Position numbers and translations under genes: made by a program
Notes under the pieces: model-generated
The model's database searches: none
Seen by the model: the letters and a program-made list of their open reading frames with translations, nothing else
Told to the model about the DNA's origin: nothing
Part shown: piece by piece, positions 1-64,000 of the stretch
Numbering within the stretch: position 1 is the stretch's first letter
How the letters are laid out: every line of letters starts with the position of its first letter
From: Bacillota bacterium
GTDB lineage: Bacteria > Bacillota > UBA994
DNA length: 64,000 nucleotides
Reading direction: 5' to 3'
Assembly: GCA_018333655.1 (NCBI GenBank)
Contig: JAGXTJ010000008.1
Coordinates: forward strand, 62,001 to 126,000

Positions 1-1692
1 CTACAGAGTGACATACGTGATTTTCTAGCCGCAGTTTCTACGGAAAAGTTAGGAGCCACAGACTGCGCTGCGGCTCTCAAGAAGGTGCAGCTACTAACAA
101 ACCGCATGCGCCACGCGGGGGCTTTTGTGGGTTGCCTAGCAGCCCAGAATGTCAAGGACGACAAAGCCAAACTTCTCGGGGCGAAGGTGCGAGCCATCGG
201 TGCCGGCTTGGCCTCGGTCCTAACTAACCTCGACAAACACCTGCTGCTACTAGACGAGACCGATTGGCAACAACTTTTGGCTGACCCCGAACTTACGCCT
301 CTAAAATTCAACCTAGACGAGCGCCGTCGCCGCGCCAAGGCGAAAATGCCGGCGGCACAGGAGACCCTGGTTAATGACCTTTCTGTCGACGGCTATCATG
401 GATGGTCCAGCCTCTACGACACGGTTGTAGGGCGCATGACCATACCCATCGAGCAAGGCGACAAAACTGTGCACGTTTCCCCTGGCCAAGCTGCCAACAT
501 GATGGTCAGCCCAGACCGCGCCTTTCGCAGCCATGTCTTTAGGCGATGGGAAGAAGCCTGGGCCAAAGAGGCAGATTTCTCTGCCTTGGCCCTAAACAAC
601 TTGGCCGGCTTCAGGTTAAACTTGTACCGCCATCGAGGGTGGGAAGATGTCCTCGCGGAACCGCTCGACTACAACCGCATGGAGCCCGAGACTCTCGCGG
701 CCATGTGGACAACCATTAACAATAACAAGTCCAGATTAATCACCTATCTCGAGCGCAAGAAAAAACTCCTGGGGACGGGCGTACTAAGCTGGCATGATGT
801 AGCCGCACCGAGCACGACAACTGGTGGCAAGATGCCCTTTGATCAGGCTGCCGATTTTATTGTGAAACAGTTCCGTAAAGTTGACCCTTACATGGCCGAT
901 TTCACCGCCGCTTGTTTCACCAAAGGATGGGTTGAAGCCGAGGATCGCCCCGGCAAGCGACCAGGTGCGTTCTGCACTACCTTCCCCGAAAAACAAGAGT
1001 CGCGCGTATTCATGACCTATTCTGGAACTATGAACAATGTCGCCACCCTGGCCCATGAGCTAGGCCATGCCTTTCATCAGGCGGTAATGAACGACCTGCC
1101 CCCCATGGCGCAGCAGTATGCCATGAACGTCGCCGAAACTGCCTCTACTTTTGCCGAGGTCATAGTGGCTGACGCCGCGGTCGCACAAGCCCACGATAAA
1201 GTAGAAAAATTAGCCCTCATTGAAGACAAACTCGAACGCGCCGTCACCCTCTTGATGAATATCCAATGCCGTTTCCTGTTCGAGACCCGCTTTTATGCCG
1301 AACGCCAGGCGGGCCCAGTGAGCAAGGAACGCCTCTGTGAACTTATGGTGGAGGCGCAGAAAGAGGCCTTTGCCAACAGCCTCGACGAATATCACCCGCA
1401 TTTCTGGGCGGCCAAACTTCACTTCTTTAATACCGGAGTCCCCTTCTACAACTTCCCCTACACTTTCGGCTACCTCTTTGCCACCGGGGTATACTCTCAG
1501 GCTGCTAAAGAAGGTCCCTCCTTCGCCGCGAAGTATGTGGCCTTGCTGCGCGATACCGGCAGCATGAAGGTAGAAGACCTAGCCAAACGTCACCTCAATG
1601 TCGACTTATCGCAGACCGAGTTCTGGCAAGCGGCTATCGACTCCGCCTTGTCGGAGCTAGATGAGTACCTACTCCTTACAGCGACCGATTAA
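1..1692 (+). CDS. M3 family oligoendopeptidase (PepF/M3-type), 5' end outside window
   Basis: Zinc metallopeptidase that cleaves short peptides, normally cytoplasmic. The reading frame is open from base 1, so the true start lies upstream; the first internal start-like codon is the GTG at 85. Counting from that codon, the zinc site HELGH falls at residues 324-328, inside a LAHELGHAFHQ block. The third ligand Glu is near 351, in AETAS. This is the M3 arrangement of HExxH plus a Glu about 25 residues on. The visible part is about 563 residues, close to the usual ~590-600, so little is missing. It ends with TAA, followed at once by a strong hairpin terminator. It could be called PepF or the generic M3 family oligoendopeptidase; the substrate cannot be read from sequence. 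Confidence 0.93.
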   Translation, partial: LQSDIRDFLAAVSTEKLGATDCAAALKKVQLLTNRMRHAGAFVGCLAAQNVKDDKAKLLGAKVRAIGAGLASVLTNLDKHLLLLDETDWQQLLADPELTPLKFNLDERRRRAKAKMPAAQETLVNDLSVDGYHGWSSLYDTVVGRMTIPIEQGDKTVHVSPGQAANMMVSPDRAFRSHVFRRWEEAWAKEADFSALALNNLAGFRLNLYRHRGWEDVLAEPLDYNRMEPETLAAMWTTINNNKSRLITYLERKKKLLGTGVLSWHDVAAPSTTTGGKMPFDQAADFIVKQFRKVDPYMADFTAACFTKGWVEAEDRPGKRPGAFCTTFPEKQESRVFMTYSGTMNNVATLAHELGHAFHQAVMNDLPPMAQQYAMNVAETASTFAEVIVADAAVAQAHDKVEKLALIEDKLERAVTLLMNIQCRFLFETRFYAERQAGPVSKERLCELMVEAQKEAFANSLDEYHPHFWAAKLHFFNTGVPFYNFPYTFGYLFATGVYSQAAKEGPSFAAKYVALLRDTGSMKVEDLAKRHLNVDLSQTEFWQAAIDSALSELDEYLLLTATD

Positions 1693-1700
1693 GCTAGCGA

Positions 1701-1729
1701 AGCCCCCACTAGATTAAGAAGTGGGGGCT
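1701..1729 (+). terminator. Rho-independent terminator after the M3 peptidase
   Basis: A 10-bp perfect stem (AGCCCCCACT / AGTGGGGGCT) with a 9-nt loop is followed by CTTTCTTT. It lies between the convergent peptidase and binding-protein genes and serves mainly the plus-strand gene. Confidence 0.85.
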
Positions 1730-1735
1730 CTTTCT

Positions 1736-3244
1736 TTACTCCTCGCCGCCCCGGTAGGCGCCGCGCAAGAGCAGCACCCCCTGCGTCGAGCTCTGTATTC
1801 CACGGATACTAGTGTGTACGGCTGCCAAGCGCGTCGGGTAGAAGAGAAAGATGCGGTTAGCTTCTTGGTACAGCGTTTCCTGTATCTCTTCATACTCCGC
1901 TAATGCTGCGCTAAGATCGAACAATTGCTCTGCGTACAGGAGCCTGGCCTCTAGTGAGGGACTGAGTGCTAATTCCGGGTCACCCCGCAAGGCCTCACCC
2001 ACTTCACCTGTGTAGGGTATAAAACTGCCCACCCACATATCGACGCCCTGCCCGCTCGCGAGCAAATCAAAGAGCTCTCCTGCCGTATGGCTGACGATTT
2101 CAACCCGTATGTTGAGGGCCGACAGTTGCCGCGCCACTTCTCTGGCTGTAGTGAGGTGTATGTGGCTTTCGCGTGTGTGCAAAGTGACTGCAAAGCCCCG
2201 CGCAAAGCCCGCCTGCCGCAGCAGCTCTTTGGCGTGCGCTAGGTCGTAGGTGTAGGCGGCTTGTTCGGCGTGCCCAAACACCGCGGGGGATACCGGCCCA
2301 TCGGCAGCCTGCCCAGAAATACTAAGTGCCCTAAGCAACCAACTGCGGTCCACGGCGTAGTTCAGGGCTTGCCGCACCCTTACATCACGAAATTGTGGCA
2401 GGTCGCCATTCATGCCAATGTAGTAAAGCTCTTGCCTGGGCAAGGACACCTTGCGCACCGCCGGGTAATCGCGCAGGGCTTCGACCTCACTAGAAGTCAG
2501 ATCATAGATAATCTCTACTTCGCCCCTCTTAAGCATCGCCAAGCGCTCACTAGCCTCACGGACAAAGAAGAAAGTCAGGCCCGTAGGCGCCAAGGCCTCT
2601 TTATTCCAGTAGTTAGCATTTGGCACTAGCTCAAGTCGCTCGCCACCATACCACTGTCTTAACTTGAAGGGGCCAGTCCCCACAGCAGTGTGCGTGAGGT
2701 TGTAGTTGCTGTCCTTAAGTCGTTTTTCTAACTCGCGCGGTGACTTTAAAGAAGCGGCGGGATGTGCAAAGTAGTAGGCTAGGGCGAAACTTGGCCCCGT
2801 GGTCGTGAAGGTAATGGAATAGGGCGAGTTGATTACTATGTCCTCTACGAAGGCGAAAAGATTGCGTCTCGCCATGCCGTTTAAGGGGTCAAGTAAGAAG
2901 TCAAAGTTTACCTTCACGGCCTCTGCGTCTAACTTAGCCCCATCGTGAAACTGCACCCCTTCACGCAAGAGAAAAGTAATGGCACGCCCATCGGGGCTAA
3001 TGCTAAATTCGCGGGCTAGACGGGGCACCAGCGTATTTTTCTCTTCTACGGCCAGTAGTCCCTCAAAGATGGCCTGCTGTATGACAGGAGATAAGTGATC
3101 GACGACATTGAAGGGATCAAGGGATACAGGCTCCCCACCAATAGCTATCAACAAGGGAGAAACTTCTGCTTGGCATCCCGTCAAGGACAAGGGGACAGCC
3201 GCGCACAGTGCTAGGGCCAACAATAAGGCAATGCTTTTCTTCAC
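1736..3244 (-). CDS. ABC transporter substrate-binding lipoprotein, family 5 (peptide/nickel type)
   Basis: Extracytoplasmic binding lipoprotein of the SBP_bac_5 family (oligopeptides, nickel or similar ligands). The N-terminus has Lys-Lys, a hydrophobic stretch and a lipobox LTGC (Cys about residue 24), so the mature protein should be lipid-anchored. Family blocks include SLDPFNVVD, an FHDGAKLDAEAVKVNF region and GTGPFKLRQW. Its 502 residues are normal for the family. The start is a GTG. No permease or ATPase gene is adjacent, so it is an orphan that probably works with a transporter encoded elsewhere. The ligand cannot be predicted. Confidence 0.88.
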   Translation of the reverse strand: MKKSIALLLALALCAAVPLSLTGCQAEVSPLLIAIGGEPVSLDPFNVVDHLSPVIQQAIFEGLLAVEEKNTLVPRLAREFSISPDGRAITFLLREGVQFHDGAKLDAEAVKVNFDFLLDPLNGMARRNLFAFVEDIVINSPYSITFTTTGPSFALAYYFAHPAASLKSPRELEKRLKDSNYNLTHTAVGTGPFKLRQWYGGERLELVPNANYWNKEALAPTGLTFFFVREASERLAMLKRGEVEIIYDLTSSEVEALRDYPAVRKVSLPRQELYYIGMNGDLPQFRDVRVRQALNYAVDRSWLLRALSISGQAADGPVSPAVFGHAEQAAYTYDLAHAKELLRQAGFARGFAVTLHTRESHIHLTTAREVARQLSALNIRVEIVSHTAGELFDLLASGQGVDMWVGSFIPYTGEVGEALRGDPELALSPSLEARLLYAEQLFDLSAALAEYEEIQETLYQEANRIFLFYPTRLAAVHTSIRGIQSSTQGVLLLRGAYRGGEE

Positions 3245-3398
3245 AGTGTACCTGGCCTTTCTCAGTCAGCGCTCCTCTCAGGGAGCTATCGTTACATACA
3301 TTCGCTATGGAGGAGTAAAATCCTGCCGAGAGGCCGTCCTCCCTGTGCTAGGGGCCCTTTTTCGCTCATAAAATTAGAGGTAGCAAGGAGGTGAAGAA

Positions 3399-4064
3399 AT
3401 GCACACGAGAGCCTACTTAGCGCTGTGTTTGTCCCTGTTAATCATTTTCACCCCTGCCCTATTTCGCGCCCCTGCTAAGGCCAACGAGCCCCTAAAAGAA
3501 GTGAGCCTCGTTATTGACATCGCCAAACGCAACTTAACGATACTAAATAATGGGCAACCCTGGCGGACATACCCCGTGGCCGTGGGCATGGCAGCTACTC
3601 CTACCCCCGTCGGTGAATGGGCTATTATACAGAAGGACAGGGACTGGGGTGGCGGCTTTGGCACAAGGTGGCTCAGGATAAATGTGCCCTGGGGCATCTA
3701 CGGTATTCATGGTACAAATAAGCCAAGTTCAATCGGTGCGGCGGCCAGCGCCGGATGCATACGGCTACAAAACCGCGATATCGAAGAAATCTACCGCCTG
3801 GTGCGTGTGGGGACTCGCGTACACATTGTCGGTCCCTTAGCTAAAACAAGGGTGACCTCGCCGCAAAGCATGGGGCAAAGTGGCCAAGATGTGCAGCAAC
3901 TGCAACTCGCGCTGCGAGAAAGAGGTTTTGCACCGGGTTTTCTCGATGGCCGCTTCGGCGAGGCGACGAGGGCTGCAGTCGCTCATTTGCAGAGGCATTA
4001 CGGTCTAACCGTCAATGGCCGGGCCGACGACAATGTACTAATCCTCCTCGGGCTAAGGAGGTGA
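3399..4064 (+). CDS. L,D-transpeptidase (YkuD) with C-terminal peptidoglycan-binding domain
   Basis: Cell-wall enzyme that makes L,D cross-links in peptidoglycan or remodels it. Residues 1-28 form a signal peptide. The YkuD domain follows (about 35-145), with the HGTN motif (His104) and the SxGC[IV]R motif with catalytic Cys120. A peptidoglycan_binding_1 repeat (about 155-218, GQSGQDVQQLQLALRERG region) closes the protein. The start is well supported by AAGGAGGTG eight bases upstream. The next gene begins 9 bp after the stop with its own AAGGAGGTGA site, so the two are probably co-transcribed. The order catalytic-then-PG-binding is common in Clostridia spore and envelope enzymes. Confidence 0.93.
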   Translation: MHTRAYLALCLSLLIIFTPALFRAPAKANEPLKEVSLVIDIAKRNLTILNNGQPWRTYPVAVGMAATPTPVGEWAIIQKDRDWGGGFGTRWLRINVPWGIYGIHGTNKPSSIGAAASAGCIRLQNRDIEEIYRLVRVGTRVHIVGPLAKTRVTSPQSMGQSGQDVQQLQLALRERGFAPGFLDGRFGEATRAAVAHLQRHYGLTVNGRADDNVLILLGLRR

Positions 4065-4073
4065 GGACGTAAA

Positions 4074-5396
4074 ATGTTTAAACGTGTAGGGATTTTTATC
4101 TTAATTGCGCTACTGATAGGCGCAGGGCTCTACCATAGGCGTCCCCCACGTACGGAGGATTACTTGGTAGACCCCACGGCGAGGCTAGACCCAGCCCTGC
4201 ATTACCGCATTACCGTGTGGATCGCTCTGCCGGTCATTGCCACTGCGGAGGCTTACCGCAGTGACATTTTGCAGGTATTGGCCGACTTTTCTGCCCTAGA
4301 GGGGAGCATCACAGTGGAGACCTTGTTTGTGGCCGACCATCTCCTAAAGGAGCGTTTGGCCGCGGCCCTCACCGCGGGTACTCCACCCGATCTTGTTCTC
4401 GACACAGCCGAGGCACAAATCAACTACGGCGAACTTCAGTTGCCCCTCGGACGCTACCTTACCAAGTTAGAAAAAGAAAACTACAGCCCTAGCTCCCTCG
4501 CTCAGGCCTCTTTTCGTGGGGCACAGCTGGGTCTGCCTGTGGGTTTTTCGCCACGTGTGTTCCTAGCTAGTACGGGTGTTCTGCAGACTGCGGGATTGTC
4601 CTTAGAGAACATAATTTTGCACGGCTGGACTTGGGAGCAGTTTTTGCAGAGCGTAGCTGCCTCGACCTCTAAAGCGAGACCTGGCTTGGTCTTGACTAAT
4701 GTTGGCACGCCGCTGCTCCAGACTCTCGCCGCCTCCCTAGGGATTCCTTCGCCATGGGACAGCGAAGGACGCTTGAACTGGGGCGAAGAGACCCTGCTAG
4801 CCCTCGCGACAATTGGGCATCAGTTGGCGCGGACCCAGAGCGGAGCAGAGCCAAGCAGTGCCACTGAAAATGCCCTGGCCCTCTTTCTAAACGGAAAAGC
4901 GGCCCTCATCGGACCGCTGAATCCCCCTTTGACTACCTGGCTGCACCATGAAGCCAGGGCACGAAAATTGACGCTCGCTGTCTTGCCTGTACCCTCTCTG
5001 CAAGGCGGGGCCTTTACCGACATGCGGGCCGTAAATCTCATTGCTTTTAGGCAACGCTCACGGCAGAGGCCTGACCATGAACGCATGGTGGCAGAGCTAG
5101 CCAAGTACGTAGCCCCCGAGCTAGGGCAAGTGCTTGGGGAGCACCTGTCCTTTATCCCCCCCCACGCCACCTCTACCCCTCGGACTGATATTCCTTGGCA
5201 GAGCGAGGGAGAAGCCGCTACCAACATGGCCTTTGCCCTCCGCACGCCCTACCGCCTGGGTGGGGAGGGTGCGGAGAAAATGGCCGATTGGGAAGCAGCA
5301 CTCGAGCCGCTGTGGCTGTCTCTAATGAAGGGCGAACTAAGCCCCACCGACTTTTCGCAACAGGCCCACTCTGTTTTAGAGCAACTAGGACCCTAG
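4074..5396 (+). CDS. Membrane-anchored extracellular solute-binding-like protein (family 1 type)
   Basis: A single N-terminal membrane segment (residues 5-18) has no lipobox Cys, so the protein is likely anchored or secreted. The rest resembles family-1 sugar-type binding proteins. It has a beta-strand opening (YRITVWIAL), an alternating fold, a GTPPDLVLDT block near residue 100, FLNGKAALIGP near 280 and a C-terminal helix. Sequence conservation is weak, so the family call is tentative. It sits directly behind the L,D-transpeptidase and has no transporter partners, which hints at an envelope role rather than classical uptake. It converges on the metal exporter; the two stop codons share the tetranucleotide CTAG. 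Confidence 0.6.
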   Translation: MFKRVGIFILIALLIGAGLYHRRPPRTEDYLVDPTARLDPALHYRITVWIALPVIATAEAYRSDILQVLADFSALEGSITVETLFVADHLLKERLAAALTAGTPPDLVLDTAEAQINYGELQLPLGRYLTKLEKENYSPSSLAQASFRGAQLGLPVGFSPRVFLASTGVLQTAGLSLENIILHGWTWEQFLQSVAASTSKARPGLVLTNVGTPLLQTLAASLGIPSPWDSEGRLNWGEETLLALATIGHQLARTQSGAEPSSATENALALFLNGKAALIGPLNPPLTTWLHHEARARKLTLAVLPVPSLQGGAFTDMRAVNLIAFRQRSRQRPDHERMVAELAKYVAPELGQVLGEHLSFIPPHATSTPRTDIPWQSEGEAATNMAFALRTPYRLGGEGAEKMADWEAALEPLWLSLMKGELSPTDFSQQAHSVLEQLGP

Positions 5397-6667
5397 AAAA
5401 CCAAGAGTGCCCTTAAGTAACCAAGGCCAGAATTCAGCCACAGCCCGAGGTTAGTGTGCAATTCAAACCAGTAGATGGCGAAACCAAAGAGTATGGCTGG
5501 GATGGCGGTGATTGTCGTGGCCAGGAGAGCCGAGCGACGATGTAATGCCATAAGAGGAAAGAGGGCGTCGCCATCCTGGGAGATGGCGTTCGCCAAGAGT
5601 GCCGCAAAAGGGATAAGCCCGCGAGAATAGAGAGTGACAAACATAATTTGCGGACCACAACCGGGGATAAGCCCGATTAAGCCACCCATGACGATGGACA
5701 AGGCCCCGGCAGCAAGGAGGACGCTTGCCAGCAAAGCTTCGCCCGCCGCATAGTCGCCCCTGCCCAGCAAAAGAATGGCCAGCTCATAGACCAAGAATCC
5801 GACAAAGACCCATACTACCACGAAGGCAGTCTCCTGTGCGTTATGAATAAAGGTCTCTTTCAGGGAGGTCGCCTTAATTTCTGTCTCCTCATGCGTATCA
5901 TTGTCTAAGAACTTCTTGCCGAAAACCATGAGAACGAAGGACAACACGGCACCTGTCACTCCGACCAGTAGACCAAAGTTTGGAAAAAAGAGGGCATCCG
6001 TATCCACTTGAGCCAGCCCTAGGACCGCCAGCACTAGCCCCACCGACAAAAGACCCCAGAATACAATAAAACCCTGGTGTGTGAGACGGTAGCCGAGCGT
6101 TTCCTGAGGTAGATGACCCCTAATTTGGTGATGGAGCACTAGGTCAATGTCATCGCCTTCGCCATGACCGATATGGGGTGCGTGAGCATGTGGCCCCACA
6201 TGCCGGTGCAATTTCTCCACTTCTTTCTTGGTGAGACGTGAGGCACGGTAGTTACGAAGCAGTTTCTCGCCGAGTGAAGTTCTGTCCACCAAGTAGCCGG
6301 TTAAAACAGCCGCACCGAAAGCTAAGGCGCTGACATAAACATATTGCACTGGCATGGTAGCTATCATCACGAAGGCCGAGTCACCGGTGGTGGCCACTAG
6401 GGTCGCCACTACCGCACCAAAAGTAACGGTACCCTTGATAAACAAAGGCATGATAAAAATCGAGCCCCCACAGCCAGGGATGAGCCCAAAGAGGGCCCCC
6501 AGCACAGGTTGCCACCCCTTTGATCTTTCAATCGTGGCCACAAATGCTCCGCCCTTACGATAATTGATGAAACCAAAAAGCAGAAGCACCGCCCCCACAA
6601 AAGCGCCCACGTCAATGAATGCCCCTGCCATACTTTCTAGTACGAGCTGCCATACTGTCTCTATCAT
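5393..6667 (-). CDS. Putative 10-TM heavy-metal exporter (PF11449 type, 'putative manganese transporter')
   Basis: Polytopic membrane protein in two related halves, each carrying a GLIPGCG motif (first half about residue 60, second about 340). Between them is a histidine-rich cytoplasmic loop (LHRHVGPHAHAPHIGHG, about 150-167) likely to bind metal. These features match the ArsP_2/DUF2899 family, annotated as arsenic efflux or as a putative manganese transporter. The 424-residue length is typical. It is transcribed divergently from gltX across a 163-bp gap. The metal is not decided by sequence; the His-rich loop favours a divalent cation. Confidence 0.8.
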   Translation of the reverse strand: MIETVWQLVLESMAGAFIDVGAFVGAVLLLFGFINYRKGGAFVATIERSKGWQPVLGALFGLIPGCGGSIFIMPLFIKGTVTFGAVVATLVATTGDSAFVMIATMPVQYVYVSALAFGAAVLTGYLVDRTSLGEKLLRNYRASRLTKKEVEKLHRHVGPHAHAPHIGHGEGDDIDLVLHHQIRGHLPQETLGYRLTHQGFIVFWGLLSVGLVLAVLGLAQVDTDALFFPNFGLLVGVTGAVLSFVLMVFGKKFLDNDTHEETEIKATSLKETFIHNAQETAFVVVWVFVGFLVYELAILLLGRGDYAAGEALLASVLLAAGALSIVMGGLIGLIPGCGPQIMFVTLYSRGLIPFAALLANAISQDGDALFPLMALHRRSALLATTITAIPAILFGFAIYWFELHTNLGLWLNSGLGYLRALLVF

Positions 6668-6780
6668 CCACTTCCCCCTACATCAATACGTAGTGCCAGC
6701 ACCCGCATCCTGCTCGCACCCTAGCCAGTAATTCGCGACAACCACTTCTTTTTCCTGCTAGGCCACGGTACTCCCCTGAC

Positions 6781-6809
6781 TTGACACTCGGCATTTGGCA
6801 GGGTAGATT
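6781..6809 (+). promoter_or_regulatory. Sigma-A-type promoter of gltX
   Basis: TTGACA at 6781-6786 and TAGATT at 6804-6809 are separated by exactly 17 bp. They lie 21 bp upstream of the gltX start codon, with an AAGGGGG ribosome site between. Confidence 0.75.
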
Positions 6810-6830
6810 GATGTCAAGGGGGAATTTTTG

Positions 6831-8279
6831 ATGGCTACACCAGCATATCGCGTTCGCATAGCGCCGAGTCCCACCGGGGATGCCCATGTGGGGCATGCCC
6901 GAACCGCGCTCTATGACTATATTTTAGTCAAGCAAAACGCTGGCACATTTATCTTACGCATCGACGACACCGACACAGCTCGCAACACCGCCAACTCAGA
7001 AGCGGGGGTCATTCGCGGGCTACAGTGGCTCGGCCTTGATTGGGACGAAGGCCCCGATAAAGGTGGCGAGCATGGCCCTTACCGACAGAGCGAGCGCTTA
7101 AGCACATACCACCATTATGCACAACAATTGCTCACCGAAGGCAAGGCCTACGAGTGTTTCTGTTCGCAAGAGGAGCTCGAGGTCATGCGCATGGCCCAGC
7201 AAGAGGCTAAAGAAGACCCCAAGTACAACGGTCAATGCCGCTTACTCAGCGCGGAGCAGAAGAATACCCTTGCCTCTTCTGGGCGCGTACCTACGGTGCG
7301 CCTCTTGGTTACGGGCGGCATAGTAGGCTTTGATGACTTGGTGCGGGGGTGGATAGAAACCGACACTTCGCTCATGGGCGACTTCATTATTCTCAAGTCA
7401 AATGGTATCCCCGTTTACAATTTTGCCACGGTCATCGACGATCATCTCATGGAAATCAGCCATGTCACGCGCGCTGCCGAGCACATCATTAACACCATCC
7501 CCCAGGTGCTGATTTACCAGGCCCTCGGCTGGTCTATGCCCAAATTTGCTCATTTCAGCACCATGCTCAATGAGGATCGCACTAAAATGAGCAAACGCAA
7601 AGGGGCGACTTTCATCGGCCAGTATGCGGACATGGGGTACTTACCTGAAGCCATGCTTAATTTCCTGGCTTTCTTGGGCTGGAGCCCGGGAGACTCTGGC
7701 GACGAGATTATGACCCTAGACGAGATGATCGCCAAGTTCTCACTAGACAAATGCACCGTTTCTAATGCTATTTTTGATGCCAAGAAACTTGACTGGATAA
7801 ATGCCAAGTGGATTCGCCGTTTGAGCCCCTTAGATTTAGCCGTACGCATGTTGCCATTTTTGCAGCGCGCCGGCCTCACCGACAACGAAGTCGACATTAA
7901 CTGGCTCTCACGCCTAGCAGTTCTCGTGCAGGAGCGCATGACCCGCCTAGATGAGGCCCCCGTTATCTCGGCCCTCTTTTTCGTGGAACCTGACCTGCCC
8001 TACCAGGAAATTAGGCAGACCTTGGCCGAGGCCGAGGGCAAGAGCATTCTTATGAGCATTCTCGATACTCTCCTTGCCACCACCTGGAACGAGGTCGAAA
8101 TCGAGAAAGCTCTGCGTGGGCTGCAACCGAGCCTTGGCATCAGCATGAAAACTTACTTCATGACCTTGCGCCTAGCGACCACCGGCAGTACGGTATCGCC
8201 CCCGCTCTTTGCCAGTCTTGCCGTCCTGGGCAAGGAACGCGTAATTGCACGGCTCACCCGCACCATCAGCAATATCTAG
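6831..8279 (+). CDS. gltX: Glutamate--tRNA ligase
   Basis: Charges tRNA-Glu (possibly also tRNA-Gln) with glutamate in the cytoplasm. It is a class I synthetase: the HIGH signature appears as HVGH at residues 19-22 and the KMSKR loop at 252-256. A CFCSQEE segment followed by a YNGQC segment marks the zinc-binding insertion seen in many GluRS. The length of 482 residues is typical. The ATG at 6831 is preferred over a TTG one codon earlier because it sits at proper distance from AAGGGGG. The gene has its own promoter and a terminator behind it, so it is monocistronic. Confidence 0.96.
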   Translation: MATPAYRVRIAPSPTGDAHVGHARTALYDYILVKQNAGTFILRIDDTDTARNTANSEAGVIRGLQWLGLDWDEGPDKGGEHGPYRQSERLSTYHHYAQQLLTEGKAYECFCSQEELEVMRMAQQEAKEDPKYNGQCRLLSAEQKNTLASSGRVPTVRLLVTGGIVGFDDLVRGWIETDTSLMGDFIILKSNGIPVYNFATVIDDHLMEISHVTRAAEHIINTIPQVLIYQALGWSMPKFAHFSTMLNEDRTKMSKRKGATFIGQYADMGYLPEAMLNFLAFLGWSPGDSGDEIMTLDEMIAKFSLDKCTVSNAIFDAKKLDWINAKWIRRLSPLDLAVRMLPFLQRAGLTDNEVDINWLSRLAVLVQERMTRLDEAPVISALFFVEPDLPYQEIRQTLAEAEGKSILMSILDTLLATTWNEVEIEKALRGLQPSLGISMKTYFMTLRLATTGSTVSPPLFASLAVLGKERVIARLTRTISNI

Positions 8280-8298
8280 TGTAATGCATACTAAGACA

Positions 8299-8325
8299 AA
8301 GCCCTCGCCATTATGGCGAGGGCTT
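8299..8325. terminator. Bidirectional hairpin between gltX and the MATE gene
   Basis: A 12-bp perfect stem (AAGCCCTCGCCA / TGGCGAGGGCTT) with loop TTA lies between the convergent genes. T-rich flanks are short on both sides. Confidence 0.75.
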
Positions 8326-8331
8326 ACGTTA

Positions 8332-9723
8332 CTAGTTGGCATCGGAACAAACTTCGGTCGGAGTGGGTGTAGCAAAGCTCTGTTGGCGGACGACGGCCTT
8401 CGCCTTCCATGCTCCGCCAAGGTACCGGAGGACAGGGACGAAGACAGCAATGCTCCAACCAATGGGGATAGACCACCAAATGCCCCGATAGCCAAGTGCT
8501 GTCGTAGTCAGCCAGTAGGCCATGGCGACACGAACCACTAGGCTAGTTAGCGAAGTAAAGAGAGGAATGAAAGCGTCACCTGCGCCGCGCAGTACGCCAT
8601 TTAGCACCATCAAGGTCCCGAAAACGACGTAGAAGACCGATACAGTACGCATGTAATCGACACCCATGGCGATAACTTCAGTTTCTGCGGCTGAGACAAA
8701 TACAGTTACTAACTGCGCGCCGACCGTAAATACCAGGATCGTCACCATGAGGGTGCTCACGATCACCATGGCTAGGGTAGCCTTAAGCCCCGCACCGATG
8801 CGATCAAAGCGTCCTGCCCCAATGTTTTGGCCAGTGTAAGTAGAGATGGCCATACTAAAGTTCATGATGGGCATCATGGCGAAAGAGTCCATGCGTCCGG
8901 CTGCGGCAAAAGCCGCCATGGTGGTGGGGCCGAAACCATTGACCAGAGACTGCACGACGAGCATACCGACCGAGGCAATACCTTGTTGTAGTGAGGAGGG
9001 TATGCCAATTTTGACCATAGTGGCAAAAATGTCTCTGTCAAAAGACCATTCGTGTCGCGAAAATTTGAGAAATGGAATGCGGTAAAAGATGTATATCAGG
9101 CTAAGCGCCGAGGACAGCCCCTGTGAAATGACGGTTGCCCAGGCCACACCCGGAACACCCCAGCCCAGGTAGACGACAAAGTACACATTCAATACCACAT
9201 TGACGATGGTAGAAACAATGAGAAAGTAGAGGGGTGTCTTAGAGTCGCCTAGGGCACGCAAGATGCCGGCCAGAGCGTTGTAAACAAACATGAACACGAC
9301 TCCGCCAAAGAAAATCTGCATGTAGGCAGCAGCATCTGGCAAGATACTCTCTGGCGTGCCTAAGAGAACTAGCAATGGTCTACTCGCGAAAACCCCCACT
9401 ATGCTCACCACAGCGGCACTAATGACTTGAAAAGTGATTGCTGTCGAAATGGCCCGCCGAGTCTTGGCGTGGTCCTTAGCACCAAAGTACTGTGAAATGA
9501 CTATGCCAGAGCCCATGCTGAGCCCAAGCACCACAGAGACGAGCAAAAAGATAACAGGAAAGCTCGTGCCGACCGCGGCTAAGGCCTGCGGGCCGATAAA
9601 GCGCCCCACGACAATAGCATCGACCATGTTGTAGAACTGCTGAAACAAGTTGCCAATGAACATGGGTATGGAGAAAGACCAGATCAGTTTCGCGGGTGAG
9701 CCCTGGGTCATGTCCCTGATCAT
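8332..9723 (-). CDS. MATE family multidrug/sodium antiporter
   Basis: Twelve-helix efflux protein that expels organic cations or drugs in exchange for Na+ or H+. The opening DMTQGSPAKLIWSFSIPMFIGNLFQQ is split by the membrane entry typical of MatE proteins, and a second MatE half begins near residue 235. An upstream in-frame ATG exists at 9771, but the ATG at 9723 has AAGGTGG at good spacing and gives the standard family N-terminus (463 residues). There is no linked regulator. The substrate is unknown. Confidence 0.9.
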   Translation of the reverse strand: MIRDMTQGSPAKLIWSFSIPMFIGNLFQQFYNMVDAIVVGRFIGPQALAAVGTSFPVIFLLVSVVLGLSMGSGIVISQYFGAKDHAKTRRAISTAITFQVISAAVVSIVGVFASRPLLVLLGTPESILPDAAAYMQIFFGGVVFMFVYNALAGILRALGDSKTPLYFLIVSTIVNVVLNVYFVVYLGWGVPGVAWATVISQGLSSALSLIYIFYRIPFLKFSRHEWSFDRDIFATMVKIGIPSSLQQGIASVGMLVVQSLVNGFGPTTMAAFAAAGRMDSFAMMPIMNFSMAISTYTGQNIGAGRFDRIGAGLKATLAMVIVSTLMVTILVFTVGAQLVTVFVSAAETEVIAMGVDYMRTVSVFYVVFGTLMVLNGVLRGAGDAFIPLFTSLTSLVVRVAMAYWLTTTALGYRGIWWSIPIGWSIAVFVPVLRYLGGAWKAKAVVRQQSFATPTPTEVCSDAN

Positions 9724-9824
9724 TGTGTCGAACCACCTTGCCGGTAAAATGTTACGAATAGCATAACACATACCGGCATTTAATTACTATGGTAGTCGAA
9801 AAAATAGCGAACAACTACCTGTGC

Positions 9825-11564
9825 CTAGCTGGCAACAGCCGCCTGCCCGGACAAATGCTGGTCGTGCAGCTGGCGGTAAAGCCCGCCTCGCGCCAAGAGC
9901 TCGTTATGGCTGCCCTCTTCTACTACCTTCCCTTCCGCAACCACCACGATTTTATCTGCCTTCTCTACCGTAGATAGGCGATGGGCCACGACAATGACGG
10001 TGCGGTCTTCTATCAGGCGACTTAGGGCTTCTTGCACGAGCCCTTCTGATTCAGAATCCAGTGAGGCAGTAGCCTCGTCCAGCAAGAGGATGGGGGCATT
10101 TCTGATCACGGCTCGGGCGATGGCTATGCGCTGCCTCTGTCCACCCGATACTTGTGCGCCCTTCTCGCCCACCAGAGTTTCGTACCCCTTCTCTAGCGCC
10201 ACAATGAAATCATGGGCGTTGGCCACCTTGGCCGCTTGAACCACTTCATCTGGGGTGGCATCTAATTTTCCCATGCGAATATTGTCGGCAACTGTGCCGG
10301 AGAAGAGCATTGCGTCTTGGGGAACGTAGCTAACAAGGCTTCTGGCCTCGGATAGAGTCTGCTGCGAGAGCGACTGACCATTTATGAATATGGAGCCAGC
10401 CTGAGGCTCATAGAAACCGAGCATCAGCTTGAGCAAGGTCGATTTCCCACCACCACTCGGTCCAACCAAGGCCACCATTTCTCCCTCCCGGGCGGTCAGC
10501 GAGACTCCGCTTAACACGCGTTCCTCGCGGTCGTAGCCAAACTCCACGTCCTTGAGACAAAGGGGCTCCCCTGCTATCTCTAGCATGCCTGCGTAGCGCA
10601 AAGGCTCCTCTGTCTCCTCCACTAGGGCAACCACCCTTTCTGCCGCGGCGAGTGAAGTTTGAATCCCTGTAAGGTGAGTGCCGATGGCGCTGAAAAATCG
10701 TTCAATGCCGTTTTGGGCCTGCGTAACCATAACAATGTCGGGCACACTGATCTCTCCCCTTAGGGCGAGGAACGACCCGACAACTAATAGCCCCATGACG
10801 TTTAGAGTCGAGGTAGTAAAGTTGGCTGCTTCCAAGGCGGCGTGCGTTTCTACTCGCGACAAGCCTAAGTGCCGCACTTTCTGACTATGCCCGGCAAACA
10901 TCTTGTCCATCAACCCATAAAGGGAGAAACCTTTGACCACCTGCACCCCTGCAAATAGGTCTGTCATTACGGTGGTGAGCTTAGCCTGGCTCTCCTGCAG
11001 GTCGCGACTGATAGTGCGCAGCTTACGCGCGGCCAGGGTGTTCGCCACTACGCCGAGTATACCCGATAAGACCGCGACGAGACCAAGCCTCATGTCTACA
11101 CTGAAAATAATGAACCCCGAAGCCAGACAGGTCAGAATTTCAAAGAGAAGTTTACTGGGCATTTCGCCTAGGAGCGCCACGGTGGCATTGACATCATTGG
11201 TCATGCGCGAGAGCACGTCACCACTATGATGTGTTTTGAAGTAACTGATGGGCAGGGCATGGAGTTTTTCAAAGATGGTCTGACGCACCTTCGCCGTGAC
11301 CTCGGCTAATTTGCGTTGCAAGAGCAAGAACCCGGCCAAGAAAACGGTGAGAGAGGCGAGAAAAAGCAGCCCGGAGCGCTGCAAGCTCAGCAGAAGCAGG
11401 GCTAGATCGCTGGCAATCATGGCGGCGAAAACGTCGCGCAAGAGGAATACAAACACCAGCTGAATGCCCGTTTCGCCCAGTGCCCGCACCACCACGCCGA
11501 AGACAAAGGCGGTAAAGCCGCTATCGGCCAAGCGCAGGACGGTGAGCAAAGGATTGTTCTTCAT
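9825..11564 (-). CDS. ABC transporter, fused permease/ATPase (exporter half, subunit 2)
   Basis: Type IV ABC exporter half-transporter. Six membrane helices fill residues 1-320, and the ATPase follows with Walker A GPSGGGKST (about 368), signature SGGQRQR (about 470), Walker B ILLLDEAT (about 492) and the VVAHRLST H-loop. It starts at the base next to the stop codon of the preceding ABC half, so the two are translated together and probably form a heterodimer. Its transmembrane part resembles lipid/multidrug exporters. Substrate unknown. Confidence 0.92.
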   Translation of the reverse strand: MKNNPLLTVLRLADSGFTAFVFGVVVRALGETGIQLVFVFLLRDVFAAMIASDLALLLLSLQRSGLLFLASLTVFLAGFLLLQRKLAEVTAKVRQTIFEKLHALPISYFKTHHSGDVLSRMTNDVNATVALLGEMPSKLLFEILTCLASGFIIFSVDMRLGLVAVLSGILGVVANTLAARKLRTISRDLQESQAKLTTVMTDLFAGVQVVKGFSLYGLMDKMFAGHSQKVRHLGLSRVETHAALEAANFTTSTLNVMGLLVVGSFLALRGEISVPDIVMVTQAQNGIERFFSAIGTHLTGIQTSLAAAERVVALVEETEEPLRYAGMLEIAGEPLCLKDVEFGYDREERVLSGVSLTAREGEMVALVGPSGGGKSTLLKLMLGFYEPQAGSIFINGQSLSQQTLSEARSLVSYVPQDAMLFSGTVADNIRMGKLDATPDEVVQAAKVANAHDFIVALEKGYETLVGEKGAQVSGGQRQRIAIARAVIRNAPILLLDEATASLDSESEGLVQEALSRLIEDRTVIVVAHRLSTVEKADKIVVVAEGKVVEEGSHNELLARGGLYRQLHDQHLSGQAAVAS

Positions 11565-13331
11565 CTAGACCGCCTCCAATCTGGCCTGGCCGCTCTGCCA
11601 CTGGCGTTCGTAAAGATCTGCGTAGGTGCCTCCCCTAGCCAGCAGCTCATGGTGCGAGCCCTGCATAACGACACGCCCCTTTTCTAGGACGACAACGCGA
11701 TCCGCATTGATAATCGTGCTAAGGCGATGCGCCACGACGAGGGTGGTGCGCTTCTTCATAAAGCGCTCCAAGGCCTCTTGCACAAGCGCCTCCGATTGCA
11801 CGTCGAGAGCTGAAGTAGCTTCGTCTAGTAGCAGCAAGGGTGCATCCTTAAGAATGGCCCGCGCCAGTGCTAGGCGTTGCTTTTGCCCACCGGAGAGGCG
11901 ACCCCCCAACTCACCTACATCTGTGGCATAGCCCTGCGGAAAACTCATAATAAAGTCATGGGCATGCGCGGCTTTGCTCGCGGCGATTACCTCCTCTTCA
12001 CTGGCGGTAGGTCGCCCATAGAGAATGTTTTCGCGCACAGAAATGGGGAAGAGAAAGCTGTCCTGGGCCACAATGCTAATTTCTCCGCGCAGGTCTTCTA
12101 AAGACCACTGCTCTACATCGAGCCCCCTCACTCTTAGCTCACCGCCGCTCGGCTGGTAAAGCCGTGAGATCAGTCGGAGTAAGGTCGTCTTGCCGGAACC
12201 ACTCGCTCCCACTAAGGCCACTGTCTCGCCCACCTTCACCGAGAAACTAACACCATCAAGCACCTTTCCTTCGCGCCCATCATAAGTAAAGTCCACCTCG
12301 TCAAGTTCGAGGGCAGGCGCAGCGTTTTGTTCCTGCACCATGCCAGTTGTTCTTTCTGTTTTGATCTGCAGTAGCTCGACAATTCTGTCTCCCGCTGCGA
12401 GATCGGCCCGAGCCGAAGCGAGTAGCCCTGGCAATCTACTCATGGGCCCCGTCAAGTGGTCCATAAGCTGCACAAAGGCCATCAGTTCACCACCCGTCAT
12501 AAACCCGCGGATCACAAAGTAGCCGCCTGCGCCAAAACACAGAAAGAAGGATACCAGAGTCAAGAGAAAGGACACCGCGCCCATAGAGAGGCGTCGCCAC
12601 ACCAAGGCCCACTGACACAGCAGCGCCTGCCTGAGGGCCTCGGCAAACTGCTGACTTAAGTGGCCACGAAGGTTAAAGGCCCGCGCTACTTCCATGCCCT
12701 GTGTTGACTCTTGTGTCAGCGCACTTGCCACCGCGAGCTTCTCCTGCAACTCTTTGCTTAGTTTACCAATTGGGCCACCTAGGACCGAGGCTACCAGCAA
12801 AAGGAGGGGCGTACCGAGCACCACGATGAGCGTCAACTGCCACGAGGTATAGAGCATGTAGGCGAGTGCTAAGATGGCTGCTAGGGGCATGAAGATAATA
12901 TTGCCTAGAGTGTTCGTCACGAACTCTTGCATGCGGCCCAGGTCATTTGTCAAACGCGAAATGTAGTCCGCTCCATGCTGCTTGGTAAACTCACCCATGG
13001 GCACCCGCAGGAGGTGCGCGGTGACTTTCTCCCGCAGGAGAGCTATGCTGTTCTCGGCGAAAGCGCCCGCCGCCCTGATGCGCAGGTAGCGCAGTGATAG
13101 TTCGCCGGCAATCACCACGGCAGCAATGCGTAGCCAGTGAAAAATCTCTGTGCCGTCGCTCGCCACAAGGGCGTCAAAGAGCATGCGGATGAGATGGGCG
13201 AGAAAGATAGCAAAGGCCACCAACCCTAGGGACGCGAATACGACAAAGACCAGGCGCCCCTTGCCCGGGAGGAGCGGCCATAGCCGAGCAGCCTGTTTGA
13301 AGACGGAGGGGGACTTAGCATCCTTAATCAT
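11565..13331 (-). CDS. ABC transporter, fused permease/ATPase (exporter half, subunit 1)
   Basis: Half-transporter with an N-terminal six-helix domain and a C-terminal ATPase: Walker A GASGSGKTT (about 374), SGGQKQRLA, Walker B LLLLDEATSALD, VVAHRLST. Both this and the partner keep a full consensus catalytic site, so by motif neither site is degenerate. The gene overlaps the upstream ribbon-helix-helix regulator by 8 bp and abuts the second half-transporter, giving a compact regulator-exporter operon. Drug, peptide or lipid export are all possible. Confidence 0.92.
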   Translation of the reverse strand: MIKDAKSPSVFKQAARLWPLLPGKGRLVFVVFASLGLVAFAIFLAHLIRMLFDALVASDGTEIFHWLRIAAVVIAGELSLRYLRIRAAGAFAENSIALLREKVTAHLLRVPMGEFTKQHGADYISRLTNDLGRMQEFVTNTLGNIIFMPLAAILALAYMLYTSWQLTLIVVLGTPLLLLVASVLGGPIGKLSKELQEKLAVASALTQESTQGMEVARAFNLRGHLSQQFAEALRQALLCQWALVWRRLSMGAVSFLLTLVSFFLCFGAGGYFVIRGFMTGGELMAFVQLMDHLTGPMSRLPGLLASARADLAAGDRIVELLQIKTERTTGMVQEQNAAPALELDEVDFTYDGREGKVLDGVSFSVKVGETVALVGASGSGKTTLLRLISRLYQPSGGELRVRGLDVEQWSLEDLRGEISIVAQDSFLFPISVRENILYGRPTASEEEVIAASKAAHAHDFIMSFPQGYATDVGELGGRLSGGQKQRLALARAILKDAPLLLLDEATSALDVQSEALVQEALERFMKKRTTLVVAHRLSTIINADRVVVLEKGRVVMQGSHHELLARGGTYADLYERQWQSGQARLEAV

Positions 13332-13758
13332 TCTCGAACCCTTCTTTCAGATATTTCACCACATCTGGCGGCCCGCTGATAGATCCGTAGATTTTTGCCG
13401 AGACAACTGCCTCCTTAAGCATCTCTAGGGTAGTGTCCTTATCGACAATGAGTGCGCCCACGACAAAGATGCTGAGCTTAGTCGCGGCAGTGGCGTGTCT
13501 AGCCACGAGCGCCTTGTCGAGCTTAAAGACACCAATGGCCCATACGCTCCGCACCTCGGGCGTCTCTGTCGAGACACTGAGCATTTTACCGCGCAGAGAC
13601 TCATCAGAAACCACAGGGTCATGTTCTCTGAGCTGATTACGAATGGCAGTGCGCATAAACTCACTGCGATTACTGTAGAACCCCTGCTCGACTAAGTAAT
13701 CCATTTTGCCGAGATCGACAATGCTGAGATTAAGCGTGACTTTTTCTTGCTCCACCAT
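13324..13758 (-). CDS. Ribbon-helix-helix transcriptional regulator of the ABC exporter operon
   Basis: The first 48 residues fit a CopG/Arc-type ribbon-helix-helix: a strand (KVTLNLSIVDL) followed by two helices (MDYLVEQGF and SEFMRTAIRNQL). The remaining ~95 residues are a small domain I do not recognise, presumably for ligand sensing or oligomerisation. GTG at 13764 and GTG at 13755 are alternative starts; the ATG at 13758 lies 5 bases after GAGG. It is first in the operon and overlaps the exporter gene by 8 bp. An inverted repeat sits over its transcription start region, so autoregulation is likely. Confidence 0.8.
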   Translation of the reverse strand: MVEQEKVTLNLSIVDLGKMDYLVEQGFYSNRSEFMRTAIRNQLREHDPVVSDESLRGKMLSVSTETPEVRSVWAIGVFKLDKALVARHATAATKLSIFVVGALIVDKDTTLEMLKEAVVSAKIYGSISGPPDVVKYLKEGFEND

Positions 13759-13772
13759 GGCCACCTCTTAAA

Positions 13773-13805
13773 ATATACTCTACACACCATCCACATGGAG
13801 TATAT
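13773..13805. promoter_or_regulatory. Candidate operator of the ribbon-helix-helix regulator
   Basis: Inverted repeat ATATACTC (13773-13780) and GAGTATAT (13798-13805) with 17 bp between. It lies just downstream of the -10 box of the minus-strand promoter and before the ribosome site, a position where binding would block transcription. Confidence 0.5.
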
Positions 13806-13811
13806 ACTGAA

Positions 13812-13840
13812 TTTATAACACGCGAAAGTAGCCCTGTCAA
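13812..13840 (-). promoter_or_regulatory. Sigma-A-type promoter of the regulator-ABC exporter operon
   Basis: On the minus strand TTGACA (13840-13835) and TATAAA (13817-13812) are 17 bp apart, about 55 bp upstream of the regulator start. Confidence 0.75.
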
Positions 13841-13875
13841 GCAGGACTTACCGTACCCATGGCTAATACATACGC

Positions 13876-13894
13876 ATGGCGTAAATTACGCCAT
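13876..13894. promoter_or_regulatory. Inverted repeat upstream of the gamma-glutamyltransferase gene
   Basis: Perfect 9-bp arms ATGGCGTAA / TTACGCCAT around one central base, 24 bp before the GTG start. It could be an operator or an mRNA hairpin near the ribosome site. Confidence 0.4.
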
Positions 13895-13918
13895 AGTAAA
13901 TACTAAGGGGGGCTAGCC

Positions 13919-15529
13919 GTGAAATTCGATCCTCTCTACTATCCCCATGCGTCACAGCGCGTGGCTACCTATGCCAAACGCGGCATGGTGGCGACGTCAC
14001 AACCTTTGGCCGCTGAGGCTGGTCTTAATGTCCTGAGGAAGGGTGGCAATGCCATAGATGCCGCTATCGCCACCGCCGCTTGCCTGACCGTCGTGGAGCC
14101 AACTTCAAATGGTATCGGCAGCGACGCTTTTGCTATTGTTTGGCATAAAGGGCAGTTGTACGGTCTCAATGCTAGCGGCGGGGCCCCACAGACTATTTCC
14201 CTTGAGGCTCTCCGCCGACAAGGCCACACCGAAATGCCCAAATTCGGTTTTGCCCCGGTGACCGTGCCGGGAGCCGTAGCAGGTTGGGCCGCACTATCCG
14301 AGAGATTTGGACGCCTGCCCCTCACCGAGGTCTTTGCCGAAGCCATTGAACTGGCAGAGGGCGGTTTCCCCCTTTCACCCACGCTAGGCCACAGCTGGAA
14401 AAGAGCCTTGACAGCAGACCGCAAGCAGTTCACAGGCTGCGAGTTTGACCCCTACTTCGCCCTTTTTGCCCCTAATGGCCGACCGCCGGAGATTGGCGAA
14501 ATGTGGCGCTCTCCGCATCATGCCGCCACTCTCGCCGCCATTGCTGCGACACGGGGCGAGGCCTTCTATCGGGGCGACCTAGCCGAGCGCATGGTCGCTT
14601 TCGCCAAAAAACATGGCGGTTTTCTAGAGCGAGGGGACCTAGAGAGCTACCGCGTAGAATGGGTGGAGCCCCTTGCTGCGAACTACCGCGGCTACGATGT
14701 ATGGCAGCTGCCACCTAATGGGCAAGGGCTTGTCACTCTCTTAGCGCTAAAAATACTCGGAGAATTTGACTTTAATAACGCACCAAGCACGGCGACATAC
14801 CACAAACAGATTGAAGCAATCAAACTTGCCTTTAGCGTTGGCTTCGCCCACATTACTGACCCCGCCTACATGAAGCTTAGTCCGCAGGACCTCTTGCACG
14901 ACGATTTCGTGGCCGAGTGCCGTGCCCGTATCAGCGAAAACGCTCACGAACCAGCACCGCTCACCCCACTTGGTGGCGGCACTGTCTACCTGGCCACGGC
15001 TGATGGCGAAGGCAACATGGTCAGCCTGATTCAGAGCAACTACATGGGTTTTGGTTCGCGCATCGTCATCCCCGAGACGGGCATTGCCCTGCAGAACCGC
15101 GGCAATAGTTTCTCTCTAGACCCCGCCCACATTAACGCCCTAGCCCCCGGCAAGCGCCCCTACCACACCATCATCCCCGGTTTTCTCACCCAACAGGGTC
15201 AGGCTATAGGGCCCTTTGGCGTGATGGGCGGCTTTATGCAGCCGCAAGGGCATGTACAGGTACTTATGAATAGCATTGACTTCAACCTGAACCCCCAAGC
15301 CGCACTAGACGCCCCGCGCTGGCAGTGGATTAGTGGCACAACAGTGCATGTCGAGCCCAGCTTCCCCAACCACCTAGCCCTCGCTCTACTTCGTCAAGGA
15401 CATCAGGTAGTGCGCACCCTAGATAGCGGCAGCTTCGGGCGCGGCCAAATCATCTGGCGAAACCCTGCCACAGGCGTCCTTTGCGGCGGCACCGAGAGCC
15501 GCGCCGACGGCCACATCGCCTGCTTCTAA
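13919..15529 (+). CDS. Gamma-glutamyltransferase family protein (Ntn hydrolase)
   Basis: Member of the gamma-glutamyltranspeptidase family, which self-cleaves and acts on gamma-glutamyl amide bonds; some members are acylases. The large-subunit part shows GMVATSQPLAAEAG, LRKGGNAIDAAIA and the VEPTSNGIGSDAF block. The expected autocleavage nucleophile is Thr355 in GGGTVYLA, followed by DGEGNMVSLIQSNY. The C-terminus has the usual GGFMQPQGHVQVL block. Starts at GTG with AAGGGGGG upstream. No signal peptide is evident, unlike secreted GGTs, so an intracellular role is likely. Substrate specificity is open. Confidence 0.88.
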   Translation: MKFDPLYYPHASQRVATYAKRGMVATSQPLAAEAGLNVLRKGGNAIDAAIATAACLTVVEPTSNGIGSDAFAIVWHKGQLYGLNASGGAPQTISLEALRRQGHTEMPKFGFAPVTVPGAVAGWAALSERFGRLPLTEVFAEAIELAEGGFPLSPTLGHSWKRALTADRKQFTGCEFDPYFALFAPNGRPPEIGEMWRSPHHAATLAAIAATRGEAFYRGDLAERMVAFAKKHGGFLERGDLESYRVEWVEPLAANYRGYDVWQLPPNGQGLVTLLALKILGEFDFNNAPSTATYHKQIEAIKLAFSVGFAHITDPAYMKLSPQDLLHDDFVAECRARISENAHEPAPLTPLGGGTVYLATADGEGNMVSLIQSNYMGFGSRIVIPETGIALQNRGNSFSLDPAHINALAPGKRPYHTIIPGFLTQQGQAIGPFGVMGGFMQPQGHVQVLMNSIDFNLNPQAALDAPRWQWISGTTVHVEPSFPNHLALALLRQGHQVVRTLDSGSFGRGQIIWRNPATGVLCGGTESRADGHIACF

Positions 15530-15564
15530 AGTCAAAGCGGAACGAAGGTTTGCGCTTTGCACCC

Positions 15565-16005
15565 TTAGGTGGTTCTACTTTGCTGCCAGCTCTTTACTTC
15601 TTCAATTTCTTTGGCGCCGATACACTCTTGGACTAGGCCACATGACGTGCAAATTCTATGCCTAACCCCAACTAAGTTCAGTAAGGACAGATGAATAAAG
15701 CGCTCGGCAGGCGTATGCACCCAATTCAAGGCGCCACAGGCATTACACGGGGGGTCCACGATCTGCGTGCGCTCTGGCGCGGTTCCCGCGCCCTCTAAAC
15801 CAGAAAGAAAACTCCTGTGTACCCAACCCGCTACTCGCCCACGCTCCGCATGCCAGGCCGAAATCTGCACAAAGGGATCGCCGTTAATCAGCACTTCGAC
15901 TTCCGTGTCTCGCGGCAGCTCGGCCACCACCTCGGCCTTGGGGCTGCCTTCTGTTCTAACCCGCGTCACCACAGCTATAGTCACTAGCTTTTGTCCACTT
16001 CCCAT
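15565..16005 (-). CDS. Small SH3-like / zinc-ribbon protein of unknown function
   Basis: Not recognised as a named family. From the ATG at 16005 it has 146 residues. The first ~75 residues look like a bacterial SH3 (SH3_3) barrel (VVTRVRTEGSPKAEVVAELP ... GRVAGWVHRSFL). Two CxxC pairs follow (CNACG near 97 and CTSCG near 127), consistent with a zinc ribbon. An in-frame ATG 60 bases upstream exists but lacks a good ribosome site. The domain pair suggests a protein- or wall-binding module; the function is unknown. Confidence 0.6.
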   Translation of the reverse strand: MGSGQKLVTIAVVTRVRTEGSPKAEVVAELPRDTEVEVLINGDPFVQISAWHAERGRVAGWVHRSFLSGLEGAGTAPERTQIVDPPCNACGALNWVHTPAERFIHLSLLNLVGVRHRICTSCGLVQECIGAKEIEEVKSWQQSRTT

Positions 16006-16135
16006 CTTACACCACCCGCACTTTCTAACATTTCTTACGCAACACAGCAGAATAAGTTTCGACAAGAAAGAGCAGGTTACCCTGCTCTTTCTCTGCTGCG
16101 AAGCCCGTATACCCCAGGGTTAGCTCGCCCTCGGC

Positions 16136-16726
16136 TTAGTTGTGCGCTTGCCATGTCAGCACCAATGAAGTGTCTGCCAGAGGGACAGCCGATCTGTAGG
16201 AAATTCTCGTGTAGCGCAGGAATATACTGGGCACGAGAACGAGCGAGGTGCCTGGTAGCACTGCCGTCAGTAAGCCGTCAGTTACCCAGTCTACGGCATT
16301 AGGGCTAATCTCAAGCAGCACTTCCGCCGAGTTGACGCCTCCGATGTTCTGCACAAACCAGGTGTAGGTTGGAACTGTACTCACGTCGCGCTCTGTTCCG
16401 CCGACAAAATCCGTTCCGGTAACTACAGTCTGAGTTGCCTCCAGAAACATCGTGGTCACAATGCACTGCACTCTGCCGCTCGCATCAGTCAGTAGCGGCC
16501 TGTTGACCGTGCCATCGAACCCATATACTTGAATACTGTCGTTCACATGGCCAAGGTTGCGCACATCGAGACTTACCGCATCAACTGTAATGGCACCGCC
16601 GTTATCCTGAATTGCCATGACGCCCGAGGGGTCTACAACTAGGGGCAGGTCGGTGTCGCCTAGGACGCCATGCATCCTTGTGCGCAAACTGGCAGGCGAG
16701 TCTTGAAAGACCTTGTAGTTTGGCAT
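16136..16726 (-). CDS. DUF6385-like beta-rich protein
   Basis: A 196-residue protein, rich in Val and Thr, predicted all-beta, with no signal peptide. The start is well placed (AAGGAGGAG upstream). The N-terminal half has repeated 'LPLVVDPSG / RPLLTDASG' segments. The C-terminal ~95 residues (VPTYTWFVQNIG to TWQAHN) resemble the C-terminal domain of the divergent gene at 16902-17765, which suggests the two are related by a shared module. This module resembles proteins annotated DUF6385 in Clostridia; that call is by memory and tentative. Possibly a spore- or surface-associated structural protein. Confidence 0.6.
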   Translation of the reverse strand: MPNYKVFQDSPASLRTRMHGVLGDTDLPLVVDPSGVMAIQDNGGAITVDAVSLDVRNLGHVNDSIQVYGFDGTVNRPLLTDASGRVQCIVTTMFLEATQTVVTGTDFVGGTERDVSTVPTYTWFVQNIGGVNSAEVLLEISPNAVDWVTDGLLTAVLPGTSLVLVPSIFLRYTRISYRSAVPLADTSLVLTWQAHN

Positions 16727-16751
16727 TTTCTCTCCTCCTTTGCTTAGGTGT

Positions 16752-16769
16752 GTAAGGGAAACCCCTTAC
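16752..16769. repeat. Short inverted repeat in the divergent DUF6385-like intergenic region
   Basis: GTAAGGG / CCCTTAC with a 4-nt centre (AAAC), about 25 bp upstream of the minus-strand start. It may be a regulatory site; no terminator T-tract is present. Confidence 0.3.
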
Positions 16770-16858
16770 CACTAACACCCTATTCACGGGTCATTGGGGT
16801 GGTGCAAAGGGGTGGACAATTACACCTCTACAAGTACGTCTACATAGACTGTACTGAA

Positions 16859-16877
16859 AGGCATGATTGTCATGCCT
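16859..16877. promoter_or_regulatory. Inverted repeat just upstream of the DNRLRE gene
   Basis: Perfect 8-bp arms AGGCATGA / TCATGCCT around TTG, ending 10 bp before the AAGGAG ribosome site. Candidate operator or leader hairpin. Confidence 0.35.
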
Positions 16878-16901
16878 AAATAACACCAAGGAGTGATGTC
16901 A

Positions 16902-17765
16902 ATGCCGACCATGTATCTTACCCCTACCGCCGATACCTTTATTTATCAGGGACGCCCCAAGAAAAACTACGCCAGGAGTACTTCGATGTTCGCGGGTCGT
17001 GATGAGTCTGGCTACCTCGGTATGTCCCTCTTAAATTTCCCCATTAGCTCTGCGCTGCCGGCAGGGGCCGTAGTTACCAGAGCGGAACTGCGACTTCATG
17101 TGCTGCATACTGAAAGGCACGCGCTATCCCAGGTTTATGGCGTTTACAGGATACTGCAAAGATGGAGTGCGACTACTGCTACGTGGAGAAAACAGCCCAC
17201 CTTTGAGGCCCTGCCCGTAAGCACTTTTGCGCAACCAGAACATGGGCCCCTAGTCATAGACATAACAGGGGCAGTGCAGACTTGAGTTCTAGGCTCGGCG
17301 GCTCCACTAGGGGTCATGATTGGGCCTTACAGTGATTTTCCCTATGCCGCCTTTTTTAGAGCGTCCACGGCGAATGCTATCAATTCAGACTTTTGGCCCA
17401 GAGTGAAGCTCACCTATTCCGTCCTTACAGTCATCGCCGGCTCCCTGACTCCACAGTTCACAGATGAGAAACACGTATTTACGGTCCCTAGCCTAGACAA
17501 CACCTACCATGATAAGGATGTCAGCCTGCTCAGTCCAATCAGTATATGGGCAACCAACAATGGCCCAGGGAGTGTAGAACTAAGACTATTCACTTCACCA
17601 GACGGCAGCAACTTTGCCCCCGACGGCCCGGTCATCCCGCTTTTCGCCAATGAGACAACAAGCCTAGTCGCAGCTGTGTTCTCGCGCTTCGTGAGAACAA
17701 CCATAACTAGTGTGGACATCAGGCCGGCTACCATCACACTCCATTACCAAGGTCACATCGGGTAG
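16902..17765 (+). pseudogene. DNRLRE-domain + DUF6385-like protein interrupted by an in-frame TGA
   Basis: Reading frame 3 is open from the ATG at 16902 (AAGGAG upstream) to the TAG at 17765, except for one TGA at 17283-17285. Before it the product reads like a DNRLRE domain (LTPTADTFIYQG ... RAELRLHVLH ... TWRKQP ... VIDITGAVQT). This domain is found in secreted or surface proteins and normally continues with Trp. After the TGA the same frame gives VLGSAAPLGVMI, the expected end of that domain, then a C-terminal beta domain like that of the divergent gene at 16136. TGG to TGA is a single transition, so a nonsense mutation or sequencing error is most likely. Total length would be 287 residues. 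Truncated expression or readthrough cannot be excluded. Confidence 0.7.
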
Positions 17766-17787
17766 TAATCCGCACACGACAGAAAAA

Positions 17788-17819
17788 AGCACTCCCTTGC
17801 CAGCAGGCAAGGGAGTGCT
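17788..17819 (-). terminator. Terminator of the tyrosine phenol-lyase gene
   Basis: A 14-bp perfect stem (AGCACTCCCTTGCC / GGCAAGGGAGTGCT) with loop AGCA, followed on the minus strand by TTTTTT. Confidence 0.85.
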
Positions 17820-17853
17820 GTTACTGCATTTATACCCAAACTGAAAATCGCAG

Positions 17854-19242
<1,389 letters not shown>

Positions 19243-19257
19243 TTAAATACACTTCGT

Positions 19258-19288
19258 ATTCTACCATAAACTCGGGCCGTAGAGGCAA
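19258..19288 (-). promoter_or_regulatory. Promoter of tpl
   Basis: Minus strand: TTGCCT (19288-19283), 19-bp spacer, TAGAAT (19263-19258) preceded by TGG as an extended -10. It lies 34 bp upstream of the tpl start. The long spacer lowers confidence. Confidence 0.5.
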
Positions 19289-19380
19289 ATTATGCGCATC
19301 CCAGGCGGAATGTCCCTCACGTTAGGTGCATTAAGACCGCTCGATGGCGCAATGTGCACCAGAAAGCCTCATGTTTCATT

Positions 19381-19421
19381 TTTGTGGCAATCGCCACAAA
19401 GATATGCGCATGCTGTATAAT
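19381..19421 (+). promoter_or_regulatory. lon promoter region with inverted repeat
   Basis: A perfect inverted repeat TTTGTGGC-AATC-GCCACAAA (19381-19400) overlaps the expected -35 position of a consensus -10 TATAAT at 19416-19421. The -35 itself is poor, so an activator or repressor may bind the repeat. It does not match the CIRCE or CtsR consensus. Confidence 0.5.
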
Positions 19422-19460
19422 TTGCTTGTGCAGCTTTGTAAACAAAGGAGGGGAACAAGA

Positions 19461-21851
19461 GTGTTCGAGAAACTAAGCCACGACCGCCTACGCGCCCGCT
19501 GTTGCCTGGAGCAACTCAATTTCACGACCACGGAGGAAGTCGCGCCACTAGAAGGACTCATGGGCCAGGATCGCGCCGTGCAATCTCTCGCTTTCGGTTT
19601 GCGCATTAAAGACGAAGGATACAATGTCTACATCATGGGCATGACGGGAACGGGACGCAACAGCTACACCGCCTCCATAGTGAAAGAAGTAGCCGAGAAA
19701 CTGCCCACCCCTGATGATTGGTGTTATGTATATGACTTTAAAAGGCCCGATCAACCCATGGCCCTTTCTTTCAAAGCAGGTGAGGGCACAACCTTTAAAG
19801 AATCTATGTCCTCGCTGATTGAAACGCTTAAGAAAGAGCTCCCCAAGGCCTTCGAGGACGATGCCTTTAAGTCCTCTCGCCAAGAAATAATACAAGGGTT
19901 TCAAGAGCAGAGCATCACTCTCATGGCGCAAATTGAGCAAGTCGCCAAAGAAAATCAGCTGCTCTTTAAGCCCTCTGGCAAAGGTTACATCACCGTGCCC
20001 ATCATCGATGGCCAACCCGCCACTGAAGCAGTGGTGGCAGGCCTTGACGCAGGCGCCATGCGCGAGATTACGGAGCGAGTAGCCAAGTTCAGCGCTCGCG
20101 CCGAGGACATTTTTGCCGAGATCCGTGCCCGTGAGGAAGAGGCCCAGGAGAAACTACTTAAGCTTGAGCACCAGACTGCTCTAGCGGTGCTAGGGCCGCT
20201 AGTACAAGCGCTGCAGAACCTTTTCGGTGGCAATCAGGCGGCACAGGCCTATTTTGAAGACCTACAGAGCGATATCCTAAAACATATCAAGAATTTCTGG
20301 CCCGAAGAAGATGCCCCACAGAACCCGCTCGCCAACCTGCAGCAGGGCGTCAAAGAAGCATGGGATATGAAGTACAAAGTCAACTTAGTGGTGGACAATA
20401 AGGATACTAAAGGTGCGCCCGTTGTTCGCGAACCACATGCCGCCTACTACAATCTAATGGGTATGATTGAGATGCAGCACAACATGGGTGTCTTGACCAC
20501 TGACTTTACACGCATCAAGGCGGGAGCAATCCATCGCGCTAATGGCGGTTTTCTGATCTTGGAAGCCGAGGACCTCTTTAGCAATGCGCTATCCTGGAAG
20601 GCCCTAAAGCGAGCCCTTAAGCATCGTATAACTCAGATTGAAAATGTGCCTTCTGCTAGCACCGTGATTACCGGCCTCAAACCCGCGGGTATCCCCCTCA
20701 ATGTGAAAGTGCTCATAATTGGCAGTTACGAGATCTACCGAGTACTCTACCAGTACGAGGAGGACTTCAAGAAGCTCTTTAAGGTCAAAGTTGACTTTGA
20801 AACCGAGATGACACGTAAAGACGACTATATCTACAAGATGGCGGCCTTCATCTCGAAACACTGCCAAGTTAAGGGTTTGCGCCATTTCACACGCCATGCG
20901 GTGTCTGCAGTTGTCGATTACAGCTCGCGCCTAGCGGACAATCAAGGCAAGTTAAGCACCAGGTTTAACGACATTGTCGAGCTGCTTGCTGAGGCCAACA
21001 TCTGGGCAGATATCGCCGGCTCCTCGGTCGTTCATGACGAGCATGTGGAGAAAGCCCTTGAACAAAAACGCTATCGTTCCGACAAGTACGAACAGAAAAT
21101 CCATGAGCTCATCGAGGAGGGTACCTACCTTATCTCTACCGAAGGGCATGAGGTGGGGCAGATTAATGGTCTGGCTGTCTACAATTTAGGAGACTACTCT
21201 TTTGGGCGCCCCTCCCGTATCACCGTCAATACTTTCGCCGGCAAGAGCGGCGTCATTAATATCGAGAAAGAAGCCCAGATGAGCGGCCCCTCGCACAACA
21301 AAGGGGTGCATATCCTGAGTGGCTACCTCGGCAAGATGTTTGCCCAGAAATTCCCTCTGACTTTGACGGCCACCCTGTGCTTTGAACAATCCTACGACGG
21401 CATCGATGGCGACAGCGCCTCGAGCACGGAATTGTACGCTCTACTCTCCAGCCTGTCCGACATCCCCCTTGATCAGGGCATTGCCGTCACCGGCTCCGTT
21501 AACCAAAAAGGCGAGATTCAGCCCATCGGAGGGGCCAACGAAAAAATCGAGGGCTTCTTCCGGGTGGCCAAGCGCAAAGGACTGACGGGCAAGCAAGGTG
21601 TGCTCATCCCCCATACTAATGTCAAGAATCTCATGCTAGACAGCGAAGTTATCTCCGCCGTGGCCGCAGGCACCTTTCATATCTGGTCGGCTAGCACCAT
21701 CGAGCAGGGCATTGAACTATTAACGGGAGTCCCTGCGGGGGTGCCTGATGCCGAAGGGGCTTTCCCTGTTGGCACCGTTTTCCACAAAGTGGCCACTCGC
21801 TTAGAACGCTACTACCTAGAGTCGCTAAAGGACAGCCCGCGACAAAACTAA
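19461..21851 (+). CDS. Lon-like ATP-dependent protease with AAA_32 domain
   Basis: Cytoplasmic ATP-dependent serine protease of the Lon (S16) superfamily, with the N-terminal AAA_32-type ATPase instead of the classical LonA layout. The nucleotide-binding loop is GMTGTGRNS (the family has Arg where a P-loop has Lys). A GGFLILEAEDLF block serves as the Walker B region. The C-terminal protease has the Ser-Lys dyad Ser652 (GDSAS) and Lys695 (NEKIEG), 43 residues apart as in Lon. The GTG at 19461 is chosen because AAAGGAGGGG precedes it; longer in-frame extensions lack a ribosome site. 796 residues. Confidence 0.93.
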   Translation: MFEKLSHDRLRARCCLEQLNFTTTEEVAPLEGLMGQDRAVQSLAFGLRIKDEGYNVYIMGMTGTGRNSYTASIVKEVAEKLPTPDDWCYVYDFKRPDQPMALSFKAGEGTTFKESMSSLIETLKKELPKAFEDDAFKSSRQEIIQGFQEQSITLMAQIEQVAKENQLLFKPSGKGYITVPIIDGQPATEAVVAGLDAGAMREITERVAKFSARAEDIFAEIRAREEEAQEKLLKLEHQTALAVLGPLVQALQNLFGGNQAAQAYFEDLQSDILKHIKNFWPEEDAPQNPLANLQQGVKEAWDMKYKVNLVVDNKDTKGAPVVREPHAAYYNLMGMIEMQHNMGVLTTDFTRIKAGAIHRANGGFLILEAEDLFSNALSWKALKRALKHRITQIENVPSASTVITGLKPAGIPLNVKVLIIGSYEIYRVLYQYEEDFKKLFKVKVDFETEMTRKDDYIYKMAAFISKHCQVKGLRHFTRHAVSAVVDYSSRLADNQGKLSTRFNDIVELLAEANIWADIAGSSVVHDEHVEKALEQKRYRSDKYEQKIHELIEEGTYLISTEGHEVGQINGLAVYNLGDYSFGRPSRITVNTFAGKSGVINIEKEAQMSGPSHNKGVHILSGYLGKMFAQKFPLTLTATLCFEQSYDGIDGDSASSTELYALLSSLSDIPLDQGIAVTGSVNQKGEIQPIGGANEKIEGFFRVAKRKGLTGKQGVLIPHTNVKNLMLDSEVISAVAAGTFHIWSASTIEQGIELLTGVPAGVPDAEGAFPVGTVFHKVATRLERYYLESLKDSPRQN

Positions 21852-21865
21852 CTGCCGGCACCCAG

Positions 21866-21899
21866 AACAGTCCCCTAAGCCCTGTGCTTGGGGACTGTT
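21866..21899. terminator. Hairpin between lon and the epimerase gene
   Basis: A 10-bp stem (AACAGTCCCC / GGGGACTGTT) extended inside by AAGC/GCTT, located between convergent genes. No strong T-tract on either side. Confidence 0.6.
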
Positions 21900-21900
21900 G

Positions 21901-23007
21901 CTATGTAATGTACTGACAGCAAGTTGTCAAATGCAGCAGCTTTTCTTCATCGACGATAACCCCAAGCCCTGGCTCCTCTGAAAAAACGACCGTACCTTGG
22001 TCATACTTAAAATTGCCTATGTCTTCCGCAAAGTAGCGCGGCCCCACCATTTCGCTCGCCCTAACCACGGCTAGGGCGCGGTGGATATGTGCGCCGGCGA
22101 AGCTGGCGATAGAAGACTCCAGCATAGAGCCAATTTGCACCTTAATGCCTGCCGCCTCTGCCAAGGCAGCCATCTTAAGAGCCGGCATAATGCCGCCGCA
22201 CTTCATGAGCTTGATATTAACCCAGTCCATGCCCCCTTGCTTCGCGATGAATAGCAAGTCGCGCAAGTCACGCACGCCCTCATCAATCATAATCGGCAGG
22301 GGTGAATGCTCGCGCACCCTGCGCAGACCCTCGTAGTCATGGTGCTTGACCGGCTGCTCGATGAGTTCGATGTCATAGGGTTCTATGGCGCGAATAGCCT
22401 TGAGGGCCATATCCCAACTACCCCAGCCCTGATTGGCATCCACCTTAATGATGGCCTCTGGCCCCAAAAACTCTCGCGCGATAGCCACACGCCTAGTGTC
22501 TAGGTCCACTCGGCCGCCTAATTTAAGCTTAAAGTGCTCATAACCCTCACTAACATAGGGCGCTAAGCTTTCTCTGAGTTGTTCTGGTAGCGAAATACCG
22601 ATGACAGCCGGCGCTTTAACAAGGTTAGTGTCTCCGCCTAGTAGTTCGTAGAGTGGCTGCCCCGCAACCTGGCCTAGGATATCGAACAAGGCGATGTCGA
22701 TGGCGGCTTTAGCAGCATAGGCGCCATTTATAGCTGCCCCAACCCGCGCATGCCAGGCCTCGATATTACTTGCTTTCTCGCCAATTAAAGCCGGCAAGAG
22801 CACCCGAGATAGTGTCGCGTAGACACCATCAATTGTTTCCCCCGTCACACCCTCATCCGGCACACTCTCTCCCCAGCCGACGACGCCCTCATCAGTCGTT
22901 AACTTTACGATGACAGAGGGCATAGAAGTCCAAGTGTTGTAGGCAATGACAAAGGGAGTTCGCAGCGGCAAATTAATTCGTCTGATTTCCGCACGGACTA
23001 TTTTCAT
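21901..23007 (-). CDS. Dipeptide epimerase / enolase-superfamily racemase
   Basis: Member of the mandelate racemase/muconate lactonizing enzyme group of the enolase superfamily. Visible signatures are the catalytic KxK (FKLKLGG, about 163), metal ligands in order DANQGW (Asp), IELIEQP (Glu) and IMIDEGV (Asp-Glu), then VNIKLMKCGG with the second catalytic Lys. This pattern is typical of L-Ala-D/L-Glu or related dipeptide epimerases in cell-wall peptide recycling, but muconate-type cycloisomerases look alike. Length 368 is usual. AGGAGGGTG lies before the ATG. It overlaps the upstream GNAT gene by 35 bp, so the two are translationally coupled. Confidence 0.85.
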   Translation of the reverse strand: MKIVRAEIRRINLPLRTPFVIAYNTWTSMPSVIVKLTTDEGVVGWGESVPDEGVTGETIDGVYATLSRVLLPALIGEKASNIEAWHARVGAAINGAYAAKAAIDIALFDILGQVAGQPLYELLGGDTNLVKAPAVIGISLPEQLRESLAPYVSEGYEHFKLKLGGRVDLDTRRVAIAREFLGPEAIIKVDANQGWGSWDMALKAIRAIEPYDIELIEQPVKHHDYEGLRRVREHSPLPIMIDEGVRDLRDLLFIAKQGGMDWVNIKLMKCGGIMPALKMAALAEAAGIKVQIGSMLESSIASFAGAHIHRALAVVRASEMVGPRYFAEDIGNFKYDQGTVVFSEEPGLGVIVDEEKLLHLTTCCQYIT

Positions 23008-23455
23008 GGCTCACCCTCCTCTCCATGTAGAGTCTGTCCTGGCCGGGACCATAGCAGTCACGCTCTAACCTCACCTCAGCAAAACCTAATTTCTGGTAGA
23101 GCTTGCGGGCCGGGTTCGTTGGCGCCACAGTGAGAAGCTGTGTCCTCATGCCCAAGGCTACCATCGCTTGCATCAATACCTCAGTCAGCATCTGCCCAAT
23201 ACCTTGCCCATGGAAGGCCGGGATAACGGCCACGGTGAGTAGCCAGCCTAAGGCCGCGTCACTTCCGTCCCTCGCGCCAAGACTGTAGCCAACCACTACC
23301 TCGTCACTTACGGCCACGAAGCAGGTCTGCGGATAAAGTAGCGGCGCCATTTTAAGAAAGTAAGGACTATACCCGTCGCCAAGAAAGGCGGCCTCCTCTA
23401 CCGCGAGCAAGGCTGTGAAATCATCAGGTACAACCTTTCTGATGTGAAGACTCAT
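22973..23455 (-). CDS. GNAT family N-acetyltransferase
   Basis: Acetyl-CoA-dependent acyltransferase of 160 residues. The acetyl-CoA loop is VAVIPAFHGQGIGQML (Q/RxxGxG/A type, residues about 76-91), and an NPARKLYQKLGF segment near 115 is the conserved motif B. The last 11 codons overlap the epimerase gene, which suggests a shared job, perhaps acting on dipeptides or amino acids. The acceptor is unknown. Confidence 0.88.
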   Translation of the reverse strand: MSLHIRKVVPDDFTALLAVEEAAFLGDGYSPYFLKMAPLLYPQTCFVAVSDEVVVGYSLGARDGSDAALGWLLTVAVIPAFHGQGIGQMLTEVLMQAMVALGMRTQLLTVAPTNPARKLYQKLGFAEVRLERDCYGPGQDRLYMERRVSHENSPCGNQTN

Positions 23456-23488
23456 CGTCTGACCTCCCGCTCTAATAACGCCACCACT

Positions 23489-23518
23489 TTGGCGTCGATT
23501 ATGCCTTTATTATATAAT
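23489..23518 (+). promoter_or_regulatory. Promoter of the histone-deacetylase-family gene
   Basis: TTGGCG (23489-23494), 18-bp spacer, consensus TATAAT (23513-23518). Transcription would start near 23525, leaving a ~160-nt leader that contains the tandem repeat. Confidence 0.65.
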
Positions 23519-23602
23519 ATCCCCAAGGGATACGACAGCAAGGAGCTAGAAACCGTCCCCGCTGTTGCTTGCTTCTCGCTTCTCGCCTCTTGCTTCTTTA
23601 TT

Positions 23603-23672
23603 TCCTGTTTCTTGTATCCTGCTTCTTGTTTCCTGCTTCTTGTTTCCTGCTTCTTGTATCCTGTTTCTTGTA
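23603..23672 (+). repeat. Five tandem 14-nt pyrimidine-rich repeats in an mRNA leader
   Basis: Five consecutive units of consensus TCCTG(C/T)TTCTTGT(A/T) fill 23603-23672 without gaps. Units 2 and 3 are identical, and the others differ only at the two variable positions. A more degenerate stretch with the same CTTGCTTCT flavour precedes it (about 23570-23602). The block ends two bases before the GGAGG of the downstream gene. The repeat unit is not a multiple of three, so it is not coding. Confidence 0.9.
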
Positions 23673-23686
23673 TTGGAGGAATTAAA

Positions 23687-24757
23687 TTGAAGATGACACA
23701 ACCTGCTTGCGGCTTAGTGTACGACAGGGCCTTTCTCGCGCATAGCCTTGCGCAGCACCCAGAGGGGAAAGAGCGTCTAGAGCATATTCTTGCTGTTTTG
23801 CAGGAGTCGGGTCACTTAGCTAGGCTTCCCCGGCTAACGCCGCGCTACGCGACAACGCAAGAAATCGCCACCGTACATACCGCTCCCTATATTCGCTCGG
23901 TGGAAGTCGCCTGCCAAAGCGGCGAACACTACCTCGACCCGGACACCTACATCGTGCCCGAGTCATACGAGGTCGCTCTTTTAGCCGCGGGCAGTGCACT
24001 GATAGGCCTTGCGGCCATTATGGAGGGCGCGCTGCAAAAGGTTTTTGTCCTCTGCCGTCCCCCAGGTCATCATGCCGAATACGACAGAGCAATGGGCTTC
24101 TGCCTTTTCAACAATGTAGCCATTGCTGCCCGCGTCGCCCTAGACAAGTACGGCCTTAAGCGCATCGCCATTATCGATTGGGATGCTCATCATGGCAACG
24201 GCACACAGAACACTTTCTATACTGACCCTAGCGTGCTCGTCATTTCTCTCCACCACAGCCCGGGGTATCCCGGTACTGGCCACCTTAACGAAGTAGGCCG
24301 CGGACAGGGGCGCGGGTATAACATCAATATCCCTCTGCCTGGGGGCTGCCACGACGCCGACTACGCACTGTTTTTTGACCGCGTCATCATTCCCGTGCTC
24401 GATGCCTACCAGCCCGAGTTAATTATTATTTCAGCTGGCCAAGACGCCTACCACAAAGACCCCTTGGGCGGCATGCAAGTAACATGGCAGGGCTTTGACT
24501 ACATGGCGAGAGCGCTGACACGCGTTGCCAAGCACTGTGCGCAGGGCCGCATGTTGCTCTGCCTTGAAGGCGGCTACCATCTCAACGGGGCAGCACAGGC
24601 AGTCCGCTACATTATTGACGCGCTACTGGAGCACCCCGATATGCCGCCAAGTGAGCTGCCACCCGCAATGCTAAATCACGGGTCAAAGGGCCTCTTAGCG
24701 CAGGTAATCGCCTTGCAGGGCGAGTACTGGCCGCTTAGCAACACAACTTCCAACTAG
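23687..24757 (+). CDS. Histone deacetylase family (acetyl-amide) hydrolase
   Basis: Zinc deacetylase fold; bacterial members remove acetyl groups from polyamines, acetoin-related or protein substrates. Diagnostic blocks are RPPGHHAEYDRAMGFC with the tandem His, IIDWDAHHGNGTQ with the zinc Asp and His, SLHHSPGYPG, ISAGQDAYHKDPLG with the second Asp, and the closing LEGGYH with the transition-state side chain. About 356 residues. TTG at 23687 fits GGAGG with 7-nt spacing; the ATG at 23693 is the alternative. Reading frames extending upstream run through the tandem repeat and are not credible as protein. Monocistronic, with its own promoter. Confidence 0.9.
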   Translation: MKMTQPACGLVYDRAFLAHSLAQHPEGKERLEHILAVLQESGHLARLPRLTPRYATTQEIATVHTAPYIRSVEVACQSGEHYLDPDTYIVPESYEVALLAAGSALIGLAAIMEGALQKVFVLCRPPGHHAEYDRAMGFCLFNNVAIAARVALDKYGLKRIAIIDWDAHHGNGTQNTFYTDPSVLVISLHHSPGYPGTGHLNEVGRGQGRGYNINIPLPGGCHDADYALFFDRVIIPVLDAYQPELIIISAGQDAYHKDPLGGMQVTWQGFDYMARALTRVAKHCAQGRMLLCLEGGYHLNGAAQAVRYIIDALLEHPDMPPSELPPAMLNHGSKGLLAQVIALQGEYWPLSNTTSN

Positions 24758-24780
24758 CCAATTAGTAGCGCCAACGAGAC

Positions 24781-26232
24781 CTAGCTATGCGAATTGAGGT
24801 AGTCAGCCAGAGAGATAAACATCCCTTTCTCTGGCACCGCAAAATAAGGTTGTCGCGTAAAGGTAGTGTACTCAATCCGCCTGAGATAGGCAGACAAGAT
24901 CCAGATAGACATGAGCAGAGCAATTAAGGCGGATAAAAACAAGCCGAGCCCCAAGTAAGCCGAGCCTAGGGGTATAAATGCGGCGGTCAAAACAAGATTG
25001 GCCACGAAGAACACCGCTGCAACCAGTAAGGCCTCTAATCGTGCTTCGAAGTATAGCAGCATGAGGAGCACTACAAGCATTATCGCATTACATATCGCAG
25101 CAAGCGCAGTTATGCGAAAGACGTCTACGAGCAGCACCGAAAACCCGAGCGCTACAAATAGGGAATTGGACAGCACCAAGACTGTGAAGGTGATGAGTAC
25201 TTGTCGTTCCAGCAAGTAGACAATGTGGCGGTAAGCGAGCTGGACCATGACCTGTCTTGCAGCCACTATTTCCGCAAGGCTAGCCCCACCACGTATCGCC
25301 TGAAAGTAAGTCTTGAATTTATCGTAAAACTCAGTCTCGACGTATACCAAAAACAGGACAGAAGTCGGAATAATTGTCAAGTAAGCAAGAAATTTAGCAT
25401 GATCATAATGGAGAGCAAAGCGATAGGTGCCATAGATAAGGCCGCCGTACTCCGAATTCCAGATCAAGATGGTGTCAATCCAAGTGGCCAAGGTGTAAAA
25501 GAGCCCTATAAAGAATAGACTGCCCACTTTGTTCAGGTACCTGAGAAAATCAAATTCGTAGTTGTTGCCAAAAGTAAAGATTACCAAGAAGGTACGCACC
25601 AGCAGTAACAGAGTTACCGCTAAACCCACCACGTAGGCCAAGAGCATGTTGCTAGCGTAAAGATGCAGAGGAAAGTGAATCGGCTTGGCAAACAACAAGA
25701 AACTGAGGGCCACTGTTACCACTCCACCCCATATGAAGGACCGAGCTATTGCAAGGTAGTCTTTGGCCGCACTCATGTATACCATAAGAATCCATGTCAA
25801 GGTCAAGATCAGAAATAGTGACGCCGCCATGAAAATATAGTAGCTCGGCAGAGGCGTCCGGAGGTAGAAAATAGCCTGCGCCACAAAGGCCAACGTGAAA
25901 ACAATCTTGCTGACACCCATGAGAGAAGGCTTAATATAGTCGTACTCCTTATGGAATAATCTGTCTGCTATATAGCGCGTGGCGACAAATTGCCATGGCG
26001 CTGTTATAATTTGGCTGAAAATAAAGCTATACACTATGGTGCTCATAAACAATAATCTATCGGAGGGTGCCATAATGTAGCGTTCAGCCACTAGCAAAAG
26101 AATGTTGACGACCAGTACAGCCGACAGCCAAGGGCCGGCGGCCACGAGGGAAGAAAAGGCATAGGCCCTAAATCTGTCGCTAAACGTGTCCTTGTAAAAC
26201 AATCTCTTCAGTGTAAAACCAATTCCAGCCAT
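24781..26232 (-). CDS. pelG: PelG-like exopolysaccharide flippase
   Basis: Polytopic membrane protein (about 12 helices) of the MOP/PST-like PelG family, which moves Pel polysaccharide across the membrane. The opening MAGIGFTLKRLF and the aromatic second block (RAYAFSSLVAAGPWLS) are typical. The ATG at 26232 has AGGAGGAATATAAG before it and gives 483 residues; an upstream ATG at 26280 is less likely. Last gene of the pel operon, 62 bp after pelF. PelD, PelE and PelG together are known to form the inner-membrane synthase complex with PelF in Pseudomonas and Bacillus. Confidence 0.88.
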   Translation of the reverse strand: MAGIGFTLKRLFYKDTFSDRFRAYAFSSLVAAGPWLSAVLVVNILLLVAERYIMAPSDRLLFMSTIVYSFIFSQIITAPWQFVATRYIADRLFHKEYDYIKPSLMGVSKIVFTLAFVAQAIFYLRTPLPSYYIFMAASLFLILTLTWILMVYMSAAKDYLAIARSFIWGGVVTVALSFLLFAKPIHFPLHLYASNMLLAYVVGLAVTLLLLVRTFLVIFTFGNNYEFDFLRYLNKVGSLFFIGLFYTLATWIDTILIWNSEYGGLIYGTYRFALHYDHAKFLAYLTIIPTSVLFLVYVETEFYDKFKTYFQAIRGGASLAEIVAARQVMVQLAYRHIVYLLERQVLITFTVLVLSNSLFVALGFSVLLVDVFRITALAAICNAIMLVVLLMLLYFEARLEALLVAAVFFVANLVLTAAFIPLGSAYLGLGLFLSALIALLMSIWILSAYLRRIEYTTFTRQPYFAVPEKGMFISLADYLNSHS

Positions 26233-26294
26233 CTTATATTCCTCCTGCGACCAATTTAACAGTGCAAGGGCATCCTGCAAGAGCAGATCTCTGT

Positions 26295-27710
26295 CTATAT
26301 GCCGAAACTCTCGTAAGCTTGTCGGTAACTGTTGATGAATTGTTCTTGATTGTAAAACTGCTCCACCCTTTGCCGCGCGTTACTACCCATCTCTCTCCTT
26401 AAGGCATGATCAGTGAGCAGGCGAATGGTTGCTTGAGCCGTATCTTCCGGTGAAACCTGAGGGACTATAATCCCTGCAGGGCCGATGCCTTCACCGGGCC
26501 GACCGAGCAAAAGTTCGCTGCAGGAGCCAACATCGGTGGCCACAAAGGGTAGTCCCGCAGCCATGCCCTCGAGCATAACAAGCGGTTGCGCCTCAGAGAG
26601 AGAGGTTAGAAGTAGCACATCAAGCCGCGGCAAGTAATCCCTTATGTCGACATGCCCGGTAAAGACTACTCTATCCGTGAGCAACAGTAAATCAACTAGC
26701 TGCTTGCATTCCAAGTAGTACGCCAAATCTTCTTCACCGCTGCCAATAATGAATAGTGTTGTGCCGGGGAGCTCGCTACTTATAATTTTGAAGGCGCGGA
26801 TTAGTGTTTTGACATCTTTGATGGGAACTACACGCAAGACAGCTCCTATATTCTGCCTACTATCCCAGCTAGAGCGCTCAGCAAACCTTGTTGTATCGAC
26901 TCCATTGGGAATCACCCTCGTCTGAGACGCCGGCGCACCTAGCTCCAACTGAATGTCGCGATTGCGATTAAACAGGGAAATTATCATGTCTGCGCTTTTG
27001 TACACCCCAGTGGACATGGCGTAGAAGTAGCTAATCCAGATTTTTTTGAAGTCCGGAGCGACCCAACTTGCGTTAATGATTTCTTCCTCCCGTTCACGCG
27101 CATAAATGCCGTGCTCAGTGAGAATTAAAGGCTTGGAGTACTTGAATTTATACACCAGACCCATTAGCCCCGCATAGCCAGTTGAAAGGGCATGATAGGC
27201 GTCTGCGCGCGGTCCCTGCTGCTGTATAAGCGTTAGTAGCGGCACATACATGGACACCAAAGACCAAAAGTGCCGATTAAAGTCCTTCGTGGCATGTCCG
27301 TCGCTGTAGGTACGAAGTAAGTACTCCCAAAAAAAATCGCTCTTCAGGAACTCGACCGAGGTGCCAACTTTCGCGATGTTTGCCAAAGTAGTAACGGCCA
27401 ACTCCCAATTTGTATCGCTGCCAAAAGTCAGGAAACCCTCCACAGCCAGCCTCTCTTGGGTTGATAGTCGAATACTACGACCGCGCTTAGTTGGTGAGAG
27501 CAGCATGAAGTCTTCGAGAAATAAGGTGGTTAGCTCCGTAACATTACTCGGCGGTCGATACTTAAGCGAGGGGAGTGTTGAGCGGCTAGGCATGATGGAG
27601 ATAATCTTAAATTTCTTTTCCGGCAAATGTGTCATCAACTGCTGCGTCCAACTGGACAATCCGCCCGTAGTATAGGGGTAGGACCCCTCCAAAATCAAAG
27701 CTACTTCCAT
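26295..27710 (-). CDS. pelF: PelF-like GT4 glycosyltransferase
   Basis: Cytosolic glycosyltransferase that polymerises Pel from a UDP-amino-sugar. It has the PelF-type N-terminal DUF3492 region (EVALILEGSYPYTTGGLSSW, residues 2-21). The GT4 C-terminal half follows, with PNGVDTTRF near 270, the IIGSGEEDLAY segment, and SEAQPLVMLEGMAAGLPFVATDVGSC containing the E-x7-E donor-site motif (split here by description only). The ATG at 27710 sits after GGGAGGG and overlaps the end of the upstream pelE by 10 bp, so translation is coupled. 471 residues, normal length. Confidence 0.9.
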   Translation of the reverse strand: MEVALILEGSYPYTTGGLSSWTQQLMTHLPEKKFKIISIMPSRSTLPSLKYRPPSNVTELTTLFLEDFMLLSPTKRGRSIRLSTQERLAVEGFLTFGSDTNWELAVTTLANIAKVGTSVEFLKSDFFWEYLLRTYSDGHATKDFNRHFWSLVSMYVPLLTLIQQQGPRADAYHALSTGYAGLMGLVYKFKYSKPLILTEHGIYAREREEEIINASWVAPDFKKIWISYFYAMSTGVYKSADMIISLFNRNRDIQLELGAPASQTRVIPNGVDTTRFAERSSWDSRQNIGAVLRVVPIKDVKTLIRAFKIISSELPGTTLFIIGSGEEDLAYYLECKQLVDLLLLTDRVVFTGHVDIRDYLPRLDVLLLTSLSEAQPLVMLEGMAAGLPFVATDVGSCSELLLGRPGEGIGPAGIIVPQVSPEDTAQATIRLLTDHALRREMGSNARQRVEQFYNQEQFINSYRQAYESFGI

Positions 27711-28690
27711 GTTTTTCCCTCCCCTAGCCAATACTCCACCATCGGCTGGTAGTCCGTAGGCACAGACCAACCCGCCTCCCTAATATTACTGGCGACTTCT
27801 GCCACTTGCTTGAAATTGCCCTGCAAGAATTCTAGCCGCATTTGGACGAGCAGGGGAAAGGGTTGCAGAGGAAAGCTCGTAGCGATTTCCGGTAGGATCT
27901 GCCGGGCCTCGTCATACTTGGCCTGCTCCACTAAGGTGTTAAGCAGTTTCAGCGCCACCTCATAATTTTGTGGCCATAACTTTTTGCCTTCCCAGAGCAG
28001 GGACAAATATTCTTTGGCAAATTCGCGCCTGACTGCTAACGCCATAAGGCCAGAATGAATATAACGGTCATAAGCGTCAATTAGCGGGAGCAGTAATTCA
28101 GGGTCTCGCACTGCCTTCTCCTTTAGTCCCTGGATCTCCTTTTCGCAGCCATCGCTAAGAGCCGCCATCATGGCGGCAGCGTAATGACGCACCTCAGGGT
28201 CGGAGTCACGGAGAGCCTTGCTTAAAACCGCTACCTGATGGGGCAGATCCTGTTCCTTAGACCCAATAATAAAGTCTTTTTTGCGAGTGGGGCTGGTCAA
28301 GTGCATGACATCCTGACCCGTCAAGGTATTAATGTCTGTCTGTACATCGCCAGCACTGAGCGGTCGAAGGCCTTGTGCCAGCTGTAAAGCTTCGATGTAT
28401 TTCTGGTATTCACGCAATTGCTCGCTCTCGCTAGCTCTGCGTCTGTTCCAGTGCATAGCCCAGCAAAGAAGCAGCGGACCGATGCCCGGCCATAAAAAGG
28501 CCATGTAGAGCAGGGCCGAAACGACCGATAGTTTGGCTACCGCGGATAACCACCAAATTATTGCCACCATCGCTCCATTGATGGCGAACAGAAAAAATGG
28601 CGATATGCGTTGCCAATATAGAGCCTGGACTAGGGCCGATAAGCTCACCAAAACACATACTGCTGCTACACAGTAATAGATGATTTTCAC
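27701..28690 (-). CDS. pelE: PelE-like membrane/TPR protein
   Basis: Two to three N-terminal membrane segments (residues 1-85) are followed by a helical repeat region of about 240 residues. The repeats have HEAT-like (DPEVRHYAAAMMAAL) and TPR-like segments. That layout and its place next to pelF match PelE, a scaffold of the Pel synthase complex; sequence identity in this family is usually low. GTG at 28690 follows AGGTGG with 5-nt spacing; GTG at 28699 is the alternative. It follows the deacetylase gene with no gap and overlaps pelF. Confidence 0.75.
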   Translation of the reverse strand: MKIIYYCVAAVCVLVSLSALVQALYWQRISPFFLFAINGAMVAIIWWLSAVAKLSVVSALLYMAFLWPGIGPLLLCWAMHWNRRRASESEQLREYQKYIEALQLAQGLRPLSAGDVQTDINTLTGQDVMHLTSPTRKKDFIIGSKEQDLPHQVAVLSKALRDSDPEVRHYAAAMMAALSDGCEKEIQGLKEKAVRDPELLLPLIDAYDRYIHSGLMALAVRREFAKEYLSLLWEGKKLWPQNYEVALKLLNTLVEQAKYDEARQILPEIATSFPLQPFPLLVQMRLEFLQGNFKQVAEVASNIREAGWSVPTDYQPMVEYWLGEGKTWK

Positions 28691-28699
28691 ACAAACCAC

Positions 28700-30529
28700 C
28701 TACCTCGTCAAAATTCGCACTTGCCCAGCAAGTCCTTGGATGAGATAGATATTGTTCTCCTGACAAAAGAGTTGAAATGTGCCGCCTTCGACGCGCAGTA
28801 TGCTCTGCCCCTTGAGCCTGAGGAAATGATACACCGGGGTCACTTCTCTACTGTAGTTGATGGTGATCTCTCCCGGACGAGAGTTAGTGTAAACACCCAA
28901 ATTCTCCGTCTTAACAAAGTAAGCGTAGGCCTCCGTCAAGGTCATAGGCCTGAGAAAGGGGAAGAGGCGGCGTATATCAGCAAACAAGGAGTTAATTTGG
29001 CGATCCATCGCCTCCCAGGACAAGCCGCGGGATCGAACCTCGTCGAGTACATCGTCAGGGTGAACAAAATGATGCACCAAGCCATAGTGCGCCACGGCAT
29101 TGTAGAGGGCCCAACGCACATTGTCATCGGGGAGGTACCCAGCAGAAAAGCGCGGAAAACTTACTACTTCGGGCACATAAGGATCGCGCCCGAACTCTTG
29201 CAGCAGGAGCCCAAGTTCGGGCTCACCGGTGTAAAGTCCGGCAAACACCCTGATATCAGGGAAAACGCTCTTTACAGCCAATCTACCCTCGCGCGAAACA
29301 ATATTGGAGGGCGGCACGTAACTAAAGATGCGTAGCTCACCGTATAGCTCCCTGATGACCTGCGCTAACATGCGCAGACCCTCTTCCATCGTCTGCTGTG
29401 AGTCCCAGGGCGTGTAGCCGTAATCAGCAAACGACATTTGCCCTTCTAAAGCTAAGGATTGATGGTTGTAGCCATGTATGCCAAGCTCACCACCCGACTC
29501 CAGCAACCTGCGACCAAAGTACGCCCATTGCTGCTTAGTTACATCATAAGGTAGGTCTAAGGGGCTCTTAGTGTCGGAGTTAAAGGTTAACATCCCGAGT
29601 CCCGTCAACTTCAAATTAAAGCGCCGAGCGAAATTGTAAGTGTCTGGCCACCATACTTGGCGCATAAATTCAGGCGTGGTCATAAAGTAATCCTTAAATA
29701 TTCTGTCATGCCGACCAAGGCTAGTAGGGGCAGGAAAATCATCGATGTTGACGATGATGCCGTTAAATATGGTGGTCAGGAAGTGCTTGGGAAGGAAAGC
29801 TATGGACTGCAGGAGTAGGCCACGATTTTTTTTGGCTTGGAACATAGTGGAATTAACATACAGAACCTGCCCCTCGCCATAAATGGCCGTCCATATAAGT
29901 GGTCTGGCGTCGTCAGCAGTGGCTAGCAAAGTGACGTCTTCCCGCACTTCTACATCTAAAAGTGACTGCACGAAACCGGAAAGTGCCGTGGTATCAAGGC
30001 CCGGAAACATATGTGCGACCAAGTTTATACCAATGGCATCTTTCACTGAAAAACCACGATTTTGGGTTATCCCCACCACTGCATCAAGCGCGGGAATAGG
30101 GCTCCTTATTAAGAAAACGCTATTTCCGCCTCCATAGGTAAAATCAATAATGGCCCGGACAAGGTTGTCGTCGACAAGCAATTCCGTGGCTACCACTAGC
30201 AAGTCCACATTGCGCAGGGATAGAACCCTAGCGCTAGCCTCTTCGCTTTGCACATGAACATACTTGGCCTCTATCTTCGCCATCCGCAAAGTATGATACA
30301 CGTTTTCCCGCAACAACTGTGAGCCCACATCTTCATCTGCATAGAGAACAATGACCTGCTCGTAGCTATCGGGCACAGGAAGTTCAGACGGCAGCGCACT
30401 CGTGTCCACTGCTAGTGCTTGCCCTTCTGCTACCCAACTGATCCAAAACATATCAGCTGTGCGCGCTAGTTGCACAGCTAGCCCGGCTACTATCACCATA
30501 ACGATAAGAAAGGCCAGCTTCCTAAACAT
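28700..30529 (-). CDS. PelA-deacetylase-like DUF2194 protein
   Basis: A 609-residue exported protein with an N-terminal signal anchor (residues 4-22), a flavodoxin-like or glutamine-amidotransferase-like middle region (about 50-250), and a polysaccharide-deacetylase-like C-terminal half. The metal-site candidates are the Asp pair in VNIDDFPAP (about 256) and the His pair in GIHGYNHQSL (about 355). In Gram-positive pel operons this is the protein usually labelled PelA_DA, which partly deacetylates Pel outside the cell. There is no hydrolase domain as in Pseudomonas PelA. It overlaps pelD by 8 bp and precedes pelE. Confidence 0.82.
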   Translation of the reverse strand: MFRKLAFLIVMVIVAGLAVQLARTADMFWISWVAEGQALAVDTSALPSELPVPDSYEQVIVLYADEDVGSQLLRENVYHTLRMAKIEAKYVHVQSEEASARVLSLRNVDLLVVATELLVDDNLVRAIIDFTYGGGNSVFLIRSPIPALDAVVGITQNRGFSVKDAIGINLVAHMFPGLDTTALSGFVQSLLDVEVREDVTLLATADDARPLIWTAIYGEGQVLYVNSTMFQAKKNRGLLLQSIAFLPKHFLTTIFNGIIVNIDDFPAPTSLGRHDRIFKDYFMTTPEFMRQVWWPDTYNFARRFNLKLTGLGMLTFNSDTKSPLDLPYDVTKQQWAYFGRRLLESGGELGIHGYNHQSLALEGQMSFADYGYTPWDSQQTMEEGLRMLAQVIRELYGELRIFSYVPPSNIVSREGRLAVKSVFPDIRVFAGLYTGEPELGLLLQEFGRDPYVPEVVSFPRFSAGYLPDDNVRWALYNAVAHYGLVHHFVHPDDVLDEVRSRGLSWEAMDRQINSLFADIRRLFPFLRPMTLTEAYAYFVKTENLGVYTNSRPGEITINYSREVTPVYHFLRLKGQSILRVEGGTFQLFCQENNIYLIQGLAGQVRILTR

Positions 30530-31799
30530 GGCAACTCTCTACCGTCAGATCAGTTATCGGGTGAAGCGCGCCGGCAATCCTTGCTACAATCTTTTCTAAG
30601 ACCTCACACGAAGTGATAGGAAAAAGAATATGCAGTTCGTTGTTTAAAACATCAAAGCCCACCGCGTCAACCTGTCTGATCAAACCTTGCAACTTCACAC
30701 TCAACTGCTCTAAGGAGTGACTACCAACTGGCACACGTACTAGCCCAAAAGGCAGGCCAAATTTGCTGAAACGCAGCTTTTCTTCTTCGACGCGAAAAGT
30801 AAAATTCTCCCAATTTCTAATGATGGTATTCGGGAGGTACGCATCCTTTTCGACAATATGCTCTATTTCTAAAGCCCGCGTCAGCGCTTTAGAAATCCAT
30901 TCGACAATTATCTTAAAGAGATTGTAGGAGTACTCGGTCACCATGGTGATATCTGCCTCTTCTACGTTGATAACGGCAATGGCCTTGCCGTCTTTTAAGA
31001 TGGGCGCCGACAAGAGAGGGTCTGTCGCCGCACTGTCGCCCGTAACTTTGACCACCTTCAGTTCCTGGACGACATCCCTCAAGTAGGCGTGCTCATCAAC
31101 TCGCAACGAAACTTGCATCCGCTCGTTGTCCCCCATGTGAACCTTAAGACGCAAGTAGCGCGAGTCTGTATCTACCAAGTAGATGCCCACCGATTTAACT
31201 TTAAGGAATCTCGCCAGCAACGTCATAATTTCGGTGTAAACTCGCTCAGAGTGCAAGGAATCGAGCGCTGTAGCTACTTCATACAAAGAAAGAATGCTGT
31301 CTTCAGCCCCGATAATCTGCTTCTTCAGTTCTGCCGCCACAAATTGTGACTTACGCTCAGCCTCGCTCAAATCTGTCAAGGCATTTTTTGTCTCGAAGAG
31401 CTCGTCTTGCAGCCTGTCAATCATAAAATCGGCCCTGTCTTTAGAGCTCCCCAGAATTACAGCTGCCAGGAAGAACATCAAAATAAACTTGTAGTGACTC
31501 CACTCCAAGACAAAGAGAACGAGGTCTCTCCCTAGGAGATGGTAGGCGTAGACAAAAGTCGCGCTAGCGAAAACTGCACTCAAAATCCCTAGATAGTTCC
31601 CATAGCGAAGCGACATCAAGGATACAAGAATTAAGAGCGGGTGAATATTCATAGTAATAAATGCTGCCCGCAAGGGGTTAAAGTGAAAAAACAGCAAGAA
31701 GATAGCCGCATTTAAGACGATGTTCTCCGCTATACAGTACCATAGGCGATCTCTACGCTCACTGCGATAGGCCCTGCTATTCCACTCCAGCGCCCTCAT
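30522..31799 (-). CDS. pelD: PelD-like c-di-GMP receptor (TM-GAF-degenerate GGDEF)
   Basis: First gene of the pel operon. Residues about 20-110 contain four membrane helices. A coiled-coil linker follows, then a GAF domain (about 165-300) and a C-terminal GGDEF-like fold. The active-site GGDEF is lost (aligned segment VLNNEL), but the c-di-GMP inhibitory site RxxD is kept as Arg375-Gln-Val-Asp378. This is exactly the PelD hallmark: a receptor rather than a cyclase. So Pel synthesis here should be switched on by c-di-GMP binding. GGGAGG lies 12 bases before the ATG. 425 residues, near the usual ~450. Confidence 0.87.
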   Translation of the reverse strand: MRALEWNSRAYRSERRDRLWYCIAENIVLNAAIFLLFFHFNPLRAAFITMNIHPLLILVSLMSLRYGNYLGILSAVFASATFVYAYHLLGRDLVLFVLEWSHYKFILMFFLAAVILGSSKDRADFMIDRLQDELFETKNALTDLSEAERKSQFVAAELKKQIIGAEDSILSLYEVATALDSLHSERVYTEIMTLLARFLKVKSVGIYLVDTDSRYLRLKVHMGDNERMQVSLRVDEHAYLRDVVQELKVVKVTGDSAATDPLLSAPILKDGKAIAVINVEEADITMVTEYSYNLFKIIVEWISKALTRALEIEHIVEKDAYLPNTIIRNWENFTFRVEEEKLRFSKFGLPFGLVRVPVGSHSLEQLSVKLQGLIRQVDAVGFDVLNNELHILFPITSCEVLEKIVARIAGALHPITDLTVESCHV

Positions 31800-31860
31800 A
31801 AATGACTGCCTCCCATCATAAAGTCCTCTACTACTTTCCTATAGATGGAAAGTGCGACCT

Positions 31861-31874
31861 TTACTAAATAGTAA
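31861..31874. promoter_or_regulatory. Small palindrome upstream of pelD
   Basis: TTACTA-AA-TAGTAA, 62 bp before the pelD start, in an AT-rich leader. Possible operator. No c-di-GMP riboswitch signature was seen in the rest of the 271-bp gap. Confidence 0.3.
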
Positions 31875-31981
31875 CACATACTTGCAATTTTGTGTACCAC
31901 CATAATCCGGTTAAGATGAATGCTATGAATAATATACGCGTTTTCTGGACTCTTATCTAGTTAGCTTGGCGCACTGCAGTG

Positions 31982-32035
31982 AAGGCCTCCCCGCATTATA
32001 GTCTCGCAGCGGAGACAAATGTGCGGGAAGGCCTT
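31982..32035. terminator. Branched hairpin downstream of thiC
   Basis: Outer stem AAGGCCT/AGGCCTT plus CCCGCA/TGCGGG, with an inner hairpin GTCTC/GAGAC. A TTTT follows only on the plus strand, so for thiC it may act as a 3'-end-stabilising or weak terminator structure. Confidence 0.5.
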
Positions 32036-32070
32036 TTCTCTTATAAATCAATCCCTTACCCAGCCGCCAT

Positions 32071-33375
32071 CTAGCCTTGGCAGGGTAAGGCCTGCCGCGC
32101 TACATACTCGCCGCTAACCTTGTAAGCACAGAACTGCCCGCACATGGTACAACAGTTTTCACCCTGCGGGTTTTTCTCTTGCCGCAGCCGTCTCGCCAGC
32201 GCGGGGTCAATAGCGAGCATAATCTGCGCCTCCCAGTCGAGAGCTTTGCGGGCCGTGGCCATTTTGTCATCCCATTCTTTGGCCCGCGAGACACCCTTAG
32301 CGATGTCGGCGGCATGTGCGGCGATGCGCGCGGCCATGACACCGGCATGCACATCGTCTAGACTGGGCAAGCCTAGATGCTCCGCAGGGGTGACGTAGCA
32401 GAGAAAGTCGGCACCATGCGAGGCGGCCAAGGCCCCGCCGATAGCCGCGACAATATGGTCATAACCTGGAGCGATATCCGTCACCAGCGGGCCAAGGACA
32501 TAAAAGGGAGCGTCATGACAGAGCAGTTTCGCCAATTTGACATTACTCTCTACTTGGTCTAAGGGCACATGGCCAGGGCCTTCTACCAGTACTTGCACCC
32601 CCGCGTGACGTGCGCGTTTAACCAAGCTGCCTAAGTTTATCAATTCGGCGACTTGGGCGGCGTCCGTGGCATCGGCTAGACAGCCCGGGCGCAGTCCGTC
32701 CCCTAGACTAAGGGTGACGTCGTACTGCCGCGCTAGGTCGAGCAAGCGGTCAAACTCCGCAAACAGCGGGTTTTGCCGACCATTGTGCATCATCCAGGCT
32801 GCCAAGAATGAGCCCCCGCGCGAAACAATATCTAAAAGCCGCCCCGTAGCCAGCAGCGTGTCCACCACTTCTTGTGTAACGCCGCAGTGCACCGTAATAA
32901 AGTCGGCCCCATCTCGGCAATGCTCTGCAATGGCGGCAAAGAAGTCCTCGCTCGTAATTTCGCCTAGGCCTTTCCCCTCTTTTTGCGCTTCAACCATGAC
33001 TTGGTACACGGGAACGGTGCCCACCATCACCGTACTAGCGGCAATGATTTCTCGGCGTACCATAGCGATATCGCCGCCGGTGCTTAAATCCATGACCGCA
33101 TGCGCCCCCGCCGCAATAGCCGCGCCTAGTTTAGCGAGCTCTGGCGTTGCGTGGGGATAAGCCTCTGATGTACCGATATTCGCGTTGACTTTGGTCGTCA
33201 AACCTTTACCTACGGCCATGGGCGTGAGGTGGGGGTGATTTTTATTGGCAGGTAGGACCACTTCTCCAGAAGCGATCCGCCCCCGCAATTCTTCGCCAGT
33301 AATCCCCTCTAGCGCTGCGGCCAGTTCCATTTCTCGCGTTACGATGCCTTGACGAGCCCATTCTAACTGAGTCAA
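32071..33375 (-). CDS. thiC: Phosphomethylpyrimidine synthase
   Basis: Radical-SAM enzyme that rearranges AIR to HMP-P, the pyrimidine half of thiamine. Conserved blocks are VNANIGTSEAYPH, DLSTGGD, the GGSFLAAWM region, SLGDGLRPGC, VEGPGHVPLD and the C-terminal cluster motif CCTMCGQFC that binds the 4Fe-4S cluster. At 434 residues it is the short, anaerobe-type ThiC lacking the N-terminal extension of proteobacterial forms. It overlaps thiE by 4 bp and is last in the thi operon. Confidence 0.96.
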   Translation of the reverse strand: MTQLEWARQGIVTREMELAAALEGITGEELRGRIASGEVVLPANKNHPHLTPMAVGKGLTTKVNANIGTSEAYPHATPELAKLGAAIAAGAHAVMDLSTGGDIAMVRREIIAASTVMVGTVPVYQVMVEAQKEGKGLGEITSEDFFAAIAEHCRDGADFITVHCGVTQEVVDTLLATGRLLDIVSRGGSFLAAWMMHNGRQNPLFAEFDRLLDLARQYDVTLSLGDGLRPGCLADATDAAQVAELINLGSLVKRARHAGVQVLVEGPGHVPLDQVESNVKLAKLLCHDAPFYVLGPLVTDIAPGYDHIVAAIGGALAASHGADFLCYVTPAEHLGLPSLDDVHAGVMAARIAAHAADIAKGVSRAKEWDDKMATARKALDWEAQIMLAIDPALARRLRQEKNPQGENCCTMCGQFCAYKVSGEYVARQALPCQG

Positions 33376-34019
33376 TTTACTTCCTCCTTATCTGCCCACA
33401 CTTGCCTAAGCCCTAGGGCAGCCCCTCTAATGTCTCTTGCGCCGAGGATAGCCTTAGCGACACAGATGCCATCTGCACCTGTATCTCGCACCTGCGGCGC
33501 ATTCGCCGCGGTGATACCCCCTATGGCCACCACCGGAATCAACAGCGCTTGCTTAATGACCCGTAACTGCAAGAGTGAAACGCTGCGTACATTTTCTTTG
33601 GTGGTCGTCGGAAACATGGCCCCTACCCCAATGTAGTCCGCACCCTGCCGCTCTGCCTGTAGAGCTTCGTCAAAGTTAGCTGCGGATATACCGAGCAGCT
33701 TACCCGCACCGAGCACCTCTCGCGCGGCTCTCGCTGGCAGGTCGTCTTGCCCAAGATGCACCCCGTCCGCATCCACCGCTAGGGCGATATCTAGCCGATC
33801 GTTGATGATGAGGGGTACGCGTCGTGCCCGAGTCAAGGCACTAAGAGCCAGAGCGAGTTCATAAAAGTTACGCCCACAAAGGCTTTTTTCTCTGAGCTGA
33901 ACCATGGTGACGCCACCGTCTATCGCCTCGCCCACAGAGGACAAAAAATCCCTACCTGCCAGTAGCCCCGTATCGGTCACGAGGTAGAGTGTGCAGTCGA
34001 AGGCCTTATCTCTGCGCAT
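33372..34019 (-). CDS. thiE: Thiamine-phosphate synthase
   Basis: Joins HMP-PP and HET-P to thiamine phosphate. TIM-barrel blocks seen are LYLVTDTG, MVQLREKSL, LIINDRLDIALAVDADGVHLGQDDLP, GISAANFDEA, YIGVGAMFPTTTKE and VAIGGI. The ATG at 34019 gives the normal 215 residues and overlaps thiM by 14 bp; a longer form from 34073 would run through thiM. Confidence 0.95.
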   Translation of the reverse strand: MRRDKAFDCTLYLVTDTGLLAGRDFLSSVGEAIDGGVTMVQLREKSLCGRNFYELALALSALTRARRVPLIINDRLDIALAVDADGVHLGQDDLPARAAREVLGAGKLLGISAANFDEALQAERQGADYIGVGAMFPTTTKENVRSVSLLQLRVIKQALLIPVVAIGGITAANAPQVRDTGADGICVAKAILGARDIRGAALGLRQVWADKEEVN

Positions 34020-34818
34020 GAATTTTGGCCCCGCTTTGTAAGTCGGTATGGGTGAATTTGCCGACATAGTCAATAATATGTGTTCTATACGACCCCAAAT
34101 TGCTTAAACCACTTTCTCGCGCGGCATACTCACCCGCCAGCCCCATACTGACCAAGGCTGCGGCTGTGGCGAGCAGGTAATCGTCTGTTACTCCAACGGC
34201 AGCCCCCACGAGAGCTGAAGCCATGCAGCCCGTGCCGGTAATCTTCGCCATCAACGGGTGGCCATTGCTGCACACCAATGTAGTGCGCCCATCAGTGATA
34301 ATGTCATGTTCCCCCGTGATGGCCACCACACATTGCTCTGACACTGCCAAGGCACTGCCAAACAGAAGCGTGCCGCTTTGCACACCCCCCGCATCTACCC
34401 CCCGTGTTACCGCCTCTTCCCCTGCTAGAACAGCAATTTCCGAGGCATTGCCGCGAATGACAGCCAGTTTTACCTGCGACATAATTTCTTGGGCTGTCTT
34501 AGTGCGCAAAGTAGTCGCACCTACTCCTACTGGATCTAGCACCACGGGGATACCACGCTCATTGGCTGCTCGGCCTGCCAAGAGCATGGCCGCGACAGTG
34601 CGTGAGTTTAAAGTGCCAATATTGAGGACCAGCGCGGAGGCTATACCTACCATCTCCTGCACTTCCTCGAGGTCATCTGCCATAACAGGTGCCCCGCCGT
34701 AGGCGAGAACAATGTTGGCACAGTCATTGACGCTGACATAGTTAGTGATCTGATGTACTAGTGGTCTCTGCCCCCGCACTTTGGCTACGATTTCTGCCAG
34801 ACGGCAAACTACTTCCAT
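34006..34818 (-). CDS. thiM: Hydroxyethylthiazole kinase
   Basis: Salvage kinase that phosphorylates the thiazole alcohol (THZ). Typical ThiM features: PLVHQITNYVSVNDCANI at residues 20-37, VLDPVGVGAT, VIRGNASEI and the ATP/anion-hole block KITGTGCMASAL with its catalytic Cys. 270 residues. No thiazole-synthesis genes (thiG/S/F/H) are nearby, so the organism may depend on thiazole salvage or have them elsewhere. Confidence 0.96.
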   Translation of the reverse strand: MEVVCRLAEIVAKVRGQRPLVHQITNYVSVNDCANIVLAYGGAPVMADDLEEVQEMVGIASALVLNIGTLNSRTVAAMLLAGRAANERGIPVVLDPVGVGATTLRTKTAQEIMSQVKLAVIRGNASEIAVLAGEEAVTRGVDAGGVQSGTLLFGSALAVSEQCVVAITGEHDIITDGRTTLVCSNGHPLMAKITGTGCMASALVGAAVGVTDDYLLATAAALVSMGLAGEYAARESGLSNLGSYRTHIIDYVGKFTHTDLQSGAKIHAQR

Positions 34819-34821
34819 GGG

Positions 34822-35649
34822 TCACTCCTCCTCAACCTTGGGTGAAATGTTAAGCCCGGCTCGCTCATACAGCTCATAGAAATGATGAGTGGGCCCGACG
34901 CCTTTCCCTAGCGGGAATGCATGCTCTATGGCCACAGAAATATAGGCCTTAGCTAGTCTAACAGCCTCTCGAAGCGTGGCCCCCCTCGCTAACTGCGCCG
35001 CGATAGCGGCGGAGAGCGTGCAACCTGTGCCATGAGTATGCACTGTAGCTAGGCGGGTGGAAGTAAAGTGGCTTACCCTCTCGCCATCGTAGAGTACATC
35101 GACGGCCTCGCCGACTAAATGTCCCCCCTTAACTAAGGCCGCGCGCGCACCACGGGCCACAAGGTGTCGCGCCGCCTGTTCCATCTCGTCCAAGGTGGCA
35201 ATAGGGCGGCCGGCAATGGCCTCGGCCTCCGGAATATTGGGCGTCACCAGGTCGGCGAGCGGCAGGAGCAGAGCAACTAACGCTTCCTTGGCCTCGCTCT
35301 GCAACAACTGATACCCGCTCTTAGAGATCATCACCGGGTCTATAACTAAGTTCACGGGGCCATACCTTGGCAGGGCGTCCGCCAAAGCGATGATCGTCTC
35401 GCGACGTGAAACCATGCCGATTTTCACAGCATGCACTGGGATGTCGGAATAGATGGCGTCAAGTTGTGCCAAGATCAGCGAGGGGGCAATATCTTGCACT
35501 GCGAAAACCCCGCAAGTGTTTTGCGCCGTCACAGCGGTGAGCACACTCATGCCATAAACGCCCTGCGCGGCAAAGGTCTTAAGATCAGCCTGGATGCCCG
35601 CCCCACCACTAGAGTCTGAGCCGGCGATAGTGAGAGCGGTGCGCATCAT
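34822..35649 (-). CDS. thiD: Bifunctional hydroxymethylpyrimidine kinase / HMP-phosphate kinase
   Basis: Converts HMP to HMP-PP in two steps. It opens with [21 protein letters not shown] (described in parts), has [11 protein letters not shown] near 110 and the ATP-site [15 protein letters not shown] near 210. 275 residues. It overlaps thiW by 4 bp and lies 3 bp from thiM. Confidence 0.96.
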
Positions 35650-36146
35650 GCCCGACCACTTAAGCCGAATTTTTTAAATACACTCATCTTGAGAGCCGAG
35701 AGCAAAGCGTAGCCCGTCGCACCACCGAGCAGGCTGCTCAGCAAAAAAGGCACCACAAATACAAGGGCGGCAACATCCCTGCCGAGCAGGATTTTGGCCA
35801 CGGGGAAAGCGACGAGAGCGCCGAGTACACCAGTGCCGAAGACCTCTCCTAACACCGCTTTACCAGCACACTTCGTCCGCTGGTAAACTAAGGCCGCCAC
35901 GAATGCGCCGATCATGCTACCGGGGAAGGCTAGTAGCGACCCTGTGCCGAGTAGATTGCGCAAAAGCGACACCGTAAAGGCTGTAAGAACGCCATGTACG
36001 GGGCCGAGCAGCACTGCCGCCACCACATTGATGGCGTGTTGCACCGGGAATAGCCTTGCCCCCGCGAAGGGGATAACTACCCCTGTGGCCGCCACAGTGC
36101 CTACCGCAGCCAGTACTGCAGCTAGGGTGAGCTTTTTAAGATCCAT
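35646..36146 (-). CDS. thiW: ThiW, S-component of an ECF thiazole transporter
   Basis: A small five- to six-helix membrane protein (166 residues) that supplies substrate specificity to an energy-coupling-factor transporter. ThiW is assigned to the thiazole precursor because it recurs with thiM, as here. Markers are [17 protein letters not shown] and [25 protein letters not shown] precedes the ATG at 36146. First gene behind the TPP riboswitch. The shared ECF module (EcfA/A'/T) is not in this window. Confidence 0.92.
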
Positions 36147-36177
36147 CTCGTTTCCTCCTTTTCTTTGGCAAGCAAAT

Positions 36178-36206
36178 AGACGAGCAAGGCGGAAGGCCGT
36201 GCTCGT
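36178..36206 (-). terminator. Riboswitch expression-platform terminator candidate
   Basis: An 11-bp stem with one mismatch built on GACGAGCA / TGCTCGTC, located between the TPP aptamer and thiW. The T-tract after it is short (TATTTG), so attenuation by another fold is possible. Confidence 0.55.
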
Positions 36207-36223
36207 CAAAAAAGCAGTTCATG

Positions 36224-36316
36224 CACTTCCCTACGCTGGCATTACCCAGATCAGGTTAAAGGGTCAAAGAACTCCTAGGTTCTTTATCTCAGCCGGCCTC
36301 TCCAGCTCCCCTGCTC
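36224..36316 (-). promoter_or_regulatory. TPP riboswitch (THI element)
   Basis: On the minus strand the leader contains, in order, GGGGAGCTGG, the CTGAGA box, ACCCTTTAACCTGATCTGGG and TAATGCCAGCGTAGGGAA, the fixed landmarks of the TPP aptamer. It controls thiW-thiD-thiM-thiE-thiC by sensing thiamine diphosphate. A -10-like TATAAG lies upstream at 36345-36340. Confidence 0.95.
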
Positions 36317-36424
36317 ACTATTCACTTGTCTCCTAGCTACTTATACTAAGGTAAACTGACGCGAAACACAAGCACAACTCTACCCGGCAATTCGCCCACG
36401 TTAGCCCCTGGCGACAACGGGCTC

Positions 36425-37312
36425 TTAGACTCCTTCTGTCGGCTTTGCTTTGGCCGGAACCGGCGCAGATTTTTTCGCCGGCATGGTGTAGCGGTTGATG
36501 AGTGGTACCGCGGCGTTAAGGCCTAGGATAGCAAAAGTGGTGCCTTCCGGTAGGGGACTAAAGAAGCGCATGGCCATTATCCCCACTCCTATGGCAGCCC
36601 CAAAAGCCCATCTCCCTACCTGGGTGCGCGGGGAAGTCACCGGGTCAGTAGCCATAAAGAAAAGCCCGAGGAGCAAGCTGCCGGATAAGAGGTGAAACAA
36701 GGGGTTTTGCCCTGCCACTACAGACAACGCTGCCACGGCTAGCGCGCCACCAGCGGGAATGCGCCAGTTGGCGAACTTCTTATGGTGTAGCCAAGCAAAG
36801 CCAAGGAGTAACGCTACTACCGAGGTCTCACCTATGGAGCCTGCCACTTGCCCGGTAAATAAATCTACGAGTGACGCCATCGCGCCGTCTGCCCGGAAAA
36901 TCTGCAAGGGAGTGGCTGTCGTCACTAAGTCTACCGGAGCAAGCCATGGCCGCATTGTGCCAGGAAAGGCTAGGACGATGAAAAGGCGCCCGAGCAGAGC
37001 GGGATTAAAAAGATTCTTGCCAAAACCACCCCAAAGCAGTTTGCCAACAACTACGGCGAAGACGGAGCCGACTATGGCAATATAGAGTGGTAAAGAAGGA
37101 GAGAGACTAAGACCAAAAAGTAGCCCCGTGACCACGGCACTGAGATCCTTGATTTTTAGGGGCTGCTTACGCGCTGTTTGCCACAAGGCCTCCGTGGCTA
37201 CGGCCGCTCCGACGCTAACAACTAAGAGAAACAAAGCGGGCCACCGAAAAAACCACAGGGCCGCTAAAGTCACTGGTACCAAGGCGGTAAGCATCTCGCG
37301 CATCATCTTCAT
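36425..37312 (-). CDS. RnfD/NqrB-like membrane protein, solitary
   Basis: About nine membrane helices in 295 residues, with family blocks KIKDLSAVVTGLLFGLSLSP, GGFGKNLFNPALLGRLF and FFMATDPVTSPRT. The motif TTATPLQ matches the site where RnfD and NqrB carry covalently bound FMN on Thr. RnfD is a core subunit of the ion-pumping ferredoxin:NAD oxidoreductase. Here no rnfC, G, E, A or B is adjacent, so it is either an orphan copy or part of a different redox complex. The last ~20 residues (Pro/Lys/Ala-rich) are an unusual tail. Divergent from korAB. Confidence 0.85.
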   Translation of the reverse strand: MKMMREMLTALVPVTLAALWFFRWPALFLLVVSVGAAVATEALWQTARKQPLKIKDLSAVVTGLLFGLSLSPSLPLYIAIVGSVFAVVVGKLLWGGFGKNLFNPALLGRLFIVLAFPGTMRPWLAPVDLVTTATPLQIFRADGAMASLVDLFTGQVAGSIGETSVVALLLGFAWLHHKKFANWRIPAGGALAVAALSVVAGQNPLFHLLSGSLLLGLFFMATDPVTSPRTQVGRWAFGAAIGVGIMAMRFFSPLPEGTTFAILGLNAAVPLINRYTMPAKKSAPVPAKAKPTEGV

Positions 37313-37497
37313 CTAAGAGTTCCCCCATATCATCATCAAGCTCTCTATCTATTATAGGAAAAGTAATTATTATTGGCAAGTGATCCTTCTTTGTGCCCAC
37401 AGACATGTCGTCAATTTAATAATATGTTACTAGGAGATCTACTCCTCGGAGGAGAACTGATATCTACATAGCCAATCTTTGGAGAAAGGATGATTCA

Positions 37498-39186
37498 ATG
37501 AACATCATAATTGGCGGAGCAGCTGGACAGGGTATGGACACCATTGCGGAACTGCTCGGCAAGTCCTTAGCGCGTGTAGGAAGAGGTGTCTTGCTAACCA
37601 AGGATTATATGTCCCGGGTAAGGGGTGGTCATAACTTTTCCACTCTCGCTATCGGGTCAGCCACACCATGGGTAACGCCCGAAACTGCCGATCTCTTAAT
37701 CGCCCTTAATGAAGAGACCTATGCCCAGCACGCCCACAAGTTAGAACCTACGGGCATGGTGGTCTATGACCCCGCACTCTTTGCCCTCGTAGATGGCGAC
37801 CAGCGTGGCTTACCCATCGCCTTGGGGGCCATAGCGCGTCAAAGCGGGGGGCCCTTAACCGTGAGTGCGGTGGCCACGGGCGCAGTGCTGGCCCTGCTCG
37901 AGTGCGATTTGCTGACAACAGAAGCCCTGCTCCAAGAAAAATTCTCGCCAGAGTTAGCAGCGCAAAATTTATCTGCTCTGCAGGAGGGCTTCGACGCTAT
38001 GCAAAAGGCCACAGAGATGCGGTTGGCCTTGCCCGCCATAGCCACGAACGCCACGCAAATCTTTCTTGATGGCAACCAGGCCCTTGGTATGTCGGCGCTT
38101 GGTAGCGGCTGCCGTTTCCTTTCGGCCTACCCCATGACACCCGCCACCGGGGTCATGACCTACCTCGCCGCGAAACAGGGGCAGTTTGAGGTCGTAGTTG
38201 AACAAGCCGAAGATGAAATCGCCGCCATTAATATGGCGCTAGGCGCGTCTTACGCTGGCGTGCGCTCCATGACCACTACCTCAGGCGGCGGCTTTGCGCT
38301 GATGGTTGAGGGGCTTTCTCTCGCGGGCATGACCGAAACACCAATCGTAATTGTGCTCGCCATGCGGCCAGGTCCCGCAACGGGGCTACCGACTCGCACC
38401 GAGCAAGGCGACCTTAATTTCGCCATTTTTGGTGGGCACGGCGAGTTTCCGCGTGCGGTACTTTCCGCCACCCATTTAGAAGACGCTTTTTACCGGCTCA
38501 ACAAGGCTTTTCACCTGGCTGATAAATACCAAATTCCGGTGATATTTCTCTCTGACCAACAGTTCGCCGATACCGCCCGCGCCGTTACGCCCTTTGACTT
38601 CTCGCGGCTAGTTTACGACCAACACTTGGCCACAGCTAGTACAGCCGCCCTACCCTATCAGCGCTACCGCCTAACGGAAGACGGTCTTTCACCGCGCGCC
38701 ATTCCGGGGCAGTTTGCCGGCGAGGTGGTGCTCGCTGACAGCGACGAACACGATGCCGACGGCCACATCATAGAGGACGCCGCCACCAGAAAGCTGATGA
38801 TGGACAAGAGAATGCTGCGCATGACAGCGCTCGCGGAAGAAATGGACGAGCCAGAGTGGTACGGCGACCAACAGGCCGACATACTGCTCATCGGCTGGGG
38901 CTCCACTTATGGGGCATTGCGCGAGGCCGTAGACGCCCTGACTAGAGCCGGCAAACCCGCCTGCCTGCTCCACTTTGCCGATCTTTGGCCTTTGCCAACG
39001 GCAAGGGTGAGCGAACTCTTGCCTAAAGCTAGATTAAGCTTCTGCGTAGAGAACAATGCCACAGGTCAGTTGGCAGCACTAATTAGTCTAGAAACAGGGC
39101 TGCGAATGACCCACCAAATTCTGAAGTACGATGGGCGCCCCTTTAGTGCAGCAGAAATTGTCCGGGAGGTGTGGCATAATGCCTAA
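37498..39186 (+). CDS. korA: 2-oxoacid:acceptor oxidoreductase, fused gamma-alpha subunit
   Basis: Oxidatively decarboxylates a 2-oxoacid (often 2-oxoglutarate) to acyl-CoA, passing electrons to ferredoxin. Residues 1-180 are the gamma domain (IIGGAAGQGMDT, MSRVRGGHNFS). Residues ~190-562 are the alpha/pyrimidine-binding part (GCRFLSAYPMTPATGVM, TTTSGGGFALM, ARPGPATGLPT-like RPGPATGLPTRTEQGDL). AAAGGATG precedes the ATG. It overlaps the beta-subunit gene by 8 bp. Whether 2-oxoglutarate, pyruvate or an aromatic 2-oxoacid is used cannot be read here. Confidence 0.92.
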   Translation: MNIIIGGAAGQGMDTIAELLGKSLARVGRGVLLTKDYMSRVRGGHNFSTLAIGSATPWVTPETADLLIALNEETYAQHAHKLEPTGMVVYDPALFALVDGDQRGLPIALGAIARQSGGPLTVSAVATGAVLALLECDLLTTEALLQEKFSPELAAQNLSALQEGFDAMQKATEMRLALPAIATNATQIFLDGNQALGMSALGSGCRFLSAYPMTPATGVMTYLAAKQGQFEVVVEQAEDEIAAINMALGASYAGVRSMTTTSGGGFALMVEGLSLAGMTETPIVIVLAMRPGPATGLPTRTEQGDLNFAIFGGHGEFPRAVLSATHLEDAFYRLNKAFHLADKYQIPVIFLSDQQFADTARAVTPFDFSRLVYDQHLATASTAALPYQRYRLTEDGLSPRAIPGQFAGEVVLADSDEHDADGHIIEDAATRKLMMDKRMLRMTALAEEMDEPEWYGDQQADILLIGWGSTYGALREAVDALTRAGKPACLLHFADLWPLPTARVSELLPKARLSFCVENNATGQLAALISLETGLRMTHQILKYDGRPFSAAEIVREVWHNA

Positions 39187-40027
39187 GGCTGCAGATTATC
39201 TGAGTAAAGAAACGGCTTGGTGCCCGGGCTGCGGCAATTTCGCCATTAGACAGGCAGTGGCCGAAGTCCTGGCCGAAATGAACTTAGCACCTCATGAAGT
39301 ACTAATGTGCTCTGGCATCGGCCAGGCCGCAAAAATGCCCCAGTATCTCAGGGTTAACGGCTTTAATGGACTGCACGGCCGCGCTTTGCCGCCCGCAGTC
39401 GGCGCGCGTGTGGCGAACACGACCTTGACCGTAATTGTGGAGTCAGGTGATGGCGATACCTACGGAGAAGGCGGAAACCACTTTATACACAACATTCGCC
39501 GCAACCCCCACCTAGCACATTTTGTGCACGACAATCAAGTATACGGCCTGACCAAGGGGCAGGCCAGCCCGACCAGTGAAGTTGGCATGAAAACTAATGT
39601 GCAGACGGCGGGCGTATACCTGCCGCCCTTTAACCCCCTGGCGGTGGCCCTGACCATGGGTGCAGGCTTTGTGGCACGCGCCTTTGTGGGAGAGAAAGAG
39701 CACCTTAAAGCGACTATGCGGGCAGCTATTACTTTTCCTGGCTACGCCTTGGTAGACATCTTGCAGCCTTGCCCTACCTTCAATAAACTAAATACCTATG
39801 CTTGGTACAAGGAGAGGGTCTACTTCCCCACCAACCATGACCAAGGCGACTGGAACGCTGCCCTGACCCTAGCTCGGCAATGGGGCGACCGGATTCCGCT
39901 CGGCATCCTGTACAGTGTGCCGCGCCCCACCTTTGAAGAGCAGTTTCCTTTACTGGCCGGAGCCCCCTTAGCGCACCGTCCTTTTAACCCCCTCGACCTA
40001 GCCCATGTCCAAGACGAATTTAAGTAA
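39179..40027 (+). CDS. korB: 2-oxoacid:acceptor oxidoreductase, beta (TPP-binding) subunit
   Basis: The beta subunit carries TPP and a 4Fe-4S cluster. AWCPGCGNFAI near residue 12 is the Cys motif, GIGQAAKMP follows, and GDGDTYGEGGNHF is the TPP/Mg site. The ATG at 39179 follows GGAGGTG and gives 282 residues; an upstream in-frame ATG at 39131 lies inside korA and is rejected. There is no separate ferredoxin-like delta subunit, typical of the two-subunit type. Confidence 0.92.
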   Translation: MPKAADYLSKETAWCPGCGNFAIRQAVAEVLAEMNLAPHEVLMCSGIGQAAKMPQYLRVNGFNGLHGRALPPAVGARVANTTLTVIVESGDGDTYGEGGNHFIHNIRRNPHLAHFVHDNQVYGLTKGQASPTSEVGMKTNVQTAGVYLPPFNPLAVALTMGAGFVARAFVGEKEHLKATMRAAITFPGYALVDILQPCPTFNKLNTYAWYKERVYFPTNHDQGDWNAALTLARQWGDRIPLGILYSVPRPTFEEQFPLLAGAPLAHRPFNPLDLAHVQDEFK

Positions 40028-40059
40028 GTAGCGGCTGGCACAGAGCACTTTGCGCAAAA

Positions 40060-40093
40060 AAAGAACGTTCCACCGCGAGGGGGAACGTTCTTT
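40060..40093. terminator. Bidirectional terminator between korB and the ABC permease
   Basis: A 12-bp perfect stem (AAAGAACGTTCC / GGAACGTTCTTT) with a 10-nt loop. A run of A on the left supplies the T-tract for the minus strand. Confidence 0.85.
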
Positions 40094-40111
40094 CGCTAGG
40101 CATACTTTTTC

Positions 40112-41416
40112 TTAAGAGTTTAGCCGCTTGCGCGCAGCATAGGTCCGCTTCCACGCATACATCGCTAGTGACGCCGCAATGACACCATAGGCGACAAAAG
40201 CGCGGAAGAACTCGCCTAGTTGTGCATCGCCGAGCAAGTTACGGCCCGCCATAGGCGATACCAAGAACAACGTGTGGAACAGAAGGAGGCCGGTGAGTGC
40301 CTGCCCCACAGTGGCCTTGGTGACAGTCGCGCCGCCGATGAGGAGTGCGGCAATGGCAAAAACGCCCACGGATTCATGGCTGCCATAGGTACTGAGATTG
40401 CCAAAGTTAGACAAGAGCAATGCATGCCCCCAAGCGGCCATAACGGTAGAAATAACCATGGCCACGAGCCTAGTGCGGTCAACATCAATGCCAGATACCT
40501 TGGCCACATGCTGGTCTTGGCCCACACTTCTAAAGTCTTGCCCGAGCTTAGTGCTACTGATAAAGCCCACAAAGGCACAACCTAGGCCAATGATAGCGAA
40601 GGTGACAAGGGGTATACTCACCATGGCAAATGAAGAGTCAGGCGAACGCGTCAGCAGTGAGGAGGCCGCGGCGAGTATGGCGCCGACCGCAAAGTACAAC
40701 GCCCGAGGCGTCCTAGGGCGAGAACGGCCCCGTTGCCTAAAGTGCTCCCACAAGCCTATCGCGCCAAGCAGCCCCGCCAAGAGCGCCATAAAGCCCGCAA
40801 AGGTCATAGTGTAGATATTGTCGACAGCTTGCCGAATGATACCGAGGTCCACTGTGTTTAAAATGCCGATACCATGAGGCAAGAGCAACTTCGGGTTACG
40901 CAGCGGGATTACGGTGCCCACCATGACCATCAGCAGCAACATGTAGAGTCCGTTGGCAAAGAAACCGGCCATCATCGAGGTAATCATCTCTTGACCTCGC
41001 GTCTGGTTTAACAGGCGACCAATGAGGATGCCAAACAAAATCGCCATCGGCGTGGCCAGTGCTACGGTCAACAAGACTCCGGACACTCCACCTATGCCCC
41101 AGTGGATTACGAAAATGACAGCTATTTGTGTGGCCATGGCGCCGAGAACAATGGCAAAATTTAGACCAAGGCCTGCCATGACCGGTATGAGCAAGGCTAA
41201 AATCAAGAAGCCATTGCGGGCAATGCGGCTCACCAAGTCCATGGCCACGAAGCCGAGGGGTAATTCGGACAACCACACACCTACTGCGCTGAGCACGACG
41301 AACAAGAGCACGACCATATTGTCAAAGAGGAAGGCCCTGAGGCGAGCGCCTGGCGGCGGGGCCTTAGACACTTTTGCGGCTGGGATTTGCTTAATCTCTA
41401 CTTGCATGTCAATCAC
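40112..41416 (-). CDS. ABC importer permease (BPD_transp_2 type), subunit 2
   Basis: Permease of the branched-chain/simple-sugar/nucleoside class (PF02653): about ten helices with the EMITSMMAGFF region and the conserved VSGIDVDRTRLVAMVIST loop that contacts the ATPase. An N-terminal ~30-residue cytoplasmic extension is present. 434 residues. It overlaps the preceding permease gene by 8 bp. Last gene of the DUF3798 transporter operon. Confidence 0.9.
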   Translation of the reverse strand: MIDMQVEIKQIPAAKVSKAPPPGARLRAFLFDNMVVLLFVVLSAVGVWLSELPLGFVAMDLVSRIARNGFLILALLIPVMAGLGLNFAIVLGAMATQIAVIFVIHWGIGGVSGVLLTVALATPMAILFGILIGRLLNQTRGQEMITSMMAGFFANGLYMLLLMVMVGTVIPLRNPKLLLPHGIGILNTVDLGIIRQAVDNIYTMTFAGFMALLAGLLGAIGLWEHFRQRGRSRPRTPRALYFAVGAILAAASSLLTRSPDSSFAMVSIPLVTFAIIGLGCAFVGFISSTKLGQDFRSVGQDQHVAKVSGIDVDRTRLVAMVISTVMAAWGHALLLSNFGNLSTYGSHESVGVFAIAALLIGGATVTKATVGQALTGLLLFHTLFLVSPMAGRNLLGDAQLGEFFRAFVAYGVIAASLAMYAWKRTYAARKRLNS

Positions 41417-42449
41417 CCCTGCCCACTTGGGTCAAGGCGTAAAGAATAATGCCGTTTGAGACAATTATCCGCGCGATTTCCGCTACGCCTCCCACTGTAA
41501 TTATCTTGTTAGCTACTGGCAACGACACCACCAAGAGGCTTTGGAACAAAAATGCGCCCAAAATAACATTAAGAATATTGGCGCGCTTGACTGTAGCCCC
41601 CCCGATAAGAATTGCCGCGGCAGCCGGGAAACCCATGGTCATGGGTGCTTCATAGAGCTGTATAAAGGCAAAGCTCTGTGAAAATACCACAATACCAACT
41701 GCGCCGAGAACGGTGGACATGATCGTGCCCAGTAGACGATACCCATCGACATTGAGTCCACTAGCGACGGCAAACTGCTTGCTATCACCGACAGCTCGCA
41801 TAGCCATACCTGTCTTGCTGCGTATAAAAAACCACATCAGCAAGCACATCAAGAAAAAGGTCAACAAGAGACCGGTCGGAACCACCACGCCAGCGACATC
41901 GAAAGCCAACAATTCATCTAGCACACTGGCAAAACGCTCTTCGAGGGCAATCGTTACCCGCAAGCCACGGCCAATGGGCCAGCGCATCTCGGGGCTGGTA
42001 AAGGGCATGATGATCCAGCCGATGTTCATTAGTGAGACGATGGAAAAACCAACATAAGTACTAACCATCATTTCAGAACCCTTTACTTTGTTCAGTAGCC
42101 AGCCATAAGCTGCCCCCACTACAGTGGCTAGGGGTATGCTTACGGCGGCCGCAAAAAGTATGGCGGGCATGCCACGCATATCTAACTCAATAGAAAGCAG
42201 GGACCCGACTAGCCCACAGAGGATACCTAGGGGTAAACCGAAATTTGGCCCGATTCCCGAGTTAATAGTGGGCAGCATGGCCAACACAAAAATGCCGTTC
42301 ATTCCTGTGCGCACCAGCGCGGCTGAAAGCAGCGGCCCGAGGGGTATTTCAAAATATGCCGCCCCAAAGACAAGCACGATGAGGAAGCCGATAATTACTA
42401 AGCGGGCGAAACCCAAGTTGTCAACTATGTTCTTCCATAAATTGCCCAC
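41409..42449 (-). CDS. ABC importer permease (BPD_transp_2 type), subunit 1
   Basis: Second PF02653 permease, 346 residues. Blocks include GIGPNFGLPLGILCG and VASGLNVDGYRLLGTIMST, the ATPase-contact loop. The two permeases are paralogous and should form a heterodimer. It starts directly behind the ATPase stop codon. The GIGPNFG segment resembles the DUF3798-linked and BMP-type nucleoside transporters; the ligand is not inferable. Confidence 0.9.
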   Translation of the reverse strand: MGNLWKNIVDNLGFARLVIIGFLIVLVFGAAYFEIPLGPLLSAALVRTGMNGIFVLAMLPTINSGIGPNFGLPLGILCGLVGSLLSIELDMRGMPAILFAAAVSIPLATVVGAAYGWLLNKVKGSEMMVSTYVGFSIVSLMNIGWIIMPFTSPEMRWPIGRGLRVTIALEERFASVLDELLAFDVAGVVVPTGLLLTFFLMCLLMWFFIRSKTGMAMRAVGDSKQFAVASGLNVDGYRLLGTIMSTVLGAVGIVVFSQSFAFIQLYEAPMTMGFPAAAAILIGGATVKRANILNVILGAFLFQSLLVVSLPVANKIITVGGVAEIARIIVSNGIILYALTQVGRGD

Positions 42450-44051
42450 CTACACTACCTCCCTGCCGCGCAGCTTGTGGTAATTGCCGGCCATCATCAA
42501 ACCAAAGTCAACATCGTTATCGTCTGGTGAGAGCACGCCTTCGACCGCACCATGACAGACGATGGCAATGCGATGACATATGGAGCGGAGTTCCGCTAAC
42601 TCGCTCGAAGTCATAACAATGGTCATCCCGAGCTCGCGGTTAAGTCGCACTAGCTCTTCTAAGACTATCTTCTTGGCGCCTACGTCAATACCACGCGTCG
42701 GCTCCGACACAAAGAGGATCTTAGGGTCTAGAGCTAAAGCACGGGCAATACAGACTTTTTGCTGATTGCCGCCGCTTAAGCGCCGCGTCAACTGCATGGG
42801 CCCCGTACAGCGAATGTCTAACTCCTTGATTTTTTCCATGGCGTGTCGCCTAATTTTCCCATAGGCCAGGTGCGAAAATGGGCCGAAGCGGTACAAGAAA
42901 CGGTTGCGCATTTGCATGGCCGTAAAGGCAATATTCATTTCAATGGAGGAATCGAGCAAGAGGCCTACCCCACGGCGATCTTCTGAGACAAAGGCTAAGC
43001 CGGCTTGGTAGGCGGCCTTAGTATCGTTTAACTGCAGTGGCTTGCCAAAAACACTGACCTGCCCCGCGGCCAGATACAACCCCATGATGCCGTTGGCTAT
43101 GCCAAGCTTGCCTTGCCCGCCTAGACCACCAATGCCGATTATTTCGCCCTCAAAGACATCGAGGTCAACCTTTTGCACTTCTTCTCCCGGCATAAGCACT
43201 TTAAGGCCACGCACAGACAAGGCGATGCCTTCTTTGACTTTGTTTTCACTCGCCTGCACGATCTTCTCTACTTTGCGCCCTACCATAAGCTCGGCCAGCT
43301 GAAAGGTATTCGTTTCCGTCTTGGGCAAGGTGCGTACTAACTCACCGTCCCTGAGTACGGTGATATTATCGGCGATGGTCATTACTTCGTCGAGACGATG
43401 GGTGATAAAGAGAATGGCGATTCCAGAACGGGCGATTGCCTGCATGGCCTTGAGCAGAGTATCGGCTTCACTTTCTGTGAGCACCGCCGTCGGCTCGTCA
43501 AAGACAATGATCTTCATATTGGCCTTGTCGATTTCTCGCGCAATCTCGACAAATTGCATCAGGCCAACCGGCATCCCCGCGATTTTAGTCCATTCCTCAA
43601 TGTTCAGGCCTACAGTGTCGAGGGCTTTGCGGGCGTCGCGGTTCATCGCGTCCATGTCAAGGCTCTCGAGTTTCGGCCCAAAGAGGCGGCTAGCAATATT
43701 TGGCCGCGTAATCTCACGATTAACTTTGATGTTCTCGGTAATCGTAAACCCCGGAATAAGCATAAACTCTTGGTGCACCATGCCGATACCTAGGTTCATG
43801 GCATCATATGGCGAGGTAATACTCACGTCTTTACCATCGATAACAATTTTGCCTTCAAAGCCGCCTGTACTATGAATGACCGACATTCCAAAAAGGATGT
43901 TCATAAATGTCGACTTGCCGGCGCCATTCTCACCGAGCACGGCGTGTATTTCCCCTGCTTTTAGCTGTAGATTGACATCTTTCAGTACACGGTTGCCCGC
44001 GTAGACCTTGCCGATGTTCTGCATCTCAAGCACATAGTTGTCTTGTGCCAC
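42450..44051 (-). CDS. ABC importer ATPase with two nucleotide-binding domains
   Basis: Sugar/nucleoside-type ATPase with tandem ABC domains. The first has GENGAGKSTFMN (near 38) and LMQFVEIARE in place of the usual LSGGQ, then VFDEPTAVLTE. The second has GIGGLGGQGKLGIANG (degenerate Walker A), LSGGNQQK and FVSEPTRGIDVGA. Degenerate second P-loops are normal in this class. The GTG at 44051 after AAGGGGGTTACGCC is preferred over an upstream ATG at 44117. 533 residues, somewhat longer than the usual ~500. Confidence 0.9.
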   Translation of the reverse strand: MAQDNYVLEMQNIGKVYAGNRVLKDVNLQLKAGEIHAVLGENGAGKSTFMNILFGMSVIHSTGGFEGKIVIDGKDVSITSPYDAMNLGIGMVHQEFMLIPGFTITENIKVNREITRPNIASRLFGPKLESLDMDAMNRDARKALDTVGLNIEEWTKIAGMPVGLMQFVEIAREIDKANMKIIVFDEPTAVLTESEADTLLKAMQAIARSGIAILFITHRLDEVMTIADNITVLRDGELVRTLPKTETNTFQLAELMVGRKVEKIVQASENKVKEGIALSVRGLKVLMPGEEVQKVDLDVFEGEIIGIGGLGGQGKLGIANGIMGLYLAAGQVSVFGKPLQLNDTKAAYQAGLAFVSEDRRGVGLLLDSSIEMNIAFTAMQMRNRFLYRFGPFSHLAYGKIRRHAMEKIKELDIRCTGPMQLTRRLSGGNQQKVCIARALALDPKILFVSEPTRGIDVGAKKIVLEELVRLNRELGMTIVMTSSELAELRSICHRIAIVCHGAVEGVLSPDDNDVDFGLMMAGNYHKLRGREVV

Positions 44052-44130
44052 GGCGTAACCCCCTTGCTTATCACCATAAAGATGCAGGGCTACCTTGAGC
44101 CGGTAACCCTGCACCAAGGGCGCATATTAC

Positions 44131-45621
44131 TTAACGGGCGGAGAAATCAATTGAACTTGACAAGAAGAGGAAGTAATGGTTGTACGTCCCCCGCGGTGTA
44201 GTCAAGTTAGAAAGAGTAACTGGACCGCCAGCCATATCCATGAGTATCCCCTCGAGGGTAATTAAGTCCACGCGCCCCATTGTCTGACCATTGAGTACCG
44301 CCATAGCGTACTCAACCCCGGCTTCGACGTAGAGCATATTGACGGGCACCGGCCAAGTGGAAACGCGCTTGTCGGCATTAACGCGGCGCAGGGCGTCCCT
44401 AATCAAGCCAATAACAAAGGGCAGATCCCCTTGTCTTGCCTGTGGGATAGAGAGGCCTAGTGCTCCAGGTAGAGCGTGGTAGGGAGACGGGCAGCACTGC
44501 TCGGGGAAGATCGCTCCGCCAGCAATGACTTGCCTAATCATGGGTTCCATCATGCTGCAGTTCGTGCCAAAGAATGCTGTGGCGGTGCCAAACTGGGCAA
44601 TGCGGCGGGGAACATCTTCCATAATGAACTGCTGAGTTCCTGGTACGCCGCCCTCGCCTGTGGGGTCTGGGGAGTCGACAAAGACAAATCTCATGCCGAG
44701 GCGATTAGCTGTCTGCTCCATAAGCTGCCTACGCTCAAATAGCATGGCGTTGGCCATATGACGGGCAAAGGAGTAGTGCACGAAGGTTGTGGCACCCATG
44801 CGGTGCGCCTGCTCTACGATCGTTCTGCCGCGAGACATATCATCGGTCTGCAAGACGATGTCGGCGCGGGCGGCGATGACGTCGCGGTCCTCGCCAGGAG
44901 TACCGGCAATAATAAGCATATCGGGACGCAGTCTGCGCACTTCGTCAATGCCGGCAGCAGTACCGACCACGGCCTGCACAATGACAATGGCGCGTACGCT
45001 TCTATCGGCAGCGAGGGCGCGAAGATTAGAGATAGTTGTCTCCGTCTCAGTTGTAAAACGAGCAGGGTATGTAGAGAGCACAATGCGATCGCCGTACTTG
45101 CGCTTCATGTTTTCAGCAGCGCGTAGTTCTTCTTCATTTTGTACGGCGGTGCCCGTCATGACCCCAATTCTAAAGGTGCCGGGCGGGGCGGGTCCCCTAA
45201 CTACTACGGTTTGATGGCGCTCAACCCAGTTTACGGCGGCCCCGAGCGTCTCCGACACGAAACGCAGCGGCACCATGGTGCGCCCGTTCATAACGGTGGG
45301 GGCAACATCGAGAGTGCGGGGCTGCCCGTTGACCGTGGCATTACGGCTGCCGATAACTAACGACACCGTGGTGCCAGCCCGAGTTCCCGTCACTGTGCTG
45401 GTGGCTTCGGCCCAACCGACGCTCGCTCCTAGCCCTTCAAACAAAGCCCTAAAGGGTACGAGCACCCTGCCTCCACTGATAACCGGCGGAACCTGCAAAT
45501 TGAGGAATTCGCCATCTAGCATCACGCGGATGGCCGATGCCTCTGACACTTGCATGTTCGGTACTAAGAACCCGACTGCCAGCAAGGCGACTACAGAAGC
45601 GATTATTGCTACTTTCTTCAC
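44131..45621 (-). CDS. DUF3798 substrate-binding protein with N-terminal copper-amine-oxidase-N 'stalk' domain
   Basis: Exported protein of 496 residues. A signal peptide (1-27) is followed by a Cu_amine_oxidN1-type stalk domain (about 30-145: RVLVPFRALFEGLG ... TMVPLRFVSETLGA). The rest is DUF3798-like (FRIGVMTGTAVQNEEELRAAE to the C-terminus), with a periplasmic-binding-protein fold (DMLIIAGTPGEDRDV, VHYSFARHMAN, AFFGTNCSMMEP). The stalk probably tethers the binder to the cell wall, replacing a lipid anchor; no lipobox is present. GTG at 45621 follows GGGGAGGG. It heads the four-gene importer operon. Ligand unknown. Confidence 0.82.
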   Translation of the reverse strand: MKKVAIIASVVALLAVGFLVPNMQVSEASAIRVMLDGEFLNLQVPPVISGGRVLVPFRALFEGLGASVGWAEATSTVTGTRAGTTVSLVIGSRNATVNGQPRTLDVAPTVMNGRTMVPLRFVSETLGAAVNWVERHQTVVVRGPAPPGTFRIGVMTGTAVQNEEELRAAENMKRKYGDRIVLSTYPARFTTETETTISNLRALAADRSVRAIVIVQAVVGTAAGIDEVRRLRPDMLIIAGTPGEDRDVIAARADIVLQTDDMSRGRTIVEQAHRMGATTFVHYSFARHMANAMLFERRQLMEQTANRLGMRFVFVDSPDPTGEGGVPGTQQFIMEDVPRRIAQFGTATAFFGTNCSMMEPMIRQVIAGGAIFPEQCCPSPYHALPGALGLSIPQARQGDLPFVIGLIRDALRRVNADKRVSTWPVPVNMLYVEAGVEYAMAVLNGQTMGRVDLITLEGILMDMAGGPVTLSNLTTPRGTYNHYFLFLSSSIDFSAR

Positions 45622-45955
45622 TAAACTTACCCTCCCCTTAGTTCTTCCCACTAGTGAAATGACTCTGCCTCCCCCAGAACATGGTGCGAGCGCATCCCCC
45701 CCCCTAAAATCTCCCCCATCTTGGTGCTTGAAGTCGCGCCTGTGGGCTGAACATTTGCGCATGTGGTACAATGTGTACTATTCAGAATTAAAAGCAATAT
45801 TCCTGCTTGCTAGACACAGTTTCGCGACTTTTTTTATTGGCCCAGACTTTTATTGCTGCTTCCCTCTTTGCCCCCGCGAACTCCGACCGCTACCCTTGCC
45901 CGAGAAAAAGATTTCGGCTATGCTGAGCACAGAAACACGCGAGAGGAGAATTTAC
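45622..45955. other. 334-bp divergent intergenic region
   Basis: Holds the leaders of the minus-strand DUF3798 operon and the plus-strand ACT-type gene. A run of nine C at about 45696-45705 and a TACAAT hexamer at 45767-45772 (no good -35) are the only features noticed. No gene or conserved RNA was recognised. Confidence 0.4.
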
Positions 45956-46207
45956 ATGCCACTTTATGTTCTCGCCATTAACGTTGCTAATCGCTCCGCT
46001 AGTGCCTCGGCAGTGCAGCATATTCTCACTCAGTACGGCTGCCATATCAGAACGCGCGTGGGTTTTCATCATACGTCGCAAGACAGTTGTACGGAGGACG
46101 GACTAATCATTCTACAGATGGATGGCGGCGTGGCCGTCTGCGACGAACTGCTCGCAGAGCTTAACTCCCTAGAGAAAGTGCAGGCAAAGTACATTCGGTT
46201 TGAATAG
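45956..46207 (+). CDS. Small ACT-like protein, TM1266/iron-hydrogenase-regulator type
   Basis: An 83-residue protein with beta-alpha-beta-beta-alpha-beta pattern: VLAINVANRSASASAVQHIL, then HIRTRVGFHH, DGLIILQMDG, and a last helix-strand ending KYIRF. It resembles the short ACT-domain proteins annotated as putative iron-only hydrogenase system regulators. GAGAGGAG precedes the ATG. No hydrogenase maturation genes (hydE/F/G) are near, so the annotation is only by fold. Other possible reading: a stand-alone NikR-C-like sensor domain. Confidence 0.6.
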   Translation: MPLYVLAINVANRSASASAVQHILTQYGCHIRTRVGFHHTSQDSCTEDGLIILQMDGGVAVCDELLAELNSLEKVQAKYIRFE

Positions 46208-46250
46208 CCTCGCCTCTTCGTAAAGACTGGCCCTTCGCCAGAAGCACCAA

Positions 46251-46284
46251 AAAAGTGAGCGCCCCACGCGGGGCGCTCACTTTT
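46251..46284. terminator. Strong bidirectional terminator
   Basis: A 15-bp perfect stem (AAAAGTGAGCGCCCC / GGGGCGCTCACTTTT) with loop ACGC between convergent genes; T-tracts on both strands are built into the stem ends. Confidence 0.9.
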
Positions 46285-46288
46285 CTCA

Positions 46289-47548
46289 CTAGTCTGCGGA
46301 TACTAGGGCTGACGCATCAGCCATCATCTTTGCCTCGCGGGGCGCAAAAAAATAGTAGAAGGCCAAGGCGCTTAGTACATAGAGTACGGCGGTGAAGAAG
46401 TAAGGCAAGTTGTAGGAATAAGTCTTCATAATGTGCCCGCCCAGCCGTGCGCTGATGCCCCAGGCTAGTGTCCAAGTCATACTCAGAGCGCTACTCATGG
46501 TGGCACGTTCGGCGGGGTCTAAAATCTCCATGGTGAAACTACTCACCAGTGGGCCGCTCATATTCATCAGCGCGGACCGAAACCAGGCTGCCATAGAAGC
46601 CACCCATAGATTATTGGTCAGGGCGATGGTTAAGAGGAGCGGCACCGACAAAAGCCGAGTAATTGTTGTCGCGCGCACTTTGCCGTAGCGCGCGCCTAGT
46701 AGGGGCGCCGCCAAGATGGCCACCGTAGTAACTAACATCATCACAGAAAAAATAAGACCTATTTCAGCGGCAGTAGCCTGCAGATGATGGGCAAAGTAGA
46801 CATTGAGAAACGGAATAATCATCCCGGCGCCAAAACCCATGATAAACTCTGGCACAAGAAACTGTACTCCAAGCCGCCATGGCGGAAAATTAATGCCTGA
46901 TGCGCGCTTGCCTTTCGCCTTCTCTGCCGCATGCGTATCACGTAGCAGCGCATAAGGAACGACGGAAAGCACCAACAAGAGCGATGTCATAAGCAGTGTC
47001 GCCCTGTAAACTGCAAATGAATCTGGCACATCATTGAGCCATGTCGCCCATAAAAGGGGCAAGGCGCCCCCAAGAAAGCTACCGATGATGCCACTTATAG
47101 TCCAGGTGGCGCCATTGACGCTAAAGAGATGATTTCTCTCCTCGCGCGAGCTGTTCTCCACGAGGAACGGCGAGGAGGTCACCATCATCACCGCTCCAGC
47201 CGCTCCGCCTATAATTGTAGCGGCCACAATGACAAGCTCTGTAGGGTGCAAAATTATGGCCACATGGGTGGCCGCAGCCATGACCGCAGCGCTAAGCAGG
47301 GAGCGACGACGCCCTACGTAGTCGCTGAGCATGCCCGCAGGCAAGGCAAACAACACGCTGGCAAACGACGAAAGCGAGATCATAAGTCCGAGAAAGTCTT
47401 CTCCCAGCCCAGCCTGCAAAATATACAAATTGCCCAGCACTCCATAGACACTCTGGTAAAGGGCTCCGATAATGCCCGCCAGCAAGAACAGTCGCGCATT
47501 GTAACTAAAAGATTTGATCTTCTGCACATAGTCATAGATGAAAGACAT
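46289..47548 (-). CDS. Major facilitator superfamily transporter
   Basis: Twelve-helix MFS protein of 419 residues. The loop 2-3 motif appears as GMLSDYVGRRRSL near residue 70, and a second half starts near 215. The ATG at 47548 has GGGGAGGAAG six to ten bases upstream; an ATG seven codons earlier is less likely. Substrate unknown; drug-efflux or sugar-phosphate roles are possible. A ~60-nt inverted-repeat region (AAGGCAAAA/TTTTGCCTT) lies in its leader. Confidence 0.88.
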   Translation of the reverse strand: MSFIYDYVQKIKSFSYNARLFLLAGIIGALYQSVYGVLGNLYILQAGLGEDFLGLMISLSSFASVLFALPAGMLSDYVGRRRSLLSAAVMAAATHVAIILHPTELVIVAATIIGGAAGAVMMVTSSPFLVENSSREERNHLFSVNGATWTISGIIGSFLGGALPLLWATWLNDVPDSFAVYRATLLMTSLLLVLSVVPYALLRDTHAAEKAKGKRASGINFPPWRLGVQFLVPEFIMGFGAGMIIPFLNVYFAHHLQATAAEIGLIFSVMMLVTTVAILAAPLLGARYGKVRATTITRLLSVPLLLTIALTNNLWVASMAAWFRSALMNMSGPLVSSFTMEILDPAERATMSSALSMTWTLAWGISARLGGHIMKTYSYNLPYFFTAVLYVLSALAFYYFFAPREAKMMADASALVSAD

Positions 47549-47670
47549 AACAACTTCCTCCCCGCTCACTTACTTAGTGTAGCGAAGTACTACCTTTTGA
47601 GCAAGGGTAGAAGGCAAAACTGGTCGCAAATAGAGCTACCTTTTGCTAGAAGGGTCTCATTTTGCCTTAA

Positions 47671-48459
47671 CTAAGGCCTGATCGCGATTCCTTGCTGGCC
47701 CATGGCGGCCCAGCGCTGCAAAAAGACTTCTTTATCAAACCTTCTCTGCCTGCCAGTATAGGGATCGTTCACCACTACCTCTGTTTTGCTGAAACCCACG
47801 AGCAACATGGTGTGACCATTGCCTCGCCACTGATACTCATCACCTGCTGGGGTAAGCCAAGTGCCACGCAAAACCACTGGGAGATTTTCAATGGTGCCCC
47901 AGATGGCAATTGGGTTTCCGGCAATGATCATGTCTTCATACTCACCCCACGGCCTGCCTGTCATATTTACGAGGCGGTCACCAAAGTAGGGCTTAAGCAT
48001 GGCCAACATCGGCTGATGATATACCCCGTAGCTATGCACGGAGTAGGGGCTACCGGCGAACTTTTGCCTTGGGTCCGGTCCATGTCTTCTACCACCACGC
48101 CAGTAAATGTCCCCCTGTGGCATACGAGCAATCCATTCGTCGACACTCTTACTAACTCCATAAAATTCGGCCAGCATTTTAATGGATACGACTTCACACC
48201 CCGTAGGCCAGCGCGGCATTTGATGCACTACCGGTACTCCCTCTATAACAATGGCGTCCCGCAGAAAACGTGCCGGTGCAGGCGTGGGAGAGTTTTCACT
48301 TGCTTTTACGGGGAGCGCAATCTTAGTCTCAGCTCGAGCCTGACGGCTGGCGGGAGCAAGTCGCCTCCCACTCAAGAAGTCCTCTCGCATCACCTGTAAG
48401 GAGGCAACCATAACTGCGCAGAGCAAAAGAAATAGCGCAACTCCTCCTACTGTTTTCAC
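47671..48459 (-). CDS. C39-like cysteine peptidase family protein (Peptidase_C39_2), exported
   Basis: N-terminal signal anchor (residues 4-22), a Pro/Ala-rich linker, then a papain-like C39_2 domain. Catalytic candidates are the Cys in PTGCEVVSIKML (about 90), the His in NGHTMLLVGF (about 219) and the Asp in VVNDPYTG (about 232), in the right order. These proteins act outside the membrane; substrates are mostly unknown. GTG at 48459 suits GGGAGG; ATG at 48465 is the alternative. 262 residues. Confidence 0.85.
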   Translation of the reverse strand: MKTVGGVALFLLLCAVMVASLQVMREDFLSGRRLAPASRQARAETKIALPVKASENSPTPAPARFLRDAIVIEGVPVVHQMPRWPTGCEVVSIKMLAEFYGVSKSVDEWIARMPQGDIYWRGGRRHGPDPRQKFAGSPYSVHSYGVYHQPMLAMLKPYFGDRLVNMTGRPWGEYEDMIIAGNPIAIWGTIENLPVVLRGTWLTPAGDEYQWRGNGHTMLLVGFSKTEVVVNDPYTGRQRRFDKEVFLQRWAAMGQQGIAIRP

Positions 48460-48610
48460 TTGCATCCCCTCCCAACTTAGTAATCGGATGCGTGGCCTCA
48501 TTCTTTAATGCCAGGCTTGTCCGCGCTACGACAACGTTACTACTATGTGCTCGCGAAAAAATTCAGCCTGTGCGGGAAGGTGTTTGCGAAACCGTCATGG
48601 AAGTAGGTAC

Positions 48611-49612
48611 TTACTCGAGCAGCGCGCGTAGCCGAGCCCCTGCCTCTAGGCTTAACTTAAAGATAGCTAAATCGGCCTCTAGCTCTGCTGTCGAGCCAAA
48701 GCCTCCCGCATAGCCATTTAGCCGTGACACCTCGGTGCTGTCTAGTAACCCGGCGAGAGTTTTGTGCTCCGCCTCAACCTCTTTAAAAACTGCGGGTAGG
48801 CGACGCAAGTAGTATTTTTGGTGGTAGGCTTCGGCCAGATGAAACTTGTCCAGCAAGCGTATTTCGGTCAGCACATCGCCATAGCGCATCTGGTACTCCG
48901 CCTTGCTTAAGATAGCGACATCTTGATCTTTTTTTTCGGCGCAGAGAATTAGTGACATATACTGACGGCCATACGCGCGCGCCCGCGGGCGATGACTATG
49001 CCAGAAAATCTCCAGCAATTCTTTGAGCCCTACGCGCGTCATATCGTAATCGATCTGCACCACCTCGGTGTGGTCGCCCATACTGTGGTAAGTAGGACTC
49101 ATGGTTGTCCCACCGGCATAGCCGACACGAGTACGCACCACGCCGTTCACTAGCCCAAACTGGGCATCTGGGCCCCAAAATCAGCCCATGCCAAGCGTGA
49201 TGGTAGAGAGAGGCTTAAACATAAGCGCAGCCGAATTGGTGCAATACCTGAGTCCTAGTGGCGCGGGGCCATCGGTAAAGACATGCCCGATATGCCCCCC
49301 GCAGTTCGCGCAGTTAATCTCGCGTCGCGTCATGCCAAAGCGCAGGTCGACATCTTCTTGCAAGGCCTGCGACGAGAGCGGCTCTGTAAAACTTGGCCAG
49401 CCAGAGCCCGATTCGTACTTAGTGCTAGAGCTAAACAAAGCGGCACCACAAGCCCCGCACACATACACACCTTCTGCTTTGTGGTGGTAGTAGGCGTTAG
49501 TAAAGGGCGGCTCGGTGCCACGCTGCCGTAAACATCGGTACGCCTCTGGGCTTAAAATCTGGCGCCACTCCTCCTCGCTCTTGGCAACGCGAAAGGGATG
49601 TATGTTGCTCAC
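48611..49612 (-). CDS. msrBA: Fused MsrB-MsrA methionine sulfoxide reductase with in-frame UGA at the MsrA catalytic position (candidate selenoprotein)
   Basis: Repairs oxidised methionine, with MsrB acting on the R and MsrA on the S sulfoxide. Residues 1-135 are MsrB: zinc pairs CGACG and CANCGG, and catalytic Cys in RYCTNSAAL. One frame then runs on through TLGMG-[UGA]-FWGPDAQFG into a complete MsrA domain (TRVGYAGG, PTYHSMGDHTEVVQIDY, EAYHQKYYL). The UGA at 49183-49181 is residue 144 and replaces the Cys of the invariant GCFWG. The MsrA part has no C-terminal resolving Cys, as expected of selenocysteine-type MsrA. Full product 333 residues. Without decoding, a 143-residue MsrB ends at that UGA. 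The cupin gene lies 2 bp upstream in the same operon. A disrupted MsrA is the alternative, but the rest of the domain is intact. Confidence 0.8.
49153..49165 (-). promoter_or_regulatory. Candidate bacterial SECIS hairpin
   Basis: Just downstream of the in-frame UGA the message can fold GCCCA-GUU-UGGGC. The apical loop begins with G, 20 nt after the UGA, within the range known for bacterial SECIS elements. The stem is short (5 bp), so this is suggestive only. Confidence 0.45.
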
Positions 49613-49614
49613 AG

Positions 49615-49947
49615 CTAGGCGCGAATCATGGTGAGTAGCATCTTGAACTGGGTGACAGCCTGCAAGGCATGCGGTTCGTGGGCGGGCATGATGATCATCT
49701 CACCTTCTCGCACGCAGAGTGGCTGACCCGAAATAGTTACCTCGGCTTCGCCCTCTAGCACCTGAACCATAGCGTCGTAGGGTGCGGTGTGCTCGCTTAG
49801 CCCCTGCCCTGCTGCAAAAGCAAAGAAAGTAACTGTGCCAATCTTTTTGTTGATGAGAGTACGGCTCACCACCGAAGCCGCCTGATAATCCGCTAAAGTC
49901 GCCGTACATAGCACCTGGCCCCTAATGTTTTCACTTTTGTGTTCCAT
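49615..49947 (-). CDS. Cupin domain protein
   Basis: A 110-residue single-domain cupin: EHTAPYDAMVQVLEGEAEVTISG holds cupin motif 1 (His and Glu ligands, described in parts), and PAHEPHALQAV is motif 2. Small metal-binding beta barrels of this type often act as sensors or isomerases. ATG at 49947 is chosen; a GTG three codons earlier is possible. It is 2 bp from msrBA, which suggests an oxidative-stress context. Confidence 0.85.
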   Translation of the reverse strand: MEHKSENIRGQVLCTATLADYQAASVVSRTLINKKIGTVTFFAFAAGQGLSEHTAPYDAMVQVLEGEAEVTISGQPLCVREGEMIIMPAHEPHALQAVTQFKMLLTMIRA

Positions 49948-50029
49948 GTTTTTCACTCGCTTTCCCGCATTCTATATAAATCTTACCACAAACTTAGTTC
50001 CCCGCAATGGCAAGGAGGAGAGTAAAACA

Positions 50030-50692
50030 ATGCAAGAACATACACGCGAGGTGGTCACTCTGGGCCCTGAGTCACGCTTAAGTATGGCGACCATACTCGC
50101 CGCCGCTTTCCGCCACGACCCCGCCTTTGTCCGCCTGTTCAAGGGCACTACTCCTGATCAGGACGCCCATTATCGCCGCTTTATGGCCACCTGGGTAGAT
50201 AACTCCCTTAGCGAGGGCCACAACCTGCTGGGGGTGAGCATAGACAGGCAATTAGTCGGTGTCGTGGGCTTGGCAGGCTTAAACGGCAGCGCCGTGCGCT
50301 GGTCCCTGCGCCAAATCTTACCCGCCATGTTGAGCATGGTCTGGGGCCTAAATATTGGCGTAGGCCTGGCTATGCTGAAGGCGACCAGACGTCCGCAGCT
50401 TGTCCCCCCTGATTCCTGCGAGTTGTCTATGCTGGCCGTCTCACCCGAGTTTCAAGGGATGGGGGTGGCTCGCGAACTACTCGTCGCAGTAGAAGAGAAG
50501 GTAGCAAAGGACTCTGCCGCCTCAGGCATCTACCTTTACACCACGGCCCTGAGTAGCCTACGTTTCTATGAGCACTGCGGCTACAAGGTTGTAGGGCACG
50601 CCAAGGCGGCAGGGGTGGATGTTTACCACCTCTTCCGCGACAGTGGCGCGCCCAGCATTTCTGCGTCAAGACGGAGCGACGATGCCCCTTAG
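50030..50692 (+). CDS. GNAT family N-acetyltransferase
   Basis: 220 residues. The acetyl-CoA loop is SPEFQGMGVARELL (about 144-157) and the downstream SLRFYEHCGYKVV is the conserved C-terminal motif. AAGGAGGAG lies ten bases before the ATG. The N-terminal ~90 residues (AAAFRHDPAF start) match the group often seen with resistance-type GNATs. Its stop codon overlaps that of the convergent DUF3825 gene (TTAG), leaving no room for a terminator. Confidence 0.87.
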   Translation: MQEHTREVVTLGPESRLSMATILAAAFRHDPAFVRLFKGTTPDQDAHYRRFMATWVDNSLSEGHNLLGVSIDRQLVGVVGLAGLNGSAVRWSLRQILPAMLSMVWGLNIGVGLAMLKATRRPQLVPPDSCELSMLAVSPEFQGMGVARELLVAVEEKVAKDSAASGIYLYTTALSSLRFYEHCGYKVVGHAKAAGVDVYHLFRDSGAPSISASRRSDDAP

Positions 50693-51516
50693 ATGGCCCT
50701 CATGGTCAGTCCGCTCAGCCAGTCGCTTTCTGGCTTGGCTAGCAGGCGGGCATTGTTGTAGGCCATATCGAGCGACAGGCAGGTACGGCCCTGATAGATA
50801 TTGTCTTGCCGATATATAACCAGGGAGACATCAGCCCGGCTTTCGTCCTCCAGACAAATGGGCACCAGTAGCTGCACCGATCCCTCGTAGTACTGCGGCA
50901 CTGCCAGTCGGTAATTTGCTAAGAGCCTTTTTTTAGCAGTGACAACGGCCCCTTTAAAGGCATTGCTGGCGAGCACCCTGTTCTCTAGGCTCTGAAATCT
51001 GGCTGGTAGGCGCTTTATGTTTTCGGGATGATCGATTATATGGTCGACATTAATGCGCCACTCTAGTCGGTAATCATAGACGATATCCACCGTGTTTCTT
51101 AGGTACTGCGCGCGTGCTGGCAAGGGAAAAAACCTGTTAAGACAGGGATCGCTTTCTTTGTAGAAGCCTCGTAGAAACCATTTTTGCTGGTTGGCAATTC
51201 TGTTGGCTACGAAGTAACCATATAGTGCTTCATAGTTAGCGGTGAAGAGACCGGTATCAAAACAGGCATGCTCACCACATTCAAATATAGCCGCGTCTCT
51301 TTCCTTCGCAGTTGGGGCAGCATCGTACTGCTCCTTTAGTCGCTTAAATGTGCAGTGGATATAGTAGTAGAGTATAAAAAATGGCTGACTTGCATCTTGG
51401 CTCGGTAGACTCCAGGTTTCCGGGGACGCCTCGTAAGCCAACCTAGGCAGTAGTTCCTCCGAAAACCTCGGGCAGAAGGCATACTCAAATAGCGGCCAAT
51501 TTCTCTCTTCCCCCAT
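50689..51516 (-). CDS. DUF3825-like protein
   Basis: A 275-residue soluble protein with an aromatic-rich sequence. It reads like the DUF3825 family (opening with WPLFEYAFCPRF; middle FNTGLFT-like FDTGLFTANYEALYGYF; end CLSLDMAYNNARLLAKPES). The function of the family is not established; members occur alone or fused to OST-HTH/RNA-binding domains. AGGGGTGAG before the ATG supports the start. It is alone here, between a GNAT gene and an EamA transporter. Confidence 0.7.
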   Translation of the reverse strand: MGEERNWPLFEYAFCPRFSEELLPRLAYEASPETWSLPSQDASQPFFILYYYIHCTFKRLKEQYDAAPTAKERDAAIFECGEHACFDTGLFTANYEALYGYFVANRIANQQKWFLRGFYKESDPCLNRFFPLPARAQYLRNTVDIVYDYRLEWRINVDHIIDHPENIKRLPARFQSLENRVLASNAFKGAVVTAKKRLLANYRLAVPQYYEGSVQLLVPICLEDESRADVSLVIYRQDNIYQGRTCLSLDMAYNNARLLAKPESDWLSGLTMRAI

Positions 51517-51602
51517 GCACTCACCCCTTCGATTTTTACTTTCACGTCTCTAAGTTATATTTAGCGGCCTACCAGTTTATGACCAAGATGAGGGACATAC
51601 TA

Positions 51603-51635
51603 AGACCCTGCCCAGCGTTTATGCGGACAGGGTCT
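51603..51635. terminator. Hairpin downstream of the EamA gene
   Basis: AGACCCTG / CAGGGTCT, 8-bp stem with a 17-nt loop and only weak T content on either side, about 93 bp after the EamA stop. Confidence 0.4.
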
Positions 51636-51727
51636 GTTCTCGGCTAGGCAAGTAACTGCGGGCCGCTCAAATCTAAGTTCATCTATAGCCAAGGAAGTAC
51701 AGCTAAGGGTGCTGAGAGCGAGAATAA

Positions 51728-52633
51728 CTACTTCGTTGCACCAAAGTAGTTCGCTCCCCAGACCCCGGTGAGTATCATTAAGACCCCTAGACCGCTGTAC
51801 CAGTAAAAGGGTTCCGCTCGCAGAGTAACCCCCGCAAAAACCGCCACCACTGTCCCAACATTGGCGAACACCGCCGATTGAGAAGCAGGTATCTTGGACA
51901 ATGAGTAGTTGACGAGCAAGAAGGCCACCACAGAAGAGAGTATTCCCAGGTACAAGGTGCCAATCCAAACATCAGGGTAGCGCAAGGCATCCCCAAAGGT
52001 GGCCAGAGAGCCAGTCAACATATGGCTGGTAAAGGCCATGGCATTGAATACGATGGCTCCGGTCCACATCATGACAAAGGTAATCTCAAAAGGCGTAAAC
52101 TTGCCCGTGGCCTCGCGCGAGACTATGTTGAAGAGGGCTGCCGCAGTCACGGCACAAAAGAGCAGCAGTAGGCCAAGAAGATTAGCCCCCTCTGCCCCGG
52201 CGTTCTGCATGGTCACAATGACTGCCACGCCGCTGACCGACAGCAAAATAAACTTCCACTGTGTCATGGTCGTCTTCTCTTTTAGGAACAAGGCGCTAAA
52301 GATAGCGACGAGGATAGGTATGAGGGCGATCATCATACCTGCTTGCGACGAGGTGACAAAGCGCAGTCCGACCGTCTCGGTGACAAAGTACGCCACAGGT
52401 TGTAGAAGAGCGACGCGCAAGAGAGGGCGCAGATCCTTGCCCCGGAGCTTTACCTTCACAACCCCACACAGGGTGAGCGCAGTCACCACCACGGCCGCTA
52501 AGGCAAAGCGAAAAGCTAGTAACCGCAGAGGATCCACATAGTCGAGAGCCTCTTTGGCAAAAAGAAAAGAAAAGCCGAATATCGTTGCGAAGCCAACCCC
52601 CGCAAGATATGGTTTCATGCCATGTTCTGTCAC
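51728..52633 (-). CDS. EamA/DMT family transporter
   Basis: Ten-helix drug/metabolite transporter built of two EamA repeats (first SFLFAKEALDYVDPLRLLAFRF, described in parts; second begins near residue 150). 301 residues. GTG start at 52633 with GGGGAGGC upstream. Such proteins export amino acids or metabolites; the substrate is not deducible. It has no obvious operon partner. Confidence 0.88.
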   Translation of the reverse strand: MTEHGMKPYLAGVGFATIFGFSFLFAKEALDYVDPLRLLAFRFALAAVVVTALTLCGVVKVKLRGKDLRPLLRVALLQPVAYFVTETVGLRFVTSSQAGMMIALIPILVAIFSALFLKEKTTMTQWKFILLSVSGVAVIVTMQNAGAEGANLLGLLLLFCAVTAAALFNIVSREATGKFTPFEITFVMMWTGAIVFNAMAFTSHMLTGSLATFGDALRYPDVWIGTLYLGILSSVVAFLLVNYSLSKIPASQSAVFANVGTVVAVFAGVTLRAEPFYWYSGLGVLMILTGVWGANYFGATK

Positions 52634-52839
52634 TTGCCTGCCTCCCCTGCCCGATGAATCTCCTCATATAGACTACAGCAATGGCAGTACTCTTGCAATC
52701 TATTGCATCTTTCTATTTATCGCAGATGCGTCGCTTCGCTGCGGCACAAGGCCGAAGCAGTTGATTTTATTGGGCCAGAGGCGTATGCTGTAGCTAAGGA
52801 ATGCATTGATTCCAATGCAAAACACAGGGGGGTAACGTC

Positions 52840-53115
52840 ATGGAACTTGCCAAAATTACAACTCGCGGACAAATCACTATTCCTGCTGAGATACGTCGAA
52901 AACTAGGTGTCAAGGACGGTGACAAAGTAATTTTTGTGGAGGAAAATGGTCGCATTGTTATGGAGAACGCTGCCATGGTAGCGCTTAGATGCGCGCAGGA
53001 TGCGTTCGCGGGGGAAGCCGAATGCAAGAACCTGAAAACCGAACAGGATATTGTGAACTTGGTAAGAGAGGTTCGCCGCACGGATTGGGAGAATAAACAT
53101 GCGCGTGATGATTGA
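52840..53115 (+). CDS. AbrB/MazE-family antitoxin
   Basis: 91 residues. The swapped-hairpin SpoVT/AbrB domain is at residues 2-45 (ITTRGQITIPAEIRRKLGV, KVIFVEENG). The C-terminal helical tail would bind and neutralise the toxin. It overlaps the following PIN-domain gene by 17 bp, the standard toxin-antitoxin layout. An alternative upstream start is not supported. Confidence 0.88.
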   Translation: MELAKITTRGQITIPAEIRRKLGVKDGDKVIFVEENGRIVMENAAMVALRCAQDAFAGEAECKNLKTEQDIVNLVREVRRTDWENKHARDD

Positions 53116-53493
53116 CACTAACGTTCTCATATCTGCCTTGTTACTTCCCAGCAAACAAATGAATACATTGTTTTACAAAGTGGCTACCGAACATCAGCTA
53201 GTCCTTTCCTCGTACATGTCGACGAGTTAATGCGTGTGGTGCGACGAAAATTTCCCACCAAACTTGAAACGGTGGATCTGTTTTTGAGTCAACTTCCCTT
53301 CGAACTTGTTTACACACCGGCCCACCCAAGGCCTGGTCTCATTGAGATTCGTGATAAAATGGATTATCCGATATTGTATTCAGCAATTACCGAGGACATA
53401 GACGTGCTAATCACTGGTGACAGGGATTTTGAGGAATTGTCCTTAGAAAGACCGACGATCGTCAGCCCGGCGTTGTTTCTCGAAAAGTACTAG
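53099..53493 (+). pseudogene. PIN-domain toxin gene with a frameshift
   Basis: From the ATG at 53099 the frame reads MRVMIDTNVLISALLLPSK, the start of a 'putative toxin-antitoxin toxin, PIN family' protein, and stops at 53228-53230. In the +1 frame the sequence HVDELMRVVRRKFP continues the family without a gap to 53493, including the acidic LITGDRDFEEL motif. A single missing base near 53215-53218 explains it. The intact product would be about 131 residues: an RNase with Asp6 and the later Asp residues as metal ligands. So the toxin is probably dead, unless the base was lost in sequencing. Confidence 0.8.
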
Positions 53494-53554
53494 GTCGGCT
53501 TAGAGTGCAACTTGTCCTCTATTATGTTTGAACCGTTCTCTATGTCTCTAGAAA

Positions 53555-53592
53555 CACGAAGCCCCGCCTACACTCTGAGGCGGGGCTTCGTG
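53555..53592. terminator. Strong hairpin between the PIN gene and the SDR gene
   Basis: A 15-bp perfect stem (CACGAAGCCCCGCCT / AGGCGGGGCTTCGTG) with an 8-nt loop between convergent units, the 3' end of the sugar-acid operon on the minus strand. Confidence 0.75.
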
Positions 53593-53614
53593 CACGCTCT
53601 CGAGTGCACTTTGG

Positions 53615-54376
53615 CTAAAGCAAGGAGCCACCATCGATGCTGACAATACTGCCATTCATAAAGGCGGCTTCGTCGCAGCAGGCAAAAAGCACCGCCTGCG
53701 CTATTTCTTCGTCGCGCCCGAGCCTACCCATGGGCTGCCTACTAATGAATTCAGCGCGCATGGCACTAGGGTCCGGGTGGGCTTGTATTCTGTCCTCGAG
53801 CGAGGGCGTCAGCGTTGTACCTGGACACACACAGTTGACGCGGATATTGTCTTTAAGGTAGTCGGCAGCCATGGCCCGGGTCAAAGAAACGAGAGCGCCT
53901 TTAGAGGCACAGTAGGCGGCGCGATCGGTTATACCTTTAAGGGCGGCAACCGAGGCGATATTGACAATCGCACCGCCACCCGCCTTTTTCATCTCTAGCG
54001 TGGCATACTTGGCTACCAAGAAGGCCCCTTTGACATTGACGCGCATAGTCCTGTCAAAATCGTCCTCCGACGTATTGTCCACTCTACCGGGCAAGACGAT
54101 GCCCGCGTTATTAACCAAAATGTCTATCTTGCCAAATGCTGCCACTGTTTCACCAACCATGCGCTCGGCATCCAGTACCCGCGAGACATCTCCCCCCACA
54201 AAAATCCCTGTGCCGCCTGCTGCTTGCACCAGGCGTAGGGTTTCCTGCCCACCCGGCGAATTTGGTAGGTCGTTAATAGCCACTTTAGCACCCCGTGCCG
54301 CCAACAAGCATGCTGTTTTACGGCCTATACCAGCGCCCGCGCCGGTAATGAGGGCAACTTTGTCGCGAAAATCCAT
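53615..54376 (-). CDS. SDR family NAD(P)-dependent oxidoreductase
   Basis: Classical short-chain dehydrogenase, 253 residues: cofactor loop TGAGAGIG (residues 11-18), NNAGI (89-93), catalytic Ser in NIASVAAL and YxxxK as YCASK (about 155). Asp-free TINDLP-type loop (KVAINDLPNS) leaves NAD versus NADP unclear. Last gene of the sugar-acid cluster, 26 bp from the TRAP large permease. It likely oxidises or reduces a sugar acid; FabG-like or glucose-dehydrogenase-like names would be guesses. Confidence 0.9.
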   Translation of the reverse strand: MDFRDKVALITGAGAGIGRKTACLLAARGAKVAINDLPNSPGGQETLRLVQAAGGTGIFVGGDVSRVLDAERMVGETVAAFGKIDILVNNAGIVLPGRVDNTSEDDFDRTMRVNVKGAFLVAKYATLEMKKAGGGAIVNIASVAALKGITDRAAYCASKGALVSLTRAMAADYLKDNIRVNCVCPGTTLTPSLEDRIQAHPDPSAMRAEFISRQPMGRLGRDEEIAQAVLFACCDEAAFMNGSIVSIDGGSLL

Positions 54377-54402
54377 GTACGCTCCCCCTTAGACGTAATT
54401 GT

Positions 54403-55686
54403 TTAGTGCCCAAACATTAGGTTGGGTAAGAACAGGACTAATTGCGGAATGAAGATTATCAAGACGACAACCAAAACAACTAGGGCCATAAAGAACCAAG
54501 ATTCGCGCACAAACTCCCCGACTGAGCATTCAAAGATCGAGCAAACAACAAACATCACTACCCCAAGCGGTGGGGTGAGGAGCCCTACGGTCAGTGTAAG
54601 CACCATGACAATGCCAAAGTGCACTAAGTCAATGCCCAGCGTACCCGCCACGGGGGCTAGTATAGAAGTGAGCAGTAGAATTAAGACCGTCGAATCCATA
54701 AACATACCTGCGACCAGCAGGAACATGATGATGATCAGCATAATCACCCATGGTGTTTGTGATACGCCAAGGAGAAAGGTCGCTAAGGTTTGGGGGATGT
54801 TTTCCCAAGTAATGCCGTAACTAAAGATAGCCGACATATTGATGACGAGCATAATCATGCCGATATCAATTGCTGTAGCCTCTAAGGTCTTCATAAACTT
54901 AGCCCAAGTAAACTCCCGATACGCCAGCACGCCTATAGCTATGGCATAGGCCACGGCAAAAGCCCCTGCCTCAGAAGGCGTAAAGAAACCCAAGCGCAAC
55001 CCCGCCATAAGAATAATAGGGAAGAGGAAGGCCCAGATGCACTCGACAAAGGTAGTGGCCATCTCCTTAAAAGACGCTCTTGCTTCACGCTCCGGTAGGT
55101 AGCCCTTGGCCCTCGCCACAAGCGACACACCGACAAACAAGGCTGTTGTAATGAGCAGGCCGGGTACGATACCCGCTGCGAACAGGCGACCGATAGAAAC
55201 TTCGCCAATACTGCCATAGAGAACGAGTCCAATGCTCGGTGGAATCATGGTGACTATGAGCGAGCTGGTGCCAATAATGCCTGCCGAAAAGCCTTTGGAG
55301 TAGCCTCGCTCTAGCATGCCATCACGCAAAATACGCCCTTGCATAGAGGCATCTGCGATGGCCGAGCCAGAAATGCCACCCATCATCGCCGATAAAACTA
55401 CGGTAACTTGCGCCAGCCCGGCGCGGTAATGTCCAACAAGTATGGATGACAACCTGAGCAAACGGGTTGTGATGCCCGTTTCATTTAAGAGATTGCCCGC
55501 AAACACAAAAAGTGGAATAGCGAGTAAGACAAAATTCTGCGATTGCGTAAGGAATAGCTGTACAGGGATGGTCATGGGGAGAGTCTGTAGTTGCACAAAG
55601 AAGACTACTCCTGCTATGCCAATGGCAAAGGCAACCGGCATCCCCATCATCATGAAAAGCAGGAAGATGAAAAAAACAAGAGCCAT
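54403..55686 (-). CDS. dctM: TRAP transporter large permease
   Basis: DctM-type membrane subunit (427 residues, about 12 helices), which forms the ion-coupled pathway. Blocks are MGMPVAFAIGIAGVVFF, SAMMGGISGSAIADASMQG and PPSIGLVLYGSIGEVSIGRLF. It belongs with dctQ and dctP upstream in the same operon and should import the cluster's sugar acid using a sodium gradient. Confidence 0.93.
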   Translation of the reverse strand: MALVFFIFLLFMMMGMPVAFAIGIAGVVFFVQLQTLPMTIPVQLFLTQSQNFVLLAIPLFVFAGNLLNETGITTRLLRLSSILVGHYRAGLAQVTVVLSAMMGGISGSAIADASMQGRILRDGMLERGYSKGFSAGIIGTSSLIVTMIPPSIGLVLYGSIGEVSIGRLFAAGIVPGLLITTALFVGVSLVARAKGYLPEREARASFKEMATTFVECIWAFLFPIILMAGLRLGFFTPSEAGAFAVAYAIAIGVLAYREFTWAKFMKTLEATAIDIGMIMLVINMSAIFSYGITWENIPQTLATFLLGVSQTPWVIMLIIIMFLLVAGMFMDSTVLILLLTSILAPVAGTLGIDLVHFGIVMVLTLTVGLLTPPLGVVMFVVCSIFECSVGEFVRESWFFMALVVLVVVLIIFIPQLVLFLPNLMFGH

Positions 55687-55718
55687 CTAGCTAGGCCTCC
55701 TGACTGTTTGCGTTTGCG

Positions 55719-56198
55719 CTAACATCCTTTTCTATAATGCTCCCACAGTTTGAGAGCGGTGGTGATAAAAAGCAGGGTACACCCGACGGGCACACTCAGC
55801 ACCACCCATGAGTAGCTAAACCAGGCAATACCTTGAAAGCGCACAAAGCGGCTGGTGTAAGAAAGCCAAGAGGCATAGTGGACCATGTAAGCCAAGAAAG
55901 CCATCATAATCGTGTAGTTGACCAACTTAAGATAAAACTGAATTTTCTTGGGCAGATGCACCGTCACAAGATCTACCGTCACTAGTTTGTCATTGCGCAT
56001 GGCCATGTCCGCACAAAAAAACACGGACCACACAAAGAGAAATATCGCAAAGTCAACTGCCCAGTCTACGGGTTGGCGCATAGTCCGTGCTACCGCCGAC
56101 ACTAGAACCAAGGCGGTCATTATGGCGATCGAGGCCTTGGCCAGGGTCGCTTCTATTTTGCAGATACCTGCATAGAACTTCGCAATGCTACTTGCCAT
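55719..56198 (-). CDS. dctQ: TRAP transporter small permease
   Basis: 159-residue four-helix DctQ subunit, with the conserved RxxRQPVDWAVDFAIFLFVW-type second block and an AMRNDKLVTVDLV loop (described by parts). It is the small partner of DctM and lies 32 bp upstream of it. Confidence 0.92.
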   Translation of the reverse strand: MASSIAKFYAGICKIEATLAKASIAIMTALVLVSAVARTMRQPVDWAVDFAIFLFVWSVFFCADMAMRNDKLVTVDLVTVHLPKKIQFYLKLVNYTIMMAFLAYMVHYASWLSYTSRFVRFQGIAWFSYSWVVLSVPVGCTLLFITTALKLWEHYRKGC

Positions 56199-56232
56199 TG
56201 GTCACGACCTTTCTGTTCACACTTACCCCCCA

Positions 56233-56274
56233 GCGGTGTTCTAGCCCTGCGCACCTGCAGGGCTAGAACACCGC
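56233..56274 (-). other. Intra-operon 18-bp perfect hairpin between dctP and dctQ
   Basis: GCGGTGTTCTAGCCCTGC / GCAGGGCTAGAACACCGC, 18 bp perfect, loop GCACCT. No T-tract follows on the minus strand, so it probably protects the dctP message 3' end and lets the binding protein be made in excess. Confidence 0.7.
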
Positions 56275-56294
56275 CCGAGATAAGGGTGATTTGT

Positions 56295-57314
56295 TTAGGG
56301 CAGTGGCTTGCCCAATTCTTGGTATATTTTGTTGCGAATCTCGACGAGATTAAGGGCGACGTAAGCGGCCTCGCCTGCTGCCCTAAAAGCTGCTCTGTCC
56401 ACGTCGGTGATGATGGTCATGCCACCGGCAATGGCTTCCTCGCGCGCGGCGGCTATCCCTGCCTCCATGCCACGAGAGGTCTCAAGGCCTGCTTTTTCGT
56501 TCTCTTCGATGAGGATTTTTTGCAGATCTTCCGGCAGTGAATCAAACCAAGCCCGCCCGACGATGGAGAAATTGATGAGCAGGATGTGCCCAGTTTCACT
56601 CATGTAATCGGCGACCTCCCAGAGTTTCGCACCGGAGACATTGCGGTAGACAAGCTCTGCACCATCAATAGCCCTAGTCTGCATAGCCTGGTACACTTCA
56701 CCAAAGGCCAAGGCAACTGGAGTCGCACCGATAGCACGCACGGACTCCTGCCAGATGGGAGCACCAGGCGTTCTAATGCGCAGACCCGCCAAGTCATTAG
56801 GATGCCTAATGGGTACATTAGTCACCATGTGTCTCGGTCCTTGCACCCAGTTAAACGATAGCACCTTGATGCCAAACTTAAGCTCTAGTTCCTTAATCCA
56901 CTGCTGCACGGTGGGCGAAGTCTTAAGCTTCGCTACTTCTTCTATCGTGTCGACAAAGAATGGTGCGTTCATAACGGCGATATGTGGCACATACATGCCG
57001 AGACGGGCCGAGTCGGTATTCTGCCCGACATTAGCGCCCATGCGCAATTGTTCGATAATGTCTTCTTCTCTACCTAGCTGAGCACTTGGCGACACTTCAA
57101 TGGTCAACCTGCCATTTGACCGCCTATTTACGGCCTCGGCCCAGTTCAAAAACCCCTGATGGTAAGGCTCTGTCGGTGCTAGTACATGGTTGAAGCGCAG
57201 AACAAACTTCTCTTCTGGCTCCCTAGCCTGGCAGCCCACTGTTAAGAGTAGTGCGGCAAGTAAGGTTACACTCATCAGGACTGCTATGATTCTGCGGATA
57301 TTTGTTGTTACCAC
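56295..57314 (-). CDS. dctP: TRAP transporter substrate-binding lipoprotein
   Basis: DctP-type binding protein, 339 residues, with a signal sequence and lipobox LTVGC (Cys about 28), so it is lipid-anchored. Family blocks are PYHQGFLNWAEAVNRRSNG, the RIRTPGAPIW block holding the Arg that grips a substrate carboxylate, and GEVYQAMQTRAIDGAE. The carboxylate-binding Arg fits a sugar-acid ligand. Followed by a strong hairpin before dctQ. Confidence 0.92.
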   Translation of the reverse strand: MVTTNIRRIIAVLMSVTLLAALLLTVGCQAREPEEKFVLRFNHVLAPTEPYHQGFLNWAEAVNRRSNGRLTIEVSPSAQLGREEDIIEQLRMGANVGQNTDSARLGMYVPHIAVMNAPFFVDTIEEVAKLKTSPTVQQWIKELELKFGIKVLSFNWVQGPRHMVTNVPIRHPNDLAGLRIRTPGAPIWQESVRAIGATPVALAFGEVYQAMQTRAIDGAELVYRNVSGAKLWEVADYMSETGHILLINFSIVGRAWFDSLPEDLQKILIEENEKAGLETSRGMEAGIAAAREEAIAGGMTIITDVDRAAFRAAGEAAYVALNLVEIRNKIYQELGKPLP

Positions 57315-57454
57315 CTGTTTCCCTCCCCATGTGTTTTGCGTTCACTCTAGAATAGAAGGTCTCCCGAGAGGTAAATCTGTCACACAGCCTCCTACCACCT
57401 CCTCGAATGCTAAGCAAAATAAGGACGCCACGCTGAGTTGATCTATTTTACAGC

Positions 57455-58108
57455 CTAGTGAGGCTTCCTACTTTTTCGGGCCACCCGTATTTTCTCTAGC
57501 ATGTTGCGCGCGTAAGTTGTTACCGCCGCATAGTCGCCGCTTTTTGCCCCTGCGGTAAGTTGACCGCCTACGCCGACAGCCACTGCGCCGGCAGAAATCC
57601 ACTGCTCGACATTTTCGAGGGAGACGCCCCCCGTGGGCATCAAATTGGCCTGGGGCAGGGGCCCCTTGATGGACTTAATTATCCCTGGCCCAAAGACTTC
57701 GCCCGGGAAAACCTTGAGAATGTCTGCCCCATGTTCAAGCGCTTCTTGCGCCTCCTTAATTGTCATAATGCCCGGCACATAGGGCACTTGGTAGCGATTA
57801 CACAGGCGGGCGGTCTCGGCACTAAAACTTGGTCCCACGACATACTGAGCCCCTGCTAGGATGGCTAGGCGCGCTGTCTCAGGGTCAAGCACCGTGCCCG
57901 CTCCGAGAATGATACTGCTGCCATAGGCACGCCCTAGCGCCTCAATTATTTCGGTCGCCCCGGGCACGGTATAGGTAATCTCTATAGCCGAGAGGCCGCC
58001 CTCTAGGCAGGCCGCCGCGATGCGCGTCGCCTGCTCGCCATTATCTGCGCGCACCACCGCCACCAAGCCACCACTGACGATGCTGCTTAAAATATCCCAT
58101 TTTTTCAT
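57455..58108 (-). CDS. eda: KDPG/KHG aldolase
   Basis: Class I aldolase splitting 2-keto-3-deoxy-6-phosphogluconate (or 4-hydroxy-2-oxoglutarate) into pyruvate plus an aldehyde. Blocks: VVRADNGEQA, GLSAIEITYT with the catalytic Glu, GAGTVLDPE, and the Schiff-base Lys in ADILKVFPGE (about 130), then MPTGGVSLENV. 217 residues. In this cluster it would take the product of the FGGY kinase. Confidence 0.92.
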   Translation of the reverse strand: MKKWDILSSIVSGGLVAVVRADNGEQATRIAAACLEGGLSAIEITYTVPGATEIIEALGRAYGSSIILGAGTVLDPETARLAILAGAQYVVGPSFSAETARLCNRYQVPYVPGIMTIKEAQEALEHGADILKVFPGEVFGPGIIKSIKGPLPQANLMPTGGVSLENVEQWISAGAVAVGVGGQLTAGAKSGDYAAVTTYARNMLEKIRVARKSRKPH

Positions 58109-58129
58109 AGTCGTCCCCCTACCCTAGTT

Positions 58130-59065
58130 CTAGGAATCTAGCATGGTAATCAGATTTTGCGTAGAATACAGGGCCATTTTCAGGATGGCCTCCGAGGTAT
58201 AGGCCCCGGCATGCGGTGTCAGCAAGAAGTTATCTAGTGTAAGCAGTTTCTCGCCCGGCAGAGGTGGTTCTGCGGAAAAAACGTCCTGCGCGGCCAAGGA
58301 TATAACTTTGTCTTTAAGGGCGACATAGAGGGCCCCCTCGTCGACTAGCTCCCCCCGCGACGTGTTCAGTAAAATGGCCGTCGGCTTCATCATGGCCAAG
58401 GTGTCGGCATTAATGAGGTGCCGCGTTTCTGGCTTCAGCGGAAGATGGAGAGACAAAAAGTCTGACTGTTTAAGTGTCTCTACGAGAGAGTCGCACAAGG
58501 CGATGTCATGGTCGGCAAGAAACGAAGCGTCTTTAAAATAGGGGTCGTGGATTACCACCTTCATTTGCAGGCCTCTCGCGCGCTTAGCCACTTCTTTGCC
58601 AATCTGCCCTCCACCAATCAAGCCTAGGGTCTTGCCCGTTAACTCAACTCCCAAGGCTCTTTCCCAGCGGCCTGACTTCACGTTGCTCGCCATTACCGAC
58701 ACATGCCTAGCGGCTTCAAACATCAGGGCTAGCGTCAGTTCTGCCACCGAAATATTGTTGCTACCCACCGCGTTCATGACTTTAATGTTTCGCCTCGCGG
58801 CCGCAGCTAGGTCAATATTGTCAAGACCAACGCCATACTTTGAGATGGCTCTTAAATCCTGGCAACCGGCCAACACTCGCGCCGAGAGAATGTCTACCCC
58901 GACAATAATGCCCTGTACGTCTTGTCCCGCCAAAAGAATGATCTCGTCTTCGCTGAGGGTGCGCCCTGTGGTGTTTTCGATAATTTCGTAGCCACGGCTG
59001 ATAAGTTCGGGATACGTTTCGTCCTTGTAATTCTTAAAAGACTTTGGCGTAATCAATACTCGCAT
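58130..59065 (-). CDS. D-isomer-specific 2-hydroxyacid dehydrogenase
   Basis: NAD-dependent dehydrogenase related to phosphoglycerate dehydrogenase. The NAD loop is GLIGGGQIGKEVA (about 145-157). The catalytic triad is Arg in LNTSRGELVDE, the Glu in FSAEPP and the His in LTPHAGAYT, in order. The ATG at 59065 gives 311 residues; a longer frame to 59149 overlaps the kinase gene and is not favoured. It probably acts on the cluster's sugar acid or hydroxyacid rather than in serine synthesis. Confidence 0.88.
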   Translation of the reverse strand: MRVLITPKSFKNYKDETYPELISRGYEIIENTTGRTLSEDEIILLAGQDVQGIIVGVDILSARVLAGCQDLRAISKYGVGLDNIDLAAAARRNIKVMNAVGSNNISVAELTLALMFEAARHVSVMASNVKSGRWERALGVELTGKTLGLIGGGQIGKEVAKRARGLQMKVVIHDPYFKDASFLADHDIALCDSLVETLKQSDFLSLHLPLKPETRHLINADTLAMMKPTAILLNTSRGELVDEGALYVALKDKVISLAAQDVFSAEPPLPGEKLLTLDNFLLTPHAGAYTSEAILKMALYSTQNLITMLDS

Positions 59066-59090
59066 CTTTGTCACCGTCCTTGACCCCCAT

Positions 59091-60548
59091 CTATCGCTCC
59101 AATGTTTCCCAGGAGTAGTACCGCAAGTACTTGGCAAAGCGCTTGGCAAAGAACTCTTTCTTGCTGTAGTCCGGCAAGTTGCTGGCCCCTATCAAGGGCT
59201 TAATCGCCTTAAGAGAATGGATAACTCCGAGCGACTTCAGCCCCATGTACGCGGTGCCAAGCAGCGAGGCATGCATAAGACCATTAGTATGGACCGGCAA
59301 GCCAAAAACTGAGGCCACCATAGACATCCACAAGGGCGACTCCTCGATACCGCCCGAAATACTGATAAACTTAGGTGCTTGCCCAATGATAGGGATTGTA
59401 ATTTCATAGCACTGGCGCAGATTAAACAATACTCCCTCGAGCACAGCATAGTAGAGGTCATAGATATCGTGGTTCAGCCGCATTTCACAAAACAGGGCGC
59501 TTTTTTTGTCATCCCAGCCAGGACATCTCTCGCCCACAAGAAAAGGGAGAAACAGGGGGGCGTCTCCCTGCGCTAGAGTCTTGGCTGCCCCGCTATCTAA
59601 CTCTTTAAGAGAAACACCATTTCTGCCACCGAGAATTTTCTTGCCAATCCAGTCCACGGCGTTGCCGGCCCCGGCTGTGGCACTGCCCGCCACCCACATG
59701 CCCTCCACACCCACATAGCACCATGTGGCCGGATAATCTGCCAGGATTGGTTTGTCGGTGGCGATGCGCATAGCAGCGCTGGTACCAATGGAAAGCGTCA
59801 TGACATTTTCGCCGAACCCGCCTGCGGCCACATGGTTCATGCAGCCATCCGCCCCTGTGATCAGCACTGGTATGCCGCTAGGTAGACCAAGCAAGGCCGC
59901 CGCACTTGGCGTAAGTGGCGCGACATACTCGGAATCCACCAGGGTGGGCAGGCTGTCGACGGATATGCCAGCCAGTCGCAGGGCCACATCGTCCCACTCT
60001 AGTGAGTGTAAGTTCAAGAAACCCCCGGCTGAGGCAGTACTCCTAGAGACAGCAAACTCGTTTGTCAGCTGGTAGAAGAGGTACTCGGGCATGGAGGAGA
60101 TAAACTGCGCCTGGTTGGCCAGGCCGCTCTCCTTCTCATGCATGTACTTCCACAGGGTGTAGGTGACATGAATGGGGCAGCCTGTGCGCTGGTAGAGCGA
60201 AACATAAAGGTCATTGTTCGCTCTATATTTTTCGGTGGTGGGCCAGGCTGCGGTATCGGCCCAAGTAGAAAGTCGACCTAGCGGGCGCATACTTTTGTCG
60301 AGCATAAGCAGAGAGTGGCTCCAAATGCTGCAGGTGGCAACCATGTCCACCCGGGCAATGCCTTTCTGCTCGAGCAATTCTCTCCCGGCTTCTAGCGTCT
60401 CCCGCATTAGCCGATCGGCGTCATAGGTCACCGTATCGCCGGCTTGAGCAGAGTAGTTTTTGGGTAAAACACCAATCACACCGGCACTCTCGTCATACAA
60501 CATGGCCTTAGCTGACGCCGTAGATGCCTCAAGGACGAGAATAAGCAT
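59091..60548 (-). CDS. FGGY-family carbohydrate kinase
   Basis: Sugar kinase of the gluconokinase/xylulokinase group, 485 residues. It opens with an ATP-binding strand (LEASTASAKAMLYD), has ITGADGCMNHVAAGG near 225, TLSIGTSAAMRI and the FGGY-C ISGGIEESPLWMSMVASVFG region (parts). It likely phosphorylates a keto-sugar acid to feed the aldolase. The exact substrate is not inferable. Confidence 0.9.
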   Translation of the reverse strand: MLILVLEASTASAKAMLYDESAGVIGVLPKNYSAQAGDTVTYDADRLMRETLEAGRELLEQKGIARVDMVATCSIWSHSLLMLDKSMRPLGRLSTWADTAAWPTTEKYRANNDLYVSLYQRTGCPIHVTYTLWKYMHEKESGLANQAQFISSMPEYLFYQLTNEFAVSRSTASAGGFLNLHSLEWDDVALRLAGISVDSLPTLVDSEYVAPLTPSAAALLGLPSGIPVLITGADGCMNHVAAGGFGENVMTLSIGTSAAMRIATDKPILADYPATWCYVGVEGMWVAGSATAGAGNAVDWIGKKILGGRNGVSLKELDSGAAKTLAQGDAPLFLPFLVGERCPGWDDKKSALFCEMRLNHDIYDLYYAVLEGVLFNLRQCYEITIPIIGQAPKFISISGGIEESPLWMSMVASVFGLPVHTNGLMHASLLGTAYMGLKSLGVIHSLKAIKPLIGASNLPDYSKKEFFAKRFAKYLRYYSWETLER

Positions 60549-60566
60549 TACAAAATCCCCTTTACT

Positions 60567-61853
60567 CTAGTTGTTGAACCTCTCTCTGGTAGTCCAAAGA
60601 CCGAGAGCGGGGTTACTAACAAAGAATATTTCTTCTCCCTGTACTATGTTAAAACCCTCACGCAGGCCCTCCACGTCGTACATGGCGAGGGCCACTTCCG
60701 GCCTCATGTAGTCATACTTGAGGGCTACCATCTGCTCGCGCGACATTTTACCCGGTGCATAAGTGATCTTGAATCTACCTTCGCTAGAGCCATGGATGAG
60801 ATGGGCGGCCACGGCGAGATTTTCGCCGAGCTCTCGATCCCCCTTAACAGCCGCGAGAACTCCCCCCCGCGGTAGGTAGCCAAACTTTTTAATCAGCCTG
60901 TCGTTTTCTAAGTCCTCCCCACAGGCCTCTAGGGCTGGGGCCATAATCAGGAGTTCGCCTCCATCGGCGATGGCCATCCGCGTCCTGTAAATGGCTTTGT
61001 TACCCACCCAGGTTGTCTTAAACTTCTCTGGGTCCAGGTAGACCACTGCCTTTTTTATCGGTTGTTCTAAGAAGGTCATGTTCTTTTGCGCGCTCAAAGC
61101 GGCCGTCCTGACAAAAAGTTCGTCACCCTTCCCGATGGATAATCCCTCGACCTTAAGCCCTGTCCTATCGAGAGTGGTCACCGTCAGAATGTACACAATT
61201 GGTACATGGTCTAGGAACTCTCTGGCGGCGTAATTGTAAAGGCTGCGCACAGGGTTATCGGCCCTGCCCATAATGCGCTCCATGCCGTGCAAGGCCCCCA
61301 AGTAGTGGCTTTGGCCAATCATGTTGCTACCGCCGCACCCCACCAGTATATTCTTAGTGTAGTTGGCAAATCCGGCCACTTCGTGCGGGACAACCTGGCC
61401 CACCGATATGACTAAGTCATAGTCTGGGTTCAGTACATGCCTACTTACATCCACCGCCAAGTCGTAGTCGAGCTGATTTTCCGATAGTTCACGCATGTAA
61501 CTGCTCGATACGCGGCCAATCGCAACCGTATCATGCCGCCAGTCGTGCACCATGAACTTATCGGCAGGTACTCCGCCATACATTTTTCTTATTTCTCGGG
61601 CCGACATCGGCATGTGCGTGCCAAGTGCAGGCAAAATATCTATTTCTGCTGCCGGGAAACGTCGGCAAAGCAGCTCCACGATGGGTCCGGCGTAAGAATT
61701 AGAACGGGATATATCAGGCGGCACTATGAGTATTCTCTTTACCTCTGCACACTCCACAAAGTAATCCAGAAGGGCCTGCTTAATATCGTCGTGCGAAAGC
61801 CCTGCTTCTTTGGTCGCGACTCTGTAGCTATTTTGCCTGCTAGACTGCGTCAC
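60567..61853 (-). CDS. LarA-like (DUF2088/lactate racemase family) protein
   Basis: About 428 residues. Signatures of LarA are present: ALGTHMPMSAREI with a His as in LarA, the GQVVPHEVAGF block with another His, TKNILVGCGG whose Lys corresponds to the lysine that carries the nickel-pincer cofactor, and a nearby His in GQSHYLG. The usual 'YSGGAK' stretch is altered to 'FANYTK'. So it is a LarA homologue of unknown specificity, plausibly a sugar-acid or 2-hydroxyacid racemase/epimerase. GTG at 61853 overlaps the upstream SDR stop. No larB/C/E cofactor genes lie in the window. Confidence 0.75.
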   Translation of the reverse strand: MTQSSRQNSYRVATKEAGLSHDDIKQALLDYFVECAEVKRILIVPPDISRSNSYAGPIVELLCRRFPAAEIDILPALGTHMPMSAREIRKMYGGVPADKFMVHDWRHDTVAIGRVSSSYMRELSENQLDYDLAVDVSRHVLNPDYDLVISVGQVVPHEVAGFANYTKNILVGCGGSNMIGQSHYLGALHGMERIMGRADNPVRSLYNYAAREFLDHVPIVYILTVTTLDRTGLKVEGLSIGKGDELFVRTAALSAQKNMTFLEQPIKKAVVYLDPEKFKTTWVGNKAIYRTRMAIADGGELLIMAPALEACGEDLENDRLIKKFGYLPRGGVLAAVKGDRELGENLAVAAHLIHGSSEGRFKITYAPGKMSREQMVALKYDYMRPEVALAMYDVEGLREGFNIVQGEEIFFVSNPALGLWTTRERFNN

Positions 61854-61854
61854 G

Positions 61855-62673
61855 CTACACCCCGCTGTAGGCCGAAAAGGCCCCATCAATGGGCAGGCTA
61901 ACGCCATTGATAAAACTAGCGGCGTCTGAGCAAAGAAAGAGCACTGCTCCTACTAGATCTTCCGCCTCGCCGTACCGCGCCATGGGGGTGGCTTGCAGTA
62001 TCGCCTTGCCCCGCGCTGTGTTCTCGCCGCTTTCAGCATCAATGAGCAAGTATCGGTTCTGCTCAGTTAGTAGAAAGCCAGGCGCAATGGCATTGACGCG
62101 GATTTCGTGGCTGTATTCCTGATTAAAGTGTACCGCCAGCCACTTGGTGAGGTTTTCTACGGCAGCCTTGGCCGCGCTGTAGGCAATAGTCCTCGTCAAT
62201 GGTGTGTATGCGGCCATGGAAGAAATATTAATAATACTGCCCCTTTTTTGCGCGACCATGATTTCGCCAAAGACCTGTGTCGGCAGAAGAGTGCCCATAA
62301 AATTTAAATCAAGCACCTTTTTAATGTCTAGCGCTGCTAGGTCAAAGAACGAGCGCTCCGCCCCGGTCGTCGCCTTGGGCATATTGCCTCCGGCCCCATT
62401 AATAAGAATATCCACTCTCCCAAACTCTTTGATGATTACGTCTCGCGCTAACTTTAATGACTGCGTGTCGAGCACATCTACACCAAGGCCTATGGCTAGA
62501 CCACCCTCGGCTTTTATTTCTCCCGCTACTTGTGCGGCCGCCTCTATGCGGAGATCTAGTATGGCCACCCGAGCGCCATTTTTCGCCAGTGCGCGCGCCA
62601 TAGCAGCGCACAACACACCCGCCCCGCCCGTCAGCACCGCCACTTGAGACCGTAGGTCTACCTGCAGTTGCAT
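61855..62673 (-). CDS. SDR family oxidoreductase, D-mannonate-oxidoreductase-like
   Basis: Short-chain dehydrogenase of 272 residues. Cofactor loop TGGAGVLCAAMA (an atypical GGxGxLC), NGAGGNMPKAT at the substrate loop, catalytic Ser in NISSMAAYTPL and YSAAK. The NGAGGN insertion is shared with fructuronate-reductase-like SDRs. ATG at 62673 has GGGGAG at good spacing. It overlaps the LarA-like start by three bases and follows the GntR gene. Confidence 0.85.
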   Translation of the reverse strand: MQLQVDLRSQVAVLTGGAGVLCAAMARALAKNGARVAILDLRIEAAAQVAGEIKAEGGLAIGLGVDVLDTQSLKLARDVIIKEFGRVDILINGAGGNMPKATTGAERSFFDLAALDIKKVLDLNFMGTLLPTQVFGEIMVAQKRGSIINISSMAAYTPLTRTIAYSAAKAAVENLTKWLAVHFNQEYSHEIRVNAIAPGFLLTEQNRYLLIDAESGENTARGKAILQATPMARYGEAEDLVGAVLFLCSDAASFINGVSLPIDGAFSAYSGV

Positions 62674-62690
62674 CCCTTTACTCCCCCTGC

Positions 62691-63371
62691 TCACAAGCTC
62701 TTTAGTACACTGCTGATCTTTTCTTTGGCGTTTTCTAGGTGCAATTCCACAGAAGCCCGCAGACGACCCTCGTCTCCTGCCACAAGTGCACCATAAATGG
62801 CCTCATGCTCGAGTACTCCGGCAATAGTTGCTTCCTTGCTTTGCCGGCCATAGATGTAGTAGGCATAAGCATGCGTACCTAGATTGTCATACACTTGCGC
62901 GGCGCGCTTATTGCCTGCGCAGCCTATGAAGAGGCGATGAAAGTCATAGTCTAGGGAGTAGACCGCAAAGTAATCATTAATATCTACACCCTGCTCTACA
63001 CTGCGCTTATGCTCGGTGATGTTGGCCAAGAATTGCTGCTGTAGAGAGGAATCTGCGGCGAAATTGGCGATGATGGGTTCGAGGTAGTAAGTCTCAATCA
63101 TCTTGCGCACGTCGAGGAGCTCGTCGATGTCTGCCCAATTAATGTCTCTGACATTGACCCCCCTGCGCGGGGTGCTTTCAATAAGGCCCTCCGTAATAAG
63201 CCGGCTCAAAGCTAGCTTGATAGGGGTCTCGCTGATACCGTACCTCTCGTGCAATTCTCTCGTCACGAGCTTCTGTCCAGGTAGCAGGGCTCTTTCTGTT
63301 ATGTCGCGCTTCAGCGCCTTGTACGCCACATCAACTAAAGTCTGATTTTGGTAATGCTTGGTGTCCATCAT
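62691..63371 (-). CDS. GntR/FadR-family (FCD) transcriptional regulator
   Basis: 226 residues. The winged helix is in residues ~10-75 (ITERALLPGQKLV, LHERYGISETPIKLALSRL, then the TPRRGVNV wing). The FCD ligand domain follows, with metal-type His residues expected at the Asp/His positions of DYDFHRLFIG and the later NLGTHAYAY. It heads the sugar-acid operon and would respond to its substrate or an intermediate. A 20-bp perfect palindrome sits 34 bp upstream of its start. GTGGGGA precedes the ATG pair at 63371/63368. Confidence 0.9.
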   Translation of the reverse strand: MMDTKHYQNQTLVDVAYKALKRDITERALLPGQKLVTRELHERYGISETPIKLALSRLITEGLIESTPRRGVNVRDINWADIDELLDVRKMIETYYLEPIIANFAADSSLQQQFLANITEHKRSVEQGVDINDYFAVYSLDYDFHRLFIGCAGNKRAAQVYDNLGTHAYAYYIYGRQSKEATIAGVLEHEAIYGALVAGDEGRLRASVELHLENAKEKISSVLKSL

Positions 63372-63404
63372 AATATATATCCCCACTTTTACAGTTGATT
63401 TTTT

Positions 63405-63424
63405 AGATTTTAAATTTAAAATCT
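63405..63424. promoter_or_regulatory. 20-bp perfect palindrome, candidate GntR operator
   Basis: AGATTTTAAA followed by TTTAAAATCT, self-complementary over all 20 bases, in the promoter region of the gntR gene. It fits autoregulation, although high A+T makes chance more likely. Confidence 0.5.
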
Positions 63425-63539
63425 TTTACTATGGTTATTCCTCGTGCTGCAGAACAATTCCTCCTAGTTTGAAAATATTTTTTACACAGATTTATCACTA
63501 CTTTAATGTCACGACCACTTGTATTGGCGTGCAAAAAAA

Positions 63540-63564
63540 CCAGCCCCCTACCTCTCGGGACTGG
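63540..63564 (-). terminator. Terminator of the HD-GYP gene
   Basis: An 8-bp stem CCAGTCCC / GGGGCTGG (one G-U pair) on the minus strand, followed by TTTTTTT. Confidence 0.75.
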
Positions 63565-63580
63565 CACAGCATCAATCATA

Positions 63581-64000
63581 CTAGTTTGCTGCCTCTTCCT
63601 CGGCATAGACAGCGCAGAACAATTCGACGAGCTCGGGGTCAAACTGTGTGCCCGCACATCTCTTTAATTCTGCTAGAGCCTGCCCTGCCGGCAGGGCACT
63701 GCGATACGGGCGATCATTCGTCATCGCATCAAAGGCGTCGACAATAGCCACGATTCGGCATTGCAGGGGTATGTCTGCCCCTTTAAGCCCCAAGGGGTAG
63801 CCTTCGCCGTCCCACCGCTCCTGATGTTTTAGAATATACTCGGCGACAGGAGCGAGCTCCGGCGAGGCGATGGCAATGCGGTACCCAATCTCACTATGGC
63901 GCTCCATCTCTAAACGCTCGCTAGGCGAAAGTCGCCCGGGCTTACTAAGTATGCTGTCGGCAACACCCACTTTGCCAATGTCATGAAACCGCGCAAAGAG
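63581..64000 (-). CDS. HD-GYP domain phosphodiesterase, truncated by window end
   Basis: The C-terminal ~140 residues of an HD-GYP protein; the frame stays open to base 64000, so the start and any sensor domain lie outside. HDIGK is at the window edge, then HSEIGYRIA, HQERWDGEGYP (the GYP motif) and VDAFDAMTNDRPYR. This domain hydrolyses cyclic-di-GMP, which connects it to the PelD receptor 32 kb away. The sequence ends in a Glu-rich tail. Confidence 0.9.
   Translation of the reverse strand, partial: LFARFHDIGKVGVADSILSKPGRLSPSERLEMERHSEIGYRIAIASPELAPVAEYILKHQERWDGEGYPLGLKGADIPLQCRIVAIVDAFDAMTNDRPYRSALPAGQALAELKRCAGTQFDPELVELFCAVYAEEEAAN

What the first reader, a model, noticed from the sequence alone, without database searches (positions are those of the whole stretch)
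24781..31799. Complete Gram-positive Pel exopolysaccharide locus
pelD, a PelA-deacetylase-like DUF2194 protein, pelE, pelF and pelG are present as one overlapping operon. There is no outer-membrane pelB/C, which matches the Gram-positive variant. It predicts c-di-GMP-controlled biofilm matrix in a probable anaerobe, and the linked HD-GYP at the window end could tune it.
Basis: partly seen in the sequence, partly recalled or inferred. Interest (0 to 1): 0.65.

Follow-up and report, generated by a model that had tools for sequence, protein, structure and literature searches.

The report
Ordinary Pel biofilm-polymer operon, swapped order
This stretch is a complete five-gene set for making and exporting the sticky biofilm sugar Pel under control of the signal c-di-GMP; the kind is known, and only the order of two genes and the range of relatives are mildly unusual.

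Summary
The finding is right. Minus-strand 31799-24781 holds five tightly packed genes: pelD, pelADA (DUF2194), pelE, pelF, pelG. PelF and PelG match curated models. The DUF2194 protein matches the solved, biochemically proven Bacillus cereus Pel de-N-acetylase PelADA (PDB 9ZAU, E=4e-76) with every catalytic residue kept. PelD has no significant Pfam/NCBIfam match, but its predicted fold has Pseudomonas aeruginosa PelD as best PDB match (E=3e-9). It keeps the c-di-GMP site R375-x-x-D378 + R407 at exactly the B. cereus spacing. The host has no Omp85, so it is very probably monoderm, fitting the absence of pelB/C; it has galE and nine GGDEF domains. In a sister genus a diguanylate cyclase gene directly follows pelG. 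The proposed link to the HD-GYP at the window end is unsupported: it is a GGDEF-HD-GYP protein 31.8 kb away. Two modest additions: the order D-ADA-E-F-G differs from the published D-E-ADA-F-G and is shared by a supported branch (Tepidibacter, Peptoclostridium, Fusobacteria, Mcinerneyibacterium, a diderm Firmicute); and this module is therefore not specific to Gram-positives. No PelA-type hydrolase is encoded. New member of a known kind; low interest.

The parts
30522..31799 (-). pelD, 425 aa: N-terminal membrane helices, coiled coil, GAF, degenerate GGDEF with I-site R375xxD378 and R407; no N-terminal epimerase domain
   Evidence: Foldseek best hits P. aeruginosa PelD 4ETZ/4EU0 (E=3e-9); profile hits PelD chains E=0.004 and GGDEF domains E=2e-5; R375 and D378 invariant, R407 at least 90% in 20 PelDs
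28700..30529 (-). pelADA (DUF2194; CE26 + CBM114), 609 aa: one N-terminal membrane helix, polysaccharide de-N-acetylase
   Evidence: PF09960 E=2e-100; PDB 9ZAU E=4e-76; catalytic D263, D264, H352, H356, P407, R460, H490, D493 all present
27701..28699 (-). pelE, 332 aa (GTG start): N-terminal membrane helices plus TPR-like helical solenoid
   Evidence: profile relatives in the pelE position of about 80 pel loci; model with TPR fold matches, E about 3e-3
26295..27710 (-). pelF, 471 aa GT4 glycosyltransferase, EX7E motif E373/E381
   Evidence: NCBIfam NF038011 E=4.8e-113; DUF3492 E=3e-75; motif
24781..26232 (-). pelG, 483 aa multi-pass membrane transporter
   Evidence: PF16933 PelG E=2e-127; about 13 hydrophobic segments
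31980..32036 (-). strong hairpin (14-bp stem) after thiC that probably separates the pel operon from the thiamine operon
   Evidence: fold of the intergenic stretch, z=-2.4; no typical T-run, so its role is inferred

Best explanation
A c-di-GMP-controlled Pel operon of the Gram-positive (PelADA) type in an uncultured, probably monoderm Firmicute. Inferred mechanism, by homology with B. cereus and P. aeruginosa: GalE makes UDP-GalNAc; c-di-GMP binds the I-site of PelD; PelD, with the scaffold PelE, switches on the glycosyltransferase PelF; PelF polymerises alpha-1,4-GalNAc; PelG passes the chain through the single membrane; membrane-tethered PelADA partly deacetylates the emerging polymer, making it cationic. 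Shown here: gene content, order, homology, folds and active-site residues. Not shown: expression, polymer identity, c-di-GMP binding.
For: PelF equivalog hit; PelG and DUF2194 hits; PelADA matches 9ZAU with all catalytic residues (residues from PMC13254593). PelD fold = P. aeruginosa PelD. I-site R375/D378/R407 has the same +3/+29 spacing as B. cereus R363/D366/R395, whose mutation abolishes biofilm (PMC7112168), and is conserved in 20 PelDs. PelE = membrane helices + TPR solenoid. Host: galE, nine GGDEF domains, no Omp85. Sister genus has a GGEEF cyclase with RxxD directly after pelG.
Against: No PelA-hydrolase (GH114-type) gene in the genome or its class. The operon is missing from two same-genus and four other same-family genomes, so it is dispensable. 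PelD scores poorly by sequence alone. Polymer chemistry of divergent Gram-positive loci is unproven, as the survey's authors note (PMC7112194).
Confidence: 0.9

Rival explanations
1. The operon makes a related but different amino-sugar polymer (other UDP-HexNAc or other linkage) with the same machinery.
For: Loci this divergent (about 37-55% identity over PelADA+PelF+PelG to the nearest named relatives) have no chemically solved product; the authors of the survey warn of this; no dedicated galE or hydrolase gene adjoins the operon.
Against: PelF is well inside the PelF equivalog model and PelADA keeps the complete active site of a GalNAc-polymer deacetylase; galE is elsewhere in the genome.
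Confidence: 0.12
2. The locus is a decaying or silent island, present in one genome of the genus and kept by chance.
For: Absent from same-genus genomes G001 and G002 and from four others of the family.
Against: All five frames are intact with ribosome-binding-like sites and overlapping starts; catalytic and I-site residues are all kept; a syntenic copy is in sister genus G006.
Confidence: 0.05
3. The window-end HD-GYP protein is the dedicated regulator of this operon.
For: Same contig and strand; it has both GGDEF and HD-GYP domains.
Against: 31.8 kb and many unrelated genes away; one of nine GGDEF domains in the genome; a cyclase adjoins pelG only in the sister genus.
Confidence: 0.08

Closest known systems
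Bacillus cereus ATCC 10987 pelDEADAFG (Whitfield et al. 2020, PMC7112168; PelADA structure PMC13254593)
   Same: Same five core proteins; stand-alone PelADA of DUF2194/CE26 type with identical catalytic residues; PelD without epimerase domain, with I-site of identical spacing; no pelB/C
   Different: pelADA lies before pelE; no GH114-type PelAH hydrolase found in the genome; galE not adjacent
Pseudomonas aeruginosa pelABCDEFG
   Same: PelD fold, PelF, PelG, PelE-like scaffold, deacetylation step
   Different: No PelB, PelC or hydrolase domain; deacetylase is CE26-type stand-alone, not the CE21 domain of PelA
Tepidibacter / Peptoclostridium / G128 (Omp85-bearing Firmicute) / Fusobacteria pel loci (L043, L045, L046, L038, L050, L110)
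   Same: Same unusual order D-ADA-E-F-G; about 45% identity for the clostridial ones
   Different: Some belong to diderms; L110 and L047 also carry a GH114 gene next to a small protein with an outer-membrane-like C-terminus

Membership tests
Gram-positive Pel operon (pelDEADAFG) | PelF and PelG homologues side by side | tested here: met
Gram-positive Pel operon (pelDEADAFG) | Stand-alone membrane-anchored PelADA with intact CE26 catalytic residues | tested here: met
   9ZAU E=4e-76; D263 D264 H352 H356 P407 R460 H490 D493
Gram-positive Pel operon (pelDEADAFG) | PelD with membrane helices, GAF and degenerate GGDEF carrying an RxxD I-site | tested here: met
Gram-positive Pel operon (pelDEADAFG) | PelE: membrane helices plus TPR scaffold | tested here: met
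   profile relatives in B. cereus-order loci; TPR-like model, weak fold scores
Gram-positive Pel operon (pelDEADAFG) | Gene order D-E-ADA-F-G, described as conserved (incidental rather than functional) | tested here: not met
   order here is D-ADA-E-F-G; canonical order. A syntenic variation, not a missing component
Gram-positive Pel operon (pelDEADAFG) | No pelB/pelC; host without outer membrane | tested here: met
   none adjoins the operon; no Omp85 in genome. Single-marker test
Gram-positive Pel operon (pelDEADAFG) | Product is Pel; c-di-GMP binding required | not testable with these tools
   needs WFL staining, PelAh digestion, ITC
P. aeruginosa-type pelABCDEFG | Outer-membrane PelB/PelC and two-domain PelA | tested here: not met
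   no such genes at the locus; no GH114 in genome

The most novel reading that the evidence does not exclude
The window belongs to a separate, phylum-crossing branch of Pel operons (order D-ADA-E-F-G, PelD without epimerase) that works in both monoderms and diderms. In its diderm members no PelB/PelC is seen beside it, so the polymer must cross the outer membrane through other proteins, such as the coiled-coil or TPR beta-barrel-like proteins next to pel in Negativicutes-like genomes and Fusobacteria.
Probability: 0.35. Interest if true: 0.45.

Novelty: new member of a known kind. Interest (0 to 1): 0.2.

Why it matters
It extends experimentally grounded Pel biosynthesis to an uncultured Firmicute family and ties the anonymous family DUF2194 (PF09960) to the solved PelADA enzyme, so DUF2194 entries next to pelF/pelG can be renamed. 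The comparison also shows that the PelADA type of operon is not a Gram-positive trait, which raises a testable question about export in diderms.

Tried and rejected
Single-sequence search of PelD against the PDB found only noise. The first profile (A2) was swamped by the epimerase domain of long PelDs, so it was rebuilt from short PelDs. No c-di-GMP riboswitch lies before pelD. Promoter-like matches barely exceed shuffles (11 against 8.0 +/- 2.7). The idea that pel is read through from the TPP-riboswitch thiamine operon was set aside because a strong hairpin follows thiC. The apparent pelE loss in the Dethiobacter MAG (L039/L041) was rejected as a real variant: PelADA's C-terminus and PelF's N-terminus are cut there too, pointing to a deletion or misassembly. 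The 2021 Pel review (PMC7890745) is not held, so a prior description of this gene order elsewhere cannot be excluded.

Full report
What is there. Minus-strand 31799-24781 holds five open frames with overlaps of 8 and 10 nt, one direct junction and one 62-nt gap. Order: pelD, pelADA, pelE, pelF, pelG. Upstream, on the same strand, is thiC of a thiamine operon headed by a TPP riboswitch at 36210-36322. Downstream is a convergent histone-deacetylase-family gene.

PelF and PelG are certain. PelF passes the NCBIfam PelF equivalog cut-off nearly fourfold (378.8 bits against 100, E=4.8e-113) and keeps the EX7E motif (E373/E381). PelG matches PF16933 end to end, E=2e-127.

The DUF2194 protein is PelADA. 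It matches PF09960 (E=2e-100). The only PDB match is 9ZAU, E=4e-76, which is B. cereus PelADA, shown to deacetylate alpha-1,4-GalNAc oligomers and to be essential for Pel (PMC13254593). Numbering the chain from D262 puts every catalytic residue named in the paper (D262, D263, H350, H354, P405, R458, H488, D491) at the expected place. The window protein has all of them: D263, D264, H352, H356, P407, R460, H490, D493. Only two papers in the held library mention DUF2194; the one read does so in a table of Fusobacterium transcripts, not in a Pel context.

PelD needed more than HMM libraries. Pfam and NCBIfam give only weak GAF matches. A profile of 20 short PelDs finds GGDEF domains (E=2e-5) and P. 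aeruginosa PelD chains (E=0.004). An AlphaFold2 model (mean pLDDT 84) has P. aeruginosa PelD 4ETZ/4EU0 as its best PDB matches, E=3e-9; overall TM-scores are low (0.27-0.39), presumably because the domains are oriented differently, so this rests on local structure. R375 and D378 are invariant and R407 is at least 90% conserved in the 20 sequences. Their spacing (+3, +29) equals that of B. cereus R363/D366/R395, whose alanine mutants lose biofilm. There is no GGDEF catalytic motif at the expected place, so the domain is a receptor rather than a cyclase.

PelE is supported by position and by profile similarity to the PelE-position protein in B. cereus-order loci. Its model shows membrane helices followed by a TPR-like solenoid; the fold matches are weak (E about 3e-3).

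Host. The genome (2.2 Mb, 97% complete) has no Omp85, nor do 14 relatives of its genus, family and class, while Omp85 rings in seven control genomes: very probably monoderm, on one marker. It has galE (464.6 bits, on another contig), nine GGDEF domains, one PilZ protein and no GH114/PelAH-type hydrolase. pelG is absent from two same-genus and four other same-family genomes. Sister genus G006 (matching the MAG Firmicutes bacterium UBA994, L106) has ADA-E-F-G in the same order, and there a cyclase gene with RTED and GGEEF starts 46 nt after pelG. That is better context for c-di-GMP control than the window-end HD-GYP, which belongs to a 711-aa PAS-GGDEF-HD-GYP protein 31.8 kb away.

Comparison. 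Gene order was read in about 90 loci with profiles built here. Of 82 with PelADA, PelF and PelG, 63 have D-E-ADA-F-G, the order Whitfield et al. describe as conserved, and 12 have D-ADA-E-F-G like the window. In a FastTree of the three concatenated proteins the latter, with two rearranged Spirochaetia loci and two exceptions discussed next, fall in one branch with support 0.98; the clostridial core has 0.997. The order is not strictly locked: an Alkaliphilus MAG (L042), grouped with the window with support 1.0, has D-E-ADA with ADA and F in one frame; the Dethiobacter MAG L041 lacks pelE through an apparent deletion. The sample is biased, because loci were found from the window's own PelADA and the best 80 kept.

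Not only Gram-positive. Carriers include Fusobacteria, Spirochaetia, Mcinerneyibacterium, Verrucomicrobia and Victivallales records, and Firmicute G128 with two Omp85 matches and the window's order. No outer-membrane gene is evident in the 20 kb around pel in G128. In the Negativicutes-like genomes a 700-1200-aa coiled-coil protein with a barrel-like C-terminus follows pelG; one also has a TPR plus porin-like protein. Fusobacterial and Mcinerneyibacterium loci have small proteins with aromatic, barrel-like C-termini that match no Pfam family. These are leads, not tests. A Fusobacterium nucleatum operon that includes pelG is already noted in the literature as responsive to putrescine (PMC12826042).

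Verdict. An ordinary, complete PelADA-type Pel operon with a swapped pelADA/pelE order. Steps shown: composition, homology, residues, folds. Steps inferred: polymer, export, c-di-GMP control.

Noticed in passing
L031 2072-5656, L035 12211-14355, L036 4045-6249, L037 4074-6329: In Negativicutes-like, Omp85-bearing genomes a 700-1200-aa protein with an N-terminal coiled coil and an outer-membrane-like C-terminus follows pelG directly; it matches no Pfam family (L036 copy tested) and could replace PelB.
   Followed up: partly
L140 1135-2046 (G006:C30): In sister genus G006 a 303-aa diguanylate cyclase with GGEEF and RxxD starts 46 nt after pelG.
   Followed up: yes
L042 9992-13285: Alkaliphilus MAG: PelADA and PelF read as a single 1097-aa frame; fusion or missing stop not resolved.
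   Followed up: no
L064, L066, L078, L090, L099 and other Paenibacillus-type loci: PelG frames of about 1030-1180 aa, roughly 550 aa longer than PelG, suggesting a C-terminal fusion with a neighbouring function (perhaps the CotH-like protein).
   Followed up: no
L040 11478-13187: A divergent pel-like locus (G227) whose DUF2194 protein lacks the HxxxH metal motif, so probably a non-catalytic PelADA.
   Followed up: no
window 36210-36322 and 32071-36209: TPP riboswitch heading a thiamine operon that ends just upstream of pelD on the same strand, with a strong hairpin between them.
   Followed up: partly
L138 181-2316 (reaches into window 63581-64000): The HD-GYP fragment at the window end is the C-terminus of a 711-aa PAS-GGDEF-HD-GYP protein with both motifs apparently intact.
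   Followed up: yes
window 44131-45771: DUF3798 protein with a copper amine oxidase N-terminal domain beside ABC transporter and permease genes; looks like a solute-binding uptake system.
   Followed up: no

Follow-up and report, generated by a model that had tools for sequence, protein, structure and literature searches.

The window (the whole 64,000-nucleotide stretch of DNA that was analysed) carries on its minus strand an operon whose first gene encodes an exported protein with an N-terminal stalk and a DUF3798 head, followed on the same strand by a two-cassette ATPase and two BPD_transp_2 permeases (Table 1). Residues 35-140 match PF07833 (E 2.1e-36, 124.6 bits against a gathering cut-off of 24.2) and residues 150-420 match PF12683, or DUF3798 (E 5.3e-101, 338.1 bits against a cut-off of 24.6). 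A preliminary description of this DNA had placed a PF07833 stalk before a DUF3798 domain, and this was borne out, both Pfam matches lying far above their cut-offs. The same description counted two PF07833-like repeats; two half-repeats are indeed present (Smith-Waterman score 90; the highest of 2000 shuffles was 44), but Pfam counts them as a single domain. The observation on this gene is thus confirmed as real.

Table 1. Features of the stalk-DUF3798 receptor gene, its operon and two contrasting receptor genes in the window
Feature	Position	Strand	Basis or remark
Solute-binding protein with lipobox LTGC, no stalk (contrast)	1736..3244	-	family by reading only
Permease 2, BPD_transp_2	40112..41416	-	Pfam
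Permease 1, BPD_transp_2	41409..42449	-	Pfam
ABC ATPase, two ABC_tran cassettes	42450..44051	-	reading frame open from 44117; start inferred to be the GTG at 44051
Stalk-DUF3798 receptor gene, whole	44131..45621	-	496 aa, GTG start at 45621
DUF3798 ligand-binding head, residues 147-496, type I PBP fold	44134..45183	-	Pfam, structure model
Stalk half-repeat 2, residues 93-146	45184..45345	-	Pfam, repeat comparison; stalk model pLDDT 90.7
Stalk half-repeat 1, residues 31-92	45346..45531	-	Pfam and repeat comparison
Signal peptide (residues 1-30, cysteine-free) with AxA site just ahead of residue 31	45532..45621	-	by eye
Ribosome-binding site GGGGAGG of the stalk-DUF3798 gene	45631..45637	-	sequence
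DctP-like solute-binding protein with lipobox TVGC, no stalk (contrast)	56295..57314	-	family by reading only

The signal sequence closes with VSEASA, followed by IRV, an AxA site of the signal peptidase I type directly before the stalk, as judged by eye without a trained predictor. Cysteines occur only at residues 355, 376 and 377; with the first of them at residue 355, the protein has no lipobox and is not marked as a bacterial lipoprotein, in agreement with the earlier claim of a signal peptide lacking a lipobox. Both findings that could have spoken against the preliminary description, a lipobox and an N-terminal domain other than PF07833, were looked for, and neither was found.

The whole-protein model (ten aligned sequences) reached pLDDT 84.1 and pTM 0.80. 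Its head has the fold of PDB 3qi7, which has the same kind of head (Z 34.5, rmsd 4.2, 342 aa, 22% identity), and the next matches are type I binding proteins (5bra, Z 20.3; LivJ, 19.7; LsrB, 18.8). In the model of the stalk alone (pLDDT 90.7), a single chain holds both half-repeats and two helices; its top Foldseek match has E 7.7e-6, and it resembles the stalk of E. coli copper amine oxidase (1qak_A; Z 11.1, rmsd 1.9, 76 of 117 model residues, 26% identity). The predicted folds are those of an amine oxidase stalk and of a 3qi7-like DUF3798 protein. The E. coli stalk (1oac, 1qak) differs in being a domain of a periplasmic enzyme, and we know of no wall anchoring by it.

The preliminary description took the protein for the receptor of an ABC importer, a role that is supported by the ATPase/permease operon and by the type I PBP fold of the modelled head. 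Receptors of the LsrB, RbsB and BMP type share this fold and the two-cassette importer ATPase, but they differ in that the operon described here has no curated-level NCBIfam match for its head, ATPase or permeases. A BMP/PnrA nucleoside receptor was rejected, the head having no Bmp (PF02608) match at E 0.1. An LsrABCD autoinducer-2 importer was rejected on missed NCBIfam equivalog cut-offs (LsrA, 292.2 of 586 bits; LsrC, 24.1 of 388; LsrD, 26.7 of 500), and the head had no NCBIfam match to LsrB at E 0.1. The head fold is not decisive as to ligand, since LsrB, LivJ and the receptors for ribose and other sugars all score about Z 18-20 against the model. A riboswitch as a pointer to the ligand was likewise discarded, no Rfam element being found upstream of the stalk-DUF3798 gene. 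The sole Rfam match in positions 36000-64000 is a TPP riboswitch at 36210-36322 (minus strand, 72.8 bits), upstream of a gene at 35646-36209. Also in the window, msrA- and msrB-like genes (by reading) lie side by side at 48611-49612 on the minus strand.

A scan of named genomes yielded nine relatives. In four Bacillota MAGs (BS524, UBA994, HKB212 and X3_MetaBAT.12), a stalk-DUF3798 gene shares a contig with the ATPase and at least one permease. In four Clostridia (L036-L039) the ATPase/permease operon recurs, and the head is 51-53% identical in alignment, but a lipobox and linker take the place that the stalk has in the protein described here. A Spirochaetales MAG (L035) has a DUF3798 protein with a plain signal peptide. 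The codes BS524 and HKB212 may point to The Cedars and Hakuba, both sites of hyperalkaline springs; passages of PMC9751293 do not name the codes.

DUF3798 matches occur in 67 of 398 genomes of the phylum, which the named relatives place as Bacillota. Open frames of at least 500 aa with this domain were found in six genomes, all of family f1, an uncultured group to which the source genome belongs; all other frames are at most 428 aa long. Six of the eight f1 genomes have an intact stalk-DUF3798 fusion, a seventh (G166) has a match cut by the contig end and the eighth (G191) has none. The preliminary description had raised the point whether other DUF3798 proteins bear the stalk: among the loci read from these 398 genomes it is present in f1 and was not seen elsewhere, and DUF3798 proteins outside f1 have a lipobox or a plain signal peptide. 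In a set of 75 distinct DUF3798 heads of at least 300 aa, 6 are stalked, 42 have a lipobox and 27 (one from a Spirochaetales MAG) have neither, the lipobox calls being made by pattern and not by a trained predictor. Among the loci read, at least L067|121 has a lipobox that looks false (a membrane helix). Plain-signal DUF3798 proteins with neither lipobox nor stalk occur in several families (among L040-L069). One genome, G209, has five DUF3798 matches (L108, L104, L109), three of them close together on one contig and one with internal stop codons.

The architecture extends well beyond the one gene first noticed and is spread over the genome. Fifteen PF07833 matches were found in the source genome (2.2 Mb, 96.8% complete), and nine of these proteins are solute-binding proteins (SBPs) of four Pfam families: six SBP_bac_5, one PBP_like_2 (PstS-like), one NMT1/Phosphonate-bd and the DUF3798 protein. 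By eye, an AxA-like site lies just before the stalk in all nine, and eight have no lipobox-like motif. The exception is Opp6, a stalked OppA (L025 2589-4784) with a lipobox-like AVGC at residues 15-18 (by eye), which could carry both anchors, stalk and lipid; its relative in G018 (L129) has no cysteine at that site. The other six PF07833 proteins comprise a rhodanese, an alkaline phosphatase, an Amidase_3, a DUF1343-like protein (by reading), a surface protein with Ig-like domains and one without a further Pfam match. In the rhodanese protein (L020 8041-9480) the stalk is fused to rhodanese domains. Of two adjacent large surface proteins (L015 and L233, on G000 C24), the first has a stalk at its end and the second SLH repeats, which makes the modules look interchangeable.

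Importer permeases were located by PF00528 (20 matches) and PF02653 (6), and the genes around them were read. Among the 19 receptors read in all, those of the window included, nine are stalked, seven have a lipobox (L018, L019, L020, L030, L213 and the two contrast genes of Table 1) and three have neither (L017, L021, L029). One stalked OppA, L028, has no adjoining importer genes in the stretch read.

PF07833 matches number 11-19 per genome across the eight f1 genomes, all of which encode one or more full-length stalk-OppA proteins. Lgt is encoded in all eight and SLH domains in six, so the stalk coexists in f1 with the usual anchors. The presence of Lgt and of lipobox SBPs rules out the stalk as a substitute for a lost lipoprotein pathway, and SLH in six of the genomes rules out a lack of other wall modules as its cause. 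In one SLH protein that was read (L232), SLH is C-terminal, to our knowledge unlike OmpM. Two f1 genomes encode a stalk with a thermonuclease-like domain, by reading (L110 742-2085, L111 1399-2583).

Beyond f1, stalk-OppA proteins occur in at least families f30 (G143, G173) and f133 (G348), with matches that begin where the stalk-OppA profile begins; these are the families among the matches listed, from a profile search that scored at most three candidates per genome. G173 has two further stalk fusions, to Peripla_BP_2 (Pfam). PF07833 itself is found in 333 of the 398 genomes. Of the 52 PF07833 matches in G102, G289 and G374, all from the same class, 14 were read, with no SBP-like protein among them; the three proteins run against Pfam were a GHL10 and two Amidase_3 proteins that also have AMIN and SH3 domains.

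Among five orthologues of the stalk-DUF3798 protein, mean identity is 71.6% in the stalk and 77.6% in the head, against 36% in the signal peptide. In both stalk and head dN is well below dS, which is partly saturated, and the stalk, like the head, is under purifying selection. Within the genome, stalks borne by heads from different Pfam families share 39-60% identity; between those heads it is 18-36%, about background. A tree was built from 69 stalks and 118 columns, in which many forks are unresolved and the bootstrap had not settled. On it, the SBP label in f1 needs four gains or losses, three of them forced by well-supported branches. The DUF3798 stalks group with the rhodanese stalk (99/92), the OppA stalks with one another (94/93), and the NMT1-like stalk with the long-branched stalk of the surface protein L015 (99/92). 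This suggests that the stalk was recruited to receptors more than once, in a tree that cannot tell gains from losses.

Stalked proteins of the source genome also differ in composition. The 15 stalk proteins, counted with their signal peptides, have a median K/(K+R) of 0.12 (one member, L012, is at 0.45) and a net charge of +0.76 per 100 aa; six lipobox proteins have medians of 0.34 and -1.92, and 77 cytoplasm-like proteins have 0.42 and -0.88. Stalk and lipobox proteins differ with p = 0.0016 for K/(K+R) and p = 0.0021 for net charge, although these and the other p values given for charge and lysine overstate the case, the proteins being related and not independent. The operon ATPase has 31 Lys and 31 Arg, in contrast to the lysine-poor exported stalk proteins (window and L002-L030). 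Arginine is still charged at pH 11. Relatives with and without the stalk can be compared within PF12849. Seven of the eight f1 genomes each have one stalked PstS-like protein, with K/(K+R) of 0.00-0.07. Six of these seven have an intact lipobox PstS homologue, at 0.33-0.57, and five lipobox proteins read in these genomes, which we take to be TupA-like, are at 0.35-0.64. Left out of the PstS comparison were L228 and L230 (the G136 gene is split over two frames, and a wrong one had been read) and the head length of L227 (a stray second domain hit); left out of the TupA-like set were L206 and L207. Net charge did not separate the classes in the PF12849 comparison (p = 0.18 and 0.087, including two false rows).

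Across DUF3798 heads, net charge per 100 aa runs from -0.29 to +0.86 in the stalked class (n=6) and from -11.1 to -1.1 in the lipobox class (n=42; p = 9e-5); heads with neither (n=27) have a median of -2.05 (-6.7 to +2.1) and are not clearly apart from the stalked ones (p = 0.088). OppA heads have median charges of +0.30 when stalked in f1 (n=22), -5.8 with a lipobox (n=19) and -3.1 with neither (n=9); stalked OppA heads outside f1 (n=5) have a median of -1.35, the lowest being the acidic protein of G348 at -4.7 per 100 aa. In f1, stalked receptors are about neutral and, in the lysine-poor genomes, nearly free of lysine, whereas their lipid-anchored relatives in the same genomes are more acidic and keep lysine. 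Stalks of normal lysine content occur in G018 (K/(K+R) 0.40-0.67); this shows that the stalk as such does not go with lysine loss, and rules it out as a by-product of that loss.

In monoderms, importer receptors are known to be lipid-anchored or fused to the permease. We propose, with a probability of about 0.6, that the stalk instead holds receptors non-covalently at the wall, which among the readings weighed here is the best-supported. The receptor would be exported and cut by signal peptidase I just before the stalk. The stalk would then bind secondary cell wall polymer through non-covalent contacts, like the PF07833 domain of OlpC, for which polymer binding is reported. Bound in this way, it would keep the DUF3798 head within the zone of the wall; there the head would capture a small ligand and hand it on to the complex of ATPase and permeases specified by the three genes that follow. 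All nine stalked receptors of the genome would be held by this means, the stalk having apparently been recruited more than once. This proposal draws on the lipobox found in the Clostridia operon where f1 has the stalk, on the nine SBPs among 15 PF07833 proteins with AxA-like sites in all nine and a lipobox-like motif missing from eight, on a stalk conserved nearly as well as the head beside a variable signal peptide, on the separate groups in the stalk tree and on the near-neutral charge of f1 stalked heads next to acidic lipobox ones; near-neutral heads would suit a place among anionic polymers.

Little was found in the literature on PF07833 function. There is precedent for wall binding. PMC4582956, in a passage citing Pinheiro et al., reports second-hand that a domain anchors Clostridium thermocellum OlpC to secondary cell wall polymers, and a passage of PMC3413522 identifies the OlpC domain as PF07833. 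Such domains are listed among wall anchors in a passage of PMC11557425, and one in PMC4137172 describes a surface proteome in which PF07833 proteins occur, some of them also bearing wall hydrolase domains. The OlpC/ScaG scaffoldins, with their cell surface-binding module, are thus alike in having PF07833 at a Gram-positive surface with reported polymer binding, but they bear a cohesin for cellulosome enzymes and no importer receptor, and their likeness to the stalk is that of the same Pfam family only. The experimental precedent of OlpC and the genome-wide pattern together make wall binding the best-supported account of the domain here.

Several observations weigh against it. The linker between stalk and head is short, which bears against easy reach of a wall-bound head to the permease. 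The charge contrast separates stalked from lipobox heads, not clearly from plain-signal ones. The lipobox-like AVGC of Opp6, the acidic stalk-OppA of G348 and the lack of importer genes beside L028 weaken the reading further, as does the dimerising PF07833 domain of the Paenibacillus lautus Cu/Zn-SOD (PaSOD, 8IMD), an exported protein with PF07833 at its N-terminus like the receptors here. According to passages of PMC10432803, that domain forms a homodimer (SEC-MALS and crystal) and the protein was not detected in the medium; a passage of PMC11334425 also terms PF07833 a dimerisation domain, from predicted structures. The main rival explanation is accordingly that the stalk pairs receptors, which would stay in place because the wall traps them beneath it or the permease holds them. 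We consider it unlikely: the PaSOD domain, borne by an enzyme, is shorter, with one helix per chain against the two half-repeats and two helices of the present stalk, and PaSOD-like pairing could therefore close within a single chain. The stalk model resembles 8IMD weakly (Z 3.4, rmsd 3.1, 56 aa) and the E. coli amine oxidase stalk well, and dimerisation leaves the loss of the lipobox unexplained.

An uncut signal sequence could also act as membrane anchor with the stalk as a rigid spacer, much as the BMP receptor L029 of the same genome seems, by reading, to use a plain N-terminal helix; the AxA-like sites before all nine stalks and the poor conservation of the signal sequence make this improbable. 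We give equally little credence to a stalk without any role in retention, the receptor being freely secreted or trapped. DUF3798 heads with neither lipobox nor stalk in other families (27 of 75), whose charge is not clearly unlike that of stalked heads, speak for it; purifying selection on the stalk, and its presence on SBPs of four Pfam families, speak against.

No report of PF07833 attached to binding proteins was found among the papers listed in searches of the open-licence literature, and DUF3798 occurs there in two papers, in passages that give no function. On a more far-reaching reading, f1 might have two receptor zones, one lipid-anchored at the membrane and one stalk-anchored in the wall, recorded in lysine content and charge; importers might draw on a pool of wall-bound receptors, and PF07833 might be a general, repeatedly recruited replacement for the lipid anchor, all of which we put forward tentatively and as rather doubtful for now. 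With a putative wall module on nine of the 19 receptors read, the function of PF07833 becomes directly testable, as does how far from the membrane a receptor can reach, and stalked and lipobox PstS proteins in one genome offer matched pairs that serve as built-in controls. A widespread and little-understood domain would thereby gain a testable job.
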